Source: Prochlorococcus sp. AG-409-B05 (GTDB lineage Bacteria > Cyanobacteriota > Cyanobacteriia > PCC-6307 > Cyanobiaceae). Taken from it: 64,000 bases of DNA. The stretch lies in NCBI GenBank assembly GCA_003216075.1, contig QCJK01000001.1, positions 62,001 through 126,000 of the forward strand, written 5' to 3'. Below are positions 1-64,000 of this stretch, piece by piece (positions within the stretch are counted from its first letter, which is position 1; each line of letters begins with the position of its first letter). The position numbers and the translations under genes are program-made. A model generated the notes under the pieces. The model made no database searches. It was not told where the DNA came from and saw nothing but the letters and a program-made list of their open reading frames with translations.

Positions 1-983
1 GGTATACTTTTTCGTGAGCCAATCTTATATAGAGTTGTACCTGCCGTACCAACCAAAGACCTCCCAGGCTCACAAATCAACCTAGGCAAATCAAGATTTC
101 TAGTATTACAAGCTTCATATACAGCATTTGCAATTGTTTTAACCCAATTTTCTATAGAAGGGGGGTCGTCAGATTCAACATATCTAATGCCTAAACCACC
201 ACCAACATTTAAATCTTCTACAGGATGGCCAATTTCTCGGGCTAGCTTAAGAGCTTCTGCCATCACAGAAGCCAAATCTTTATGGGGCTGAAGTTCAAAG
301 ATCTGAGAGCCAATATGTGCATGCAAACCACTCAATCTTGCCCAGCTTGAATTTTTTAATTCAGTAAGAATTTTCTCAAGATGCTCAAGATCAAAACCAA
401 ATTTGCTATCTAAATGCCCGGTACGAATATATTCGTGAGTATGACATTCAATACCGGGAGTAAATCTCAACATCAACCTTGCTGGAGTTCCTTCTCTCGG
501 GATTATTGATCTCAATCTATGAATATCGTGCTGATTATCAATAACAATTGTCACTCCATTCTCATAAGCAAAGATCAACTCTTGGTCTGATTTATTATTC
601 CCATGAAGAACAATCCGATCGCCACTAACCCCTCCACGTAAGGCTGTAAGCATCTCACCCTCAGAAACTGCATCCAAGCCAAAACCCTCTGAGGTTATAA
701 GCTTACTAATTACCAATGAGCTATTTGCCTTAGATGCATACAAAGGCATAGATGGCCCTGGGTAATATTTCTCCAATGCCTTTTTATAGGCAAAGCAAGA
801 AGCTCTTAGGGTTACTTCATCAAGCAAATACAATGGTGTTCCATAACGAGCAGCTAAATCACTTAATAAACACCCACCAATAAGTAGTCTGCCAAGCCCA
901 TCCACTTCAGTTGTAATTGGAGATAAATTGCGATTAGGATTGAATAAATCCTGATCTGATTCATATGGGATACAATCGGACAT
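1..983 (-). CDS. lysA: Diaminopimelate decarboxylase (C-terminus off the left edge)
   Basis: PLP enzyme that decarboxylates meso-diaminopimelate to lysine, the last step of lysine synthesis. The ATG is at 983 and 327 residues are visible before the window edge. The N-terminal alpha/beta-barrel carries YASKAN near residue 80, whose lysine binds PLP in this fold. Near the edge is EPGRSLVGTAG, the conserved substrate/phosphate-binding segment of DapDC. The C-terminal beta-sandwich is not in the window. It is divergent from rimI with 67 bases between the start codons, so both promoters must lie there. Confidence 0.93.
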   Translation of the reverse strand, partial: MSDCIPYESDQDLFNPNRNLSPITTEVDGLGRLLIGGCLLSDLAARYGTPLYLLDEVTLRASCFAYKKALEKYYPGPSMPLYASKANSSLVISKLITSEGFGLDAVSEGEMLTALRGGVSGDRIVLHGNNKSDQELIFAYENGVTIVIDNQHDIHRLRSIIPREGTPARLMLRFTPGIECHTHEYIRTGHLDSKFGFDLEHLEKILTELKNSSWARLSGLHAHIGSQIFELQPHKDLASVMAEALKLAREIGHPVEDLNVGGGLGIRYVESDDPPSIENWVKTIANAVYEACNTRNLDLPRLICEPGRSLVGTAGTTLYKIGSRKSI

Positions 984-1050
984 AATAATGAGAAGATTAG
1001 AAGGTCTAAAAGAACAATTTAAGAATTGAGCTCTTAATAATCCAAGAAAG

Positions 1051-1548
1051 ATGACATCAGCACAACTCCAATATCAAAATAAAGCCTTAAAGGTCATTTC
1101 GTTAAAAGTTGTGCATTTGAATGCATGCATGAATCTTGATGAACTTGCTCTTAATGGTCTGTGGTCCAAGCAGCAATGGCAAAAAGAATTAACTGATCCA
1201 AAGCGCCTAGTTTTTGGGGTCATCAGCAATGAAAAATTACTAGCCTTCGCCAGTGGCTGGTGGGTTATTGATGAGTTGCATCTAACAGCAATAGCAGTGC
1301 ACCCTCAACATCGAAGAAAAGGCCTTGGTAGTTTAGTTATATCAAAAATCCTCAAAGAAGCATTATCATTAGGCATATCGTATGCAACACTTGAAGTTTC
1401 AAATAAAAACATAGCGGCCAATAAACTGTATAGTAATCACGGATTTACCACAGCAGGCACACGTAAAAATTATTACAAAAATGGTAGTGATGCCCTTATC
1501 CAATGGAAGAAGTTAGATCTTTTAGAATTCAAAGACCTGAAGATCTAA
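1051..1548 (+). CDS. rimI: GNAT N-acetyltransferase, ribosomal-protein-alanine type
   Basis: The 165-residue protein has a GNAT core, with the acetyl-CoA pyrophosphate loop RRKGLG near residues 88-93, preceded by LTAIAVHP. The C-terminal NKIAANKLY-like helix (NIAANKLYSNHGF) is typical of RimI/RimJ relatives. RimI acetylates the N-terminal alanine of ribosomal protein S18; applying that substrate here is inference. The first 25 or so residues lack family features, so a later start is possible, but ATG 1051 is the first good start. It lies between lysA and clpC. Confidence 0.8.
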   Translation: MTSAQLQYQNKALKVISLKVVHLNACMNLDELALNGLWSKQQWQKELTDPKRLVFGVISNEKLLAFASGWWVIDELHLTAIAVHPQHRRKGLGSLVISKILKEALSLGISYATLEVSNKNIAANKLYSNHGFTTAGTRKNYYKNGSDALIQWKKLDLLEFKDLKI

Positions 1549-1721
1549 TTTAATACGGATTACCGTCCAAGTAAGACAGGTAAAACGAACAACTCGAGAA
1601 AAACCTCTATTAATTTTAAGTAAAACAATCGCATAACCAAACTACAACAGAGAAATCAAGCAATTCACAACACTCCTTTAGGAACCCTGATAAATTAGTA
1701 AATATCTACTTGGCTTGGACC

Positions 1722-4328
1722 ATGTTCGAGCGGTTTACAGAGAAGGCAATCAAAGTCATCATGCTGGCCCAAGAGGAGGCACGCCGCCTGGGTCACAACT
1801 TTGTTGGCACTGAGCAAATCCTCCTTGGCCTTATAGGCGAGGGAACTGGAGTGGCAGCCAAGGTAATTAAATCTATGGGGGTCAACCTCAAAGATGCAAG
1901 AATTGAAGTTGAAAAAATTATTGGGAGAGGTTCAGGCTTTGTTGCTGTAGAAATCCCTTTCACACCACGAGCAAAACGAGTACTAGAGCTCTCTCTAGAA
2001 GAAGCCAGGCAACTTGGTCATAACTACATAGGTACAGAGCACCTTTTATTAGGTCTAATCAGAGAAGGTGAAGGAGTCGCTGCAAGAGTTTTAGAAAATC
2101 TAGGGGTTGATTTAACTAAAATCCGTACTCAAGTAATTAGGATGCTTGGTGAGACAGCAGAAGTAACTTCAGGTGGTGGAGGTGGAAAAGGTTCATTAAA
2201 GACAGCAACACTGGACGAGTTTGGAACAAACCTTACAAAACTAGCTAGTGAATCAAAATTAGATCCAGTAGTTGGAAGACACAACGAGATAGATCGTGTA
2301 ATTCAAATTCTCGGAAGACGCACTAAAAACAATCCCGTGCTTATTGGTGAACCTGGAGTAGGCAAAACAGCTATTGCCGAGGGACTTGCTCAACGAATAC
2401 AACAAGGTGACATTCCAGACATTCTAGAAGAAAAAAGAGTCCTTACTCTTGATATTGGTCTATTAGTTGCAGGGACAAAATATCGCGGTGAATTTGAAGA
2501 ACGTTTAAAAAAAATAATGGAAGAAATTAAATCTGCAGGAAATGTAATTCTTGTAATTGATGAAGTTCATACCCTCATAGGTGCAGGGGCTGCCGAAGGT
2601 GCAATCGATGCAGCAAACATACTTAAACCAGCCTTGGCAAGAGGAGAACTCCAATGCATTGGTGCAACAACTCTTGATGAATATCGCAAGCATATTGAAA
2701 GAGATGCTGCATTAGAGAGACGTTTTCAACCAGTAATGGTTGGAGAACCTTCAATCGAAGACACAATTGAAATTCTTAAAGGATTAAGAGAAAGGTATGA
2801 ACAACACCATAGATTAAAAATCACTGATGAAGCATTAGATGCAGCTGCGAACCTAGGCGACAGATATATATCAGACAGATTTCTTCCTGATAAAGCAATT
2901 GATCTAATAGATGAAGCAGGAAGTAGGGTTAGACTTCTAAATTCAAAGCTCCCACCTGAAGCAAAAGAAATAGATAAGGAATTACGAAAAGTACAAAAAG
3001 AGAAAGAAGAAGCTGTCAGAGATCAAGATTTCACTCAAGCAGGTGAATTACGAGAAAAAGAAGTCACTCTTCGTGACAAGATAAGATCATTACTCCAAAA
3101 CAATCGAGAGAAAAAGAGTGTAAAAGAAGAGGTGGAAATAAACAAAGACGACTCCCAAAAAGAATTAAACAGTCAAAATAAAGACCAGGACAATTATTTA
3201 GATAGCCAGCCGTCAAAAGAAACTCAAATCAACCTTGCATCACCAGTCGTTGACGAAGAAGATATCGCCCAAATTGTTGCCTCCTGGACCGGTGTACCGG
3301 TTCAAAAGCTAACTGAGAGTGAATCTGTAAAGCTTTTAAATATGGAGGATACTCTTCACCAAAGATTAATTGGTCAGGACGAAGCAGTTAAAGCAGTTTC
3401 AAAAGCCATTAGGAGAGCAAGAGTTGGTCTTAAAAATCCAAACAGGCCAATAGCAAGCTTTATCTTCTCTGGACCTACTGGTGTAGGTAAAACAGAACTT
3501 ACAAAATCTCTTGCTACTTATTTCTTTGGAAGCGAAGAAGCAATGATTCGACTTGACATGTCTGAATTCATGGAGCGACATACAGTTAGCAAATTAATAG
3601 GTTCACCTCCTGGATATGTAGGTTTTAATGAGGGTGGTCAACTTACAGAAGCAGTGAGAAGAAGACCATATACAGTTGTTCTATTTGACGAAATAGAGAA
3701 GGCACATCCAGATGTATTCAACCTTCTACTTCAACTTCTAGAAGATGGAAGGCTTACAGATTCGAAAGGTAGAACAGTTGATTTTAAAAACACCCTAATA
3801 ATAATGACATCTAATATTGGTTCAAAGGTCATAGAGAAAGGTGGTGGGGGACTTGGGTTTGAATTCTCAGGTGAGAATGCAGAAGAAAGTCAATACAACA
3901 GAATAAGATCCTTAGTTAATGAAGAATTAAAGCAGTATTTTCGTCCTGAGTTTTTGAATAGGCTGGACGAAATAATAGTATTCCGTCAACTTACTCGTGA
4001 TGAAGTAAAAGAAATTGCAGAGATAATGTTGAAAGAAGTGTTCCTAAGAATTCAAGAAAAAGGAATTGCGCTTTCTGTGTCTAATGCTTTTAAAGAGCGA
4101 CTAGTAGAAGAAGGCTATAACCCTTCATATGGGGCAAGACCACTTCGTAGAGCAGTAATGAGATTATTAGAAGATAGCCTTGCAGAAGAAGTACTTTCAG
4201 GAAGAGTCAAAGATGGAGATCAAGCCATCGTTGATATTGACGAAAACAAGCAAATTACTGTCAGGAAGGAAAATAAAGATGAAGACAAAGATATACGTTC
4301 TCCTGAACTTGCAGGAGCTGGAATCTAA
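1722..4328 (+). CDS. clpC: Clp protease ATPase ClpC (HSP100)
   Basis: AAA+ unfoldase that feeds substrates to ClpP in the cytoplasm. In order there are two Clp_N repeats (about residues 1-145), D1 with Walker A GEPGVGKT near 209-216, a UVR-like coiled segment near 425-450, and D2 with Walker A GPTGVGKT near 584-591 followed by the C-terminal D2-small domain. I chose ATG 1722, giving the standard MFERFTEKA start, over an in-frame TTG four codons upstream. Residues about 463-506 form a Lys/Glu/Asn/Gln-rich polar insertion between UVR and D2, so the protein is longer than usual for cyanobacterial ClpC. Confidence 0.97.
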
Positions 4329-4365
4329 CCCTACTAATTTCAACTATATAAAGTACTACAAACTT

Positions 4366-5502
4366 ATGGCAAATACTATATATCATTCAATATCACCGAA
4401 TAGAGTAATACGAGGAGAAACCGCATGGGAAAAAAGCCAAACCTTTTTATCTAAAATATGCAGGCACCCTCTACTAGTAGGTCGTAGCCAAGCAACAATT
4501 AATCTTAGAGATAATATATACCAAGACCTAAAGAAAATTGGTCTATACCCAACCAAAGTCGAACTTGAATTTGATTGCTGTGAATTAGATTTACAACGAT
4601 TATGTTATATAGGGTTAAAAAATAATTGCGATGGCGTAATAGCGGCTGGAGGAGGAAAAGTACTTGATGCAGGGAAATTATTGGCAGAAAGACTTAACCT
4701 CCCGTGCACTACAATTCCTCTAAGCGCTGCTACCTGCGCTGGATGGACTGCCCTAGCAAATTTATATTCGCCAAAAGGAGCTTTTCAAAGAGACCAAATA
4801 CTTAATTCCTGCCCAGATCTACTAATATTTGACCATAGCTTTGTCAAGACTGCTCCAGAAAGAACTCTTTCGAGTGGAATAGCAGATGCATTAGCTAAAT
4901 GGTATGAATCCTCTCTTATTAGTTCTAGTAGCAATGATGGTTTAGTTCAGCAAGCAATTCAAATGGCAAGAGTTTTAAGAGATCAATTGTTACTTGATGG
5001 AAATATAGCTATAGAAAATAAAAATAGTGATGAATGGGTAAGAGTTTCCGAGGCATGCGCTCTTACTGCCGGACTAATAAGTGGAATTGGTGGAGAAAAA
5101 TGTAGAACAGCTGCTGCGCATGCATTACATAATGGATTAACCCATTTAGAAGGGTGCAATAAAATGCTTCACGGAGAAATAGTTGGTTATGGAATCCTTG
5201 TTCAATTATGTCTTGAAGAAACTCTTTCAGGTAATCGACTAGCAAAACATGCAAGAGAACAACTATTAAGCTATATGCAAAGAATTAAACTTCCAACCAG
5301 TTTGGATGACATAGGCTTAGCAAATGCAAGCCTGAATCAATTAAACCATGCATGTGAGCGAGCTTGCATTTACGATTCAGAAATTCATTTTCTTCCATTT
5401 GAAGTTAACCCAGAAGATTTAATTCGGGCCATGTTAAATACAAATTCTGAGTCAAAAGAAATTAATCCTTCAATCCTTCCAAACATAAAACATCTTGACT
5501 AA
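4366..5502 (+). CDS. gldA: Glycerol dehydrogenase-like iron/zinc alcohol dehydrogenase
   Basis: NAD-dependent dehydrogenase of the GldA branch. The nucleotide-binding glycine loop AAGGGKVLDAGK is near residue 93. The three expected metal ligands are visible as Asp174 in GIADALAKWYE, His252 in AHALHNG and His269 in LHGEIVGYG. ATG 4366 gives 378 residues, a normal family length; in-frame starts upstream would lie inside clpC and add unrelated sequence. It follows clpC by 37 bases and its last 8 bases overlap the next gene, so these genes are probably co-transcribed. The physiological substrate (glycerol or another polyol) is unknown. Confidence 0.82.
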   Translation: MANTIYHSISPNRVIRGETAWEKSQTFLSKICRHPLLVGRSQATINLRDNIYQDLKKIGLYPTKVELEFDCCELDLQRLCYIGLKNNCDGVIAAGGGKVLDAGKLLAERLNLPCTTIPLSAATCAGWTALANLYSPKGAFQRDQILNSCPDLLIFDHSFVKTAPERTLSSGIADALAKWYESSLISSSSNDGLVQQAIQMARVLRDQLLLDGNIAIENKNSDEWVRVSEACALTAGLISGIGGEKCRTAAAHALHNGLTHLEGCNKMLHGEIVGYGILVQLCLEETLSGNRLAKHAREQLLSYMQRIKLPTSLDDIGLANASLNQLNHACERACIYDSEIHFLPFEVNPEDLIRAMLNTNSESKEINPSILPNIKHLD

Positions 5503-6412
5503 TAATATCGAGAAAAAAACTTTAGATCAAACCCCTGAAGAGTCTTTATTAGAGCAACTAAAGCCAACAATATTGGATCCTCTGGCGCAAGAGTTAGTAA
5601 ATAGTCTCGAATGGATAACTTTAAAAGACTTCTCACAAAAAGAAATGGAGAAGTATCCTGTAGTCTTTCGTGGGAAGGGCCCTAAAGTATTACTCATTCA
5701 TGGTTTTGATAGTAGCTTTCTTGAATTTAGACGTTTAGTACCACTTTTAGAAAAGCATTATGAATTAATAATACCTGACATTTTTGGATTTGGATTTTGT
5801 CCAAGACCAATTAATTCTAAATATGGACCTGAGACTATAGTTAAACATCTCAATTCAGTAATTAAGGAAGTCACCCAAGGAACTTCTATTGGAATAATCG
5901 GTGCTTCCATGGGAGGTGCCATAGCCATGCAGCTAGCCAAAACTAATCCTACAAAAATAAATCGATTACTTTTACTGGCACCTGCAGGTTTAACAGGAAG
6001 AATCAAACCAGTCCCTATTCCATTTGACCAATTAGGAGTTTGTTTTCTTAGTCAAACGAGAGTTAGAAAAAAACTATGTGAACAAGCATTTGCTGATCCA
6101 AAAAACAATGCAGGAGACCCCGAAGAACAAATCGCCTCATTACATCTGAATATTAAAGGTTGGAGAAGGTCTTTAGCTGCATTTGCTCGAAGTGGAGGTT
6201 TTGCGGGTTGTGGAAGCCCCCTTCCAAAACAACCTTTTCATTCGATTTGGGGTAAGCAAGACAGAATATTAAAAGGAGAAGTAAAACAAGCAACTATTAA
6301 ACTCTTAAGACCATATGTAGAGGAAATAGATCAATGTGGTCACCTGCCACATATTGATCAACCAGAGGCTGTAGCAAAACGATGGATAAATAACTCTAAA
6401 AAAGATGATTAA
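5495..6412 (+). CDS. Alpha/beta-fold hydrolase
   Basis: The 305-residue protein has the oxyanion segment IHGFDSS, a nucleophile elbow GASMGG with Ser138, and a C-terminal catalytic His near 283 in GHLPHIDQP. This is the layout of single-domain serine hydrolases of the haloalkane-dehalogenase/esterase type. The start is TTG at 5495, overlapping the gldA-like stop by 8 bases, and its own stop overlaps the next gene by 8 bases, which suggests translational coupling. No signal peptide is visible. Substrate not assignable. Confidence 0.8.
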   Translation: MTNNIEKKTLDQTPEESLLEQLKPTILDPLAQELVNSLEWITLKDFSQKEMEKYPVVFRGKGPKVLLIHGFDSSFLEFRRLVPLLEKHYELIIPDIFGFGFCPRPINSKYGPETIVKHLNSVIKEVTQGTSIGIIGASMGGAIAMQLAKTNPTKINRLLLLAPAGLTGRIKPVPIPFDQLGVCFLSQTRVRKKLCEQAFADPKNNAGDPEEQIASLHLNIKGWRRSLAAFARSGGFAGCGSPLPKQPFHSIWGKQDRILKGEVKQATIKLLRPYVEEIDQCGHLPHIDQPEAVAKRWINNSKKDD

Positions 6413-7058
6413 AGATCACTCCAAGAAACAAAACCCTTTACTTCATATACTTGCTATTGGCCTTGAAGTTTGGTTACGCTCACAGTGTCAATCTCTTGGT
6501 GAGCTTAATATCAAACTAAAAGGTAAAACCATAAAAATATTAAAAGGTATAATCGACGAAGTAAAGGTTAGTGCTAATAAAATAAACTTCAAAGGTTTAA
6601 GAATTGAAGGAGCTGAATTTACTACTAGTATTATAAAGTTAAACTTTAGTATTAATCCAAATAATCAAATAGTTTCCTTTCAAGAAAAATTTGTACTTGG
6701 AGGAAGATTAACAGTCTCGAGCACTGGACTATCCAAGACAGTTTCATCAAAAGAATGGAATTGGATTAAGAACCTAATGTCAGAAACTCTTGTCGAAGGT
6801 AGAGCTATAACAAATATTCAGATCCAAAATAATAAGCTTAAACTAGACTCATTAGATAAAAATAACGAAAGTTTCACAGATGAATTTTACATAAGGGCAA
6901 CCAATGGAAGCATTGAATTCAATGACTCTATACAAAGTCAGAGTGTAATACTTCCAATGGATCCATCAATAGTAATTAAAACAATAAATATTTGCGAAGA
7001 TATTATTTATTTAAGGATATCTTCAACCGTGACGCCATTAGATTTGGCTACTAATTAA
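6405..7058 (+). CDS. DUF2993 (LmeA-like) protein
   Basis: The 217-residue protein matches the DUF2993 pattern seen widely in cyanobacteria: an early LRSQCQSLGELNIKL stretch, then alternating beta strands. The related actinobacterial LmeA is a phospholipid-binding envelope protein; a role in lipid handling here is inference. No clear signal peptide is seen. It overlaps the upstream hydrolase by 8 bases and converges on cdsA with a 21-base overlap of coding ends. Confidence 0.65.
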   Translation: MIKDHSKKQNPLLHILAIGLEVWLRSQCQSLGELNIKLKGKTIKILKGIIDEVKVSANKINFKGLRIEGAEFTTSIIKLNFSINPNNQIVSFQEKFVLGGRLTVSSTGLSKTVSSKEWNWIKNLMSETLVEGRAITNIQIQNNKLKLDSLDKNNESFTDEFYIRATNGSIEFNDSIQSQSVILPMDPSIVIKTINICEDIIYLRISSTVTPLDLATN

Positions 7059-7931
7059 TGGCAATAATAGCGTGACAAAATAGTAAACTACAGCAGGTGT
7101 AAAAAGATAACTGTCAATACGATCAAGGATCCCACCATGGCCAGGAAGAACGTCACCAGAATCCTTAATACCAGCATTTCGCTTCATCATTGATTCAGTC
7201 AAGTCACCAACCAAAGCAAATAAAGCTACCAGCGCTCCAAGTACTCCCCCAAAAAGAAATCCAAACTCCCAATTCAGAACTTCTCCTGAAACTGAACCAA
7301 CCACAGTTGAACTAATTAATCCCCCTATAGCACCTTCTACTGTCTTACCTGGAGAGATTGGAGACAAGGGAGACCGTCCAAAGCTTCTACCAAAACAATA
7401 AGAACCAATATCACTAGCTACAATCATCAAACATGCCGCAAGTGTTATTGCCATCCCTGAAGTCAAAAGATCCGACCAAGCTGAAGAAGAGTTTTGCAAA
7501 CCTGGCGCTAAATCAATTGCAGACAAATTACGAAGCTTGAGCCAATGACTAGGAAGGAACCCCAAATAAAACAATCCAAAAATTGAAGCAGCTACATCAG
7601 CAATAGATCCTGTAATTGGCTGCAGCAACAACCAGCCACATATCGCTGCGCCCGAAAGAGGAAGCACCGCTGACACAAGATCAGTTGGCAAACCACCATC
7701 TACGCCCCACTGGGTACTGACAAGTAAAAGTTGACATGCGACAAGAGTTGTTTTAATCGCAGGTCTTATCCCTGTGCACTGTGCCATTTGGAAAAATTCC
7801 AACAAGGCAAGGTGCACAATTATTCCAAGTGCAAATGTAAACCACCAACCTCCAAGGCCTACAACTGCCAAGCCAAATAAACCAGCCGCAAGACCACTAA
7901 GAAGCCGTTTACGAGGGAACCCTAAAGTCAT
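7038..7931 (-). CDS. cdsA: Phosphatidate cytidylyltransferase
   Basis: Membrane enzyme making CDP-diacylglycerol from phosphatidate and CTP for phosphatidylglycerol synthesis. Multiple hydrophobic helices span the protein. The family signature lies in the C-terminal third: SPGKTVEGAIGG, then GDLTESMMKRNAGIKDSG and LPGHGGILDRIDS. ATG 7931 is preferred to the TTG directly before it. The gene converges with the DUF2993 gene and the last coding bases overlap. Confidence 0.95.
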   Translation of the reverse strand: MTLGFPRKRLLSGLAAGLFGLAVVGLGGWWFTFALGIIVHLALLEFFQMAQCTGIRPAIKTTLVACQLLLVSTQWGVDGGLPTDLVSAVLPLSGAAICGWLLLQPITGSIADVAASIFGLFYLGFLPSHWLKLRNLSAIDLAPGLQNSSSAWSDLLTSGMAITLAACLMIVASDIGSYCFGRSFGRSPLSPISPGKTVEGAIGGLISSTVVGSVSGEVLNWEFGFLFGGVLGALVALFALVGDLTESMMKRNAGIKDSGDVLPGHGGILDRIDSYLFTPAVVYYFVTLLLPLISSQI

Positions 7932-8118
7932 CAAGAACTAAAACCTTGCCTTGCTGGCAAAGTTGCTTGAACTAAGAGCTTGCAATTGAACAATTTTTTA
8001 ATGGCATTATCTATATGTTAATATAAGTACTGTAAATAAATACTATTCAGTAATTAAATAAAATATTTTCTATAATAATTAGAATTGTAGAGTTTTAATT
8101 ATTATCAATCCAAATACA

Positions 8119-8136
8119 GATCCTTTTAAAAGGATC
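8119..8136. repeat. 18-bp perfect palindrome in the cdsA upstream spacer
   Basis: GATCCTTTTAAAAGGATC reads identically on both strands. It sits in the 256-base spacer downstream of the PLP decarboxylase and upstream of cdsA, both on the minus strand. It could form a 7-bp hairpin as a weak terminator or serve as a dyad operator. There is no U-run after it on the minus strand, which argues against a simple intrinsic terminator. Confidence 0.4.
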
Positions 8137-8190
8137 CTCATTACTTAAAAAAATAAATCATAATTAGAAAAAAGCACATCTTTCAACAAC

Positions 8191-9588
8191 TTAAGAAACA
8201 ACTCTAAGGGTAGAAAATTCATCTTTTTTCCACAAATATTCTTGATTAATAAGCCATTCAATACGCTCTCCATCCAACCTCTCACCTGGAATAAGCATTG
8301 GTATCCCAGGTGGGTAAGGACACAAAAGATCTGCTGACACTCTACCCATTGATTCGGCTAAAGGAATCCTCTCAGACATTGCCCTCCAAGCGAGACCACA
8401 ATCCATTGAAAGATTGCTTAAGAAAGGTATTGGAGGTTCAACAAATGAAAGCGGAACTTTATGCGGTGAATGCTGAGAAAGAAGCTCATCCCAACGTTCT
8501 TTTATAAAATCAACTAATCCCCTATGAACAGAAAAACCTAAACAGAATGTAAGGCAACCTGGTTCAGGAAGTTCTGCAACTAATCCACGAGCAATAAAAA
8601 AATTATCAGCATCTATTCCAGTAATCCCATCTACTGCTGTATGCACTACTAAACGCAAAGGATCTTGATTATCTATAAGTGGTAAGCCAAATCCCTTTAA
8701 GCGAAAATTTATTTCTCTAGCTTCATCAAGACGGTTTTTTAATTTACTTTTACCTATTGGACTAATCCATTCATTAATAGCTGCTTCACACGAAGCCAAC
8801 AACAAAGAACTTGGACTTGTCGTTTGCAACCAGCCAATACTTCTTTCAACCAAATCGGGATCTACTAAGTCTCCTTGAAGCCAAAGGATTGCACTCTGAG
8901 TCAAACCATTTGACGACTTATGAAGAGAATGAACAATAAGATCTGCTCCAGCAGTAATGCCAGACTCAGGCAGGCCTTCATCAACACATGTCGCAAAATG
9001 AGCTCCATGGGCCTCATCTACAAGTACTGGTACCCCCAGCGCATGCAATCGATTTACTAGAGGCTTTAAATCATTGGCATACCCTTGATATGTCGGGTGA
9101 ACCAATACTGAAGCTGCAATCTCAATTTCCTCTCTAACAACTACTTCAATCACTTTTCTCAACCACTCATCATCTGGGGGGGATACATGTCCTCGATCAG
9201 CATTAAAGGGAAGGTTAAATAAGATTGGCTTGAGGCCACCAAGCACGCAAGCACAGATAAGACTTCGATGAACATTTCGTGGCATTAAAATTGCCTGACC
9301 TGGCCTAGCGATCGCAAGAAGAGCCGCTTGCAATAAGCCTGTTGCGCCATTAACGCCGTACCAACTTTGTTTAGCGCCTAGAGCTTCCGCAGAGATTTTT
9401 TGACTATCAGCTACTGCACCTTGTTTTATTAACGGTCCGCCGATAGCAGGCAATTCAGGCAAATCCCATAAGCCTGCCCTACGTTTTAAAAGGTTATTGA
9501 TTTCATCAGGCAAAGCATTCCCACGACCATGCGCTGGTAAAAAAAGACTTTTACCAAAATCACTAGTAAGAATTCTAGAAAGTGCCAT
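8191..9588 (-). CDS. Orn/Lys/Arg decarboxylase family PLP enzyme
   Basis: Fold-type I PLP enzyme of about 465 residues. LVDEAHGAHFATC supplies the aspartate that contacts the PLP ring nitrogen, and LIVHSLHKSSNGLTQ carries the PLP-binding lysine near residue 220. The C-terminal segment with PYPPGIP is characteristic of this decarboxylase family. The in-frame TTG at 9591 immediately precedes ATG 9588, which is preferred. Arginine, lysine or ornithine could be the substrate; in cyanobacteria such enzymes feed polyamine synthesis, but the sequence alone does not decide. It is divergent from the ABC1 kinase gene with 49 bases between. Confidence 0.85.
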   Translation of the reverse strand: MALSRILTSDFGKSLFLPAHGRGNALPDEINNLLKRRAGLWDLPELPAIGGPLIKQGAVADSQKISAEALGAKQSWYGVNGATGLLQAALLAIARPGQAILMPRNVHRSLICACVLGGLKPILFNLPFNADRGHVSPPDDEWLRKVIEVVVREEIEIAASVLVHPTYQGYANDLKPLVNRLHALGVPVLVDEAHGAHFATCVDEGLPESGITAGADLIVHSLHKSSNGLTQSAILWLQGDLVDPDLVERSIGWLQTTSPSSLLLASCEAAINEWISPIGKSKLKNRLDEAREINFRLKGFGLPLIDNQDPLRLVVHTAVDGITGIDADNFFIARGLVAELPEPGCLTFCLGFSVHRGLVDFIKERWDELLSQHSPHKVPLSFVEPPIPFLSNLSMDCGLAWRAMSERIPLAESMGRVSADLLCPYPPGIPMLIPGERLDGERIEWLINQEYLWKKDEFSTLRVVS

Positions 9589-9637
9589 CAAGACCTCTGA
9601 GTTTCAAAAGTTGTCGGACTGACATACATCCGTAATC

Positions 9638-11335
9638 TTGATAATCTCAAATACATCTTCTTCGAAAATAGCTTTGACAGCCAAAGTTGGTTACAACCCG
9701 AATGGTGATTTAATTTGGTTACTGATCAGACCATGGATCTTGATACCAAGGGTAATAGTAATAATTACAACATTGGTGTCCCTGGGGATCAGGCTTTTAT
9801 TTCAAGGTTCAAGTAAAAATCAAGAAGTTCAGAATCAGCTGGCAAAAAGACTTCTTCATACACTAACCAACTTAGGTCCCTGTTTTATAAAAATAGGGCA
9901 AGCATTATCAACACGTCCAGATCTTGTTAGGCGTGACTGGCTTGAAGAACTAACTAAGTTGCAAGATAACCTTCCAGCTTTTGATCATTCATTAGCACTA
10001 AAAATCATTGAAGATGAGTTAGGTGGAGCTGCAAGCGTGTTGTTTGAAGAGTTTCCAAAAACTCCAATTGCTGCTGCAAGTCTAGGTCAAGTATACAAAG
10101 CCCGTTTGTATGGAAATTACTGGGTAGCTGTAAAAGTTCAACGTCCAAATCTACCAGAAATCCTTAGAATAGATTTAGTAATTATAAAATCTCTTTGTAT
10201 TTTTATTTCTCCTATACTACCCCTCAATTTAGGTTTTGGCTTAAGTGAAATTATTGATGAGTTTGGACGCAGCCTTTTTGAAGAGATCAACTATGAAATG
10301 GAAGCTGATAATGCAGAACGGTTTGCAAGACTATTTGCAAACAACGCAGCTATTACCATCCCAAGAGTAGAACGGATGCTCTCATCAAGGAGAGTAATTA
10401 CAACTAGCTGGATAGATGGAATTAAACTAGAAAATCGTTTAGCGTTAGAACGTGAAAATCTAGACCCAACTTCTCTTATTCGTACAGGTGTAATCAGTGG
10501 CATTCAGCAACTTCTGGAATTTGGTTATTTCCACGCTGATCCACATCCAGGAAATATGTTTGCATTAAAAGGAAATACCAACAATCTAGGTCATATTGCA
10601 TACGTAGATTTTGGAATGATGGACTCAATCACTGAGGAAGACCGAATAACATTAACTAGTGCTGTAGTCCACCTCATAAATAAAGAATTTAATTTACTTG
10701 CTATTGATTTCCAAAAATTGGGTTTTCTAAGTTTAAAACAGGACCTATCAATTATTGCTCCTATCCTAGAAGAGGTCTTAGGGGGATCACTAGGAGAGGA
10801 AGTAGAGTCTTTTAATTTCAAAGCAATAACAGACCGTTTCTCAGAATTAATGTATGACTATCCTTTTAGAGTTCCAGCCAGATTTGCATTAATAATACGA
10901 GCTGTTGTCAGCCAAGAAGGGCTTGCCCTTAAATTAGATCCAAGCTTTAAAATAATTGCTGTAGCTTATCCTTATGTTGCAAAACGTTTACTGAGTGGTG
11001 ACACAAAAGAAATGCTTAATTTACTCCTAGAAGTCATATTCGATCAAACAGGAAGACTTAATATAGAAAGACTTGAAAACTTGTTTAATGTCATAAGTAA
11101 AGATACATCCAGCAGCTCCAACTCAGAATTAATGCCTGTAGCTGGTGCAAGTCTTAAGCTATTAATAAGCAATAATGGCTCTGAGCTGCGTAAGAACCTA
11201 TTAATGACATTAATTAAGGATGAGAAATTAAATACAAAAGATTTAAAAGAGCTGATCAAACTAATCAGAAGAGTATTCAGGCCAAGTCACTTGGTTCATG
11301 GAATCAAGCAAAGCTTAAATTTACGGACTACTTAA
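9638..11335 (+). CDS. ABC1/UbiB/AarF atypical kinase
   Basis: The 565-residue protein carries the ABC1K hallmarks in order: the KIGQ motif (FIKIGQALSTRPDL, about residues 86-99), the Ala-rich loop AAASLGQVYKA that replaces the glycine loop, the VAVKVQRP lysine, HADPHPGN and the YVDFGMM metal site. A hydrophobic N-terminal segment near 25-50 suggests membrane association. Family members support quinone synthesis or thylakoid lipid and quinone homeostasis. The start is uncertain: TTG 9638 gives the longest protein. Confidence 0.9.
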   Translation: MIISNTSSSKIALTAKVGYNPNGDLIWLLIRPWILIPRVIVIITTLVSLGIRLLFQGSSKNQEVQNQLAKRLLHTLTNLGPCFIKIGQALSTRPDLVRRDWLEELTKLQDNLPAFDHSLALKIIEDELGGAASVLFEEFPKTPIAAASLGQVYKARLYGNYWVAVKVQRPNLPEILRIDLVIIKSLCIFISPILPLNLGFGLSEIIDEFGRSLFEEINYEMEADNAERFARLFANNAAITIPRVERMLSSRRVITTSWIDGIKLENRLALERENLDPTSLIRTGVISGIQQLLEFGYFHADPHPGNMFALKGNTNNLGHIAYVDFGMMDSITEEDRITLTSAVVHLINKEFNLLAIDFQKLGFLSLKQDLSIIAPILEEVLGGSLGEEVESFNFKAITDRFSELMYDYPFRVPARFALIIRAVVSQEGLALKLDPSFKIIAVAYPYVAKRLLSGDTKEMLNLLLEVIFDQTGRLNIERLENLFNVISKDTSSSSNSELMPVAGASLKLLISNNGSELRKNLLMTLIKDEKLNTKDLKELIKLIRRVFRPSHLVHGIKQSLNLRTT

Positions 11336-11501
11336 AAGAGAATATTTATTTACGAAAAATATCATAACGCCTAAGCACATCATATTGTATTACAATTAAA
11401 AGAGGAAGTAGTAATCTAATCATTTAAAAGATTCAAAAACTACTAAAAATGACTCTCAATGATTAATTTAAACATCTATCAATACAACTCACTTACTCAA
11501 A

Positions 11502-12239
11502 ATGGTCAAACAAAGGTTGCAAAAAATTATTTCTTCTGCTGGGATCTGTTCACGTAGGAAATCTGAAACACTTTTAAGAGACTCACGAATTTCAATAAAC
11601 GGGACTATTGCCAAGATAGGAGACCTGGCTGATCCAGCTCTCGATATAATCCTTCTGGATGGCAAGCCAATAAAAATAACTTATCGAAACAAGGTATTTC
11701 TTATTAATAAGCCCGTGGGCATTTTAAGTAGTTGTCATGATGACTATGGAAGAAGAACGGTAGTAAGCTTGATTCCTTCAAAACATCGGCAGGGTATTTA
11801 TCCAGTAGGTAGGCTAGATTTAAATAGTCGTGGAGCAATGATTCTTACAAACAACGGTGAATTAACTCTCAGGCTTTCGCATCCAAGATATTTACATTCA
11901 AAAACATACCAGGTTTGGCTTCAAGGAATTCTTTCTAAGGATTCATTAAATAAATGGCGTTCAGGAATCATGCTTGATGGACGCAAAACCATGCCTGCAA
12001 GAGTAGAATTATTAGAAACCAACCAGCATAAAAGCTTAATCAAGGTAGTGCTAAACGAAGGGAGAAACAGACAAATAAGACGCATAGCTGAACAACTAGG
12101 CAACCCCGTTCTTGACCTTCAACGTGTCGCAATTGCTCACATTAAACTCAATGATCTAAAAGAAGGTCATTGGAGAGAAGTAAATGAAAAAGAGTATAGG
12201 CCAATACTTCATTATAAAAATGTAACTAATAAAGGATAA
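11502..12239 (+). CDS. RsuA/RluB-family 16S/23S pseudouridine synthase
   Basis: An N-terminal S4 RNA-binding domain (RLQKIISSAGICSRRKSE, residues 4-21) is followed by the RsuA-family catalytic domain, with the active-site aspartate in GRLDLNSRGAMILTNNG and the late motif EGRNRQIRR. This isomerises specific uridines in rRNA. At 245 residues it fits RluB/RsuA; which rRNA site is modified cannot be told. The stop codon shares one base with the next start (TAATG), implying co-translation. Confidence 0.9.
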   Translation: MVKQRLQKIISSAGICSRRKSETLLRDSRISINGTIAKIGDLADPALDIILLDGKPIKITYRNKVFLINKPVGILSSCHDDYGRRTVVSLIPSKHRQGIYPVGRLDLNSRGAMILTNNGELTLRLSHPRYLHSKTYQVWLQGILSKDSLNKWRSGIMLDGRKTMPARVELLETNQHKSLIKVVLNEGRNRQIRRIAEQLGNPVLDLQRVAIAHIKLNDLKEGHWREVNEKEYRPILHYKNVTNKG

Positions 12240-13111
12240 TGGACTTTAAATTCAATTTCCTAAAATCATTTTCCACAACTATTAAACCAGGCAACTCAAC
12301 TGAAAATACTCATGATTTGCTAATAAAAGCAGGTAGAACACTTTATAAGAAAAGAAAGGAATATGGGATGACACGTAGTGAACTTGCACACAAAACAAAG
12401 ATCTCTGCACCAGTCATAGAAGCAATAGAAAAAGGTTGGCTAAATAAACTTCCAGAAAGTGCATATCTCTGCTCAATGCTTTTACTCTTGGAAAATGAAC
12501 TGAATCTAGAAAAGAATGTCTTAAAGGACATTCTTAAAAGTTCTCAAGAACAAGAGAGCTATCGAGAGCTAAATGAACTCGAAAGAAGAGGTTTCGATAT
12601 ATTCAACACTTGGTATGGATCATTGCTTTATATAATAACAATACTTAGCAGTCTATTAATAATTAATAAGCAACAGGAACATATTGCCAAGATTAATAGT
12701 AGTACATTTAACCCTATACCTGCAAATATCAATCTTCTCCCCTTAAATCCAATTAGCACCAAAAATTCCTTAACTGAAAATCAAAAACTTGATTCGAATA
12801 CCGAAAGATTATCCTCGAAGAATAAGTTATTTAGGTTCTTTGCACGATTTACAGCCAAACCTAAACCAAGACAATTAGAAATAAAATTAATAACACCAAG
12901 AAAAGTAAAAATAATAAATGCGAATGGGGATGAGCTAAATATCACTAGTGCCAAAGGCATAATCAAAATAAAATTATTACCTCCTGTTCAAGTAGAGATA
13001 AGTCCACCCCTAAATAGTTCAGAACCTATTATATGGAATAATAAAATTAACTATATACCAAAAGAAGATAATAATGGGATTTATTTATTAGATGAGGTTT
13101 CTAATAATTGA
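12239..13111 (+). CDS. RodZ-like membrane protein with N-terminal helix-turn-helix
   Basis: Residues about 25-100 form an HTH of the RodZ/HTH_25 type (GMTRSELAHKTKISAPVIEAI). One transmembrane helix follows near 125-145 (LLYIITILSSLLIIN), then a periplasmic tail of low-complexity linker and a beta-rich end. RodZ links MreB filaments to the envelope in other bacteria; this assignment is by architecture, not strong similarity. It is coupled to the pseudouridine synthase, and its last 31 bases overlap malQ convergently. Confidence 0.65.
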   Translation: MDFKFNFLKSFSTTIKPGNSTENTHDLLIKAGRTLYKKRKEYGMTRSELAHKTKISAPVIEAIEKGWLNKLPESAYLCSMLLLLENELNLEKNVLKDILKSSQEQESYRELNELERRGFDIFNTWYGSLLYIITILSSLLIINKQQEHIAKINSSTFNPIPANINLLPLNPISTKNSLTENQKLDSNTERLSSKNKLFRFFARFTAKPKPRQLEIKLITPRKVKIINANGDELNITSAKGIIKIKLLPPVQVEISPPLNSSEPIIWNNKINYIPKEDNNGIYLLDEVSNN

Positions 13112-14619
13112 ACTGCTGATTCTAAACTCCTACCCCAAAAGCTACCTCTATTTCCATATATTTTTAAAGCATCTTCTAAAGATGCTTTAGAAGAACCCAT
13201 TCTCCATTTCCAATTATTACCAATTGTCCCAGGAGTATTAAAGCGTGCATTGTTATCCAAAGCAAGCAAATCTTGAATAGGCGCTATTACAAGTTTTGCC
13301 TTTGTTGAAAGAGCAACGTCAATCAATTGCCATGGCATCCCCCCGGAATGAGCTTCAAACTTATTGCTAATCTCATTCTTAATATTTGGATCTAATTCCA
13401 TCCACCAGCCAAGAGTGGTTGGATTATCATGTGTACCAGTATATACTACCCAGTTTTCACCATTAATGTTTTCTGGAAGATAAGGATTTTCTAAGTCTCC
13501 ATTAAATGCAAACTGCAGAATTTTCATCCCAGGGAGTAAGAATTCATCCCGCAAATGTTCCACCTCAGGGGTAATAATTCCAAGATCTTCTGCAATAAGT
13601 GGAAGCCTACCTTGAAAGTCATTTTTTAATAAATTTAAGAGTTCTGATCCAGGGGATGGTTCCCAACTTCCATCAATAGCATTCTTATCTTTTCCTGAAA
13701 CAGCCCAATAAGAGGAAAGTGCACGAAAATGATCTAAACGCAATAAATCAGCATGTCTCCACTGGTAATGAAAACGACTTCTCCACCACTGAAACCTTGT
13801 AAAGCGATGTTGGGACCAACTATAAACAGGCGTCCCCCATAACTGCCCATTTTCAGAAAAGTAATCAGGAGGAACTCCACTCTGCACATTCAATCCACCT
13901 CTAGGGAAAATAGAAAAAAGAGATTTTTTACTCCAAACATCTGCACTATCGTGAGCAACATAAAATGGAAGATCTCCCAAAAGCAATACACCCAATTCAT
14001 TAGCCAAGCTCCTTAGAGACTGCCACTGTCTATCCAAATGCCACTGAATAAGACGATGCTCTAATAATTGCTTCCTATTTATTTTTTTCCATCGAGTTAA
14101 CGCTCCACTTTTTCTAAATGCAAGTTCTTTGGGCCAATCCCACCATGGATGACCGGAATACTGTGAACGAATAACTGAGAAACAAACATGATCTTCAAGC
14201 CAAAACTGTTTATCACACCAATATCTAAAAGTGTTATGTCTTTCAGCTAATTGAGATGACCAAGTTTCTACAAGTGCCTTACCAATACTTTCGCTTCGTG
14301 CTTCAGCTAACGAAAAATCCAGTGATGAATTATCTAATTGATGAGCCCCAGGCAATCCTTCAACTTGAGATTCAAGAAGATATCCCTCTTCTAACAAATC
14401 TTGTGCATCTAAGAACCATGGGTTCAAAGCAAAGCTCGAAGGAGAGCTATAGGGAGAACCCGTAGGATCAGGAGGAGAAAGTGGTAAAAATTGCCAAACC
14501 CCTATCCCATTGCAAGCAAGACATTTCACCCAGTCTCTTGAAGGAGCACCAAAACTTCCACACACTGGGCTACCAGGTAATACTGAAGGGTGAAGCAGTA
14601 CTCCAATAGTTCGAGTCAT
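13081..14619 (-). CDS. malQ: 4-alpha-glucanotransferase (amylomaltase)
   Basis: GH77 disproportionating enzyme acting on malto-oligosaccharides during glycogen turnover. Visible motifs are LRLDHFRAL with the nucleophile aspartate, LIAEDLG with the acid/base glutamate and THDNPTT with the third acid. The N-terminus has the usual GSPYSSPSSFALNPWFLD segment. At 512 residues it is normal length, starting at ATG 14619. It converges on the RodZ-like gene with overlapping ends. The GH57 branching enzyme at 38.3 kb is a likely partner in glycogen metabolism, unlinked in position. Confidence 0.95.
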   Translation of the reverse strand: MTRTIGVLLHPSVLPGSPVCGSFGAPSRDWVKCLACNGIGVWQFLPLSPPDPTGSPYSSPSSFALNPWFLDAQDLLEEGYLLESQVEGLPGAHQLDNSSLDFSLAEARSESIGKALVETWSSQLAERHNTFRYWCDKQFWLEDHVCFSVIRSQYSGHPWWDWPKELAFRKSGALTRWKKINRKQLLEHRLIQWHLDRQWQSLRSLANELGVLLLGDLPFYVAHDSADVWSKKSLFSIFPRGGLNVQSGVPPDYFSENGQLWGTPVYSWSQHRFTRFQWWRSRFHYQWRHADLLRLDHFRALSSYWAVSGKDKNAIDGSWEPSPGSELLNLLKNDFQGRLPLIAEDLGIITPEVEHLRDEFLLPGMKILQFAFNGDLENPYLPENINGENWVVYTGTHDNPTTLGWWMELDPNIKNEISNKFEAHSGGMPWQLIDVALSTKAKLVIAPIQDLLALDNNARFNTPGTIGNNWKWRMGSSKASLEDALKIYGNRGSFWGRSLESAVQLLETSSNK

Positions 14620-14976
14620 TTTTAGAAATAAATTGAATGAGAATCAAGCCAGACAACACACCTCTCCAGCCAACATGATCATCAAGACTTAATCCGAACA
14701 ATTTCCAATACCATAATGTGCAGCTCCTACAAATGACCAGCTTTACTAGAAAAAGCTCAAAAATCATATGATCTATTCTCTCTGCAAGTAAATGGTTGAT
14801 TTGGCTAAAAAAAACAAAGGAACAGTTTCTTCATAATTAATTCTCTTTATTAATCACAATTGATCAGATCAAATCTACCTCTGAGCTCCAACCAAATGAT
14901 TAAAATATAAGTTGTTCTCATACTAATACACAACTCATGACTTAAAACTATATGAGGTCGTCTAACGTAATGATTA
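14620..14976. other. Non-coding spacer between malQ and the LCP-like gene
   Basis: This 357-base AT-rich divergent spacer must contain the promoters of malQ and the LCP-like gene. Reading frames on the minus strand here are short, overlap the malQ start and resemble nothing I know. I see no hairpin, tRNA or repeat I can support. Confidence 0.5.
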
Positions 14977-15948
14977 ATGTCAAGATCAACTCCCAAGGAG
15001 TCCAAACCCATATCTTTCATTAGTAATTGGCTTGGGGAATACCCAGGAAGAACGTTACATAGAATAGGCATTACAATTATTGGAATATGGATTACAGGTA
15101 ATTTACTTAATACTATCTCCCCTCAAGAAAATCAAGTATCATTAAAGAGTTCACGAGTAGAGGATATAAAAGGGCAAATATCTCTACCCAAAAGACCAAT
15201 AACAATACTTATAAGTCTAATAAGTGAAAAAAAAGTTAATAATAATCTTAAACAGGGTTTTCTTCGCAGGCAGGAAGAAATACAAAGCTTTATGCTAGTA
15301 AGAATATCCAAGAATAATCCTGTTGAAATCCTACAAATACCTATTGAGTTGGCAATAAAATTGCCAGGAGAAGAGAAAATCCTTGCACTATCTGAGACTT
15401 TTAACAAAGGTGGAGTCGCCCTTAGTGCTGATGTGATAATGGAAATAATTGGGCGAAGAGATGAATTACCAGAGCGCTATATGATTTTCCCGATTGATTT
15501 ACTTGAAGAGATTATCAATCAGATTGGTGAAATAAAAGTTAGGCTTGATGAGCCATTGTATGAGAAAATTGATAAAAATAGAATCACTCTTAATCTATCA
15601 GCTGGCCTGCAAAGGTTAAGTGGCAAACAATCTTTAGAATTCATCCTATACAAAAGCAAAAAAGAGGATGATATTGACATCCGCGAAAGAAGAGAATTAG
15701 TCATAAAGGGTATTGCAAAACAAATGGCCTATCCAGAGAATTCATCAAGTCTAAATTCTTTATCTGAAAAAATATTAGCAAGAACCAGAACAAACATTAC
15801 TAGAAAAGAACTTCTTAGTCTTTTTGCAGTTGCTATGAATACTGAATCACCCCCTATAGTTAAACAATTACCTCTTGATCCTAAGCTAAAGAATCAAGAC
15901 CTAAGACAGCTTAAAAAGGGATATGAAAAGCATATTTGGCTAAATTAG
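14977..15948 (+). CDS. Divergent LytR-CpsA-Psr (LCP) family protein
   Basis: The 323-residue protein has one membrane anchor near residues 29-46 (ITIIGIWITGNLLNTI) and then an extracytoplasmic domain with LCP shape: FMLVRISKNN, QIPIELAIKLPG, FNKGGVALSADVIMEIIG, a YMIFPIDLLEEIINQIGEI helix and AGLQRLSGKQSLEF. LCP enzymes attach glycopolymers to peptidoglycan. Key residues look lost: the DT before ML is QS, the PRD of SIPRDT is PIE, and the late arginine cluster is Lys-rich with RE in place of RQ. I infer an inactive or re-purposed LCP fold. Confidence 0.65.
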   Translation: MSRSTPKESKPISFISNWLGEYPGRTLHRIGITIIGIWITGNLLNTISPQENQVSLKSSRVEDIKGQISLPKRPITILISLISEKKVNNNLKQGFLRRQEEIQSFMLVRISKNNPVEILQIPIELAIKLPGEEKILALSETFNKGGVALSADVIMEIIGRRDELPERYMIFPIDLLEEIINQIGEIKVRLDEPLYEKIDKNRITLNLSAGLQRLSGKQSLEFILYKSKKEDDIDIRERRELVIKGIAKQMAYPENSSSLNSLSEKILARTRTNITRKELLSLFAVAMNTESPPIVKQLPLDPKLKNQDLRQLKKGYEKHIWLN

Positions 15949-15963
15949 CTATAAAAAAATTTT

Positions 15964-16515
15964 CTAATTGTGCAGAAGGTAGTTCATCCTTCTATTTAAT
16001 TGCCTAACCACCTGTTGTGCATCCAAATCACTAGCAGTAAAAGCAAACTTATTTGATTTGGAGCTTTTATGATCTTCTACCCTAATACAACCACACCAAG
16101 GCAAGCCATCAAGCCTGCGAAGCGAAGCATCCCAGGGGTTTCCTAATTGGACAATTCCTATCAAAGGAACTGATTGCACCTCACAGAGAGCCACGTAAGC
16201 AGCAGCCATCCCAGAAAGAGATTCAACTGGTAATGGAGAGGCAAGCAAAACTGTAGGTTGTTTCCATGCCCCAAGCGCCTCTAACCAACTAAAGCCATAG
16301 TGTTGTGTCATAGCAGCATCACCAACCAAATGTGCTAACCCATTCTCAGCAGGCAAAGAATTCAAAATCTTGGTGGGATTCTGCTCACAGCGATACTGAA
16401 AAAGGCGTCCCCCCCAAGACTGTGAAAGAGCATTAACACCAATTTCTATTTCTCTTTGAGGTAGGTTCCATGTCCCAACAAGAAAAACGAACTTACGAGT
16501 CATCATGAAAGCCAT
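15964..16515 (-). CDS. Conserved hypothetical protein next to prs
   Basis: The protein has about 180 residues; ATG 16515 is listed but ATG 16506 or 16503 (MTRKFVFLVGTW) may be the true start. Alternating hydrophobic strands (FVFLVGTW, PTVLLASPLPV, VPLIGIVQLGNP) suggest an alpha/beta nucleotide-binding-like fold, loosely recalling dethiobiotin-synthetase relatives, but no P-loop is visible. There is no signal peptide or membrane segment. It is divergent from prs and converges on the LCP-like gene with 15 bases between. Function unknown. Confidence 0.75.
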   Translation of the reverse strand: MAFMMTRKFVFLVGTWNLPQREIEIGVNALSQSWGGRLFQYRCEQNPTKILNSLPAENGLAHLVGDAAMTQHYGFSWLEALGAWKQPTVLLASPLPVESLSGMAAAYVALCEVQSVPLIGIVQLGNPWDASLRRLDGLPWCGCIRVEDHKSSKSNKFAFTASDLDAQQVVRQLNRRMNYLLHN

Positions 16516-16587
16516 AATTTGCTAAACAAAATTGTTATTGACCCATCACGCATTACGATCAGGAGACAGCGTTTCCCTGCGGATACC

Positions 16588-17583
16588 GTGACAACATTCG
16601 TAACCGCAACACGAAATGAGCAGGAAAACCTTGGTTATGACACTAGAAGGTTAAGACTATTTAGCGGAACATCAAACCCTGCCCTTGCAAAAGAAATTGC
16701 AGCATACCTAGGAATTACTGATGGTCCACTTGTATGCAAGCGATTTGCTGATGGTGAGCTGTACGTTCAAATCCAGCAATCAATTAGAGGCTGTGATGTA
16801 TTCCTCATACAGCCAACATGCGCGCCAGTAAACGACAACCTAATGGAACTGATGATCATGGTCGATGCTTGCAAAAGAGCATCCTCAAGACAGATCACGG
16901 CTGTAGTCCCTTATTACGGATACGCAAGAGCTGATAGGAAAACTGCAGGTCGCGAATCAATTACTGCAAAACTAACGGCCAACCTTCTTGTTAAATCAGG
17001 AGTAGATAGAGTTCTTGCAATGGATCTCCATTCAGCGCAAATTCAAGGATACTTTGATATTCCCTGTGACCACATCTATGGATCACCAGTACTTGTAGAT
17101 TATCTCTCCGCCAAAGAATTAGGTGAAGTAGTTGTGGTTTCCCCTGATGTAGGCGGGGTAGCTAGAGCAAGAGCCTTTGCGAAGCAAATGAAAGACGCCC
17201 CTTTAGCAATTATTGACAAACGTCGCTCTGCACACAATGTATCCGAAAGCCTCACAGTTATTGGCGATGTAGTTGGGAAAACAGCCATTCTTATAGACGA
17301 TATGATTGATACTGGAGGAACAATTTGCGCAGGAGCACAACTTCTGAAAAAGGAAGGAGCAAAAAGAGTAATCGCATGTGCATCTCATGCGGTTTTTTCA
17401 CCTCCAGCATGCAAGCGTTTATCTATGGAAGGTCTATTTGAACAAGTAGTAGTTACTAATAGTATTCCACTAAAGAAAGAGCAAGTATTCCCACAACTTG
17501 AGGTTTTATCTGTGGCAAACATGTTAGGTGAAGCAATATGGCGTATCCACGAGGAAAGTTCTGTAAGTTCAATGTTTCGCTAG
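16588..17583 (+). CDS. prs: Ribose-phosphate pyrophosphokinase
   Basis: Makes PRPP from ribose-5-phosphate and ATP for purine, pyrimidine, histidine and NAD synthesis. Motifs: RLRLFSGTSNPALAKEIA near the start, the catalytic flexible loop YYGYARADRK, and the PRPP-binding VILIDDMIDTGGT-like loop (AILIDDMIDTGGT). The frame is open 23 codons upstream to a TTG at 16519, but GTG 16588 gives 331 residues and the usual cyanobacterial N-terminus, so I prefer it. hisH at 46.5 kb acts in a pathway that consumes PRPP. Confidence 0.93.
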   Translation: MTTFVTATRNEQENLGYDTRRLRLFSGTSNPALAKEIAAYLGITDGPLVCKRFADGELYVQIQQSIRGCDVFLIQPTCAPVNDNLMELMIMVDACKRASSRQITAVVPYYGYARADRKTAGRESITAKLTANLLVKSGVDRVLAMDLHSAQIQGYFDIPCDHIYGSPVLVDYLSAKELGEVVVVSPDVGGVARARAFAKQMKDAPLAIIDKRRSAHNVSESLTVIGDVVGKTAILIDDMIDTGGTICAGAQLLKKEGAKRVIACASHAVFSPPACKRLSMEGLFEQVVVTNSIPLKKEQVFPQLEVLSVANMLGEAIWRIHEESSVSSMFR

Positions 17584-17666
17584 AGACTAACTTAATATTA
17601 TTAATATTGGCCATAAATAAATTTGATTTTTGCTCAATCTTCCTTTAGATGTACTAAAATAAAAAT

Positions 17667-20282
17667 CTAAGTCTTAATCAAATCAATAACTTCACGAGTA
17701 TTCTTAGAAAGATCTATTAAATCCATCTTATTAATCACTTTATACATAGCATCTTTATTAGGATTAATATAACTTTTCCATCTGCTAAATACTTTAACTA
17801 GTCGAGAAGCTGTAATTGGATTAATTTTATCAAGAACAATCAACTGTTCAGCCATAAATTCATACCCACTTCCATCAGGCGCGTGGAAAATTGGAATATT
17901 CCTCATCAAACCTCCTAACAATGCACGAATAGTATTAGGTGACTTAGAATCAAATCGAGGATGAGATAAAAGATTCTCAATTCTAACTAAGCTATCAGTT
18001 CTATAAATTGACGCTTCTAGAGCAAACCATGAATCAAGGATAACAGGCCTATCTTTCCAAAGATCATAAAAAGTTTTCATGGCTATTTCACGTTGAGGAC
18101 ATTCAATTAAATAAAGAGCTGACAAGGCTGCTCTAGCCATAGTCATAGATTTATCGCTCATAAACTTAAGGGCTTCTTCCCTTATAGAAATATCTCCAGC
18201 AATTGCCAGCCAACTCCAAGCTAATGAAATAAACATTCTTTCACCTTGACCACTAGGCCACGGTTTTTGCCAACTTAAACGATACTTTTCTAATAATGGT
18301 TTTATTTTTAAAGAAAGCTCTGTCCCCCAAAAAGACATTAAGTATAGATTTGATTGATATAAACGAATGGGGTCAACTTTCTCCTGAAGTGCCTCTAATT
18401 CAGACAATCCTGGTGAAGTCAGTAAAGACGTTAAAATCCCTGGATCATTTTCACCAAAAGTTGAAATCAAATGATCAAATGCCAAAACTAGTTTCTTCTC
18501 AAGTTCTAGGTCTGGATTAAAAGATGATCTCGCGATAAAAACCTTACGCACTAAAAACTGGCCTGCCTCCCATCGAGAGAACGGGTCATCATCAAACATA
18601 AATAGATTCAACCACTTATCAATTGGAGCTGGAATGTTCCACTTTACAGGCGCAGAAAATCCTCTGAAAACTGATATAGCGGGAGGATCTTCCTCCAAAG
18701 GAAGGTCCTTAATGGTTATTTCTTTTTGGGCATTTTTAAGTACAACTAATCTTTGTTCTAAGATTTTTCCTTTAGAGGTTACTAATGCAAGTTCAATTGG
18801 TATAACAAAAAGAAATCCTTTGTTTTTTTCATTATTAGTTAGAATGGATTGCTTAAAGCAGATTGTCAACTCACCACTCGCACGATTCCAGCTATAGCTA
18901 ATATCGACAAATGGGGTGCCTGCCACATAATACCAATTACTAAATTGTTCCATATCAAAAGTTATATCACTATCTATACACTTGGCCCCATCAAACATTG
19001 ATTGAAGAAAGTCTTCTGTGGTTGCGGCCTTCCCATCAAATCTTTGGATATAGAAATTCATACCAGACATAAATCTTTTATGTCCAAATAATGTATAAAG
19101 CATTCGTATTATTTCTGCACCTTTCTCATAAATAGTAGTTGTATAAAAATTATCAATTGCAAGATATTCGGTAGGTTTTACTGGATGAGATGTTGGCCCC
19201 ATATCTTCTCGAAATTGAGTATTTCGAAGTTGAGAGACATCTTCAATACGCTTTAAGGCATGTGAATGATTATCTGACGTGAAGGACTGATCTCTAAAAA
19301 CGGTGAGACCTTCCTTTAAAGATAATTGAAACCAATCCCTGCATGTAATCCTATTACCTGTCCAATTATGAAAATACTCATGAGCAATTACACTTTCTAT
19401 CCTCTCTAGCTCAGAATCTGTAGCTGTTTTTATATCAGCAAGAATTAATTTAGAATTAAATATATTTAAACTCTTATTTTCCATTGCTCCCATATTGAAA
19501 TGTCTTATGGCAACAATATTGTATTCATCTAAATCATATTCAAGTCCATATTCTTTTTCCTCCCAGGCCATAGCCAACTTAAGCGAGTTCATGGCATGTG
19601 ATGTATATTGCTCATCTCCAGGTTCAACATGAAGACGCAGATTAACTTTTCTCCCTGACTTCGTAACGAAAGAACTATTGGTTTCCCTTAAAGAACCTGC
19701 TACAAATGCAAAAAGATAAGACGGCTTGGGATAAGGGTCATGCCAAACAACTTGATGTCTATCTGTATTTTCATCTAAAATATTATTCTCAATTAAATTA
19801 CCATTAGATAGCAAGACTGGATAAGTTTTGATATCTGCTTCAATCCTTACTTTATATTTGCTTAGAACATCAGGGCGGTCAGGGTGAAAACAAATTCTTC
19901 GGAATCCCTCTGCTTCACATTGGGTAGTCATAACATCTCCACTCATATAAAGTCCTTCTAATGCTGTATTTTTAGAAGGGTATAGTTTGCATGTCGTTCT
20001 CAATAAAAAAGGCTTAGAAGATTTTGGGAAAATTTCCAACCCATCATGTGATCGTAGATAAGAACTAGCCTCTAAAGGTATGCTATTAATACTGATTAAC
20101 TGAAGATCTAGTCCATGCCCATTAAGTATTAAAGGCACTTTCAAAGTAGATAAAGGTATTATCTTCATACAACTTGAAACAATAACAAAATCATTCTTAA
20201 TTATAAATTCAAGCTCAATATCGGGTATCAGGAATGGATATGGCTTGTATTCAGATAATTTAACTAGATTTTTAGTAATCAT
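17667..20282 (-). CDS. pepN: Aminopeptidase N (M1 family)
   Basis: Zinc metalloaminopeptidase that removes N-terminal residues from peptides in the cytoplasm, downstream of Clp-type proteolysis. It has the substrate-binding GAMENK motif, the zinc site HEYFHNWTGNRI near residue 300 and the downstream ligand glutamate in SLKEGLTVF. At 871 residues it matches the E. coli-type PepN length, with the C-terminal helical domain present. It converges on prs across an 83-base spacer and is preceded by a small lipoprotein gene on the same strand. Confidence 0.95.
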   Translation of the reverse strand: MITKNLVKLSEYKPYPFLIPDIELEFIIKNDFVIVSSCMKIIPLSTLKVPLILNGHGLDLQLISINSIPLEASSYLRSHDGLEIFPKSSKPFLLRTTCKLYPSKNTALEGLYMSGDVMTTQCEAEGFRRICFHPDRPDVLSKYKVRIEADIKTYPVLLSNGNLIENNILDENTDRHQVVWHDPYPKPSYLFAFVAGSLRETNSSFVTKSGRKVNLRLHVEPGDEQYTSHAMNSLKLAMAWEEKEYGLEYDLDEYNIVAIRHFNMGAMENKSLNIFNSKLILADIKTATDSELERIESVIAHEYFHNWTGNRITCRDWFQLSLKEGLTVFRDQSFTSDNHSHALKRIEDVSQLRNTQFREDMGPTSHPVKPTEYLAIDNFYTTTIYEKGAEIIRMLYTLFGHKRFMSGMNFYIQRFDGKAATTEDFLQSMFDGAKCIDSDITFDMEQFSNWYYVAGTPFVDISYSWNRASGELTICFKQSILTNNEKNKGFLFVIPIELALVTSKGKILEQRLVVLKNAQKEITIKDLPLEEDPPAISVFRGFSAPVKWNIPAPIDKWLNLFMFDDDPFSRWEAGQFLVRKVFIARSSFNPDLELEKKLVLAFDHLISTFGENDPGILTSLLTSPGLSELEALQEKVDPIRLYQSNLYLMSFWGTELSLKIKPLLEKYRLSWQKPWPSGQGERMFISLAWSWLAIAGDISIREEALKFMSDKSMTMARAALSALYLIECPQREIAMKTFYDLWKDRPVILDSWFALEASIYRTDSLVRIENLLSHPRFDSKSPNTIRALLGGLMRNIPIFHAPDGSGYEFMAEQLIVLDKINPITASRLVKVFSRWKSYINPNKDAMYKVINKMDLIDLSKNTREVIDLIKT

Positions 20283-20429
20283 AAGGAAAGAAGATTGTAG
20301 ATCCCAAAAGAATTATTCAATTGTAAGCTCCAATATTAAAAGATGCTTAGAATATCAAAGGCCAAACTGGTTGCTTGAATGCTTCTTATTCACAAGGCAT
20401 TACTTTAAAGAAGGTATAACAAATTATCC

Positions 20430-20876
20430 TTATTTAGATAGTTTAGCCTTCTCCTTTTTAAGTGCTTCATCTACTTTTGCCTTCACATCATCAGGTACAT
20501 CTTTAGGGCAAAACTGCAGCGCGCCAGTAATGATCTGAAATTCAGCACCAGCGAAAAGTTGCTTGTTTGTCAACTTCTTGCTCCCTGCTGTAGCAACAAC
20601 CCCTCCATGACGGCCACTTAAAACCTGAGCGTATGTTGCTGCAGCGATACCAACAGCCTTAGGAAACTCGATTCCTGCAGCGCGAGCATTACAAAGATAA
20701 GAAGCACCAAGACCTCTATATAAAAAGACATCTTCTTTAGTGGCAGGTTTCACATTAGAATTTGCTTTAGGCGTTTGTTCTGGCTTAGCAAAAAACGTGC
20801 AACTTGACAGGAATATTGGGAGCAAGAAAACTGTTTTCACTAAGCATCTACTAAGTTGTCTGGTTTTGATGAGCAC
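20430..20876 (-). CDS. Small putative lipoprotein
   Basis: The 148-residue protein starts at GTG 20876. A basic N-terminus (KTRQLSRCLVK), a short hydrophobic core (VFLLPIFL) and LSSC give a plausible lipobox, with cysteine near residue 26. The mature part has a Pro/Lys linker and then a compact domain, YLCNARAAGIEFPKAVGIAAATYAQ, with two more cysteines. It looks like a conserved picocyanobacterial protein but I cannot name a function. It lies upstream of pepN on the same strand with a 147-base gap. Confidence 0.75.
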   Translation of the reverse strand: MLIKTRQLSRCLVKTVFLLPIFLSSCTFFAKPEQTPKANSNVKPATKEDVFLYRGLGASYLCNARAAGIEFPKAVGIAAATYAQVLSGRHGGVVATAGSKKLTNKQLFAGAEFQIITGALQFCPKDVPDDVKAKVDEALKKEKAKLSK

Positions 20877-21290
20877 TAGAGAAAAAGTGATTACTATGGG
20901 AAGTTGATGTTCAAAATAATACTTACCTACTCAAAAAAATCACAACCTTATGCTGAGATGAACATTAATATTGATAAATATTTTACATCTGGCAGGCATT
21001 AGAGATTAGATAAAACATAAGATCTTTTATGTACATAACCAAATAACAACTAAATATAGCTAAAATTTAACTAAATTTTATTAAAAAGAAAATAATTAGC
21101 CTCCAAAATTTGATTAACTTCAACATAATTACATTAATGCTTAAAAAATCAGATCGTCTCAAATACCACAACAGGTGATAAGATATAAGAATAACATCAA
21201 TGCATCTTATTAAAAAAACTATTTTTATTTCTAAATGTCTATGAAAACAATCATGAATAAGCTCCAAAACATTTTTAATCACTCGACCCT
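20877..21290. other. AT-rich spacer upstream of sasA
   Basis: These 414 bases have no convincing gene. A minus-strand frame at 21067-21282 encodes a Leu/Ile-rich peptide that looks like translated AT-rich DNA. The only dyad I noted is ACATAA/TTATGT at 21015-21032 with a six-base loop. The promoters of sasA and of the small lipoprotein gene must lie here. Confidence 0.5.
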
Positions 21291-22436
21291 GTGGAAGGGA
21301 TAGAAATTAAAAAACCTCAAGAGCTGAAGCTAGTTCTAGTAGCAGCACGCCACCATCTCTCTAGAGGGGATATAGGAACCCTTATTAATTTCCTAGAAAC
21401 AGAAGAATGCGGATTTCAGATATCACTTCAAGTTTCAGATCCTAGTGATCACCCTGAATTACTTGAACTACACCGTCTAATTGCGCTACCTGCCTTAATA
21501 AAAATCTCGCCTTCACCTAAGCAGGTTTTCGCAGGAAGCAGCATCTCTCAACAAGTCAAGAATTGGTTGCCTAGGTGGCAACAAGAAAGAGTCATGACTC
21601 GTTTAGGACTCAGTTTAAGGCCAACAGAACTTGATGGAAGTCGTACTCAAAGGGAATTGCAATTAGAAGATGAACTGTTGGTCTTGCGACAAGAGAACGA
21701 AACACTAATTAATCGAATTCATTCTCAAGAAATGCTGTTGAGAATGGTCGCTCATGAATTAAGGACACCACTTACTGCAGCAGCTCTAGCAGTACAAAGT
21801 CAGCAGCTCGGGCAAATCACTTTAGAAAAATTCCAAGATGTACTTAAAAGACGCCTAGAAGAAATCGAATCGCTATCAAAAGAGCTCCTCGAAGTTGGCA
21901 CAACAAAATGGGAAGCTATTTTCAACCCTCAACGTCTTGATCTGGCAAATGTATCTGCAGAAGCAATTTTAGAATTAGAAAAATTCTGGTTAAGAAGAGG
22001 AATCGGAGTAAACACAGATATACCTTCAGACCTACCAAAAGTCTTTGCAGATCAAAGACGCATGAGACAGGTTTTATTGAACCTTATTGAGAACGCCTTG
22101 AAATTCACCCAAAGCGGAGGAACTATTTCAATAAGAATGTTGCATCGCACAAGTCAATGGGTGCAAGTAAGCATTTGTGACAGTGGCCCAGGCATACCAG
22201 AAGAAGAACAACAACGCATATTTAAGGATCGAGTCCGCCTACCTCAAACGTCAGGTCAAACAACAGGCTATGGGGTCGGATTGTCGGTATGTAGAAGGAT
22301 TGTAGAAGTCCACGGAGGAAGAATTTGGGTAGTCTCCGAGCCAGGGAAAGGTGCTTGTTTTTACTTCAATGTGCCCGTTTGGCAGGGGCAAAACAAAGAA
22401 GATGAGTCCTTGACGGAGGGTGAGGCGGCCCCGTAG
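21291..22436 (+). CDS. sasA: Circadian-type sensor histidine kinase SasA
   Basis: Residues about 1-105 form a KaiB-like thioredoxin-fold sensor with no transmembrane segment. The kinase core follows: H-box [14 protein letters not shown]-box [15 protein letters not shown]1 DSGPGIPEE and G2 [18 protein letters not shown]. This is the SasA layout. SasA reads KaiC phosphorylation state and phosphorylates RpaA to drive clock-controlled transcription. The start is GTG 21291. No kai genes or rpaA are in the window, so the partners must be elsewhere. Confidence 0.93.
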
Positions 22437-22445
22437 CTTGCTTTT

Positions 22446-22476
22446 GTGATCATTTTGTATATCTCAAAAAGATCAC
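22446..22476 (+). terminator. Hairpin between sasA and tRNA-Glu
   Basis: GTGATC, a, TTTTG pair with CAAAA, a, GATCAC around a seven-base loop: 11 pairs with one A-A mismatch. It begins 9 bases after the sasA stop and ends 6 bases before the tRNA. It could be the sasA 3' end or a processing element. It lacks a following U-run, so termination is uncertain. Confidence 0.45.
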
Positions 22477-22482
22477 GGCCTC

Positions 22483-22555
22483 GCCCCCATCGTCTAGAGG
22501 CCTAGGACACCTCCCTTTCACGGAGGCGACAGGGGTTCGAATCCCCTTGGGGGTA
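22483..22555 (+). tRNA. tRNA-Glu (anticodon UUC)
   Basis: The 73 bases fold as a cloverleaf. The acceptor stem GCCCCCA pairs with TGGGGGT (with a G1-U72 wobble), the anticodon stem is CCTCC/GGAGG (22510-22514 and 22522-22526), the anticodon TTC is at 22517-22519, and the T-arm contains GGGGTTCGAATCCCC. CCA is not encoded. Besides translation, charged tRNA-Glu is the substrate of glutamyl-tRNA reductase, the entry to chlorophyll and heme synthesis; chlI at 50.5 kb acts later in that pathway. Confidence 0.98.
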
Positions 22556-22635
22556 CTAAGTTCATAAAAAGTTCTTTTCTCCTGTTTTAGGAAAGCCGAG
22601 TCAAGGAATGTCCAAATAACTTTCAAGCAAAGTTT

Positions 22636-23220
22636 CTACTCCCCAGTGAGATGGAGTCTTTCCAAATTCGAAGCAGCCTGCTCAACGGCCAAAAGGTTCA
22701 ATGACAAATCTTGTTTCAAACGTTTTTCAATCAAGGCAATAGGCATACCTACACATCCTTGAACAGTTAATTCATATACAAGAGATGTCTCTTGCTTCCT
22801 GTCTGTCTCTTTAAGCCTCCAAGCGCCTTCAAAACGACGAAAATCTCCCTTAAGCAAGTGGAATTCCAATGCTCCTCCTTTACGATCTTCTATTAATTCC
22901 AAGAAAACTTCAGCCGAAAAATTCAAGCCAATCAATTTTTGATTTCCAACTTGGTAAAGTTGAATTTTCTGTCCGTCTCGACTAATCAGCTTGCTAACAG
23001 CAAGGTTCGGAATAAATTCGCTTAGGCGTTCATAGTCAGTGAGCACTCTCCATATTGAATTCAAATCAACCTTTGTTCTTATTTGCGCAGCCAGCCGCCT
23101 TACTCCATTAGGGAGCCTTTCCATCGTTTGTTCGATGGTTTGACTACTAAACATTTTCGAAGGCTCTATCAACAAGGGATTTGCTTCAAAGGGACTTTGC
23201 TGACCAAAAAGGGATTCCAA
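22636..23220 (-). CDS. SRPBCC (START-like, cyclase/dehydrase/COQ10-type) protein
   Basis: The protein has 194 residues from TTG 23220; the first 35 or so look unstructured, and ATG codons at residues 23 and 33 are alternatives. The core has the START-like signature VWRVLTDYERL-like SIWRVLTDYERLSEFIPNL, then long beta strands (LIGLNFSAEVFLELIED) and a C-terminal helix lining the ligand pocket. Such proteins bind hydrophobic ligands such as quinones, lipids or polyketides; the ligand here is unknown. It converges on tRNA-Glu. Confidence 0.8.
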   Translation of the reverse strand: MESLFGQQSPFEANPLLIEPSKMFSSQTIEQTMERLPNGVRRLAAQIRTKVDLNSIWRVLTDYERLSEFIPNLAVSKLISRDGQKIQLYQVGNQKLIGLNFSAEVFLELIEDRKGGALEFHLLKGDFRRFEGAWRLKETDRKQETSLVYELTVQGCVGMPIALIEKRLKQDLSLNLLAVEQAASNLERLHLTGE

Positions 23221-23360
23221 GTCATGTGTTTAGTTGTGCCTAGAAGGCAAGAACAATACTTAATAACCGCAAAAAAAGCGTTAAAACACTCCTTAATTAA
23301 CCTGTGCCAATCCATAACCTGAACGCAAACAACGAATTTATTGACTATCTCAGTCAATGA

Positions 23361-24467
<1,107 letters not shown>

Positions 24468-24493
24468 CCAGGCCCAACTGACCTGAATTGAAT

Positions 24494-24531
24494 AGCAAGG
24501 AAATTCATTTTTAATGGTGTGTTTCCTTGCT
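24494..24531 (+). terminator. Hairpin downstream of petH
   Basis: AGCAAGGAAA at 24494-24503 pairs perfectly with TTTCCTTGCT at 24522-24531, and a CATT/AATG pair inside the loop can extend the structure. It lies 26 bases after the petH stop and upstream of zwf. There is no long U-run, so a factor-dependent terminator or 3' stabiliser is as likely as intrinsic termination. Confidence 0.5.
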
Positions 24532-24672
24532 TGAACCAAAATCCTGAAAAATCAAGCAAATACAATTAGCTAAATTATTTTTAGGCATCCCAGAACAAAT
24601 CATGGCGAGATGCGCTAAAGCATTTTGAATTTGTATATAAGCAAGTTGTCCCTACGGCAGAAGCCCTGCCCA

Positions 24673-26196
24673 ATGAAAATGACAATAACTAACCCATTAA
24701 GAATTGGCCTTCGTCAGGAACGAGTAATCCCTCCCCAATGCCTAGTTATTTTTGGCGCTAGTGGAGATTTGACTCATCGAAAATTAGTACCTGCTCTTTT
24801 TGAGCTATTTAAACAAAGACGTTTACCTAGTGAGTTTGCAGTCATTGGGTGTGCACGTAGAAAGTGGAGTGATCAAGAGTTTCGAAAGAAAATGGAAGTC
24901 GGATTAAAGAAAAAAATTAAAGAAGAACCCATTGCATGGGAACTATTCTCAAACAGTCTTTTTTATGAACCAGTTGATCTCCAGCGACCAGATGATCTCA
25001 TCAAGCTTGGGCAAAGACTGGAGAATATTGACCGTTTAAAAGCCACTCATAACAATCGAACTTTTTATCTTTCAGTCTCTCCAAACCACTATGGAAGTGC
25101 ATGCAAATCACTTTCAGAAGCTGGGCTGCTTAATGATCCGAAACGAAGTCGACTAGTAATTGAAAAACCATTTGGGAGAAACTTTGGCAGTGCTCAAGCT
25201 CTTAATCGATTAGTTCAGCAATGTGCTCAAGAAAATCAAATTTTTCGAATTGATCATTACCTCGGCAAAGAGACAGTCCAAAACATTCTGGTTTTGCGAT
25301 TTGCAAACACAATTTTTGAACCCATCTGGAATCGAAATTTTATTTCAAATGTTCAAATCACAGCTGCTGAAACTGTTGGAGTTGAAGATCGTGCTGGCTA
25401 TTACGAAACATCAGGGGCATTAAGAGATATGGTTCAAAACCATTTGACTCAATTGCTGGCAATCACAGCAATGGAGCCTCCAGGGCATTTTGATCCTGAA
25501 GCCATCAGGAATGAAAAGGCCAAAGTACTTCAAGCTGCAAAACTTGCTGATGAAATTGAACCCTGGAACTGTTGTGTAAGAGGACAATATGAACTGGGTG
25601 GAACAAATGAATCGCCAATACTTGGCTATATAAATGAAACAGGAGTGAATGCAAATAGCACGACAGAGACTTATGTGGCAGCAAAATTATTTATAGACAA
25701 CTGGCGCTGGCAGGGAGTTCCTTTCTACCTTCGGACTGGTAAACGTCTAGCAAAGCGACTTAGTGAAGTTGTACTGACTTTTAGAGAGGCACCTGTTCAC
25801 CTTTTCGATACTGCAGGAATTAACCCTACCTCAAACCAATTAATCCTTAGAATTCAACCAAATGAAGGGGCCGAATTTTGTTTTGAGGTGAAATCACCAG
25901 GCTCTGGGATGCGAAGTCGACCAGTTGAAATGGAATTTTCTTATGATGAGTCATTTGGAGAACCTTCTGACGAAGGTTATGTAAGACTTTTAGCTGATGC
26001 AATGCTTGGTGATCCAACTCTTTTCACAAGAAGCGATGAGGTAGAAGCAGCATGGCGCCTTTATACGCCGCTTCTGGAACTAATCGAAGACAGCCCGTGG
26101 CAACTACCTATTAACCCATACGAAGCAAGAACATGGGGTCCAGCTGCGTCAGATGATTTATTAGCAAAGGATGGACTTCTATGGCGACGCCCATAA
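24673..26196 (+). CDS. zwf: Glucose-6-phosphate 1-dehydrogenase
   Basis: First enzyme of the oxidative pentose phosphate pathway, the main source of NADPH in the dark. The N-terminal nucleotide-binding loop is IFGASGDLTHRKL; the active-site signature is RIDHYLGKETVQN with the catalytic histidine region. ATG 24673 gives 507 residues, normal for cyanobacteria; an in-frame TTG at 24625 would add 16 residues that do not look like the family. opcA follows by 38 bases, the classic zwf-opcA arrangement. Confidence 0.95.
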   Translation: MKMTITNPLRIGLRQERVIPPQCLVIFGASGDLTHRKLVPALFELFKQRRLPSEFAVIGCARRKWSDQEFRKKMEVGLKKKIKEEPIAWELFSNSLFYEPVDLQRPDDLIKLGQRLENIDRLKATHNNRTFYLSVSPNHYGSACKSLSEAGLLNDPKRSRLVIEKPFGRNFGSAQALNRLVQQCAQENQIFRIDHYLGKETVQNILVLRFANTIFEPIWNRNFISNVQITAAETVGVEDRAGYYETSGALRDMVQNHLTQLLAITAMEPPGHFDPEAIRNEKAKVLQAAKLADEIEPWNCCVRGQYELGGTNESPILGYINETGVNANSTTETYVAAKLFIDNWRWQGVPFYLRTGKRLAKRLSEVVLTFREAPVHLFDTAGINPTSNQLILRIQPNEGAEFCFEVKSPGSGMRSRPVEMEFSYDESFGEPSDEGYVRLLADAMLGDPTLFTRSDEVEAAWRLYTPLLELIEDSPWQLPINPYEARTWGPAASDDLLAKDGLLWRRP

Positions 26197-26234
26197 ATAA
26201 ATCAAACTACATCAATACTTAAGAAAGCAAAGTC

Positions 26235-27542
26235 ATGTCTCCTCAATTAACACTTCAAACTCCTCTGCAATTACCTCCAGAAGAAATTCCAAGTTATTTA
26301 AACCAACTTTGGTCAAATGACCAACCTAGTAATACAGGAGCAAATACCTTTTGCCTAATAGTTTGGCAACCCGCTTGGATAGAACAACAATTGGTACAAA
26401 GTGGAAAAATCAAAGGGCCTATTATTGGCACTCAACATAAAAAACTTATTGAAGCAGCTCGTAAAATTATCTTAGAGAAAGATCTACCCCATAGCACTCC
26501 TCCCTTAGATCGAAAAGTTTCTGCAGAGCTTTCGATAGAAAACAAAAAATATAAAGTAGAAGATCTACGAGGACAACACATCAACGAAAAAATTAGTGAC
26601 CTTAAACCAAGACGCTTAATTACTCTTGCACCAACTCTTGAAGACAATCACCCTCTAGAAACACTAGTTGCTGCATATTGTCCTCTTTTAGAAGAGGGCG
26701 GAGGGCAATATGCATGCGGTGACGTTGTTGTACTTCGCGGCGCAATGGAATCAATAAGTAACGGCCTTAATATCCTCGATAAACTTCTACCAAGTGAGTT
26801 GCCTTCTTGGCTTTGGTGGGATGGTAGCCTTGACGAAGCTCAAGATCTATTCAATAAGCTAGCTTTACAATCAAGAAGACTGATTATAGATACAGCATTA
26901 GGAGATCCTCTTAATTGTTTACATCTTCTTAAGTCCAAAATCTCAGAATCTCAAGCAGTAAATGATCTCAACTGGTTAAGACTTAGAAGTTGGAGAGAAT
27001 CTTTAGCCATGGTATTTGACCCCCCACATCGCAGGAATGCACTTGATAATGTTGTCCAACTAGATATAGATGTAGAAGGTAATCATCCTGTTCAAGGCTT
27101 ACTACTTACTGCATGGATTGCCGAACGTTTAAATTGGAAAGTAGAAAATTGTAACATCGTGAATGATCATAATATTGAAGGAGTTTTCTCCCGGCCAGAT
27201 AAAACCAAAGTAGAATTTTGCCTTATAGGTTTACCTGTTGGAAAACCAAGCATTCATCCAGGTCAAATTATTGGTATTCGATTAATTTGCATACCAGATA
27301 AACTTCCAGAGAATGCATTATGTGTAATCCTTGGAGCAGAGTCAAAAGAATGCATGCGACTAGAAGCAGGAGGAATGGCAAATATGGAATTATTAGAAGA
27401 AGTAGTCCCGATTCAAACCAGTCATGATGAAAGTGATGTCGCAAGACTTCTTGGTACAAGTCGAGGGAGCACTAGTCCATTACTCTCTGCCGCTGCTCCT
27501 ATAGCACACAAATTATTTGAATTAACCCATAAAAAACAATAA
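26235..27542 (+). CDS. opcA: Glucose-6-phosphate dehydrogenase assembly protein OpcA
   Basis: The 435-residue OpcA-family protein is required for oligomerisation and redox activation of G6PDH in cyanobacteria. The family is recognised from FCLIVWQPAW near the N-terminus, ACGDVVVLRG, LPSWLWWDGSL and a C-terminal redox-related region; cysteines are present near CGDVV and later. Its position immediately after zwf supports the call. It is probably in one transcript with zwf, with cobB 21 bases downstream. Confidence 0.93.
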   Translation: MSPQLTLQTPLQLPPEEIPSYLNQLWSNDQPSNTGANTFCLIVWQPAWIEQQLVQSGKIKGPIIGTQHKKLIEAARKIILEKDLPHSTPPLDRKVSAELSIENKKYKVEDLRGQHINEKISDLKPRRLITLAPTLEDNHPLETLVAAYCPLLEEGGGQYACGDVVVLRGAMESISNGLNILDKLLPSELPSWLWWDGSLDEAQDLFNKLALQSRRLIIDTALGDPLNCLHLLKSKISESQAVNDLNWLRLRSWRESLAMVFDPPHRRNALDNVVQLDIDVEGNHPVQGLLLTAWIAERLNWKVENCNIVNDHNIEGVFSRPDKTKVEFCLIGLPVGKPSIHPGQIIGIRLICIPDKLPENALCVILGAESKECMRLEAGGMANMELLEEVVPIQTSHDESDVARLLGTSRGSTSPLLSAAAPIAHKLFELTHKKQ

Positions 27543-27563
27543 AACTATTACCCAAAAAACTTC

Positions 27564-28982
27564 ATGGCTTGCATAATAGCAGCCCCAAATAGTAGCAGTG
27601 GCAAAACTTTAGTCAGCCTGTTGCTTGCAGCCTGGGCTCGAAACAAGGGACTTAATCTTCAACCATTCAAAGTTGGGCCTGACTATCTAGATCCCCAGCA
27701 TTTATCAGCGGTTTCAGGAAGACCCTGTCGCAATCTTGACCCAATTCTTTGTGGTTCACAATGGGTAAAAGAATCTTTTCATGGTTTTGGCGGCAAGGCA
27801 GATTTGGCACTAATTGAAGGAGTAATGGGCTTATATGACGGAGTTGGTAGTAGCACGAAGGGGAGCACTGCGGCTATTGCTAAAGAGCTCAATCTTCCTG
27901 TAGTTTTAGTTGTCAATGCAAGTGGTCAAGCAGCATCATTAGGGGCACTAATTAGAGGCTTCAAAGAACATAAACCTCGAATCAGACTTGCGGGTGTAGT
28001 AATCAACCGGGTAAATACTCAGCGGCATAAGGATTTATTAATAGATGTACTTTCTAGTATTCAAGTAAAAGTCCTTGGATGCTTACCAACAAATCCTGAT
28101 TTGAAAATTAATAGCCAACATCTAGGACTTGCACCTGCTCATGAAATTTTAAATCTAGAGAGTAAGATACAGATATTGGCAGCAATTGCTGAATCTAAAC
28201 TAGATCTTAGAGCCTTTAAAACTCTTCTAAAGGCTCCCAAATCTTCTAAGAACCCTATGACTAGATTACTTGAAAAAAATAACATTAGAAATGAATCAAT
28301 TTTATACCCAATTGCTGTTGCCGAGGATAATGCGTTCCATTTTAAGTACACAGAGACAAAAGAATTCTTGGAAATGTTGGGAATGCCAGTCATCATTTGG
28401 CGTCCGTTAGAGAATAAACCCCTACCGCATGATGCCAAAGGACTTATTATCCCAGGTGGATTCCCAGAACAATATGCAAAGGAACTCAGTCAATGTTCAA
28501 CTACACTTAAAGCCATAAAGTCTTCTATATTTAAACTTCCTATATATGCAGAGTGTGGAGGGATGCTTCTGCTAGGAGAAACTCTTACAGATTTACAAGG
28601 AGAAAAACAGCCAATGGCAGGAATACTTCCTTTCCATGCAAAAAAAGGTTCGTTAAAAGTTGGATACAGAACTCTTAAAGGAATACAAAACAGTTTAATT
28701 ATTGATTTTGGTGAAAACTTAATTGGACATGAGTTTCATTATTGGGATCTAACTCATGCCAAGCATAATCCAAAGGTAGATACCCATAAATACGATAAGA
28801 ATAAAGCGGGATTAATAACGGCTCCATGGGAAGCTAGTGGATGGAATATAAATCCCAAAGAAGAAGGTTGGAGCAACAAAATGCTACATGCAAGCTGGAT
28901 ACATTTACATTGGCCAAGCCATCCAAATATCTTATTCAAGTGGCGATCTACTCTTGAAAAGTATAGTACATATAATGATTAA
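27564..28982 (+). CDS. cobB: Cobyrinic acid a,c-diamide synthase
   Basis: ATP- and glutamine-dependent amidation of the cobyrinate side chains in B12 synthesis. The N-terminal P-loop-like APNSSSGKT (residues 7-15) and the VGPDYLDPQHL motif match the CbiA/CobB ATPase domain. The C-terminal glutamine amidotransferase domain has YAECGGMLLLGE with the nucleophilic cysteine and a late GHEFHYWD with histidine. At 472 residues it is full length. It implies that the organism makes a corrinoid cofactor. Confidence 0.93.
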   Translation: MACIIAAPNSSSGKTLVSLLLAAWARNKGLNLQPFKVGPDYLDPQHLSAVSGRPCRNLDPILCGSQWVKESFHGFGGKADLALIEGVMGLYDGVGSSTKGSTAAIAKELNLPVVLVVNASGQAASLGALIRGFKEHKPRIRLAGVVINRVNTQRHKDLLIDVLSSIQVKVLGCLPTNPDLKINSQHLGLAPAHEILNLESKIQILAAIAESKLDLRAFKTLLKAPKSSKNPMTRLLEKNNIRNESILYPIAVAEDNAFHFKYTETKEFLEMLGMPVIIWRPLENKPLPHDAKGLIIPGGFPEQYAKELSQCSTTLKAIKSSIFKLPIYAECGGMLLLGETLTDLQGEKQPMAGILPFHAKKGSLKVGYRTLKGIQNSLIIDFGENLIGHEFHYWDLTHAKHNPKVDTHKYDKNKAGLITAPWEASGWNINPKEEGWSNKMLHASWIHLHWPSHPNILFKWRSTLEKYSTYND

Positions 28983-29036
28983 AAATTATCTTGATCAACC
29001 AATTAAACTATAGTAGGATTCCAATAAAGTGAACCA

Positions 29037-29066
29037 CTAATTATAATCCAACCAAAATATAATTAG
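29037..29066. terminator. Inverted repeat between convergent cobB and helicase genes
   Basis: CTAATTATA (29037-29045) and TATAATTAG (29058-29066) are exact complements around a 12-base loop, and the arms extend to CAC/GTG with one bulge. The right arm covers the helicase stop codon. Position between convergent genes suggests a bidirectional terminator, but the stem is AT-only and weak. Confidence 0.4.
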
Positions 29067-30490
29067 GTGAGTTGATCCTGCCATAATATCTTTTCCTTCA
29101 CTGTACGATCACATCCTACAATCCAAACACCATCAATTGCTCTACTTACAGCTACATAAACCAATTGTTTTCTCAAATTCATATCTTTAGGCCAGAAAAT
29201 ATCTTCAGCAATAAATACATTACCAAAGCTACTGCCTTGACTACGATGAACAGTCAAAACAGAAGCCGGTCCTAAAGAAGCAAATGCATCTCGAAGCAAA
29301 AAGAATTTTCTCCACAGGATTCTTCGATCACCTTTACCTTCTTCATTAGCCTTGGCTCGCAAACGTTTCAATGTTTTATCAAGTAAATCTCTTGGCTCAG
29401 TTCCAACTGGAGGTAATAATCGCAATGAAAGTTGTAACTCATTAGCAATGACTTTTACTGTTAAAGTTTTAATAATTGGAACATTCCAATCGCTTTCTGA
29501 AGCAAAACCAAATTCCGTAAGATCACATTTTTCCGGGATAACATCTGATACAACCAACTCCCTATTTGAACCTATCAACATATCTGGCTCTTCCCCAAGA
29601 TCTGAACCGTCACTAGACGCAGGGGCCATCACTGCAGCTCTAGTAATCAGAACCTCTCCAGGCAGAACAGGTAATTGGTCAGCCATCTCCCCATGAATAG
29701 CCCTCCTTGCATGGGGCACCAAGCTCTCAAGGGTGCGGTTTGTATAGCAAAGGATTCTAGCTGAATCAGGATTGTTATTTAATGATGCTGCTTTGATTTC
29801 TTCCTTTGCTCGAATCAACCAGCTTTTTCGATCTAAAAAACCTACAGAACCTTTCTCAGTATTAATGGTGTTAATTAAGGGTGGCTGATGAGAAGGGAGT
29901 CGGCCTTCCCTAAGTCGACTGGCTAGTTCCAAAACTGGTCCGCGATGGCGCACAACTTTATTGAGATGAGCATTACAAGCCCTTTTCATTGAAAAAACAG
30001 GGCTTTGATGCTCACCAACTGGAGGCAACTGAGATGGGTCACCTACAAAAACAAGGCGAGTTTTGTATGGATGTGCGCAATGAAGAGTGATTTCTAAAAG
30101 TTTGCTATCAACCATCGAAGCCTCATCAATCAAAATCAATGAAAGCTGTTCAAGAGAATGCATTGTTTGATCTGTTTTCTCACAAACCTCCAAATGACCC
30201 TGCCTCTTAAGTTTTAAGCGCAACAATCTATGAATAGTCGAGGGGTACCAAGTTGGTCTAAGTCCTTCCATATTCAAAGCCTGTCGCAAAACGCCAACTG
30301 CTTTATGAGTAGGAGCAACAACAGTCCAACAAAGATCTTTCTCCTCAACCAATTTTAAAAATTTTCCAGACAAAAAGGTCTTTCCACTACCTGCATAGCC
30401 ACTCAAAACGAAGGGCTTGCCTTCATCAGAGCTTTCCAGCCAACTCTTAAAAGCTTTAAGAGCTTTTTTTTGATCAACTGTCAGCTTCAC
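29063..30490 (-). CDS. Superfamily 1B (RecD/Dda-like) DNA helicase
   Basis: The 475-residue ATPase has Walker A GYAGSGKT near residue 35, motif Ia VVAPTHKAV, DEAS Walker B (LILIDEASMVD), motif III FVGDPSQLPPVG and the C-terminal motif VI VYVAVSRAIDGVWI. The SH3-like insertion and length match Dda/RecD2-type 5'-3' helicases. No RecBC partners are adjacent, so it probably acts alone in repair or replication restart. It is upstream of nothing on its strand; a DUF212 gene precedes it by 25 bases. Confidence 0.88.
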   Translation of the reverse strand: MKLTVDQKKALKAFKSWLESSDEGKPFVLSGYAGSGKTFLSGKFLKLVEEKDLCWTVVAPTHKAVGVLRQALNMEGLRPTWYPSTIHRLLRLKLKRQGHLEVCEKTDQTMHSLEQLSLILIDEASMVDSKLLEITLHCAHPYKTRLVFVGDPSQLPPVGEHQSPVFSMKRACNAHLNKVVRHRGPVLELASRLREGRLPSHQPPLINTINTEKGSVGFLDRKSWLIRAKEEIKAASLNNNPDSARILCYTNRTLESLVPHARRAIHGEMADQLPVLPGEVLITRAAVMAPASSDGSDLGEEPDMLIGSNRELVVSDVIPEKCDLTEFGFASESDWNVPIIKTLTVKVIANELQLSLRLLPPVGTEPRDLLDKTLKRLRAKANEEGKGDRRILWRKFFLLRDAFASLGPASVLTVHRSQGSSFGNVFIAEDIFWPKDMNLRKQLVYVAVSRAIDGVWIVGCDRTVKEKILWQDQLT

Positions 30491-30515
30491 TACAACTGAT
30501 CAAAGCTAAACACCT

Positions 30516-31016
30516 TCAACCCAACAATTTAATCAAGTGCAGAGGAGAACCTATAAAAACAAGTCCTGGTAAAGCCACTGCTGGGCCAATAAGACTACCT
30601 ACAAAAACCTCAAGACGAGTATGTCCAAGGGTTTCCTTGAGGCTTTTCCCCGGCTGATCAGGCCAAAGGTCTGCTGGCAGAAGATTTATCCGTTCAGCAG
30701 TCAATCCAGCAGCTCTTCTTATTCCGCTTGCGTCGTACATCACTACAAATGCAACTGTTACAGCAATTGCAAAATCTGGGTGATCAAATCCCAAATCCCA
30801 TCCAATCCCAGCCGCAGTAGCAGTAACAAGAGCCGAGTGACTTGATGGCATTCCCCCTGTTTCAATGAGTACAGCTGGGCGCCATTTTTTATGCAAAATA
30901 AACTCAAAAACCAACTTTAAAAGTTGTGCTACTCCGCAAGCAATTAATCCCCAAGAAAGAACTGCATTATCAAAAATCTGAAATATCATGGGAAAAGAAT
31001 GACCTAAAAAATTCAT
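30516..31016 (-). CDS. DUF212 divergent PAP2-type membrane protein
   Basis: The 166-residue integral membrane protein shows PAP2-phosphatase-like motifs: [16 protein letters not shown] (the PSGH motif as PSSH), an RRAAG segment and a late [10 protein letters not shown] in place of the usual third motif. Hydrophobic helices sit near the N-terminus, middle and C-terminus. Its ATG overlaps the crtE stop as ATGA, so it is translationally coupled to the prenyl-diphosphate synthase. A phosphatase acting on a prenyl diphosphate is an attractive but untested inference. Confidence 0.8.
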
Positions 31017-31915
31017 CTGTCGCGGTTAGTTATGTAATCGGCCAAAGCCAAAAGAGGACCTGCCTTAACTTTCCAGGGCTCAAGGGATAATTTCGCTTCA
31101 TTAACAAGTTGATTAGCACGTCGTCGGGATTCATCTAATCCAAGCAACTTTGGATATGTAGTCTTATCAGCAATTAAATCTTTACCGGCGGTTTTACCTA
31201 AAACATCACTACTTGCAGTCACATCAAGTATGTCGTCAATAATTTGAAAAGCCAATCCAATACCTTTTGCATAAATCCGAAGAGCATTCAGCATCTCATC
31301 ATCAGCTCCTCCTATAAGTGCTCCGCATGTAACACAAGCCTTTAAAAGAGCTCCTGTTTTATGCAAGTGAATAAACTCCAAAGTATCAAGATCAACTTGC
31401 TTACCCTCAGATTCCAAATCAACCACTTGACCACCAACCAACCCTGGGGCTCCAGCAACTAAAGAGATCTCTCCAACAACCTTTAACAATCTCTCAGGGG
31501 AGACCTCTGAGCTGCGAAGCGCAACCATCTCAAAAGCACGAGTTAAAAGCGCATCTCCAGCAAGAATTGCTATCGCATCTCCATATACCTTGTGGTTAGT
31601 GGGACGACCTCTACGTAAATCGTCGTTATCCATTGATGGCAAATCATCATGAATAAGAGACATTGTGTGAACCATCTCTAGTGCCACTGCCGTTGGAAGA
31701 GCCTGTTCAATCTGACCTCCAGCCAATTCGCATGCTGCAAGACAAAGAATTGGTCTTAAACGCTTTCCTCCTGCAAGCAATGAATAACGCATAGCTTGCC
31801 TAAGGCTTTCTGGTCGTTCAGGACCTAGTGAATCATCTAATGCTTGCTCAACGAGATCCCTGGCATGAGCCATATAAGCGGAAAACTCGAAAGTAGTAGT
31901 AACCGCTTCCACCAT
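31013..31915 (-). CDS. crtE: Geranylgeranyl diphosphate synthase
   Basis: Condenses isopentenyl diphosphate to C20 GGPP for carotenoids, the chlorophyll phytyl tail and quinones. The first aspartate-rich motif is [23 protein letters not shown], cited here only as DDLPSMDND; the second is IIDDILD. At 300 residues it is normal for the cyanobacterial CrtE/IspA group; farnesyl product specificity cannot be fully excluded. It is downstream of folD by 41 bases on the same strand and coupled to DUF212. Its product leads to the substrate of the lycopene cyclase at 39.9 kb. Confidence 0.92.
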
Positions 31916-31956
31916 GAAAAATTGCTAGTTGGCCGGATTCTCTCAGCTCTTAAGTG

Positions 31957-32865
31957 TCATGGAAGCAAATCTCCCATGGTCAACGACAAACCGCAATGAT
32001 GTTGCCATCTGTTTACAGCATTGACAAGCAACATTGTGACTGTCATAGGGCCCACTCCACCAGGGACTGGAGTGAGCGCGTGAACAAATGGAGCCACCTC
32101 TTTAAAACGTACATCTCCACAAAGTTTATAGCCGGATTTTTCTCCTAATTCAGGATTTTTAAAGACCCTATGAATACCCACATCTATTACCACAGAATTA
32201 TCTTTGACGTGTTCTGCACCAATCATCTGTGGTTTTCCAGCTGCAACAACTAAAAGGTCAGCCTCTTTAGTCAACAAAGATAATTCTTTGGTATAGGAAT
32301 GAGCCACACTTACTGTCGCATTGGCCGATTGCAACATTAAAGCCATTGGTTTTCCAACAAGAATGCTTCGACCAATTACTACTGCTCTTTTACCCTCAAT
32401 TTCTATATCATTTCGTTCTAAAAGAGCCATTATTCCTGCTGGCGTACAAGAACGTGGAGCAGAATCTCCCTTAATCAATTTACCAAGATTTAAACTATGT
32501 AAACCATCAACATCCTTCTCTGGCTTGATAATACTTAAAAGCAAAGTCTCATCAAAACCTATTGGCAAGGGCAATTGAAGGAGGATTCCATCAACATTGT
32601 TATTGTGATTGAGAGATTCAATTTTTCTAATAACCTCATCCAGAGAAGTAGTTGCTGGCAAATGTGTTCCATAGCTAGCCACCCCAATCCTTGAACAGGC
32701 CTTCTCTTTATTTGACACGTAAACTCCACTTGCAGGATCATCGCCAATGCGAATAACAGCAAGTCCAGGAGGTCTCCCTGCATTCGCAAGACTTGCTGAT
32801 ATCTCCAACTGGAGACGTTGCTCCAACTCTTCAGAGAACTTCCTACCATCGAGTATTAGTGTCAT
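31957..32865 (-). CDS. folD: Bifunctional methylene-THF dehydrogenase/cyclohydrolase
   Basis: Interconverts 5,10-methylene-THF, methenyl-THF and 10-formyl-THF in one-carbon metabolism. The catalytic tyrosine/lysine motif is [13 protein letters not shown] near residue 50; LQLPLP follows, then [12 protein letters not shown], the NADP-binding GRSILVGKP and the C-terminal [14 protein letters not shown]. At 302 residues it is full length. The 5-formyl-THF cyclo-ligase at 52.1 kb acts on the same folate pool. It is divergent from the 7TM-HD gene with 72 bases between. Confidence 0.96.
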
Positions 32866-32937
32866 TCAATCAAACGATTTTTAATTAAAGTATGCATTGA
32901 ATAAAAAACTAGTCCTCAACGTCAACATTCCAATTCT

Positions 32938-35034
32938 GTGATCAGAATAACAAGCTTACAGAAATTTTGGCACAACCTCTGGCGAAGTTGGTTGCGAAGC
33001 GAGTCACCTCGGCGTGCTGTATTGCAATGGTCAAGTCCTGACAAGGCAGGGTTAATTGTTGTTTGTTTTGTGTTGGCAATAATCTCTGGCTTCCATTGGC
33101 TGCAAGTACCAGAACTTACACCTGGGATGGTTGCAATCACTGATCAATTAGCTCCAAAAGATGCTTTAGTCAAATACAAAGATCCAGAAAATCAAAAAGG
33201 ATCCGAGCTAATCCAAAGCACAATATTTGTTCAAGTCATAGACAAAAAACAATCAAATTTACTCTACAAAAATCTCACCCAAAAGTTAAAAGAGCTAGAG
33301 ATAATAGCAAGTAGTAACAATGCGGAACGTGTTGGTCCAATAAATCTATCTAAAGAAGAACAAATGTGGCTTAGTAATCGTACTAAAACTATACAAGAAA
33401 AGTGGGAAAAAGAAATTTCATTAGCCGCCAACAGAATGCTGAGTCAGGGCTTAGTTAATACACTTAGTTTTGAACAAATACGCGAAGCATCTTCACTTCA
33501 ATTAGCCCAGCTTGGTGCAAGAGAAACTCCATCAAGAAGCATCGGAATAAAATTACTTTCAACCACATTTCATGGGAGGAGTAATCTCAAAAGAGATTCT
33601 GCATTACAAGGCTTGCTAGAGGACACAATAACAAAACAAAATAGAAACATAATAGTTAATACTGGAGATGTTATTACAAAAAAAGGGGAGCCAATTAGTC
33701 CTCAGGCCTATTATGTACTTGATCATTTCAAATTAATAAAAAAAAGTCCAAAATATTTACTATTTCTCAAAGCCTTTACAGAAAACCTAGCAAGCACTTT
33801 AGTCTTAATCTTAATCATGAGAAGAGAAAGGCCTTGCCTACAACCAAGGCATGGTCTACTTGGAGTGGGATTATTAATTACTGCGCAATTAGCTCAACTA
33901 AGCAAGGGATTAATTGGGGCTTCTTTTAGTCCATTAGCAATCTTAGTCCCTCCAACACTTCTAGTCTCCCAAGGCCTTGGATCAACCACAGCTCTTGCAT
34001 GGTTAGCAGTAGCAAGCCTTCAATGGCAAATTCCTATCAATGGAATGGGAGAAGGACGAATGATGGTTGCTTGCGCCGTTTCAGCAATCGTGGCTTTGCA
34101 AGCAGCCAATATGAGAAGCAGAGCTCAATTACTCCAAATGGCATTTTTGATGCCATTTGGAGCTTTATTAAGTGAATGGTTTTTGTTAAGAGGTAGGGGC
34201 GTCCCAAATTCTTCAGATCAATTGCTCTATGAAGCAGTGGTAATGGGATCTCTATTGATGATGACAATTCTTCTAGTTCCAATTATTGAAAATACATTTG
34301 GTCTAATTACAAAAGCAAGATTGATGGAGCTAACTGATCAAGAAAGACCACTACTAAGACGTCTTTCTTCAGAAGCTCCGGGAACATTCGAGCACACATT
34401 AATGATTTGTGGATTAGCTGAAGAAGGAGCTAGAAGTATTGGAGCGGATGTTGACTTGATTCGAACCGGTTCTCTTTACCATGATGTTGGAAAGCTCCAT
34501 GCACCTGAATGGTTTATAGAGAATCAAGAAGAAGGAATAAATCCACATGATCAACTCAATGATCCATATGCAAGTGCAAATGTATTGCAAGCTCACGTAG
34601 ATGAAGGTCTCAAGCTTGCTCGAAGGCATCGACTACCACGCCCAGTAGCTGATTTCATTCCTGAACATCAAGGCACACTAAAGATGGGATATTTCCTTCA
34701 TCAAGCCAGAAAGCTGAATCCATCAGTATCCGAGAGCCAATTCCGTTACCGAGGGCCTTCCCCTCGCTCAAGAGAAACGGCCATACTTATGCTTGCCGAT
34801 GGTTGTGAAGCTGCCCTTAGATCTCTAGACCCAAAGACAACTGATTCAGAAGCATGCAAAACAGTAAGATTAATAGTGGAAGCCAGACAACATGATGGTC
34901 AATTAAAAGATAGCAGCCTTACGAGAGCAGAAGTTGAATTAGTAATAAGAGCATTTGTGACTGTTTGGAGAAGGATGAGACACAGAAGAATTCCATACCC
35001 AATATCTTCAACAAAAAGATCTTTTCCTGCGTAA
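32938..35034 (+). CDS. 7TM-HD (PgpH/YqfF-like) membrane phosphodiesterase
   Basis: The 698-residue protein starts at GTG 32938. One TM helix near residue 42 is followed by an extracytoplasmic domain to about 270, several TM helices to about 470, then a cytosolic HD domain. Metal ligands are visible: EHTLM, YHDVGK (His515, Asp516), LQAHVDEG and PEHQGT. In Firmicutes PgpH hydrolyses c-di-AMP; that substrate here is inference from the architecture. A strong inverted repeat lies within the TM-coding part (see 34132-34162). Confidence 0.88.
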   Translation: MIRITSLQKFWHNLWRSWLRSESPRRAVLQWSSPDKAGLIVVCFVLAIISGFHWLQVPELTPGMVAITDQLAPKDALVKYKDPENQKGSELIQSTIFVQVIDKKQSNLLYKNLTQKLKELEIIASSNNAERVGPINLSKEEQMWLSNRTKTIQEKWEKEISLAANRMLSQGLVNTLSFEQIREASSLQLAQLGARETPSRSIGIKLLSTTFHGRSNLKRDSALQGLLEDTITKQNRNIIVNTGDVITKKGEPISPQAYYVLDHFKLIKKSPKYLLFLKAFTENLASTLVLILIMRRERPCLQPRHGLLGVGLLITAQLAQLSKGLIGASFSPLAILVPPTLLVSQGLGSTTALAWLAVASLQWQIPINGMGEGRMMVACAVSAIVALQAANMRSRAQLLQMAFLMPFGALLSEWFLLRGRGVPNSSDQLLYEAVVMGSLLMMTILLVPIIENTFGLITKARLMELTDQERPLLRRLSSEAPGTFEHTLMICGLAEEGARSIGADVDLIRTGSLYHDVGKLHAPEWFIENQEEGINPHDQLNDPYASANVLQAHVDEGLKLARRHRLPRPVADFIPEHQGTLKMGYFLHQARKLNPSVSESQFRYRGPSPRSRETAILMLADGCEAALRSLDPKTTDSEACKTVRLIVEARQHDGQLKDSSLTRAEVELVIRAFVTVWRRMRHRRIPYPISSTKRSFPA
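34132..34162. repeat. 13-bp perfect inverted repeat inside the 7TM-HD gene
   Basis: CTCCAAATGGCAT (34132-34144) and ATGCCATTTGGAG (34150-34162) are exact reverse complements around the loop TTTTG. In frame this encodes part of a membrane helix (QMAFLMPFGALL). The mRNA could form a 13-bp stem. It may be coincidental, an internal processing or pausing element, or a hairpin-prone site. Confidence 0.75.
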
Positions 35035-35084
35035 AAAAACAAATCTATGGCAATCACCTCATACATCAAATAATAATTATAAGC

Positions 35085-35477
35085 TCAAAGTCTTACCCCT
35101 TTTCTATGAATAGGACGACACCAATAGATTAATGCTAGCAAGTTTAAAACTGCTATAAGCAAAGACAAACCACTCAATCCAGCAACATCACCTTCTCTAA
35201 CTAAACGAACAATTCCATATGGGAAGGTTCCTGATAATGCCATTGATAAAGCAACAATTGAGAGAATCACGCCCCATCGTCGCTGAGCCAATAGGCCTGC
35301 AGAAGCAACAATTCCAACAATTGCTGCAGGCCAAGCAAGCGATATTGCCAAGCTGATATTGACAATCGGAAGATCTGGGTTTGTAAAAGCAACCAAACCA
35401 ATAAAAGGAAGAACAGCAACATTTGCAAGCAAACCAATCCAGGTAAGTAACCAATAGCCTCTTGCTACATTTTTCAT
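35085..35477 (-). CDS. Four-helix membrane protein, unknown function
   Basis: The 130-residue protein starts at ATG 35477 with a GAAGAG stretch just upstream. It is nearly all hydrophobic with about four helices: WLLTWIGLLANVAVLPFIGL, then the segments near SLAWPAAIVGIVASAGLL, GVILSIVALSMALSG and LSLLIAVLNLLALIYW. It has a basic C-terminus (RPIHRKG). No catalytic motif is visible. It converges on the 7TM-HD gene, with 50 bases between. I do not recognise a family. Confidence 0.75.
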   Translation of the reverse strand: MKNVARGYWLLTWIGLLANVAVLPFIGLVAFTNPDLPIVNISLAISLAWPAAIVGIVASAGLLAQRRWGVILSIVALSMALSGTFPYGIVRLVREGDVAGLSGLSLLIAVLNLLALIYWCRPIHRKGVRL

Positions 35478-35585
35478 AAGCTCTTCTCCATTTTCTTTAT
35501 AGTAAAAACATTAGAAGTTAATTGCATGCAACAAAAAATCTATGGTTGTAAATAAAAGCCCTTAAAAGTATAAAAACAAAAAACC

Positions 35586-35888
35586 TCATGTGAAATCCCT
35601 ATTAACAATACTAGGGACTTTTTCTCTAAATGACTGCATACGATCAGTTCGAGTATTCACCTTCAGGGTTGTGTAAATCCTTGCAGCACCAAGGCGGTGA
35701 ACCGCCTTATGACAGTCCTTTATACATTCAAAAACCTTGTCCCATTCACCTTCTATTGCAGTCCCATTTGGACCAATTTCATAATCCAAGCCTTTGCCCT
35801 CAATAACTTCTATGCAAGCAGCTACAAAAGGTGAAAGGGATAAACCTACCCCCAATGGCACTAAACAAAGATCAACACTTACAAGCAT
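35586..35888 (-). CDS. MTH1187/YqgV-family thiamine-binding protein
   Basis: The 100-residue single-domain protein matches the DUF77/MTH1187 family: VSVDLCLVPLGVGLSLSPFV at the start, GLDYEIGPNGTAIEG in the middle and KVNTRTDRMQSFREKV at the end. The ferredoxin-like fold assembles into tetramers, and relatives bind thiamine or its pyrimidine. The role here (buffering or salvage of thiamine) is inferred. A 25-base gap separates it from the upstream gene at 35914, suggesting co-transcription. Confidence 0.85.
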   Translation of the reverse strand: MLVSVDLCLVPLGVGLSLSPFVAACIEVIEGKGLDYEIGPNGTAIEGEWDKVFECIKDCHKAVHRLGAARIYTTLKVNTRTDRMQSFREKVPSIVNRDFT

Positions 35889-35913
35889 TACTTCATTCCA
35901 AAAACAATAATGA

Positions 35914-36156
35914 TCAATGACTCATTTCACGCGGAAAACAATTGATTGGATACCTAACAGTTCTCCAAGAACCACTATGAGTCATAACTTCAACCCCAAT
36001 CTCTCTCTGACTCAATGAACAATTCAATCCCTGCCCATCACACCAGTCTCTAGCTGCACCTATTGCAGCCTCAATTGATTCATAAGGTGCATCCAAAACT
36101 GGATGAGGACTGCCGTCCAAAGCTGCGAGCCTATAAAGCTTGTGATGAGAAGACAT
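35914..36156 (-). CDS. Small conserved hypothetical protein
   Basis: The 80-residue soluble protein starts at ATG 36156 and contains KLYRLAALDGSPHPVLDAPY, then AAIGAARDWCDGQGLN and GVEVMTHSGSWRTVRYP. It looks like a small alpha/beta domain with a helix carrying WCDGQG. It lies 25 bases upstream of the thiamine-binding protein gene on the same strand. I recognise the type as a cyanobacterial conserved protein but know no function. Confidence 0.7.
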   Translation of the reverse strand: MSSHHKLYRLAALDGSPHPVLDAPYESIEAAIGAARDWCDGQGLNCSLSQREIGVEVMTHSGSWRTVRYPINCFPREMSH

Positions 36157-36323
36157 CTATGTTCACTTACCCAACCGTCACCCATGCTCGCATGGATCTA
36201 TTTCATTACCTAAGCAAAAGTAGCTTTACGGGTCATGGGCTTAACTCTTTTTATCACTCTTAAACCTATATGCCGCACCAAAAAGCAAATAAAAACAGAA
36301 GAATCACAATGAGAAGCTCAAAT

Positions 36324-37946
36324 TCAAATACTTGGTCGAGAATTCAGTTCCACATCATCACGCTGGGGATGAATTGACTTATGCCCCAAAGCAGAAACAA
36401 GACGATTCAAGGCATTCACATAAGCCTGAGCTGCAGCAACAACAATGTCCGTATCAGCAGAGTGGCCTGAATAAATCTGTCCATCGCGACGCAAGCGAAT
36501 AGTTACTTCGCCCATGGCGTCAATCCCTTCAGTAACTGACTTAACAGAGAATTCAATTAGTTCATTAGGTTCATCCACAAGCTGTTTTAATGCTCTACAT
36601 ACGGCATCAACAGGACCTGTCCCTATAGCGACTGAAGTATCTTCATGACCTTGTTGGTCGGCCAACGTGACAGTAGCAGTCGGCCTAAGAGCACTTCCAC
36701 AACTAACTTGAACTAGGCTGAGTTGAAATCTTGCCTCTGGTTGCTGTACTTGCTCACTAACTATTGCCTCAAGATCTCTATCGGTAATATCTCTTTTACG
36801 ATCTGCTAAATCTTTAAATCTTGTAAAAGCCTCATTAAGATCTTCTCTACTTAAATCATAACCAAGTTCCTCAAGTCTTGCTCGAACAGCACTTCGACCA
36901 CTTAACTTACCAAGTGAAATTCTGTTATCATTTAAACCAACTGTTCTAGCATCTACGATCTCATATGTAAGTCGATTCTTTAAAACTCCATCCTGATGAA
37001 TACCTGACTCATGTGCAAATGCATTCGCTCCAACTATTGCTTTATTAGGCTGAACCACCATCCCAGTTAGATTAGAAACCAATCTTGAAGTCTTTGTTAT
37101 CTCTTCAGTTCTTACAGCAGTTAGAGGAGTTGGGCTATCTGCATCTCTTCCAAAATAAGGATTAAAATACCTTCTTCTAACATGTAACCCCATCACCAAT
37201 TCTTCTAACGCTGCATTGCCAGCTCGTTCTCCTATTCCATTAATAGTACATTCAAGTTGTCTTGCACCATTCTTAACGGCCTCCAAAAAATTTGCTACTG
37301 CCAAGCCTAAATCATTATGACCGTGAACCGAAAGAATCGCTTCATTAATATTAGAAACATTCTTATTAATTCCATTAATTAATCCACCAAATTCTGTAGG
37401 TGTTGTATACCCGACAGTATCAGGAATATTTATAGTTCCTGCACCAGCAGAAATAGCAAGTTCAATAACTTGATATAAGAATTCTGGATCACTTCTTCCA
37501 GCATCTTCACAAGAAAATTCAACATCATCAACTAAAGATCTGGCATACTGAACCATTTCAGGAACAATATCAAGGACCTCCTGTCTGCTCTTCTTCAATT
37601 TATGTTCTAAATGAATATCACTCGTAGCAATAAAAGTATGGATACGTTTATTAATTGCCGGCTCAATAGCTTTTGCACAAGCTTGAATATCAGCAGAGGA
37701 AGCACGTGCAAGGCCACAAATAATAGGTCCTTCTCCCCCGCCTACCAGCTCAGCGATACGATGTACAGCGGCAAAATCCCCTTGACTGGCAAAAGGAAAC
37801 CCGGCTTCGATTACATCAACTCCCAGCCTTGCTAGTTGTTGAGCGATGGCAAGCTTTTCTTCCAAATTCAGACTAGCTCCAGGAGATTGCTCTCCATCAC
37901 GGAGTGTTGTATCAAAAATAAGAACGCGACCTGGGTCTTTGGCCAT
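36324..37946 (-). CDS. leuA: 2-isopropylmalate synthase
   Basis: Condenses acetyl-CoA with 2-oxoisovalerate, the committed step of leucine synthesis. The N-terminus has [15 protein letters not shown], the TIM-barrel metal motif is [12 protein letters not shown], followed by [15 protein letters not shown]; the C-terminal LeuA allosteric domain (leucine feedback) is present to residue 540. ATG 37946. No T-box or leader peptide is visible upstream. Confidence 0.97.
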
Positions 37947-38307
37947 TGAGGCCCCCTAAATAATTAGTCGTAAGGACTGTGATACTTTAATACTAATTCA
38001 ATTACTGCGAAATTCCATGGAAGTAGTATTAACTTCAACAAGTATTATAAAAGAAAATAATTAATCTTTTTCCGTATAGCTAGATTTATCAATGTGGAAG
38101 AGAGGCAATAAGATCTAATTTCAGCATTCCAAGGGAGTCATCTTGTTTAGAAAAGAATTTAATATCCCTGAAAGCATTTCCAATCTTTATTTTCTCCATC
38201 ACCATCAAAAAAAAACCTTGCATGCCTCTATTATCACTTATATAAGTGACAATGAATTCTTAAATGCCTCAAAAGCGTTATAAATTCAATAAAACGGTTC
38301 TTGAAAT
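37947..38307. other. Divergent spacer leuA / GH57 gene
   Basis: These 361 bases are AT-rich. The leuA-proximal 200 bases hold nothing I can support beyond presumed promoters. The GH57-proximal part holds a possible short gene at 38143-38283, described separately. Confidence 0.5.
38143..38283 (+). CDS. Possible 46-residue small protein
   Basis: An open frame starts at TTG 38143, six bases after a good Shine-Dalgarno-like AAGGGAG (38131-38137), and ends at TAA 38281-38283, 24 bases before the GH57 gene. The predicted peptide begins MFRKEFNIPESISNLYF and contains a His/Lys-rich HHHQKK centre. It resembles nothing I know. The RBS is better than at most genes here, but coding status is unproven. 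Confidence 0.3.
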   Translation: MFRKEFNIPESISNLYFLHHHQKKTLHASIITYISDNEFLNASKAL

Positions 38308-39879
38308 TTGAACAAAGGCGGACTTGCTCTGGTTCTTCATGCTCATCTACCTTTTGTAAGATCAGCAGAATCAGGTTCTCTAGAAGAGGATTGGTTCTTC
38401 CAAGCACTCTTAGAGTGCTATCTGCCATTGCTTGACATCCTGGAGAAGGCAGCTGCATCCAAAAAACAAAAACCAAAAATTACCATTGGAATTTCTCCAA
38501 CTCTTCTTTCATTACTACAGGATCCAGATCTAAAAAAACGATTTCCTAATTGGCTAGAGATAAGGTTAGATCTTCTCAAGAAAGTACCCGATCAATTTAA
38601 AAATCCAGCTATTGACCTTAGGAACAACTTCCTTGATCAATATAGACAATGGGAAAAATCCAAAGGTGATCTAATAAAAAGATTTGCTGATCTTCAAAAG
38701 GCTGAAGTGGTTGATTTATTAACTTGCGCAGCAACTCATGGTTATTTACCTCTACTTCGAGAACACCCAGAGACCGTACGGGGTCAATTAAATACAGCAG
38801 TCAAAGAACATACTCGTATTTTTGGACTGCCTCCTTTAGGTATTTGGCTCCCAGAATGTGCTTATTACGAAGGGCTAGATCATTTAATGATTAAAGCTGG
38901 ACTGCGTTATGCAGTTCTTGACGGTCATGGATTACTTCATGCCTCTCCTAGACCACGATATGGTTTATATGCACCAATATGCACGAAAAATGGTGTGGCA
39001 TTTTTTGGCAGAGATAGTGATTCAACCCTTCCAGTTTGGTCCGCAAGGGATGGATACCCTGGAGAATCTTCATACCGAGAATTCCACAGAGATCTTGGTT
39101 GGGATTTACAAGAAGATGAACTGAATAAGCTTGGCATCAAAGGAACACGACCATTAGGCATAAAATTACATCGAGTTACTGACCAAAGATTACCGCTAGA
39201 AGCTAAAGCTATTTACGACCCAGCCATTGCAAAATCTCTAGTTAAAAAACATGCAAAGAAATATTTAAGTGAACGTCATATCCAACTAAAAAGAATAGAG
39301 GCAACTATAAATAGTCAAGCATTATTAGTTGCCCCATTTGATGCTGAGCTCTTTGGTCATTGGTGGTTTGAAGGACCTGCTTTTATCAGAGAACTTTTCA
39401 AACAGGCCTCATCTGAACAAGTTGAATTTACACATCTAAAAGATATTCTAAATTCAAATTCTAAACTTCAATTATGTAATCCATGTCCATCAAGTTGGGG
39501 ACAAGGTGGCTATCACGAATACTGGCTAAATGACACAAACGCATGGATTGTTATGGAATGGAGTAAAGCAGGTAAAGCAATGATTCATTTCAGTAGTATG
39601 ACAGGTTTAAAGAAATCACATCTAAGAATTCTTGAACAAGCTGCAAGAGAACTCTTACTTGCACAATCCTCAGACTGGAGCTTCATCTTAAAAGCTGGAA
39701 CAACAATAGAACTTGCAAAAGCACGAATCTCACGTCACCTTGAACGCTTCTGGAAATTAATTGAAGCAATTGATAAAAACACAATTCCTTCAGAAGAATT
39801 TCTAAAAAAAATTGAAGAAGAAGACTCAGTCTTCCCTCTAATTGATATCAATGATTGGTCTAAAAAAATACCTTTATGA
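38308..39879 (+). CDS. GH57 family 1,4-alpha-glucan branching-type enzyme
   Basis: The 523-residue protein starts at TTG 38308 with the GH57 opener LALVLHAHLPFV. The catalytic nucleophile glutamate lies in GIWLPECAYYEG and the acid aspartate in APFDAELFGHWWFEGP. The C-terminal DUF1957 helical region is present. GH57 branching enzymes introduce alpha-1,6 branches in glycogen. Amylopullulanase-type activity is an alternative. Its stop overlaps crtL convergently by 6 bases. Confidence 0.87.
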   Translation: MNKGGLALVLHAHLPFVRSAESGSLEEDWFFQALLECYLPLLDILEKAAASKKQKPKITIGISPTLLSLLQDPDLKKRFPNWLEIRLDLLKKVPDQFKNPAIDLRNNFLDQYRQWEKSKGDLIKRFADLQKAEVVDLLTCAATHGYLPLLREHPETVRGQLNTAVKEHTRIFGLPPLGIWLPECAYYEGLDHLMIKAGLRYAVLDGHGLLHASPRPRYGLYAPICTKNGVAFFGRDSDSTLPVWSARDGYPGESSYREFHRDLGWDLQEDELNKLGIKGTRPLGIKLHRVTDQRLPLEAKAIYDPAIAKSLVKKHAKKYLSERHIQLKRIEATINSQALLVAPFDAELFGHWWFEGPAFIRELFKQASSEQVEFTHLKDILNSNSKLQLCNPCPSSWGQGGYHEYWLNDTNAWIVMEWSKAGKAMIHFSSMTGLKKSHLRILEQAARELLLAQSSDWSFILKAGTTIELAKARISRHLERFWKLIEAIDKNTIPSEEFLKKIEEEDSVFPLIDINDWSKKIPL

Positions 39880-41109
39880 ATTGAGGCCAACCCCGAAAAC
39901 CATCCCGATCTTTACTTTCCAAGGGGAAATATAAAATAATCTAAGCATTACAACCAACAATCTTGGTAAAGGAAGAGTATTTGCTAAAAATCCAGCCCAA
40001 TCTTGCTTAGGCAATCGAAAAAATGTTTCAAAAAACCTACGCAATCTTGCCTCATCAAAACTCATCAATCTACGTAAACCAAATTGATATAAACGATGAC
40101 GTTGCACAAGTTCAGGAGTCCAAAGGACCTCCCATCCTCTCTTAGCTAAAGACGCTGAATCCAAGTAAGGTCTTTCATCCATATCCAAAGCCAACTGTTT
40201 TGCCAATGTTGGAGCTCTTCTTAAAAGAGCTCCAACCATGTAACCAGAGGCAGGATGAACCATGCTTGCAGCTCCACCAAAGGCAAGCAAAGGTTGATTG
40301 CGATGTGGAAGAGGCAAATTCATCGGGAAAAGGCAATGTTCCTCATGAATAATTTCGTTTATCTCAACACCCCTATGAGTTAAACGATCATGCAACCTAT
40401 TTCTCAAAGTTTTTAATGAAATTGGTGGCGCACATGCCAAAGAAGTTTCCTCAACAAAAAAAACTCCATCACCAAAATCCATTGCATAAAGAAAGGTTGG
40501 AGGTTTTTTTAACTGATCTGAATCGAGATGATCAGGCCGAAAATCCATAAGAACAAATTGTTCCTTTTCTACAGGAGGTGAACTAAATCTTCCAACCACT
40601 CCATAGGCTGCTTGTTGAGCAACTGGACCATGATCTGGTCTGGTGATGAATCGACTGCGATGTCCACTCGCATCAATAACTAAGCGGGCATGAAAAATTT
40701 CACCGGATTCGCAAACAACTTCAGATTTACTACCTAAGACACGAATATCTTTTGCTGTCTCTACATTCCAGATCACCCCTTCACATCTTAAAAGCAATGA
40801 TTTTTGTAATGCAAACTGATCAAATAAACCATAATCAAAATGATGTTCAATTGGACTATTACCTTCTTGACCATCTCCATTGCCAAAATAACTAACTGTA
40901 TTTACCCAACGATGACCCAATAATGAAGCCAAGCCTAATGACTCAAGTTCCTCAGCCCAAATACCATAAGTATTAGGCCAAGGTTTATCTGGAGCATGAG
41001 AAGCAAGAGCAGTTACTGAAAGACCATGCTCTACCAACTCAGCAACAATGCATAGAGCGGCCGGCCCAGCTCCCAGCACCAAAACATCGGTACAAGTTGT
41101 CAAGGTCAA
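39874..41109 (-). CDS. crtL: Lycopene beta-cyclase
   Basis: Flavoprotein forming the beta rings of beta-carotene (and zeaxanthin precursors) from lycopene. The N-terminal Rossmann motif is [17 protein letters not shown], followed by the family segment [15 protein letters not shown] and late [17 protein letters not shown]. 411 residues is normal for CrtL. The start is TTG 41109, overlapping the gyrA stop as TTGA; an ATG-free N-terminus supports this. Whether it is the beta-type or the Prochlorococcus epsilon/beta paralogue is not certain; the beta-type is more likely from the gyrA linkage. Confidence 0.9.
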
Positions 41110-43733
41110 CTAGAAGAAACTTGAGTATTGCCGCTCTCATCTAGTGAATCGACAACATTGGGTTGATTATCAGTTTCCTCTGGCTCTGGAGGGACCAAAA
41201 CGACTTCCGAAAGGCGATCACCAGAATCAATACGTTGCAATCGAACACCCGTAGCAGCTCTTGATTGCTGAGATATCAAGTCCGCACTTGTTCGCACAAT
41301 CACGCCACGCTCACTTACAAGTAACAACTCTTCCCCCTTCCCTAAAACTCTTAATCCAACTAATTCATCACCATCTCGCCTGAATTTGATCGCACGTAAA
41401 CCCATCCCTGCCCTTTTTTGCAATCGAAATTGGGTTACAGGTACTCTCTTCCCAAGTCCACTTGCAGATGCAACCAAAACCCAAGGTCCTTCACTAACAT
41501 TGTTGTTCTCTCCAATATCTTCTGAATTGTCTTCCAAGCTTCGAGCAACTTGATCGGCAAGTTCAATAGGAAGTACATCCATACTTACCAATGAATCCCC
41601 AGCTCGCAAATTCATTGCTCTAACCCCCCTTGCAGTTCTACCTAATGGTCTAAGTTCTTGATTATCTAGGCGAAAGTGAATTGTCATCCCTGTTCTCGAA
41701 CCAATCAAAACACTATCTCCTGAGACAGCTAGCCTCACCCAAGTAAGAGCATCACCTTCTTCCAGACCAATAGCTATAAGCCCATTTGATCTGATTTTGC
41801 TAAAAGCTGACACCGCAGTTCTTTTAATTAGTCCACCTTTTGTAAGCATTAACAAATGAGTTTCATCGTCAAAAGAAGTCACTGAGAGCAGGGAAGTAAT
41901 TTCTTCATCGCGAGGTATTGGCAACAACTGAACTACTGGTGTTCCCTTCGCAGTCCTACTACACTGAGGAACTCGATATGCAGGCAATGCATAGGCAACT
42001 CCTCTATCACTAAAGAGAAGAAGTGTGTCATGATCATTACAACTAATAAACAATTTAACTTCTTCTTCCCCTTGACTTCTTGTCCCCGCCTTGCCTCTTG
42101 ATCCTCTACTTGTGGCTTCAAACTCACTAACAGGCATTCGTTTTAAATAACCAGTTTTAGTAAGTAAGACTACAGATCTTTCATTTGCAATCAGATCTAT
42201 ATCTTCAAGTCCTCCGCCAAGATCAAGAATCTCTGTACGCCTAGGTGAATCATATCTTTCACGAAGCTTTACCAATTCATCCTGTATAAGATTAAAAACC
42301 CTATCCCTATTAGAAAGGATATCTTTTAAGTCTGCAATTTTAGCTACTAAATCCTTATGTTCAAGTTTAATCTTGTCAGCCTCCAATGCGGTTAGACGCC
42401 TTAACTGCATTTGCAAAATTGCATCAGCTTGAATTTCTGTAAGGCCATGATTCTTTTGTAGGTTATCTCTCGCAGATGCAGTATCTGGTGCAGCACGAAT
42501 TAAAGCAATTATTGGATCCAACTGATCAAGAGCAAGAAGTAATCCTATCAAAATATGATCACGCTCTTCAGCCTTTCTTAAGAAATACCGAGTGCGACGT
42601 TCAATAGTTTCAACTCTAAATTGAAGAAAAACATCCAGCATCTTACGCAAGGTAAGAAGTACGGGTTCACCATTAACTAGTGCCAACATATTTGCACTAA
42701 AATTACTTTGTAGAGGAGTGAGCTTGAAAAGATTATTTAACACAACCTGAGGATAAGCATCTCGCCTCAACTCAATAACTATTCGCATCCCATCACGATC
42801 ACTTTCATCTCTAATATCTGAAATTCCTTCTAACTTTTTATCATTTACCATATCTGCAATTCTTTCTATAAGAGATGCCTTGTTAGTTTGATATGGAAGC
42901 TGAGTAATAATCACAGCATCTCTATCAGCTCTTCCAGTAGATTCAATCGTTTCTATATTTGCGACTCCCCTCATGGTCACCGAGCCTCTTCCTGAAAGGT
43001 ATGTTTCTTCTATTCCATTTCTACCTAGTATCTGACCCCCAGTAGGAAAATCTGGTCCCTTTATTATTTTCATCAAATCCTGATCTTGTAAATCTGGATT
43101 TGATATCAAAGCCTGAAGACCATCAATTAATTCTCCAAGATTGTGAGGAGGAATATTAGTAGCCATTCCAACGGCTATACCTGACGAGCCATTGAGAAGC
43201 AATTGTGGAATACGAGCGGGTAATACCGTTGGCTCTTGCTGAGACCCATCAAAGTTGTCTGAGAAATCAACTGTCTCAGCTTCAATATCCTCTAAAAGAC
43301 TTGCTGTTGTAAGGGACTGAAGTCGAGATTCCGTGTATCTCATGGCCGCCGGAGGGTCATTATCTACAGATCCAAAATTCCCATGGCCATCTATCAAAGG
43401 CATTCGCATGGAAAAGTCCTGCGCCATACGCACAAGCGCGTCATATACCGCTGTATCACCATGTGGGTGGTACTTACCTAATACTTCTCCAACAACACGG
43501 GCACATTTTCTATATGGCCTTTCACTAGTCAAACCCAACTCATACATTGCATAAAGAATTCGCCTGTGCACAGGCTTCAAACCATCTCGTGCATCAGGCA
43601 AGGCCCTTCCAACGATCACACTCATCGCATACTCCAAATAGGAGCGCGACATCTCATTTCGAAGATCTGTCTGGATGATCCGATCGTCGGACTCGCCGGG
43701 ACCTCCGCTTACGGGTCCCATAGGATCAGCCAT
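41106..43733 (-). CDS. gyrA: DNA gyrase subunit A
   Basis: ATP-dependent negative supercoiling subunit that breaks and rejoins DNA. The DNA-cleaving tyrosine is in [10 protein letters not shown], the quinolone-region segment is [12 protein letters not shown], and six C-terminal beta-pinwheel blades follow. The GyrA-box region reads RGSRGKAG, a degenerate form of the E. coli box. ATG 43733 gives 875 residues; an upstream GTG at 43748 adds five. It is coupled to crtL by a TTGA overlap, and divergent from the CAAD gene. Confidence 0.97.
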
Positions 43734-43886
43734 ATAAGAGCTGGGCACCAGACATAAGATTATCTCGCAAACTGATTAGTTGCTTAGGGGGAAATCCCAA
43801 ATAATTTGTGTGTTATGCCTTGATAAGGCCATCTACCCACCTCTCACAAAGCCTTTTAAACTTAAAAAGTTAGTCGGTGATTACCC

Positions 43887-44609
43887 ATGAGCTCTGAAGA
43901 GGAATCCAAATCAACGGCTCCCACAGGCATCCCCAACGACAAAGAATCTTCTTCCTCTGCATCCTTTTCAACTGATTTGCCCGAGCTCAAAGATTCTGAA
44001 GCGGATTCCCAAAAAGACAAGAATTCATCAAAGTCCTCAATCGCTGACAATCCAATTAAAAATCAGAACACTTCTACCAGTAAGGAATCTTCTTTATTGG
44101 AAAACTTGAAGATAAATCCACCAAGTAGTTCAGATCTTGAAGAAGTTAATACAAGGGACGCAAAGCCAATGATTGAAAATAATTTGCCCTCTGAAAAACA
44201 GACCTCTTTCAAACCTGCTCAAGAACAATCAGATGTAGAAAATCCATATTTTTCATCTGATCCAACTGGGCCTACTGAAGAGGGAGGCGAATGGGAAGAG
44301 CTCTCAGGCAAATTAGCTGCCTGGTTGGGAACTAATCAAAAACGAATCAACTGGAATCAACTCGTCCAAACTGGGCTTTTAATCGCTTGCTTTATTGGAG
44401 TCTTAGCCATTCTTCAGATTTACGGACGATTTTTAAATGGCATAGCCCAGATCCCACTAGCTCCACGCCTTTTCGAATTTGCTGGAATAGTCTGGTTGAT
44501 TAGGTTTTGCAACACGAATCTTGTTCGAAGCGTAGACCGCCAAGAACTAATTTCAGGCCTTGCGTCTCGCTGGGAGAGATTCTTAGGACAATCAGAAAGT
44601 GATAAATGA
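43887..44609 (+). CDS. CAAD/CURT1-like thylakoid membrane protein
   Basis: The 240-residue protein has an N-terminal 130 residues that are Ser/Glu/Asp/Lys-rich and probably disordered. The C-terminal domain has an amphipathic helix (EWEELSGKLAAWLG), TM helix about 158-178 (TGLLIACFIGVLAILQIYG), the IPLAPRLFEFAGIVWLIRF second TM helix and a C-terminal RQELISGLASRWERF helix. That arrangement is typical of CAAD domains, which in CURT1/CurT curve thylakoids and in some cyanobacteria are appended to tRNA synthetases. No synthetase domain is present here. Confidence 0.75.
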   Translation: MSSEEESKSTAPTGIPNDKESSSSASFSTDLPELKDSEADSQKDKNSSKSSIADNPIKNQNTSTSKESSLLENLKINPPSSSDLEEVNTRDAKPMIENNLPSEKQTSFKPAQEQSDVENPYFSSDPTGPTEEGGEWEELSGKLAAWLGTNQKRINWNQLVQTGLLIACFIGVLAILQIYGRFLNGIAQIPLAPRLFEFAGIVWLIRFCNTNLVRSVDRQELISGLASRWERFLGQSESDK

Positions 44610-44684
44610 ATACGTACTGTTTTCCCCACAAACAACTCTTGGCTCTCCTCAATTGTTAATTTGGCCTGACTTGTTTCAACTGAT

Positions 44685-45848
44685 GTGAATATTCAGCTCG
44701 GTCGTTCCAAGACTGTTCGCCGGGCCTATGGCATCGACGAAATTGCTCTCGTGCCTTGCAGTCGAACTGTTGATCCCCAAGCAACTAATACGAACTGGAC
44801 CCTTGGGAGTTTCAATCGAGAAATTCCAATAATTGCCAGTGCAATGGATGGCGTTGTTGATGTTGATATGGCAATAGCGCTTTCAAAACTGGGTGCATTG
44901 GGTGTTCTTAACCTTGAAGGGATTCAAACTCGTTACGAAGATCCAAATCCCATCCTCGATCAAATATCAAAAGTTGAAAAAGATAACTTCGTTCCTCTTA
45001 TGCAAGAGATATACAGCAAGCCAATTAAAGAAGATCTAATCACCACACGAATTCAGGAAATCAAACGTGGAGGTGGAATCGCTGCAGTGAGTGCAACCCC
45101 TTTGGCTGCAATGAGATACATGCAAACCATTGCTGATGCGCAGGCCGACTTGTTCTTTGTTCAAGCAACTGTTGTTTCAACTGAACACATCACTGTTGAA
45201 GGTAGAGCAACACTTGATCTTCAAAACCTATGCAAAGACTTTGGAATACCTGTGGTGATTGGCAACTGCGTTACTTATGAAGTAGCTCTAAAACTCATGA
45301 GAGCTGGTGCCTCTGGGGTAATGGTTGGGATAGGCCCAGGAGCCGCCTGTACATCAAGAGGGGTATTAGGTGTTGGAATTCCTCAAGCAACAGCAATTTC
45401 AGACTGCGCAGCTGCTCGCAATGACTATGAGAAAGAAACTGGAAGGTATGTACCAATCATTGCAGATGGAGGAATCGTCACAGGTGGAGATATATGTAAG
45501 TGCGTAGCCTGCGGAGCTGATGCAGTAATGATTGGATCACCAATCGCAAAAGCTCAAGAAGCTCCTGGGAAAGGCTTCCATTGGGGTATGGCAACGCCTA
45601 GTCCAATACTTCCAAGAGGAACAAGAATTGAAGTGGGGAGTACAGGGAAATTAGAACGAATCCTTCGAGGACCCGCACTTTTAGATGATGGAACCCACAA
45701 TCTCTTAGGTGCTTTAAAAACTTCAATGGGAACTCTTGGAGTCAAAACGATCAAAGAGATGCAAGAAGTTGAAGTAGTAATTGCCCCATCTCTCTTGACT
45801 GAAGGGAAGGTCTACCAGAAAGCTCAACAGCTTGGGATGGGTAAATAA
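44685..45848 (+). CDS. guaB: GuaB3-type IMP dehydrogenase
   Basis: The 387-residue TIM barrel has no CBS domains, the GuaB3 layout found in cyanobacteria and actinobacteria. The phosphate-binding loop is near ADGGIVTGGDICK; the catalytic cysteine lies in GPGAACTSRG; N-terminal GIDEIALVPCSRT. It converts IMP to XMP for guanine nucleotide synthesis, or possibly another GuaB-type reaction. Start GTG 44685 (an ATG two bases earlier is in another frame). The Yfr1 RNA and trxA follow. Confidence 0.9.
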   Translation: MNIQLGRSKTVRRAYGIDEIALVPCSRTVDPQATNTNWTLGSFNREIPIIASAMDGVVDVDMAIALSKLGALGVLNLEGIQTRYEDPNPILDQISKVEKDNFVPLMQEIYSKPIKEDLITTRIQEIKRGGGIAAVSATPLAAMRYMQTIADAQADLFFVQATVVSTEHITVEGRATLDLQNLCKDFGIPVVIGNCVTYEVALKLMRAGASGVMVGIGPGAACTSRGVLGVGIPQATAISDCAAARNDYEKETGRYVPIIADGGIVTGGDICKCVACGADAVMIGSPIAKAQEAPGKGFHWGMATPSPILPRGTRIEVGSTGKLERILRGPALLDDGTHNLLGALKTSMGTLGVKTIKEMQEVEVVIAPSLLTEGKVYQKAQQLGMGK

Positions 45849-45869
45849 GCACTTATTCATGTAGACGTG

Positions 45870-45899
45870 CCTTAATTCAATATCAAAGGGCGTTAGTAT
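45870..45899 (+). promoter_or_regulatory. Probable promoter of Yfr1
   Basis: TAGTAT at 45894-45899 matches a bacterial -10 box, with a weak TTAATT-like -35 about 17 bases upstream. Transcription would start near 45906, just before the first Yfr1 hairpin. The -10 is convincing by position; the -35 is weak. Confidence 0.5.
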
Positions 45900-45905
45900 C
45901 AATAC

Positions 45906-45966
45906 GTGAGGGCTTTTAAAGCCCACACACTCCTCACACCCCCGGCCCGATGCAATCGGGCTTTTT
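45906..45966 (+). ncRNA. yfr1: Yfr1 small regulatory RNA
   Basis: A 15-base palindromic 5' hairpin GGGCTTTTAAAGCCC (45910-45924) is followed by an unpaired CA/CT-rich stretch containing ACTCCTCACAC (45929-45939), the ultraconserved Yfr1 motif, and then the terminator hairpin. In marine cyanobacteria Yfr1 lies between guaB and trxA, exactly as here, and its single-stranded motif base-pairs with porin mRNAs (family knowledge). The ends are estimated from the -10 box and the terminator. Confidence 0.92.
45945..45966 (+). terminator. Intrinsic terminator of Yfr1
   Basis: GCCCGA (45945-45950) pairs with TCGGGC (45956-45961) around TGCAA and is followed by TTTTT, a textbook rho-independent terminator forming the 3' hairpin of the RNA. 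Confidence 0.9.
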
Positions 45967-46072
45967 GTATTACTCTTTACGCGACCGTCACAGTTCACAT
46001 AGCTGTTTTGACCAAAATCATTATTGATCAAAGACGGTTGCTAAATTCCTTCGATAAAGAGATGTTTTAAGT

Positions 46073-46396
46073 ATGTCAAGCGCTGCTGCAGTCACTGATT
46101 CTTCATTTGAGCAAGATGTCCTTCAGAGTGACATACCTGTACTGGTTGATTTCTGGGCTCCTTGGTGTGGACCATGTCGCATGGTCGCACCAATCGTTGA
46201 GGAGATCTCCAAAGAATTTGAAGGGAAGATCAGGGTCTTCAAGCTCAATACAGACGAGAATCCCAATGTTGCTAGTCAATACGGCATCAGGAGCATTCCA
46301 ACCTTGATGATCTTCAAAGGAGGGCAAAAAGTTGACACAGTAGTTGGAGCTGTTCCTAAAGCAACCCTTTCAGGAACAATCTCCAAATATCTCTAA
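46073..46396 (+). CDS. trxA: Thioredoxin (m-type)
   Basis: The 107-residue disulfide reductase carries the active site WCGPC (within [18 protein letters not shown]) near residues 31-35 and the cis-proline motif [11 protein letters not shown]. It is reduced by ferredoxin- or NADPH-thioredoxin reductase and regulates enzymes of photosynthetic carbon metabolism, including G6PDH/OpcA. ATG 46073 lies about 107 bases after the Yfr1 terminator. A strong hairpin follows at 46419-46454. Confidence 0.97.
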
Positions 46397-46418
46397 CTTC
46401 TTTAAGTAAGGTAATCGC

Positions 46419-46454
46419 TCTATATCAAAAGTCTATGTGAACTTTTGATATAGA
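46419..46454 (+). terminator. 14-bp perfect hairpin after trxA
   Basis: TCTATATCAAAAGT (46419-46432) and ACTTTTGATATAGA (46441-46454) pair exactly around an eight-base loop and are followed by TTTATTC. It lies 22 bases after the trxA stop and upstream of hisH. It probably terminates or stabilises the trxA transcript; hisH would then have its own promoter. Confidence 0.75.
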
Positions 46455-46490
46455 TTTATTCTTCAAAAAATAGCAAGGGAGCTATTCATA

Positions 46491-47123
46491 TTGCGTATTG
46501 GACTGATCGATTACGGAATGGGAAACCTGCATTCCGTTCAACAAGCCTTCATAAGGTTTGAAAGGCCTCTCAAATTAATTCAGAACAGCTTTGATTTAGA
46601 TGGATGCGATGCATTGATATTGCCAGGAGTAGGAGCCTTTGATCCAGCGATGGAAAATCTTACAAAAACGAAGCTAATTCCTTACTTGAAAACATGGGCA
46701 CAAGAAGGAAAGCCTCTCTTGGGAATATGTCTTGGGCTGCAACTTCTTTTCGAACACAGCGATGAAGGCTCTACAAAGGGATTGGGTCTTCTTAAAGGAA
46801 CTATCCAACGACTACCAGCAAATCAAGGAGAACGCATACCTCATATGGGTTGGGCAGTTTTAAATCGTGAAAGCAAATGTCCTTTGCTTGATGAAAATAA
46901 TCATGATAATTGGATGTACTTCGTGCATTCTTATGCCGCCATTCCTTCTGAGTCGAGTGATATAGCAGCAACAGCCAACTTTGGAAAGTCAAAGTTGACT
47001 GCAATGATTTGGAACGGAAGATTAGGTGCTTGCCAATTTCATCCAGAAAAATCTGGGTATGCAGGACAGCAAATGCTGGGCCGCTGGATTAATTGGTTAG
47101 AGGATGGAGCAAAAGTATTTTGA
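46491..47123 (+). CDS. hisH: Imidazole glycerol phosphate synthase, glutaminase subunit
   Basis: Supplies ammonia to HisF in histidine synthesis. N-terminal IDYGMGNLHSVQ, PGVGAFDPAM oxyanion region, nucleophile cysteine in LLGICLGLQLLFEHS, and the His/Glu dyad in CQFHPEKSG. The start is TTG 46491, supported by AAGGGAG at 46475-46481 nine bases upstream and by the canonical MRIGLIDYGMGN beginning. The stop overlaps the next TTG start as TTGA. hisF is not nearby. Confidence 0.96.
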   Translation: MRIGLIDYGMGNLHSVQQAFIRFERPLKLIQNSFDLDGCDALILPGVGAFDPAMENLTKTKLIPYLKTWAQEGKPLLGICLGLQLLFEHSDEGSTKGLGLLKGTIQRLPANQGERIPHMGWAVLNRESKCPLLDENNHDNWMYFVHSYAAIPSESSDIAATANFGKSKLTAMIWNGRLGACQFHPEKSGYAGQQMLGRWINWLEDGAKVF

Positions 47124-47764
47124 GAGGTCAACTTAGACTCTTAGGAGGGCGAAAGCTTCATAGCCCTCTTGGCCTAGGAACAAGACCAACAACCGCTCTT
47201 GTTAGAGAAGCACTAATAAATATTGTTCAAAACAAAGTAAAAGGTTGTCATTGGTTAGACCTTTTTAGTGGAAGTGGAGTCATTGGATGTGAAGCCCTTC
47301 AAAGAGGAGCCTACAGAGTAGTAGCTGTAGAACAAGACAAAAAAGCCATTAATGTATGTAAGAAAAACTTAATCACAACAGCCTCTGCCTTACCCCAAAG
47401 AACTTCAGTAGAAGTAATTAAACATGAAGTAATTCGTTGGTTAAGTAAGGGAGGTCAAAGAAATTCCGCCAAAAGAAATATCTCCCCAGACCTATCACAA
47501 TTCGACATAGTCTATTTAGACCCACCTTATGAATCAAATTTATATTCTTTATCTTTTGAATGCCTTTTAAAAGGCAATTGGCTTAAAAAAAATTCTATCG
47601 TGATATGCGAACACTCAACTGAAATAAAGGTGAGCCCCCCCAATGGATGGCTTGTCAAAGGTCATCGTAGTTATGGCAAAAGCGCTTTGCTTTTAATTAG
47701 CCCTCCAGAGAGTCCTCTCTGCGGTATTGATTCCATGCACTCACAAACAAACCAACCAGAGTAA
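47120..47764 (+). CDS. rsmD: 16S rRNA (guanine966-N2)-methyltransferase RsmD
   Basis: SAM-dependent methylation of G966 in 16S rRNA. N-terminal [16 protein letters not shown] and [12 protein letters not shown] are typical; SAM-binding [15 protein letters not shown]; catalytic DPPY in [10 protein letters not shown]. The frame is open upstream to 47093, but TTG 47120 fits the family start and overlaps the hisH stop by four bases. The last 68 bases overlap petG on the other strand. Confidence 0.93.
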
Positions 47765-47810
47765 TAGGCACAAGGCCTAGAACTATTCCACAAAGCAATG
47801 GTTCAATCAT
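47697..47810 (-). CDS. petG: Cytochrome b6-f complex subunit V (PetG)
   Basis: Single-helix subunit of 37 residues needed for assembly and stability of the thylakoid cytochrome b6-f complex. It reads [18 protein letters not shown] at the start, then a WNQYRR-type stroma-side end: the signature of PetG. ATG 47810, stop 47697-47699. It is convergent with rsmD, and 68 bases encode both the PetG C-terminal part and the RsmD C-terminus. A C-terminal extension of a few residues (EDSLEG) is visible beyond the usual end. Confidence 0.93.
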
Positions 47811-47870
47811 TTTCTCGCGCTAGGTGAAAGGCATTAACCACAATTGTTTCATGCTACAGAGGTTTCCGTA

Positions 47871-48254
47871 ATGGAACCGTCATCATCTTCCCTAAAAAAG
47901 CCTGAAAAAAGGCTAGGGATAATCAAAATTCTTTTGGTCATAGCTGCTGGGTGTAGCTTGATTATTGGTTGGTTCATTTTTTCATCACAAACCAACCCAT
48001 ACATCAAAGAGACTTTGAGCCTCAAAGGCTCCTCAGATCACGGAGAACGACTTTTCAGGATGAACTGTGCTGGTTGCCATGGGATCAAGGCTCAAGGGCT
48101 TGTAGGCCCCAGCCTGAAGAAAGTAAGTTCTCGAATTGGCGACAAAAAAATAATCAATCAAATAATTAATGGCAGAACCCCACCGATGCCAAGCTTTGAG
48201 ATGGAACCTCAAACCATGGCTGACTTATTAGCTCATCTACATTCGATAAATTGA
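47871..48254 (+). CDS. cytM: Membrane-anchored c-type cytochrome (CytM-like)
   Basis: The 127-residue class I cytochrome c has an uncleaved-looking N-terminal anchor near residues 20-38 (ILLVIAAGCSLIIGWFIF), the heme-binding CAGCH (Cys66 to His70) and the sixth ligand methionine near 106 in PPMPSF. This fits the CytM group, which modulates respiratory electron flow under heterotrophic or dark conditions; a c6-type carrier is an alternative. ATG 47871 is preferred to an in-frame start at 47844. It is translationally coupled (TTGA) to the next gene and divergent from petG. Confidence 0.8.
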   Translation: MEPSSSSLKKPEKRLGIIKILLVIAAGCSLIIGWFIFSSQTNPYIKETLSLKGSSDHGERLFRMNCAGCHGIKAQGLVGPSLKKVSSRIGDKKIINQIINGRTPPMPSFEMEPQTMADLLAHLHSIN

Positions 48255-49003
48255 GCTTTTTGAAAGCTACACAAGAAATCAACTTAATTCTGGTAGAGCC
48301 AGCTGGAGCAATAAATCTGGGAAGTGTGGCAAGGTTGTGTGAAAACTTTGGTATTCATGAGCTTCGATTAGTAACTCCACACTGCGACCCAGAGGACCAA
48401 CAAGCAAAACGAATGGCCGTCAAAGGGAAAAACTTTTTAGAAAATGCAAAGAATTTCTCAACTCTGCTTGATGCAATTAAAGATTCTGATCGTGTTATAG
48501 CTACTTGTGGTCGAATAGATCATGGAAGAATCCCTCTTTACGACATCGATGAAGCATTACCTTGGCTATTAGAAAGTACTGATTATTCTTCACTTGCTCT
48601 TGTCTTTGGAAGAGAGGATAGAGGACTAACGAATCAAGAACTACAACTCGCTCACAAGGTGATTTCACTACAAACCAAAGCAAGCTATCCATCTTTAAAC
48701 CTTTCGCATGCTGTAGCAATCGTTCTACATGAATTACATCGTTTAAAAGCCACTAAGCCTCAAAGATTGATGGGCACCAATGTTCAAAGAAATCCTGCTA
48801 CACCCATCCAATTGCATGAATGTATTGAAGATGCGAAAGAACTTTTGCTCGAGATTGGATTTCTTCTTGAACATACAGCTCAAGCCAGAATGACAAAAAT
48901 CAAAGGATTACTTCATCGAGCAGAGATCAAGCCAGAAGAAGTTTCATTAATCAGAGGCATTCTCAGACAAACTCGCTGGGCAATTCACTCACGCAAGTCT
49001 TAA
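48251..49003 (+). CDS. SpoU-family tRNA/rRNA 2'-O-methyltransferase (TrmJ-like)
   Basis: The 250-residue SPOUT-fold enzyme has INLILVEPAGAINLGSVAR at its start, the SAM knot segments LALVFGREDRGLTNQEL and SYPSLNLSHAVAIVLHEL, and a C-terminal helical tail. This matches TrmJ/LasT, which 2'-O-methylates tRNA position 32; the target here is inference. The start is TTG 48251, overlapping the cytochrome stop as TTGA. Confidence 0.88.
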   Translation: MSFLKATQEINLILVEPAGAINLGSVARLCENFGIHELRLVTPHCDPEDQQAKRMAVKGKNFLENAKNFSTLLDAIKDSDRVIATCGRIDHGRIPLYDIDEALPWLLESTDYSSLALVFGREDRGLTNQELQLAHKVISLQTKASYPSLNLSHAVAIVLHELHRLKATKPQRLMGTNVQRNPATPIQLHECIEDAKELLLEIGFLLEHTAQARMTKIKGLLHRAEIKPEEVSLIRGILRQTRWAIHSRKS

Positions 49004-49032
49004 CATCTATCAAACACCTAATTTAATATTCC

Positions 49033-50160
49033 TTGACAAGCAATCGAACATCTCAAAATACTCCTTACTTAAACCAGTTAATGAGGCGTATTTTTCGTCT
49101 TATCGTTTTAGGTGTTGGGCTGGGAGTTATAACCGGCACTGTGCTTAAGGCAATTGCGCTTCACAAAAAAAATAATCACTTCTATACATCAGCAAATCAG
49201 TCCTCACAAAGAATCTTTTTCAATAAAAATCCAAAGTTCAAGAACTCTTCTAGATCTAAATATCAAAAGGAAATAAGAAACTTTAGAAATATCCCAATAG
49301 AGAATGAAATAAGAATATTAAGTAAACGTTGGAAAGAAATTTCTACCAAACAAAACGACCTAAAAGCAAGTGCTTATTTGCTTTTACTTGAGAAAGGAAG
49401 ATATGCCTCGCTCGCTCCAACTGAAATATTACCTGCAGCCAGCTCAATCAAAATCCCAATCCTGTTAATAGCACTTGAAATGATTGACTTAGGTCAACTT
49501 CAATGGAATGAGCCTCTAACGCTCACAAAAGACGTAATAGGTGGTGGCGCTGGTTGGATGGCTTATCAACGTTTGGGTAAGACTTTCCCAACCCATGAAG
49601 TCGCAACAGAAATGATCAGAGTCAGTGACAACACAGCAACAAATCTTTTAATAAAACGAATTGGAGGAATAGATGTTATTAATCAAAGGTTTAAATCCCT
49701 TGGACTTCCAGCTACTACTATTAAAAACTTGTTACCAGATCTTCAAGGGACCAACACCACAAGCGCTATAGACCTAGCTCATTCAATAGCAATGGTAGAC
49801 ACAGGCCAGGTTCTAAGTCCTCGTACAAGAGATTTATTCAGAGAAGTCATGAGTACCTCTGTCACGAACCGTTTACTTCCTGCAGGTCTTTTAAAAGGAC
49901 TTGGAGGCAATGGACGTGACACTGATTACAAACTCCAAATCAAGGGATATCGGATATACAACAAAACTGGTGACATAGGTATTGCCTATTCAGATGCAGG
50001 CCTAATAGAGCTTCCTGATAGGACCAGAGCAATTGCTGGATTCATCGTTAAAGGACCTTTTAATGACCCCAGATCTCCAGAACTTATTCGAAAAATGGCA
50101 GCTTCTATGGCCGCTGTCCTTCAACCAAAAGTCACATTAAGTACAAATTCAGATCTATAA
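49033..50160 (+). CDS. Class A beta-lactamase-fold serine hydrolase
   Basis: The 375-residue protein has an N-terminal hydrophobic segment near 22-40 (signal anchor), a Lys/Asn-rich linker, then the penicillin-recognising core: SSIK (Ser-x-x-Lys) in LPAASSIKIPI, SDN in RVSDNTATNLL and KTGD. It is likely extracytoplasmic and could act on peptidoglycan (carboxypeptidase-like) or beta-lactams. TTG 49033 is listed; ATG 49081 (MRRIFRLIVLGVG), giving a standard signal, is a strong alternative start. Confidence 0.82.
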   Translation: MTSNRTSQNTPYLNQLMRRIFRLIVLGVGLGVITGTVLKAIALHKKNNHFYTSANQSSQRIFFNKNPKFKNSSRSKYQKEIRNFRNIPIENEIRILSKRWKEISTKQNDLKASAYLLLLEKGRYASLAPTEILPAASSIKIPILLIALEMIDLGQLQWNEPLTLTKDVIGGGAGWMAYQRLGKTFPTHEVATEMIRVSDNTATNLLIKRIGGIDVINQRFKSLGLPATTIKNLLPDLQGTNTTSAIDLAHSIAMVDTGQVLSPRTRDLFREVMSTSVTNRLLPAGLLKGLGGNGRDTDYKLQIKGYRIYNKTGDIGIAYSDAGLIELPDRTRAIAGFIVKGPFNDPRSPELIRKMAASMAAVLQPKVTLSTNSDL

Positions 50161-50468
50161 GGACTTTGTTTTTATGCTTCCAGGCCCTTGCTATTAGCCC
50201 TAATAAATTCAATCTACTTAAAGTTGCTTCAGTCCATTACGACACTTGAAACCATGCTAAAACAGCTTTTTCTTAAAATAACAGTTGTGTATTAAAGCGG
50301 AAAAGGACTAAAAAGATCCCCAAAAAATCAATACCTAAATCCCTCAAACCAAATGGCATAAGCATTTCTCTAAACTATTGAGAAACTAGAATTATGATGA
50401 TGAAGAATAAAAACTGCCACAAGTGAAAATGACTTCACCACCTTATTAAGCTCTATTGACAACGCAAA
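50161..50468. other. Spacer upstream of chlI
   Basis: These 308 bases hold no gene that I can support. They must carry the chlI promoter and probably the 3' end of the serine hydrolase transcript. I saw no strong hairpin or repeat. Confidence 0.5.
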
Positions 50469-51626
50469 ATGGTCTTCAAAGAGAGTACCAACTCTCCTGG
50501 CTATGAAACAATCCCAAACACCATCAACGAGTTGCCCGTGAGTTCAACAAGGAAGCGCAGGGTATTCCCCTTCTCTGCCGTTATTGGTCAAGAAGAGATG
50601 AAATTAGCTCTACTGCTCAATGTCATCGACCCACGCATAGGTGGAGTCATGATCATGGGTGATAGAGGCACAGGGAAATCCACAACAATTCGTGCCCTTG
50701 CAGACCTTTTACCAGATATCGAAGTAGTTAGTGGAGACCCTTACAACAGCTCCCCAAATGATCCCGACCTTCAAAGCAGTGAGGTCAGAGAGAAAGTAGA
50801 AGACGGAGGGAATATTGAAACTGAAGGGAAACAAGTGCCAATGGTTGACCTCCCACTTGGCGCCACAGAAGATCGTCTTTGCGGAACTATCGATATAGAG
50901 AAGGCGCTTAGTGAAGGCGTAAGAGCTTTCGAACCAGGTCTTCTTGCTAAAGCAAACCGAGGACTGCTTTATGTTGACGAGGTGAACCTTCTAGATGATC
51001 ATCTGGTCGATGTTTTACTTGATTCAGCAGCATCTGGCTGGAATACAGTTGAAAGGGAAGGGATTTCTGTAAGACACCCAGCTAGATTCGTACTAATTGG
51101 TTCAGGGAATCCAGAAGAAGGAGAACTACGTCCACAACTACTGGATCGATTTGGTATGAGCGTAGAAGTTCGAACTGTTAGAGACGCCGAACTTAGAGTT
51201 CAAGTTGTTGATCAACGCACAGCATTTGATAACGACCCAGAATCATTTGCAACTTCCAGTCAATCTGATCAAGATGCTCTTCAAAAAAAGGTAATTGATG
51301 CCCAACAACGTCTCCAGTCGGTAAGCATTGACAACGAACTTCGATTGAAAATCTCATCCATCTGCGGAGAATTAGATGTAGATGGGCTACGTGGAGATAT
51401 TGTTACAAATAGAGCCGCAAGAGCCTTAGCAGCTTTTGAAGGTCGTACCGACGTTTCAGAAGATGATATAGCGCGTGTCATCTCTTGCTCTCTAAGACAT
51501 CGACTTCGCAAAGATCCTCTAGAACAAATTGATTCTGGTGACAGAGTAATAAAAGTTTTTTGCAAGATATTTGAACGAAATGAAGATGCTGATTTAACTG
51601 AATTCGAACTATCTATGAAGAGGTAA
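50469..51626 (+). CDS. chlI: Magnesium chelatase subunit I
   Basis: AAA+ ATPase that with ChlD and ChlH inserts Mg into protoporphyrin IX, the first committed step to chlorophyll. Walker [10 protein letters not shown] near residue 64, Walker [14 protein letters not shown], sensor segment [21 protein letters not shown]. 385 residues includes about 30 extra N-terminal residues ahead of [13 protein letters not shown]. ruvC follows by 4 bases with its RBS inside the chlI end. Confidence 0.96.
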
Positions 51627-51630
51627 GTAA

Positions 51631-52095
51631 TTGCGAATCATGGGAATTGATCCAGGTCTAGCAAGACTTGGTTATGGGGTCATAGAAATAAGTGATGGAC
51701 AGCAAATAATGCTTGATTGTGGAATCATTAGCACAAACCCTAAACAAGAAGAGGGCTTACGTCTAGTAGAAATATCATCAGATCTTCGTCACTTAATTCG
51801 TAAATGGCAACCTAAGTTGGCAGCTGTAGAAAAATTCTTCTTCTACAGATCAAGTACTACGATTAGTGTTGTCCAAGCAAGAGGAGTAGTAATGATGACC
51901 CTTGCTCGTTTCAACATTCCTGTAATGGAATTTCCACCTATGCAAATCAAACTTGCTTTAGCAGGATCAGGTCACGCTCAAAAAGATGAAGTATTAGATG
52001 CCGTAATGCGTGAATTAAATCTTGAGAATCCACCACGCCCTGACGACGCCTCTGACGCTTTAGCAATAGCCCTTACTGCATGGTTCCAAAGATAA
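51631..52095 (+). CDS. ruvC: Holliday junction resolvase RuvC
   Basis: Cuts Holliday junctions after RuvAB branch migration. Catalytic acids are visible: Asp7 in [13 protein letters not shown], Glu in [12 protein letters not shown] near 68, and the two aspartates in [11 protein letters not shown] near 140. 154 residues is normal. TTG 51631 is fixed by AAGAGG at 51618-51623, seven bases upstream, and by the canonical MRIMGIDPG start. Confidence 0.95.
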
Positions 52096-52145
52096 GATCT
52101 AGTTTTACCAAACAAATCAAATTGATAATAATCATTCAATTAAAT

Positions 52146-52724
52146 ATGACAATCAAATCCAGAGAACTTAAAAACGATTTGCGAAAAAAGTTCAAGCAAA
52201 TTCGTTCAAAAGTTTTACCAAAGGTAGAAAAGAAAATAATCAATCAAGTCGAACAATATTTAATAAAATACTTTAACAAAACTCAAAAAAAAGGATGTCT
52301 AGGTATATATTGGCCTTTGCCTGGCGAAATTAATCTTCTTCACTTAAAACAAACACTAAATACTCCTTTAGCTCTTCCGGCAACAACCTCTGAAGGCACT
52401 TTGGATTACCATCTCTGGCAAGAACTACCTCTAAAGTCAGATTCATCGAAAATTCCTTCTCCTATCAATGAAAAGAAGCTAAAACCGACTGAAATCAATC
52501 TTTTATTAGTGCCTGGAATTGCAATTGACAAATATGGATATCGACTTGGATATGGAGGTGGTTTTTTTGATCGTCTAAGAACGAATTACAAATGGCGTTC
52601 AATCCCATCTTTTCTTGTAATTCCTCAAGCCTGTGTATCACAAAAACCTTTGCCAAAAGAAAAATGGGATATTCCATTTGATGGATGGATAAGTGAAGAA
52701 GGCCTAAAAAGCAAACTATTATGA
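52146..52724 (+). CDS. 5-formyltetrahydrofolate cyclo-ligase
   Basis: ATP-dependent conversion of 5-formyl-THF to 5,10-methenyl-THF, returning stored folate to the active pool used by FolD. Motifs: IYWPLPGEINL near residue 53 and the signature LLVPGIAIDKYGYRLGYGGG followed by FFDRL. ATG 52146 gives 192 residues, a normal size, and avoids overlapping ruvC; an in-frame ATG at 52080 lies inside ruvC. Confidence 0.9.
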   Translation: MTIKSRELKNDLRKKFKQIRSKVLPKVEKKIINQVEQYLIKYFNKTQKKGCLGIYWPLPGEINLLHLKQTLNTPLALPATTSEGTLDYHLWQELPLKSDSSKIPSPINEKKLKPTEINLLLVPGIAIDKYGYRLGYGGGFFDRLRTNYKWRSIPSFLVIPQACVSQKPLPKEKWDIPFDGWISEEGLKSKLL

Positions 52725-52930
52725 GACCAAAAAATTAGAATCAATTTATAACAGTAAATCCAAGATAAAGTTTCAGAGAGAATCCTAAAGACATAATAGA
52801 AGTTATATTAGTATACGTTGACATCTTATTTGAATTTAATATGACATTTTTCTGATCAAGGTCACAATAGTAAATTGGAACAACTAAATTTAGTCACTAC
52901 TCCCATCTTAACCAAAAATCTGTAAATGAA

Positions 52931-53401
52931 ATGACCGAAACCACTTCAATCACTTCAACAGAAAATTTTGGCAGTGAAAAACTAAATATAATGGTTGATC
53001 GATTAAAAAACACCTCTGATCCACGAAGGCGTTACGAGTACGTGCTTTGGCTCGCCAAAAAATTACCCGTAATGTCTAAAGATTTGATGAAAGATAATAT
53101 CAAAGTAAAGGGTTGCGTTTCGCAAGTCTATGTTCTTGGTGAGCATGATAAAAGCACAGGAACTATCCATTGGCAAGGTTACTCTGATGCACTAATTACT
53201 AAAGGACTACTCGCATTACTTATTCAAGGTCTTGATAACCTTACTCCTAAAGAAATTATAGATATAAATCCAAATTTCATTACTGCAACTGGACTTCATA
53301 CCAGTCTTACTGCATCAAGAGCCAACGGATTTATGAACATACTTCTTTGCATGAAGGCCCAAGCCCATAGATTCATTAACAATGAAGCTCTGAGCATTTA
53401 A
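52931..53401 (+). CDS. sufE: Cysteine desulfuration protein SufE
   Basis: Accepts sulfur from SufS and passes it to the SufBCD scaffold for Fe-S cluster assembly. The active cysteine is in VKGCVSQVYV near residue 60, preceded by DPRRRYEYVLWLAKKLP and followed by GLLALLIQGL. 156 residues fits. ATG 52931. The hom gene follows by 43 bases; no other suf genes are in the window. Confidence 0.92.
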   Translation: MTETTSITSTENFGSEKLNIMVDRLKNTSDPRRRYEYVLWLAKKLPVMSKDLMKDNIKVKGCVSQVYVLGEHDKSTGTIHWQGYSDALITKGLLALLIQGLDNLTPKEIIDINPNFITATGLHTSLTASRANGFMNILLCMKAQAHRFINNEALSI

Positions 53402-53444
53402 ATAGAGTCTGGCTAAAGCACTCAAGCTATAGGAGAAGAAAATC

Positions 53445-54761
53445 ATGGGCCAAAAAATTGGAATAGGCCTACTTGGTCTTGGAACAGTTGGAAGTGGGGT
53501 GGCCAATATCCTCATGAACAGCGAAGGAAGACATCCTTTAGTCTCAGAACTTGAATTAGTAAGCATTGCAGTTAGGGATCTTGAGCGTCCAAGGAAGGTT
53601 GAAGTTCCTTCATCAATCACCACTACTAACCCGCAAGTGGTCATAGACAACCCTGCTGTTCAAATAGTGGTCGAAGTCATGGGGGGGATTGAGCCAGCAA
53701 GAACCCTAATCATGAAAGCAATCTCAGCAGGTAAATCAGTCGTTACGGCAAACAAAGCTGTTATAGCTCGACATGGGAAAGAGATTGCTGCAGCAGCTAA
53801 TTCGGCAGGTGTTTATGTATTAATTGAAGCGGCTGTAGGTGGTGGGATACCAATTATTGAGCCTCTGAAGCAATCACTGGGAGGTAATCAAATACAAAAG
53901 GTAACCGGAATCATCAATGGGACAACAAACTACATTCTCACAAAAATGGCAAAAGAAGGTATGCGCTACGAACAAGTACTTAAAGAGGCCCAAGCGCTTG
54001 GATATGCAGAGTCAGATCCCGCAGCAGATGTAGATGGTTTAGATGCTGCTGACAAAATCGCCATTCTGAGTGGACTTGCATTTGGTGGGTCTATAGAACG
54101 CTCTGATATTCCAATTCAAGGGATATCAGACATTGATAATCGTGATGTGGGTTATGCCTCGCAACTTGGATACGAAGTAAAACTACTGGCAGTTGCAGAG
54201 CGTGTTTTAAAAGACAATCGGATCAAGACAACACTCCCCATAGCTGCCTGGGTCCAACCAACTTTAGTGCCAAACGAGCACCCCTTAGCAGGAGTTCATG
54301 GAGTCAATAATGCCATTCTTGTTGAAGGCGATCCAATTGGAGAAGTTATGTTCTATGGCCCTGGTGCAGGTGCAGGTCCCACTGCCTCAGCAGTGGTTGC
54401 AGACATTCTGAATATTGCCGGGATCAATAAGCTCGGATCTTCACCTAGAGCTCTTGATCCATTACTTGCTGCGAGTAGCTGGAGGGAATGTCAATTAGTT
54501 GATCCACATGCAATTGTCAAGCGCAATTACGTCCGTTTCAAAGCTCAAGACTCACCTGGAGTAATTGGAAAAATTGGAACTATTTTCGGTAACCATGGAG
54601 TTTCCATTGAATCAATTATCCAATTTGATACATCAAAAACTGGTGCAGAAATAGTTGTTATTACTCATACTGTCAATCAAGGGAAAATCAAAAACTCTCT
54701 TGAAGAAATCCAAGCATTATCGGAGATCAAAGCAGTTAGTGCCCATATGGGATGCCTATAA
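53445..54761 (+). CDS. hom: Homoserine dehydrogenase
   Basis: Reduces aspartate semialdehyde to homoserine for threonine and methionine synthesis. Rossmann motif GLLGLGTVGSGVANIL, catalytic domain with GIINGTTNYILTKM and SDPAADVDGLDAADK, and a C-terminal ACT domain near 360-438 (VRFKAQDSPGVIGKIGTIF) for threonine feedback. ATG 53445 is supported by AGGAG at 53431-53435. Lysine synthesis (lysA, 1 kb) shares its precursor. Confidence 0.96.
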   Translation: MGQKIGIGLLGLGTVGSGVANILMNSEGRHPLVSELELVSIAVRDLERPRKVEVPSSITTTNPQVVIDNPAVQIVVEVMGGIEPARTLIMKAISAGKSVVTANKAVIARHGKEIAAAANSAGVYVLIEAAVGGGIPIIEPLKQSLGGNQIQKVTGIINGTTNYILTKMAKEGMRYEQVLKEAQALGYAESDPAADVDGLDAADKIAILSGLAFGGSIERSDIPIQGISDIDNRDVGYASQLGYEVKLLAVAERVLKDNRIKTTLPIAAWVQPTLVPNEHPLAGVHGVNNAILVEGDPIGEVMFYGPGAGAGPTASAVVADILNIAGINKLGSSPRALDPLLAASSWRECQLVDPHAIVKRNYVRFKAQDSPGVIGKIGTIFGNHGVSIESIIQFDTSKTGAEIVVITHTVNQGKIKNSLEEIQALSEIKAVSAHMGCL

Positions 54762-54918
54762 GGTCACTATTCCTAGCCCAAGATATGCTTAAAACAATTC
54801 AGAGTACTAAAAGTCTTGTCAAAAAATCTAAAGACCCTGACTTAATTCCTATTTATTCATCCCAAGCGCTTTTATATATGAAGACAATCTCTTTGCATTA
54901 AAAGAGTCCAAAAAGATC

Positions 54919-55095
54919 ATGACCATCGATCTCCATCAGGGCGACTGTGTTCAACTCCAAAGTAGTGAGGATCTATTCCAAGTCATAGGAGTCGATGATG
55001 AACACAAGAAATGCTGGGTCAGAAGATGGCCACTTCTCCCTAACGGTTCTCCTGTATTTGAGATCTCAACACAACAGGTCTCCCTAAGAACTTGA
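54919..55095 (+). CDS. Small conserved hypothetical protein, 58 residues
   Basis: An ATG-initiated frame from 54919 to TGA 55093-55095 encodes MTIDLHQGDCVQLQ, then VIGVDDEHKKCWVRRWPLL and a FEISTQQVSL end. It is soluble and looks like a small beta-barrel/KOW-like fold, with a Trp-Arg-Arg-Trp strand. Base composition is above the surrounding spacer, which favours coding. It lies between hom and the ABC binding protein. The function is unknown; RNA or protein binding is speculation. Confidence 0.7.
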   Translation: MTIDLHQGDCVQLQSSEDLFQVIGVDDEHKKCWVRRWPLLPNGSPVFEISTQQVSLRT

Positions 55096-55146
55096 TTTCA
55101 AAAATTCATTAAATTATTGGATAAACTCTACATATAAAATTGGTTT

Positions 55147-56751
55147 TTGAATAATTTCATACTAACAAAGAAAATAAAAGAAAAGATTCTAAAGTCCTTT
55201 CTTCTAATAATAAGTCTTACAATTATATTGGCTCAAAATTCATGTAAACCCAACAGGAATAGCTCTCGTATAATTGTTGCCGGAGCAGGAAAGATTACAT
55301 CCCTTGATCCTGCACAAGCAAGTACTTTTCACGCTCTACAACTAATCAGCTCCCTTGGCGATCCCTTATACAAACTTGATTTAAAAGGAACTCTTCAGCC
55401 AAAGTTAGCGAGTGGACCTCCAAAAATCTCAGAGGATGGCTTAACTGTATTAATACCCATTCGCAAAAATGTTCTTTTCCACGATGGCTCCTCCTTTGAT
55501 GCTGAAGCCATGGCATTTAGTTTGAAAAGATTCATAAGGATTGGGACACTTAATTATATTCTTAATGGAAGGATTGCTGCTATAGAGACACCAAATAAAT
55601 TCTTATTGCAGCTAACCCTAACAAGACCATCTACTTCAATTTTAAACCTTTTAACATCAATCAATATAACTCCAATATCACCTACTTCATATTCAAATTA
55701 TAAGAATAAATTCCTTAATAATAAATTTGTAGGAACTGGTCCCTATAAGCTAACAAATTTCAGTTCTCAACACCAAAAACTAGAGCCATTTGAAGGTTAT
55801 TGGGGTACACCAGCCAGTAATCAAGGCATCGATTTCATCCATCTAAGTAATTCAACTGCTCTTTTTTCAGCATTACGAACTGGTGAAATTGATGTCCTCC
55901 TATCTACTTCATTAGATGAAGATCATCGTAGATCCCTAAAAATAATGACCACACAAGGAAAATTAAAGGAAGGTAAAGGCTCGGCTTTAGAGATTGGATA
56001 CATCACTTTTAATACTAAAACTCCTCCATTAAATAACTCTAATCTACGCAAAGCTCTTTTATATACAATTGATCGAAAGCTAATAACCCAAAGAGTTAGT
56101 TTTGGATTGAGAAAATCATTAAGATCATTAGTACCTTCTAGCTTAAATAAAAGAGCCAACACTCTCTGGCCAAAATACAATCCAAAGAAAGCTAGAGATC
56201 TAATGAAGAAAGCGGGCTATTGCAATAATCAAAAACTTTCTTTGTCTTTCACATTTAGATCAAATGTTCCAGCCGATAAATTATTAGCACTTACATGGCA
56301 ATCACAAATCAAACGTGATCTCCATGATTGCATGAATTTAAGATTAAATGGAATTGAATCAACAACAATCTATCGACAACTTGGAGAGGGTGCTTTCCAG
56401 GTTGTAATGCTCGATTGGCGCGGTGCTTACCCTGATCCTGAAGCTTACTTAGTACCTCTTCTAAGCTGTTCAAAAATTACTAACACGCATTGTGAGGAAG
56501 GTGAAGCAGCAGCTAGCGGTAGCTTCTGGTCCTCTAATTGGATAGAAAAAGCTCTTAAACGATCAGATCTACTAACTGGCCAAGCACGCATGAATACCTA
56601 CCAACAAATTGAAAATCGTGCAGTTGATGGAGGGGCTTATCTTCCCATCTGGCTTGATGAGCCTAGAGCCTGGTCCCAAAATCACATCAGCAAACCTCAA
56701 TTCGATGGAAGCGGGCAACTCCTTTTAGATCACCTCAGAAAGCTTAATTAA
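55147..56751 (+). CDS. ABC transporter substrate-binding protein, peptide/nickel family 5
   Basis: The 534-residue SBP_bac_5 protein has a basic N-terminus and hydrophobic segment ending near NSCKPN, a possible but non-canonical lipobox. ITSLDPAQAS near residue 50 and FHDGSSFDAEAMAFSLKR are the family signature (KnVkFHDGxxf). The start is TTG 55147. Its stop shares one base with the permease start (TAATG). The ligand (peptide, nickel, glutathione or other) is not assignable. Confidence 0.85.
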   Translation: MNNFILTKKIKEKILKSFLLIISLTIILAQNSCKPNRNSSRIIVAGAGKITSLDPAQASTFHALQLISSLGDPLYKLDLKGTLQPKLASGPPKISEDGLTVLIPIRKNVLFHDGSSFDAEAMAFSLKRFIRIGTLNYILNGRIAAIETPNKFLLQLTLTRPSTSILNLLTSINITPISPTSYSNYKNKFLNNKFVGTGPYKLTNFSSQHQKLEPFEGYWGTPASNQGIDFIHLSNSTALFSALRTGEIDVLLSTSLDEDHRRSLKIMTTQGKLKEGKGSALEIGYITFNTKTPPLNNSNLRKALLYTIDRKLITQRVSFGLRKSLRSLVPSSLNKRANTLWPKYNPKKARDLMKKAGYCNNQKLSLSFTFRSNVPADKLLALTWQSQIKRDLHDCMNLRLNGIESTTIYRQLGEGAFQVVMLDWRGAYPDPEAYLVPLLSCSKITNTHCEEGEAAASGSFWSSNWIEKALKRSDLLTGQARMNTYQQIENRAVDGGAYLPIWLDEPRAWSQNHISKPQFDGSGQLLLDHLRKLN

Positions 56752-57770
56752 TGGGAAGGAAAAGAGCACTCATTCGATATTGCGCAATTCGATTAGCACT
56801 AGCACCCTTGATGCTATGGCTAATTGCAAGTTTAGTTTTTATTCTTCTAAGAGTCGCTCCAGGCGATCCTGTTGATGCAATCCTCGGAAATCGTGCCAAT
56901 GAAATCGCGAGAGAAGCTCTACGAGTAAAACTGGGATTAGATCTATCAGTATGGCAACAATATTCCAATTTTATAATTGGATTAGCCCGTGGTGATCTAG
57001 GGGAGGCTCTTGTTAATCAGGAACCTGTAAGAGACATAATCACGAGATCTCTTCCCGCGAGCCTAGAGTTAAGTATTACGGCACTAATTTTAGCTATTTC
57101 ATTAGGTCTTTTGGTTGGCTTTACAGGAATCAAAAGTCCAGAAAGCAATATTGATCTTGCTGGTCGTATTTACGGAATAAGCACTTACGCACTCCCACCA
57201 TTTTGGGCCGCAATGTTAATGCAACTTCTTTTTGCTGTACTTCTTGGATGGTTACCTGTTGGAGGTAGATTTCCACCTAGCTTGATCCAACCAGAAGGAA
57301 GTGGATTTCTCATATTGGATTGCGTCATAAACAGAAACTGGATAGCACTACAAGGAACAATTAGACACCTTGTTTTACCAGCAAGCACACTTGCAATATT
57401 ATTAAGTGGGATTTTTAGTCGAGCACTAAGAATTAACCTTGAACGTGTACTTCAAACTGATCATATTCAAGCAGCCAGAAGTCGTGGCATAAAGGAATCA
57501 CAAATCATTGCTGTTCATGCCTTACCAAATTCATTATTACCTGTACTCACTATTGCCGGGATAACAATTGCTTCGCTTGTTGGAGGAGCACTATTAATTG
57601 AAGTGACTTTTTCCTGGCCTGGAATAGCACTAAGACTTCAAGAGGCAATAAGCCAACGGGATTACCCAGTTGTTCAAGGTATTGTTGTTGTGATTGCAAC
57701 TTTAGTAGTATTTGTAAGTGTTATAACAGATCTATTAGTTGCTTCAATTGATCCACGTGTAAGTTATTAA
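56751..57770 (+). CDS. ABC transporter permease (DppB-like)
   Basis: The 339-residue inner-membrane permease has about six helices. N-terminal LIASLVFILLRVAPGDPVDAIL is the DppB/OppB opener, and the ATPase-docking EAA loop is AARSRGIKESQIIAVHALPN. It follows the binding protein in one operon. The second permease (DppC-like) and the ATPases are not in the neighbourhood. It converges on the DUF1400 hydrolase with a 4-base overlap. Confidence 0.88.
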   Translation: MGRKRALIRYCAIRLALAPLMLWLIASLVFILLRVAPGDPVDAILGNRANEIAREALRVKLGLDLSVWQQYSNFIIGLARGDLGEALVNQEPVRDIITRSLPASLELSITALILAISLGLLVGFTGIKSPESNIDLAGRIYGISTYALPPFWAAMLMQLLFAVLLGWLPVGGRFPPSLIQPEGSGFLILDCVINRNWIALQGTIRHLVLPASTLAILLSGIFSRALRINLERVLQTDHIQAARSRGIKESQIIAVHALPNSLLPVLTIAGITIASLVGGALLIEVTFSWPGIALRLQEAISQRDYPVVQGIVVVIATLVVFVSVITDLLVASIDPRVSY

Positions 57771-59365
57771 TTCCTAAGAAGTTTTTTCACCGCATTACGA
57801 TTAAAAATATGTAACCGAAAATCACCTTTTTGTTTATGAACAGAAGTCCCGAGATCTTCAGTTGAATTAAGTTTTTCCAAGAAATTTCTTATTTCAAAAG
57901 CAAGCAATCCCTGCACCACCAATGGCTGAACTCCAACAATTGATTCACCTAATTGAAATAAGTCATCTCCCTTCTCCTGCGCCACTTGACCTTCAACCCG
58001 CACAGGAGAAAAGTGACTAGCACCTTCTATAAGTAAAGTTCGACTCTTGGAATTACTTGTAATAGCAAGTAAAAGTTCTAATTGTTCACTCATCGGAGGA
58101 GTTATCAAATCAAACGTACCTCCTGTAAGAAGAACTGGAAAAGGGATGTCCCCATTATCTCGAGTAGGCCACAACAAGCTTCCAAAACTATTAATAGCAA
58201 CTACCGCGTCAATTTGAGGAATTGTTTTTTGTTCTGGTAATTGCACATCAACAAGCTGACACTGCAAAAGTTTTGAAAGATTAGTTAGAGAAAGATCATC
58301 CAAAGCCTTTTCACATCTCTTGGCTAGTCCTTGTTCTGGCACTGCACCAGAAGCCAACAAAGCTGTCAAAGCACCTAATGAATGGCCTATAAGGACTACA
58401 CGTTTCTGAGGTATTGCCAAAGTCCCCCTTTCTCTAGCAGTAAGTACTGCACGCAGATCAGCCAACCGATCTGGCAAGACCTCTGCACCAGGTACTGGTC
58501 GTAAACCATTTAATAAAGCTTGTACCGCTTGAGCATCACTTCCTGGATGCTCAAGGAGCAATACAATCCAGCCATCTCTGCTAAGACTACGAGCAAGCCA
58601 TCGGAAATGCTCCTGGCTCCCTCCCAACCCAGGCATTAATACGATCCAGTTTTCTTTGATTCCAGCAAAAGGGGAAGGGCTCCACAATTCAAGATCCAAA
58701 TGCTCTCTCCGATGCTCAACTCGAAGGACTTTTCGTTGATAAGAAGGTTCTTCGAGCTTCTCTTGCGAAGATTCACTTTCTTTAAATTGCTCATCGATTC
58801 TTTTCGAAGGCAGGCGACTCAAAGCCAATAGAAGTTGTTGCTGATTTTGCAATTCAATGCGCCATCTACTTGCAAGTTCCAACAACGCATCTAAATCTAA
58901 ACGGATGCTTTTAGCTGGAAGAGCTTCCAACAAGTCCAAGGTGGTTACTTGAGACTGATTCTCCAAAAGAGACTCAAGAGTATTTATTACTAAATTTCCG
59001 CTGCTGTCTTCATCAAGTCGAACTAAATCACTAATCTCATCAAGCAATTGTATGCCAACCCAACTTCGCAACATTTGCCTAGCCATGCTTCTATCCTTTA
59101 GAAGAGGAGCCTGAAGAAGCTTGACTAACCCAGCCCTGCTTTCAACTTCAAGCAAATTCAACCAAGACGACAATTCGGAAGAATATGAACCTTTCGATCG
59201 TCCCCAAGCCGCCAATTCCTTAATGGATATGGCAATAGACATATCTTCGAACTGAACTTCTAGTCTTTCAGCCCCCTTGGAAGGCATATGCCCAATTGGC
59301 ATAAAGATCAGACTGCTGAAGAGCCCAATCAAAACCTTCTTCAATATTGAGCGTCCTAAAAGCAA
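57767..59365 (-). CDS. DUF1400 alpha/beta hydrolase, exported
   Basis: The 532-residue protein has an N-terminal hydrophobic signal-like segment (VLIGLFSSLIFMPIG), the DUF1400 cyanobacterial N-terminal domain to about 205, a polar linker, then an alpha/beta hydrolase: VLMPGLGGSQEHFRWL, nucleophile VLIGHSLGALTALL and late GASHFSPV. Probably periplasmic or lipid-facing; substrate unknown. Start uncertain: TTG 59365 overlaps the MFS gene, whereas TTG 59344 (just before KKVLIG) would not and keeps the signal. Confidence 0.8.
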   Translation of the reverse strand: MLLGRSILKKVLIGLFSSLIFMPIGHMPSKGAERLEVQFEDMSIAISIKELAAWGRSKGSYSSELSSWLNLLEVESRAGLVKLLQAPLLKDRSMARQMLRSWVGIQLLDEISDLVRLDEDSSGNLVINTLESLLENQSQVTTLDLLEALPAKSIRLDLDALLELASRWRIELQNQQQLLLALSRLPSKRIDEQFKESESSQEKLEEPSYQRKVLRVEHRREHLDLELWSPSPFAGIKENWIVLMPGLGGSQEHFRWLARSLSRDGWIVLLLEHPGSDAQAVQALLNGLRPVPGAEVLPDRLADLRAVLTARERGTLAIPQKRVVLIGHSLGALTALLASGAVPEQGLAKRCEKALDDLSLTNLSKLLQCQLVDVQLPEQKTIPQIDAVVAINSFGSLLWPTRDNGDIPFPVLLTGGTFDLITPPMSEQLELLLAITSNSKSRTLLIEGASHFSPVRVEGQVAQEKGDDLFQLGESIVGVQPLVVQGLLAFEIRNFLEKLNSTEDLGTSVHKQKGDFRLHIFNRNAVKKLLRN

Positions 59366-60591
59366 CGCTAAATCCGATTAATTGGTGGAACCAGTTTCCC
59401 TCAGGACTGCGCATAGTCACAAAAATGCGACTTTTGGCATCTATAGGAGCTGGAGGTGTCATATATCTAACACCTTTGATATTCAACCAAATTGGACTTT
59501 CTGCAACACAGATAGGTAGCGGATTATCTATTTCAGCAATAGCAGGAACAATTGCCCGCCTTATTAGCGGGAAATTACTTGATAGGGGAACAAGTTTTGC
59601 ATGGCCTATTAGGTTTACAGCATTAATCGCCATAATCGCTGATATATTCCTTATCAACGCAAAGGGATACAACTCATTTATAAAAGGCGAGTTGTTAATT
59701 GGTTTAGCAACTGGTTTTTATTGGCCTGCAATAGAATTAGCTATACCAATTAGTTGCAGGGATTTTTCGCTTCGCAAAGGTTTCGCCTTTGCTAGAAGTG
59801 CAGATGCGCTAGGGATAAGTCTTGGATCACTATTAGGGGTATTAGCAGCATTTTCAGGGATCATAAGGACGGTTTATTTAATCGATATAACATGTATGTG
59901 TCTTCTAATTTATCTATTAATAAAGGCACCTAAAAAAACAAGAAACAACAAAGAATTATCAAATGAAACAAAAAATAAAAATAGAAATCTAAGCAGCAAT
60001 ATATTTGTCGACTTGAAATGGATAACAAAACTAATTCCTGTTCTTGTATTGAGCTTATTAGCAACTGGTATTCTCACACTGTTACAAAGTGCATTACCAT
60101 TGGATCTAGTGAATGGAGGACTGAATAGGCCTCCCATAAAAGAAAGCTTGAGCAGCGGCATAATTTCCACACAACTTATTTTGCTTGTTCTTTTGCAATG
60201 GCCTATAGGTAAATGGCTTTCTCACCACAATATAAAATTTAGTCTAAAAATAAGTTTTATTAGCTTTAGCGCAGGCTGTTTTCTTCTTGGCTGTTCAGCC
60301 TTTTGGAGATTAGGATCATTAATTGTTCTAGCAGCACAAATTCCATTTTCAATTGGTCTAGCTGCTTTTCTTCCCACATCAACTGAAGCAGTAATAAGAC
60401 AAGTACCAAAAAAAAATACGGGTTTAGCAATGGCAATGTATTCACAATGTTTTGCAATTAGTGCTTTTATTGCTCCACTTATGGCGGGGCAAATCATGGA
60501 TAATTATGATCATGCAGTCATATTATGGATACTAATGAGTATTTTTTGTTTTGGTGCTTTATCCTTAATAAATACTATTAAAGAAGCATAG
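59347..60591 (+). CDS. Major facilitator superfamily transporter
   Basis: The 414-residue protein has about 12 hydrophobic helices. TM1 begins near residue 27 (LLASIGAGGVIYLTPLIF), and the loop 2-3 region GKLLDRG resembles the MFS GxLaDRxG motif. A Lys/Asn-rich central loop separates the halves near residue 195-220. The start is TTG 59347; ATG 59425 at residue 27 is an alternative but trims the pre-TM1 NWWNQFP segment. The substrate is unknown. It is divergent from the DUF1400 hydrolase. Confidence 0.85.
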   Translation: MSVLKATLNPINWWNQFPSGLRIVTKMRLLASIGAGGVIYLTPLIFNQIGLSATQIGSGLSISAIAGTIARLISGKLLDRGTSFAWPIRFTALIAIIADIFLINAKGYNSFIKGELLIGLATGFYWPAIELAIPISCRDFSLRKGFAFARSADALGISLGSLLGVLAAFSGIIRTVYLIDITCMCLLIYLLIKAPKKTRNNKELSNETKNKNRNLSSNIFVDLKWITKLIPVLVLSLLATGILTLLQSALPLDLVNGGLNRPPIKESLSSGIISTQLILLVLLQWPIGKWLSHHNIKFSLKISFISFSAGCFLLGCSAFWRLGSLIVLAAQIPFSIGLAAFLPTSTEAVIRQVPKKNTGLAMAMYSQCFAISAFIAPLMAGQIMDNYDHAVILWILMSIFCFGALSLINTIKEA

Positions 60592-60693
60592 ATTAGAAAA
60601 ATAGATTATCAACAGATAGGCTCTCTACTTGACTTATAAGAACTTAAAAATCTCCACTTGAATTGAGCATGGCTCAAAATATATAATAATATA

Positions 60694-61047
60694 TTAAGAT
60701 ACAGTATTATCCAATTCTATCAGCCTTCGTTCTCTCAAAAAAAGGAATAGAGGAGCGGCAAACGCAAAAGATACCAAAAAAGTACCTAGAAGAATGACCC
60801 ATAAATGCTTCATTCTTAGACGAATTGATTCTACAATAATCCAAACAGTCATAGCCCCAGCCCCAACAATTAAATCTCTTGATAAGGATTGAGCAGCCGG
60901 ATTAATATTTGCAAGTTGAATAAACTTCTGAATGTCAAAGGATGGTCCATATTGAACCATGAAATCAATATTTGCGAGAGTTGGAAAAACCGCTCCTGCT
61001 ATAGCGAACAGAAGATAGATTATTGATAGGATAAAACTGGATTCCAT
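60694..61047 (-). CDS. DUF2834 membrane protein
   Basis: The 117-residue protein from ATG 61047 (an in-frame TTG at 61077 adds 10) has three helices: LSIIYLLFAIAGAVFP, DLIVGAGAMTVWIIVE and HLWVILLGTFLVSFAFAAPLFLFLRERRL. It matches DUF2834: the FAAPLFLFLRERRL end and the NPAAQSLSRDL motif. Function unknown. It lies alone between the MFS and PfkB genes, at the start of the small-gene region. Confidence 0.8.
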   Translation of the reverse strand: MESSFILSIIYLLFAIAGAVFPTLANIDFMVQYGPSFDIQKFIQLANINPAAQSLSRDLIVGAGAMTVWIIVESIRLRMKHLWVILLGTFLVSFAFAAPLFLFLRERRLIELDNTVS

Positions 61048-61213
61048 AATGAAAGAAATAAACAAATCAATTATCAAATAAAGAAGGTATATTGCTATAA
61101 ATCAGGTCTTGTTAGAAATATATAAGGCAAGTTTAAAACAATCCTAATCATACAACTCCTATAGGTATAGGATTAAAGTCTAATCATAATTGACGCCAAG
61201 TCACTACTAAGTA

Positions 61214-62056
61214 ATGAAATTCTTCTCGTGGGATGAAGAGCCATCGCTTAAGGGGCTAAAACTTGCTGTCATAGGTCATGTTGAATGGGTTACATTCCTA
61301 TCAGTAGACAAGCTACCAATTGCAGGCAATATTTCACATGCAAAAATAGGCTTAGAAGAACCGGCTGGTGGAGGCGCAGTGGCCGCAGTTCAATTAAGTA
61401 GATTAGTTAATAATGATGTGCATTTCTTCACAGCACTCGGAAGAGATTCTACAGGTGAAAAAAGCTATGAACGCTTAGAAAAAATGGGGCTAAAATTACA
61501 TGTAGGATGGCGAGAAAAAAAAACAAGGAAAGGAATAAGTATGACTGATCAAAAAGGAGATAGAGCTATTACAGTAATAGGCGAAAGACTACAACCAACA
61601 ATTAAAGACAGGCTTCCCTGGGACACTCTCTCAACTTTTGACGGGGTCTATATAACAGCTACAAATTCACTTACACTTAAAAAATGCAGAGAATCAGCCG
61701 TATTGGTTACAACACCTCGAATAAAGTTAAAAACTCTTGAAGAAGCTCGTATCAAGATTGATGCTTTTATTGGAAGTGGACTTGATCCAGATGAGAAACT
61801 GATTAGTGAAGAAATAACTCCTCTACCAGCCCTAAGAATTGCCACCGAGGGAGAGCACGGTGGCATGGCATGGCCTGGAGGAAGATATAATGCGGTTAAA
61901 ATAAACAAGCCAATCATTGATTCATATGGCTGTGGTGATAGTTTTGCTGCTGGAGTAACTGCTGGTCTGTCAGCAGGTTGGTCCTTTCAAAATTCAATTA
62001 ACCTAGGCGCGCAGTGTGGTGCAGAGTGTTGTACCCATTTTGGACCCTATAACTAA
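61214..62056 (+). CDS. PfkB/ribokinase-family carbohydrate kinase
   Basis: The 280-residue kinase has the N-terminal GHVEWVTF and the glycine-rich EEPAGGGAVAAVQLSRL (first PfkB signature), and the C-terminal DSYGCGDSFAAGVTAGL (second signature with catalytic aspartate). Typical family substrates are sugars or nucleosides; none can be chosen here. The protein is slightly short, with a reduced lid region. ATG 61214. A small membrane-protein gene follows 16 bases later. Confidence 0.88.
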   Translation: MKFFSWDEEPSLKGLKLAVIGHVEWVTFLSVDKLPIAGNISHAKIGLEEPAGGGAVAAVQLSRLVNNDVHFFTALGRDSTGEKSYERLEKMGLKLHVGWREKKTRKGISMTDQKGDRAITVIGERLQPTIKDRLPWDTLSTFDGVYITATNSLTLKKCRESAVLVTTPRIKLKTLEEARIKIDAFIGSGLDPDEKLISEEITPLPALRIATEGEHGGMAWPGGRYNAVKINKPIIDSYGCGDSFAAGVTAGLSAGWSFQNSINLGAQCGAECCTHFGPYN

Positions 62057-62072
62057 CAAAATCAAGAAATCT

Positions 62073-62291
62073 ATGCCTAGTAAAGTGAGTAAAATGGAAA
62101 ATTTCCAACAAAGCAAAGAGGAAACTCTTTCATCTAAACTAATATTCTCTTATTTAATAATGGCGATACTTCTTTTAGAGTCTATAATTACCTTAATTTT
62201 ATCTTTAAGAAAAGGATTATTCAAGAAAGAGACAATCAAGCTTAGAAATAATTTAGGATTTGACTTCGAAATAATAATGAAATCAAGATAA
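62073..62291 (+). CDS. Small single-helix membrane protein
   Basis: The 72-residue protein from ATG 62073 (or ATG 62094) has one TM helix about 23-45 (LIFSYLIMAILLLESIITLIL) followed by a basic tail RKGLFKKE, an inside-positive topology. The same frame is open upstream into the PfkB end, but that part is unlike a protein of this type. Function unknown; a typical small orphan of picocyanobacteria. Confidence 0.5.
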   Translation: MPSKVSKMENFQQSKEETLSSKLIFSYLIMAILLLESIITLILSLRKGLFKKETIKLRNNLGFDFEIIMKSR

Positions 62292-62375
62292 TATTTAGGA
62301 TAAGTATATTCAGAGTATTTATTTTAATTATATGTAAAATAAATACTCTTATAACAAGAGCTACTTCATTAGCGA

Positions 62376-62445
62376 TAACTGGCCAAGCGTATAGTCATCA
62401 AAAAGGTATCCCTACGATTGTTAGCAATTTGAAGCTTGGGCGTTA
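62376..62445 (+). ncRNA. Candidate structured RNA element
   Basis: In a 207-base spacer, TAAC-tgg-CCAAGC (62376-62388) pairs with GCTTGG-gc-GTTA (62434-62445) around a loop of about 45 bases that is itself able to form ATTG/CAAT. The block looks more GC-rich than its flanks. ATTTT follows the right arm. A small RNA or the 5' leader of the 62499 gene are both possible; it could also be chance. Confidence 0.25.
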
Positions 62446-62498
62446 ATTTTATAGGCAAAACCTGATATGATATTAAATATTTATTTGGCTAGGTTTTA

Positions 62499-62870
62499 AT
62501 GGGAAAAATAATATGTATTATCAGCATTCTTATAGTGATAATATCATATATATTGATTGCGAGTAAGAAACTAAATAGAAAAAATAATCATTTATTCTTG
62601 ATCAGTAAATTTGGACGGAAATTTACGCCTAAGCATAAATTCAACTCTCGCTTTAAGCATGGGATCTCAGATTTGCTAATGAGTGATCCCGATAAAGATA
62701 TTCACATAAGCACATGGGACAATGAGTCTCTATTAAGGGAAAAAGCTGACATTCACAAAACAAGACTGAATAAGTATGGACGTTCTAAACTAAACGGAGA
62801 AATGTTTTTCATGGAAAAGGAGGGAGAAGTTTTCAGGAAAGATAATTTAGGTGAAAAGATATACGTATGA
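62499..62870 (+). CDS. Hypothetical protein with N-terminal membrane helix
   Basis: The 123-residue protein from ATG 62499 has a TM helix about 4-22 (IICIISILIVIISYILIAS), then a polar, basic domain: KHKFNSRFKHGISDLLMSDP, followed by DIHISTWDNESLL and a charged C-terminus. A signal-anchor topology with a basic soluble tail is likely. No family recognised; AT-rich codon use like its surroundings. Confidence 0.6.
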   Translation: MGKIICIISILIVIISYILIASKKLNRKNNHLFLISKFGRKFTPKHKFNSRFKHGISDLLMSDPDKDIHISTWDNESLLREKADIHKTRLNKYGRSKLNGEMFFMEKEGEVFRKDNLGEKIYV

Positions 62871-63196
62871 GAGTAAATTAATCTTATAAAATAATTAGTA
62901 ACTATATCACCTCGAAACAATCAATGAATTATTTATATAAATATTTCATTCCTATTTGTGATTAAAAGTATAATGATTTAAAGCATGATATCAGATAAGT
63001 TCTCAAGTAAAGCAGATTAGATATTAAAAGTTAGAGAAGCTTTTATCTAATATGTTATTATATGTCGCTTATAAGCTATTAATTTATTGAAAGATCTCAG
63101 GCGATAAAATCTAAATTTCATTTAACCTGAAGTCACCTGGGATTAGTATTCATAATATTAAAGCAAGGTTTATTATATTGAGATTAGTTGACTTGG
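62871..63196. other. AT-rich spacer, no gene seen
   Basis: These 326 very AT-rich bases have no frame that looks coding. I saw no tRNA, strong hairpin or direct repeat. It separates two small hypothetical genes in the sparse right-end region. Confidence 0.5.
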
Positions 63197-63349
63197 TCAA
63201 TTATCTTTAGTCAATTCCTTAAATAAAGTAATTGAGCTTATTGCGACTGCCGCAAAAATACTAATTGTAAGAAATAATAGTCCCAATACTGTTTGAATTG
63301 AGAGGTCAAGCTCTCCAAAAGCCACAGCTGTAGTCAAAGGGAAGGTCAT
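63197..63349 (-). CDS. Small membrane protein, 50 residues
   Basis: ATG 63349 to TGA 63197-63199 encodes MTFPLTTAVAFGELDLSIQT, then a hydrophobic helix (VLGLLFLTISIFAAVAIS) and KELTKDN. A short acidic loop, one TM helix and a polar C-terminus resemble low-molecular-weight thylakoid complex subunits in architecture only; it matches no PsbX/PetX-type subunit I can name. Ribosome-binding site weak. Confidence 0.55.
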   Translation of the reverse strand: MTFPLTTAVAFGELDLSIQTVLGLLFLTISIFAAVAISSITLFKELTKDN

Positions 63350-63565
63350 TCACGTTGTATTTATCAAACGTTATTATAGAATCATTTGACGCCTAATCCG
63401 ATCAAACAAAAAAACAGTTTATACTGTAGTTAATACCTAAACAAATAAGCATTAATTAAAGCCAACACATGATAGTAACAAAACAACAGTAAAGATTAGG
63501 CAAATCCTCGCGATTTTTTGAATGATATAGTATTAAATACAAAAGAATTATATAAAAGGTAATTC

Positions 63566-63760
63566 ATGAACTCTAAACACCATGATCCTAATAACGATGA
63601 AAATCTAACAGCCCATCCTAAAACAACTCTAAAGTGGGGATCAGATGGAGAGTTATCAGCAATAGATATGGCGAGAATACTTGATAAATTGTCATCCTCT
63701 GAGCTTACGGAATGTGATCTTGCGTGTAATGTAGATTACAAAAATAAAGAGCAAAACTAA
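63566..63760 (+). CDS. Small soluble hypothetical protein
   Basis: The 64-residue protein from ATG 63566 is preceded by AAAAGG with six-base spacing. It has an Asp/Asn/His-rich N-terminus, then WGSDGELSAIDMARILDKLS, an amphipathic helix, and a two-cysteine acidic tail ECDLACNVD. No family recognised. The good RBS and balanced composition favour a real gene. Confidence 0.55.
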   Translation: MNSKHHDPNNDENLTAHPKTTLKWGSDGELSAIDMARILDKLSSSELTECDLACNVDYKNKEQN

Positions 63761-63864
63761 TATGAACATTTAATTATTATATTGGTATCCAATCAAAAAC
63801 TACATATCAATTATATCTAATGGTAATAAGATATAATTGATTTATACAAAATTGCCAAGATCAA

Positions 63865-64000
63865 ATGAAAATTGTGATTAGCATATTTACATTAATCATT
63901 ATTTCTGCTGGATATTTCTACTTTATCAATAGATACTGGTCAGCATTTGAAGCAGATCAAGCCTGTCATTCCATCAAATGGCGTGAGTATGGAGAAAGTG
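63865..64000 (+). CDS. Hypothetical protein, cut by the right edge
   Basis: From ATG 63865 a frame stays open to the window end (45 codons). It begins with a signal-anchor-like helix (IVISIFTLIIISAGYFYFI) followed by a polar segment RYWSAFEADQACHSIKWREY. No family can be named from the visible part. Confidence 0.5.
   Translation, partial: MKIVISIFTLIIISAGYFYFINRYWSAFEADQACHSIKWREYGES

Follow-up and report, generated by a model that had tools for sequence, protein, structure and literature searches.

Positions 45906-45966 (+) of the window, by which we mean the whole 64,000-nucleotide stretch of DNA analysed here, very probably constitute a functional Yfr1 gene whose RNA would repress porins, with Yfr2 serving as its sponge and Yfr10-like RNAs taking a share of the work. 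Yfr1 is a textbook RNA for this group, and the copy described here is an ordinary member of the known family in its usual place. Its lineage possesses the whole set, namely Yfr1, two intact Yfr10-like RNAs and four Yfr2. The presence of an intact Yfr1, of porin sites, of Yfr2 and of Yfr10-like partners in a deep low-light lineage informs on the state that preceded the loss of Yfr1 in the LLII/III group. The structure, the synteny, the complementarity and its conservation are observed here, and expression, repression and sponging are carried over from work on MED4 and in E. coli.

The Yfr1 gene between guaB and trxA

The segment had been read as Yfr1 in a first-pass annotation of the sequence, and the covariance-model search proposed there bears this reading out. 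The Rfam family RF01116 matches 45906-45964 (+) over the entire model, positions 1-59 of 59, and the score of 59.0 bits exceeds the cut-off of 38 by 21 bits (E 3.9e-9 in a search of the window). The only other Rfam match in the window is one tRNA, and the window copy is the single RF01116 match of its genome. By its anatomy the RNA gene (45906..45966, +) measures about 59-61 nt, within the 54-69 nt of the family, and it has two stem-loops, of which the second is a Rho-independent terminator, as well as a perfect unpaired undecanucleotide.

The predicted fold of 45906-45966 has an energy of -24.4 kcal/mol (z -4.35), and none of 200 shuffled sequences was equally stable. It consists of a 5' hairpin, GUG.A.GGGCUU-UUA-AAGCCC.A.CAC (45906..45928, +), the ultraconserved core ACUCCUCACAC (45929..45939, +), which is left unpaired, and a 3' hairpin with a U tract (45944..45966, +), for which the terminator scan reports a terminator-like site at 45944-45962 plus the T run. 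The two hairpins would keep the core single-stranded. The window contains a single copy of the core 11-mer, ACTCCTCACAC, where 0.01 copies are expected. The hairpins, the intact unpaired core and the U-tract terminator of the first-pass annotation are all recovered in this way, and the fold adds an A.A mismatch in hairpin 1 and the length of the linker between the hairpins. With the G-U pair that closes hairpin 2 formed, this linker counts 15 nt, and with that pair open it is longer; the unpaired section published for Yfr1 counts 16-20 nt (PMC2190773).

The sequence, the two hairpins, the unpaired core, the terminator and the order guaB-yfr1-trxA are common to the window and the family RF01116. 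The window copy differs by the mismatch in its first stem, which is found in many relatives as well, and by a first loop region that exceeds that of most relatives by about three bases. The synteny claimed beforehand is clear, with all three genes running in one direction: upstream lies guaB (IMP dehydrogenase, 387 aa; 44685..45848, +), an ORF with a relative 85% identical in G006, and downstream trxA (thioredoxin, 107 aa; 46073..46396, +), an ORF with a WCGPC site. The trxA gene starts 228 nt past the end of the guaB match, and most relatives are spaced similarly.

A -10 box, TAGTAT (45894..45899, +), can be read directly from the sequence 6 nt 5' of the inferred 5' end at 45906, as had been noted before. 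For lack of a -35 hexamer, no Yfr1 promoter was reported by the sigma-70 scan. Among 58 rows, with the window included and the high-light named loci lying outside them, 51 have a hexamer similar to the -10 box equally far from the core. By analogy with the known RNA, the gene would be transcribed from its own promoter into a short stable RNA ended by the intrinsic terminator.

Between Yfr1 and trxA, a block at 45984-46050 (CGTCACAGTTCACA ... GGTTGCTAAATT) is repeated in several low-light relatives and contains the inverted repeat ACCGTC (45984-45989) / GACGGT (46033-46038). It might represent the promoter of trxA together with its operator.

Conservation and natural losses of Yfr1

Under strict filters, with which weak matches are lost, RF01116 was matched in 336 of 400 genomes of the family and in 234 of the 251 better genomes. 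The exact core was found in 75 of 80 named guaB loci; two more carry a Yfr1 with a changed first core base and three are without it. In the guaB regions fetched for comparison, the core was present in 31 of 40 and absent from nine.

The Yfr1 alignment comprised 46 of 60 rows, after seven high-light rows, three LLI-like near-duplicates, L149, L164, L165 and L184 had been left out. Within the stems, 93.8% of cells hold standard pairs, a figure that describes intact copies since the decayed L164 is not among them. Both sides of a pair changed in 24 cells, compared with 9.7 in shuffles, and one pair of the 5' hairpin is G-C in 26 rows and A-U in 17 of the 46. Two other measures of covariation in these rows, the number of pairs changed on both sides and that of further pair types, were no higher than in shuffles.

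These data bear on two other explanations of the segment. An intrinsic terminator does end it downstream of guaB, and it could be conceived as the guaB terminator joined to part of the trxA leader, resembling Yfr1 by chance. Such a coincidence is very improbable in view of the covariance match along the whole model, which exceeds the cut-off by 21 bits, the 0.01 expected occurrences of the 11-mer in the window, the -10 box at a fixed distance in 51/58 rows and the covarying 5' hairpin. That the segment belongs to a small coding gene can be practically dismissed: an ORF at 45906-46070 (54 aa, GTG start) is indeed listed, but the same frame stays open for 54 codons in just 7 of 59 relatives, and the loop and linker lengths in the alignment differ by non-multiples of three.

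To place the Yfr1 copy of the window among its relatives, a tree was built from five neighbouring proteins in 62 of 74 rows, 12 near-duplicates being left out. The genome itself (1,797,579 bases, 52 contigs, completeness 91%) is the lone member of its genus in the comparison set. Its lineage falls outside a supported group (98/87) of high-light, LLI-like and Yfr1-less LLII/III-like clades, the strain and ecotype labels of these relatives being in part presumed. It is therefore a deep, little-known low-light branch of Prochlorococcus, separate from the clade without Yfr1. The Yfr1-less LLII/III-like rows form one clade of nine rows with support 100/97. This single clade agrees with the published loss, the absence of Yfr1 having been first reported in SS120 and MIT9211 (PMC2190773). 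The genus g9 is also without Yfr1, and in all three of its genomes 51-53 nt separate the end of the guaB match from the start of trxA. In G024 (L164), Yfr1 is decayed, scoring 17.9 bits against the cut-off of 38, and its fold (z +1.28) is no better than those of shuffles.

Loss of Yfr1 was also considered for L002 and L019 and rejected, as their segments score 51.4 and 58.0 bits, both above the cut-off. The four Yfr1 changes on the tree therefore overstate the losses, of which two remain, in the LLII/III-like clade and in genus g9. At L002:4222-4278 and L019:4212-4270, the first base of the 'ultraconserved' core is changed, to T and G, respectively.

Probable porin target sites of the core

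Complements of the core (GUGUGAGGAG, at most one mismatch) number 48 in the genome of the window, compared with 60 for a reversed control pattern; therefore complementarity alone does not define targets, and target finding by this means across the genome was abandoned. Position relative to genes is more telling. For the near-complements, i.e. sequences with up to one mismatch to GTGTGAGGAG, a start codon lies 2-16 nt downstream in nine of the 48 cases, seven of which are internal to long ORFs that reach 98-265 codons upstream. The two sites at true start codons belong to the two OprB/SLH porin genes, each with UUUUUGUGUGAGGAACUCAAUG, and count as one event since both genes share their leader and first residues. 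With the control pattern, a downstream start codon was found in one of 31 hits, and an ATG in none (30 of its 60 loci). The first-pass annotation had named porin mRNAs as targets and proposed a search for complements of the core; this search led, among true starts, to exactly the two porin genes, which supports the claim.

The Yfr1 linker is predicted to form duplexes of -18.2 and -16.0 kcal/mol with the two porin sites, matched by 0 and 3 of 500 shuffles, these sites overlapping the Shine-Dalgarno sequence, part of which would be conserved in any case. By its sequence, the core could pair with mRNAs carrying GUGUGAGGA over the Shine-Dalgarno region, the candidate targets in this genome being the two OprB/SLH porin genes. 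By analogy with MED4, such a duplex would keep ribosomes from entering and so reduce the synthesis of porin. Indeed, Yfr1 represses a fusion of the PMM1121 porin 5'UTR to GFP 4.7-fold in E. coli, and Yfr2 relieves this repression (PMC6778093).

A relative of the porin N-terminus was found in 36 of 40 genomes, and 77 porin leaders were read, excluding matches that lacked the N-terminus or lay at the end of a contig. In genomes with the yfr1 core, GUGUGAGGA is present at 42 of 56 porin genes (42 of 53 without those of G024), and in these 42 the position of GTGTGAGGA is just before the porin start. In the eight Yfr1-less LLII/III-like genomes, one of which, G016, was assigned by genus as its guaB was not found, 11 of 18 porins have the same 9-mer and the other seven have 7 or 8 of its bases. 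The three g9 porins all lack the full 9-mer and all have 8 of its 9 bases. The site is absent from all three porin leaders of G024 (L333, L334, L367). The idea that the porin site is lost once Yfr1 is lost is unsupported by the counts (11/18 vs 42/56; Fisher p 0.37). Since the sites persist without Yfr1, their maintenance does not require Yfr1 itself; in the genomes that lack it, they may be kept by Yfr10-like RNAs or serve another role.

The first Yfr1 targets were reportedly described by Richter in 2010. The ppa gene is a reported target in MED4. It was rejected as a target in the genome of the window, where none of three seed strings was found at the two pyrophosphatase loci.

Yfr2 and the Yfr10-like RNAs

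Yfr2 (Cyano-1, RF01701) is a partner RNA of a separate family, whose 5' part is complementary to the core of Yfr1, and it opposes Yfr1. Four copies were found in the genome of the window. Their predicted duplexes with the Yfr1 linker have energies of -22.1, -17.3, -16.5 and -12.6 kcal/mol, for which, in the same order, 4, 1, 6 and 159 of 500 shuffles were as good; the copy on contig C8 pairs with Yfr1 no better than many shuffles. As in MED4, Yfr2 could sponge Yfr1 through the GUGAGGAG-type sequence of its 5' part.

Elsewhere in the same genome, beyond the window, four copies of a repeated Yfr10-like element occur, each with the Yfr1 core inside a hairpin loop or close to one. Two of them are intact, at G000:C8:63728 (L452) and C33:8393 (L455), and two are decayed, at C32:4677 (L454) and C32:1457 (L453). 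Three of these elements precede a Yfr2 by 79-81 nt, forming tandem pairs. They share the core with Yfr10, Yfr12 and Yfr18 of MED4, for which the same tandem order with Yfr2 is known (PMC2518516); the arrangement is therefore an extension of a known order to another lineage, not a discovery. The core of Yfr10, Yfr12 and Yfr18 lies in a hairpin loop, whereas that of the window RNA lies between hairpins, which sets it apart from Yfr10. Across the genomes compared, a Yfr2 occurs within 700 nt downstream at 24 of 60 core loci, a comparison in which G092 and G085 had no Yfr2 search, and at none of the eight core loci of the Yfr1-less LLII/III-like genomes.

Occurrences of the core outside Yfr1 were filtered for a stem of at least 5 pairs and a terminator, and 47 of 79 passed, in 32 of 40 genomes. 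The 32 filtered-out loci include Yfr10-like elements whose terminator was missed (rows of G055 and G085), decayed copies and coding matches. At four loci (L407, L411, L413, L446), the 11-mer lies in a conserved coding stretch that presumably belongs to an EF-Tu-like gene. The core 11-mer alone is not specific, as these coding matches illustrate.

The low-light Yfr10-like sequences were aligned (39 sequences; eight high-light or LLI-like ones were left out). Pairs are formed in 99.8% of cells, and changes on both sides occur in 8 of 15 pairs. The cells changed on both sides number 43, compared with 8.6 in shuffles, and 0 of 500 shuffles reached as high, a figure that is no probability, as the sequences share ancestry. 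RNAalifold gives the identical structure, with two hairpins and the core in the first loop. Judged from the aligned sequences, the low-light Yfr10-like RNAs are one covarying two-hairpin family. In the loci scanned, the element is not covered by any Rfam 15 family. A model of it, R1, gives weak scores of 14-31 bits for the forms of high-light and LLI-like type; in the window it has no match, Yfr1 included. A 2019 paper describes the secondary structure of Yfr10 homologues as poorly conserved (PMC6778093). Against this statement, the alignment indicates that it is well conserved within the low-light type.

A Yfr10-like RNA is kept in seven of the eight Yfr1-less LLII/III-like genomes, the eighth, G032, being 53% complete. 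Neither an RF01701 match (under strict filters) nor a second exact core was found in G024. In g9, the core followed by a strong terminator was observed in all three genomes (L389, L390, L451), which have no Yfr1 at guaB-trxA; this RNA gave differing folds in the two tested, and it was left out of the family.

By analogy with MED4, the Yfr10-like RNAs, with the same core in a hairpin loop, would share part of the work on overlapping targets. It is also conceivable, though rather unlikely, that they are the main bearers of the core function at porins and that Yfr1 serves mainly other targets. The 18 porins of the eight genomes without Yfr1, 11 with the 9-mer and seven with 7-8 bases, the Yfr10-like RNA in seven of these genomes and the two intact copies in the genome of the window would all suit such a division. 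On the other hand, Yfr1 alone represses the MED4 porin reporter in E. coli, and the target sets of Yfr1 and Yfr10 are partly separate (PMC6778093).

On a broader view, to which we attach about even chances, the core UCCUCACAC would be a movable regulatory word set on interchangeable scaffolds. Low-light Prochlorococcus would carry it in the Yfr10-like family, often about 80 nt before Yfr2; after the losses of Yfr1, in the LLII/III-like clade and in g9, a second core RNA would have stayed, as would the porin sites; and where no intact core RNA was detected, in G024, the porin sites are absent. G024 fits a porin site kept by core-bearing RNAs, as one lineage with three related genes. It has been proposed that Yfr10 keeps SS120 viable without Yfr1 (PMC6778093), and the counts of porin sites over natural losses of Yfr1 make this published idea testable.
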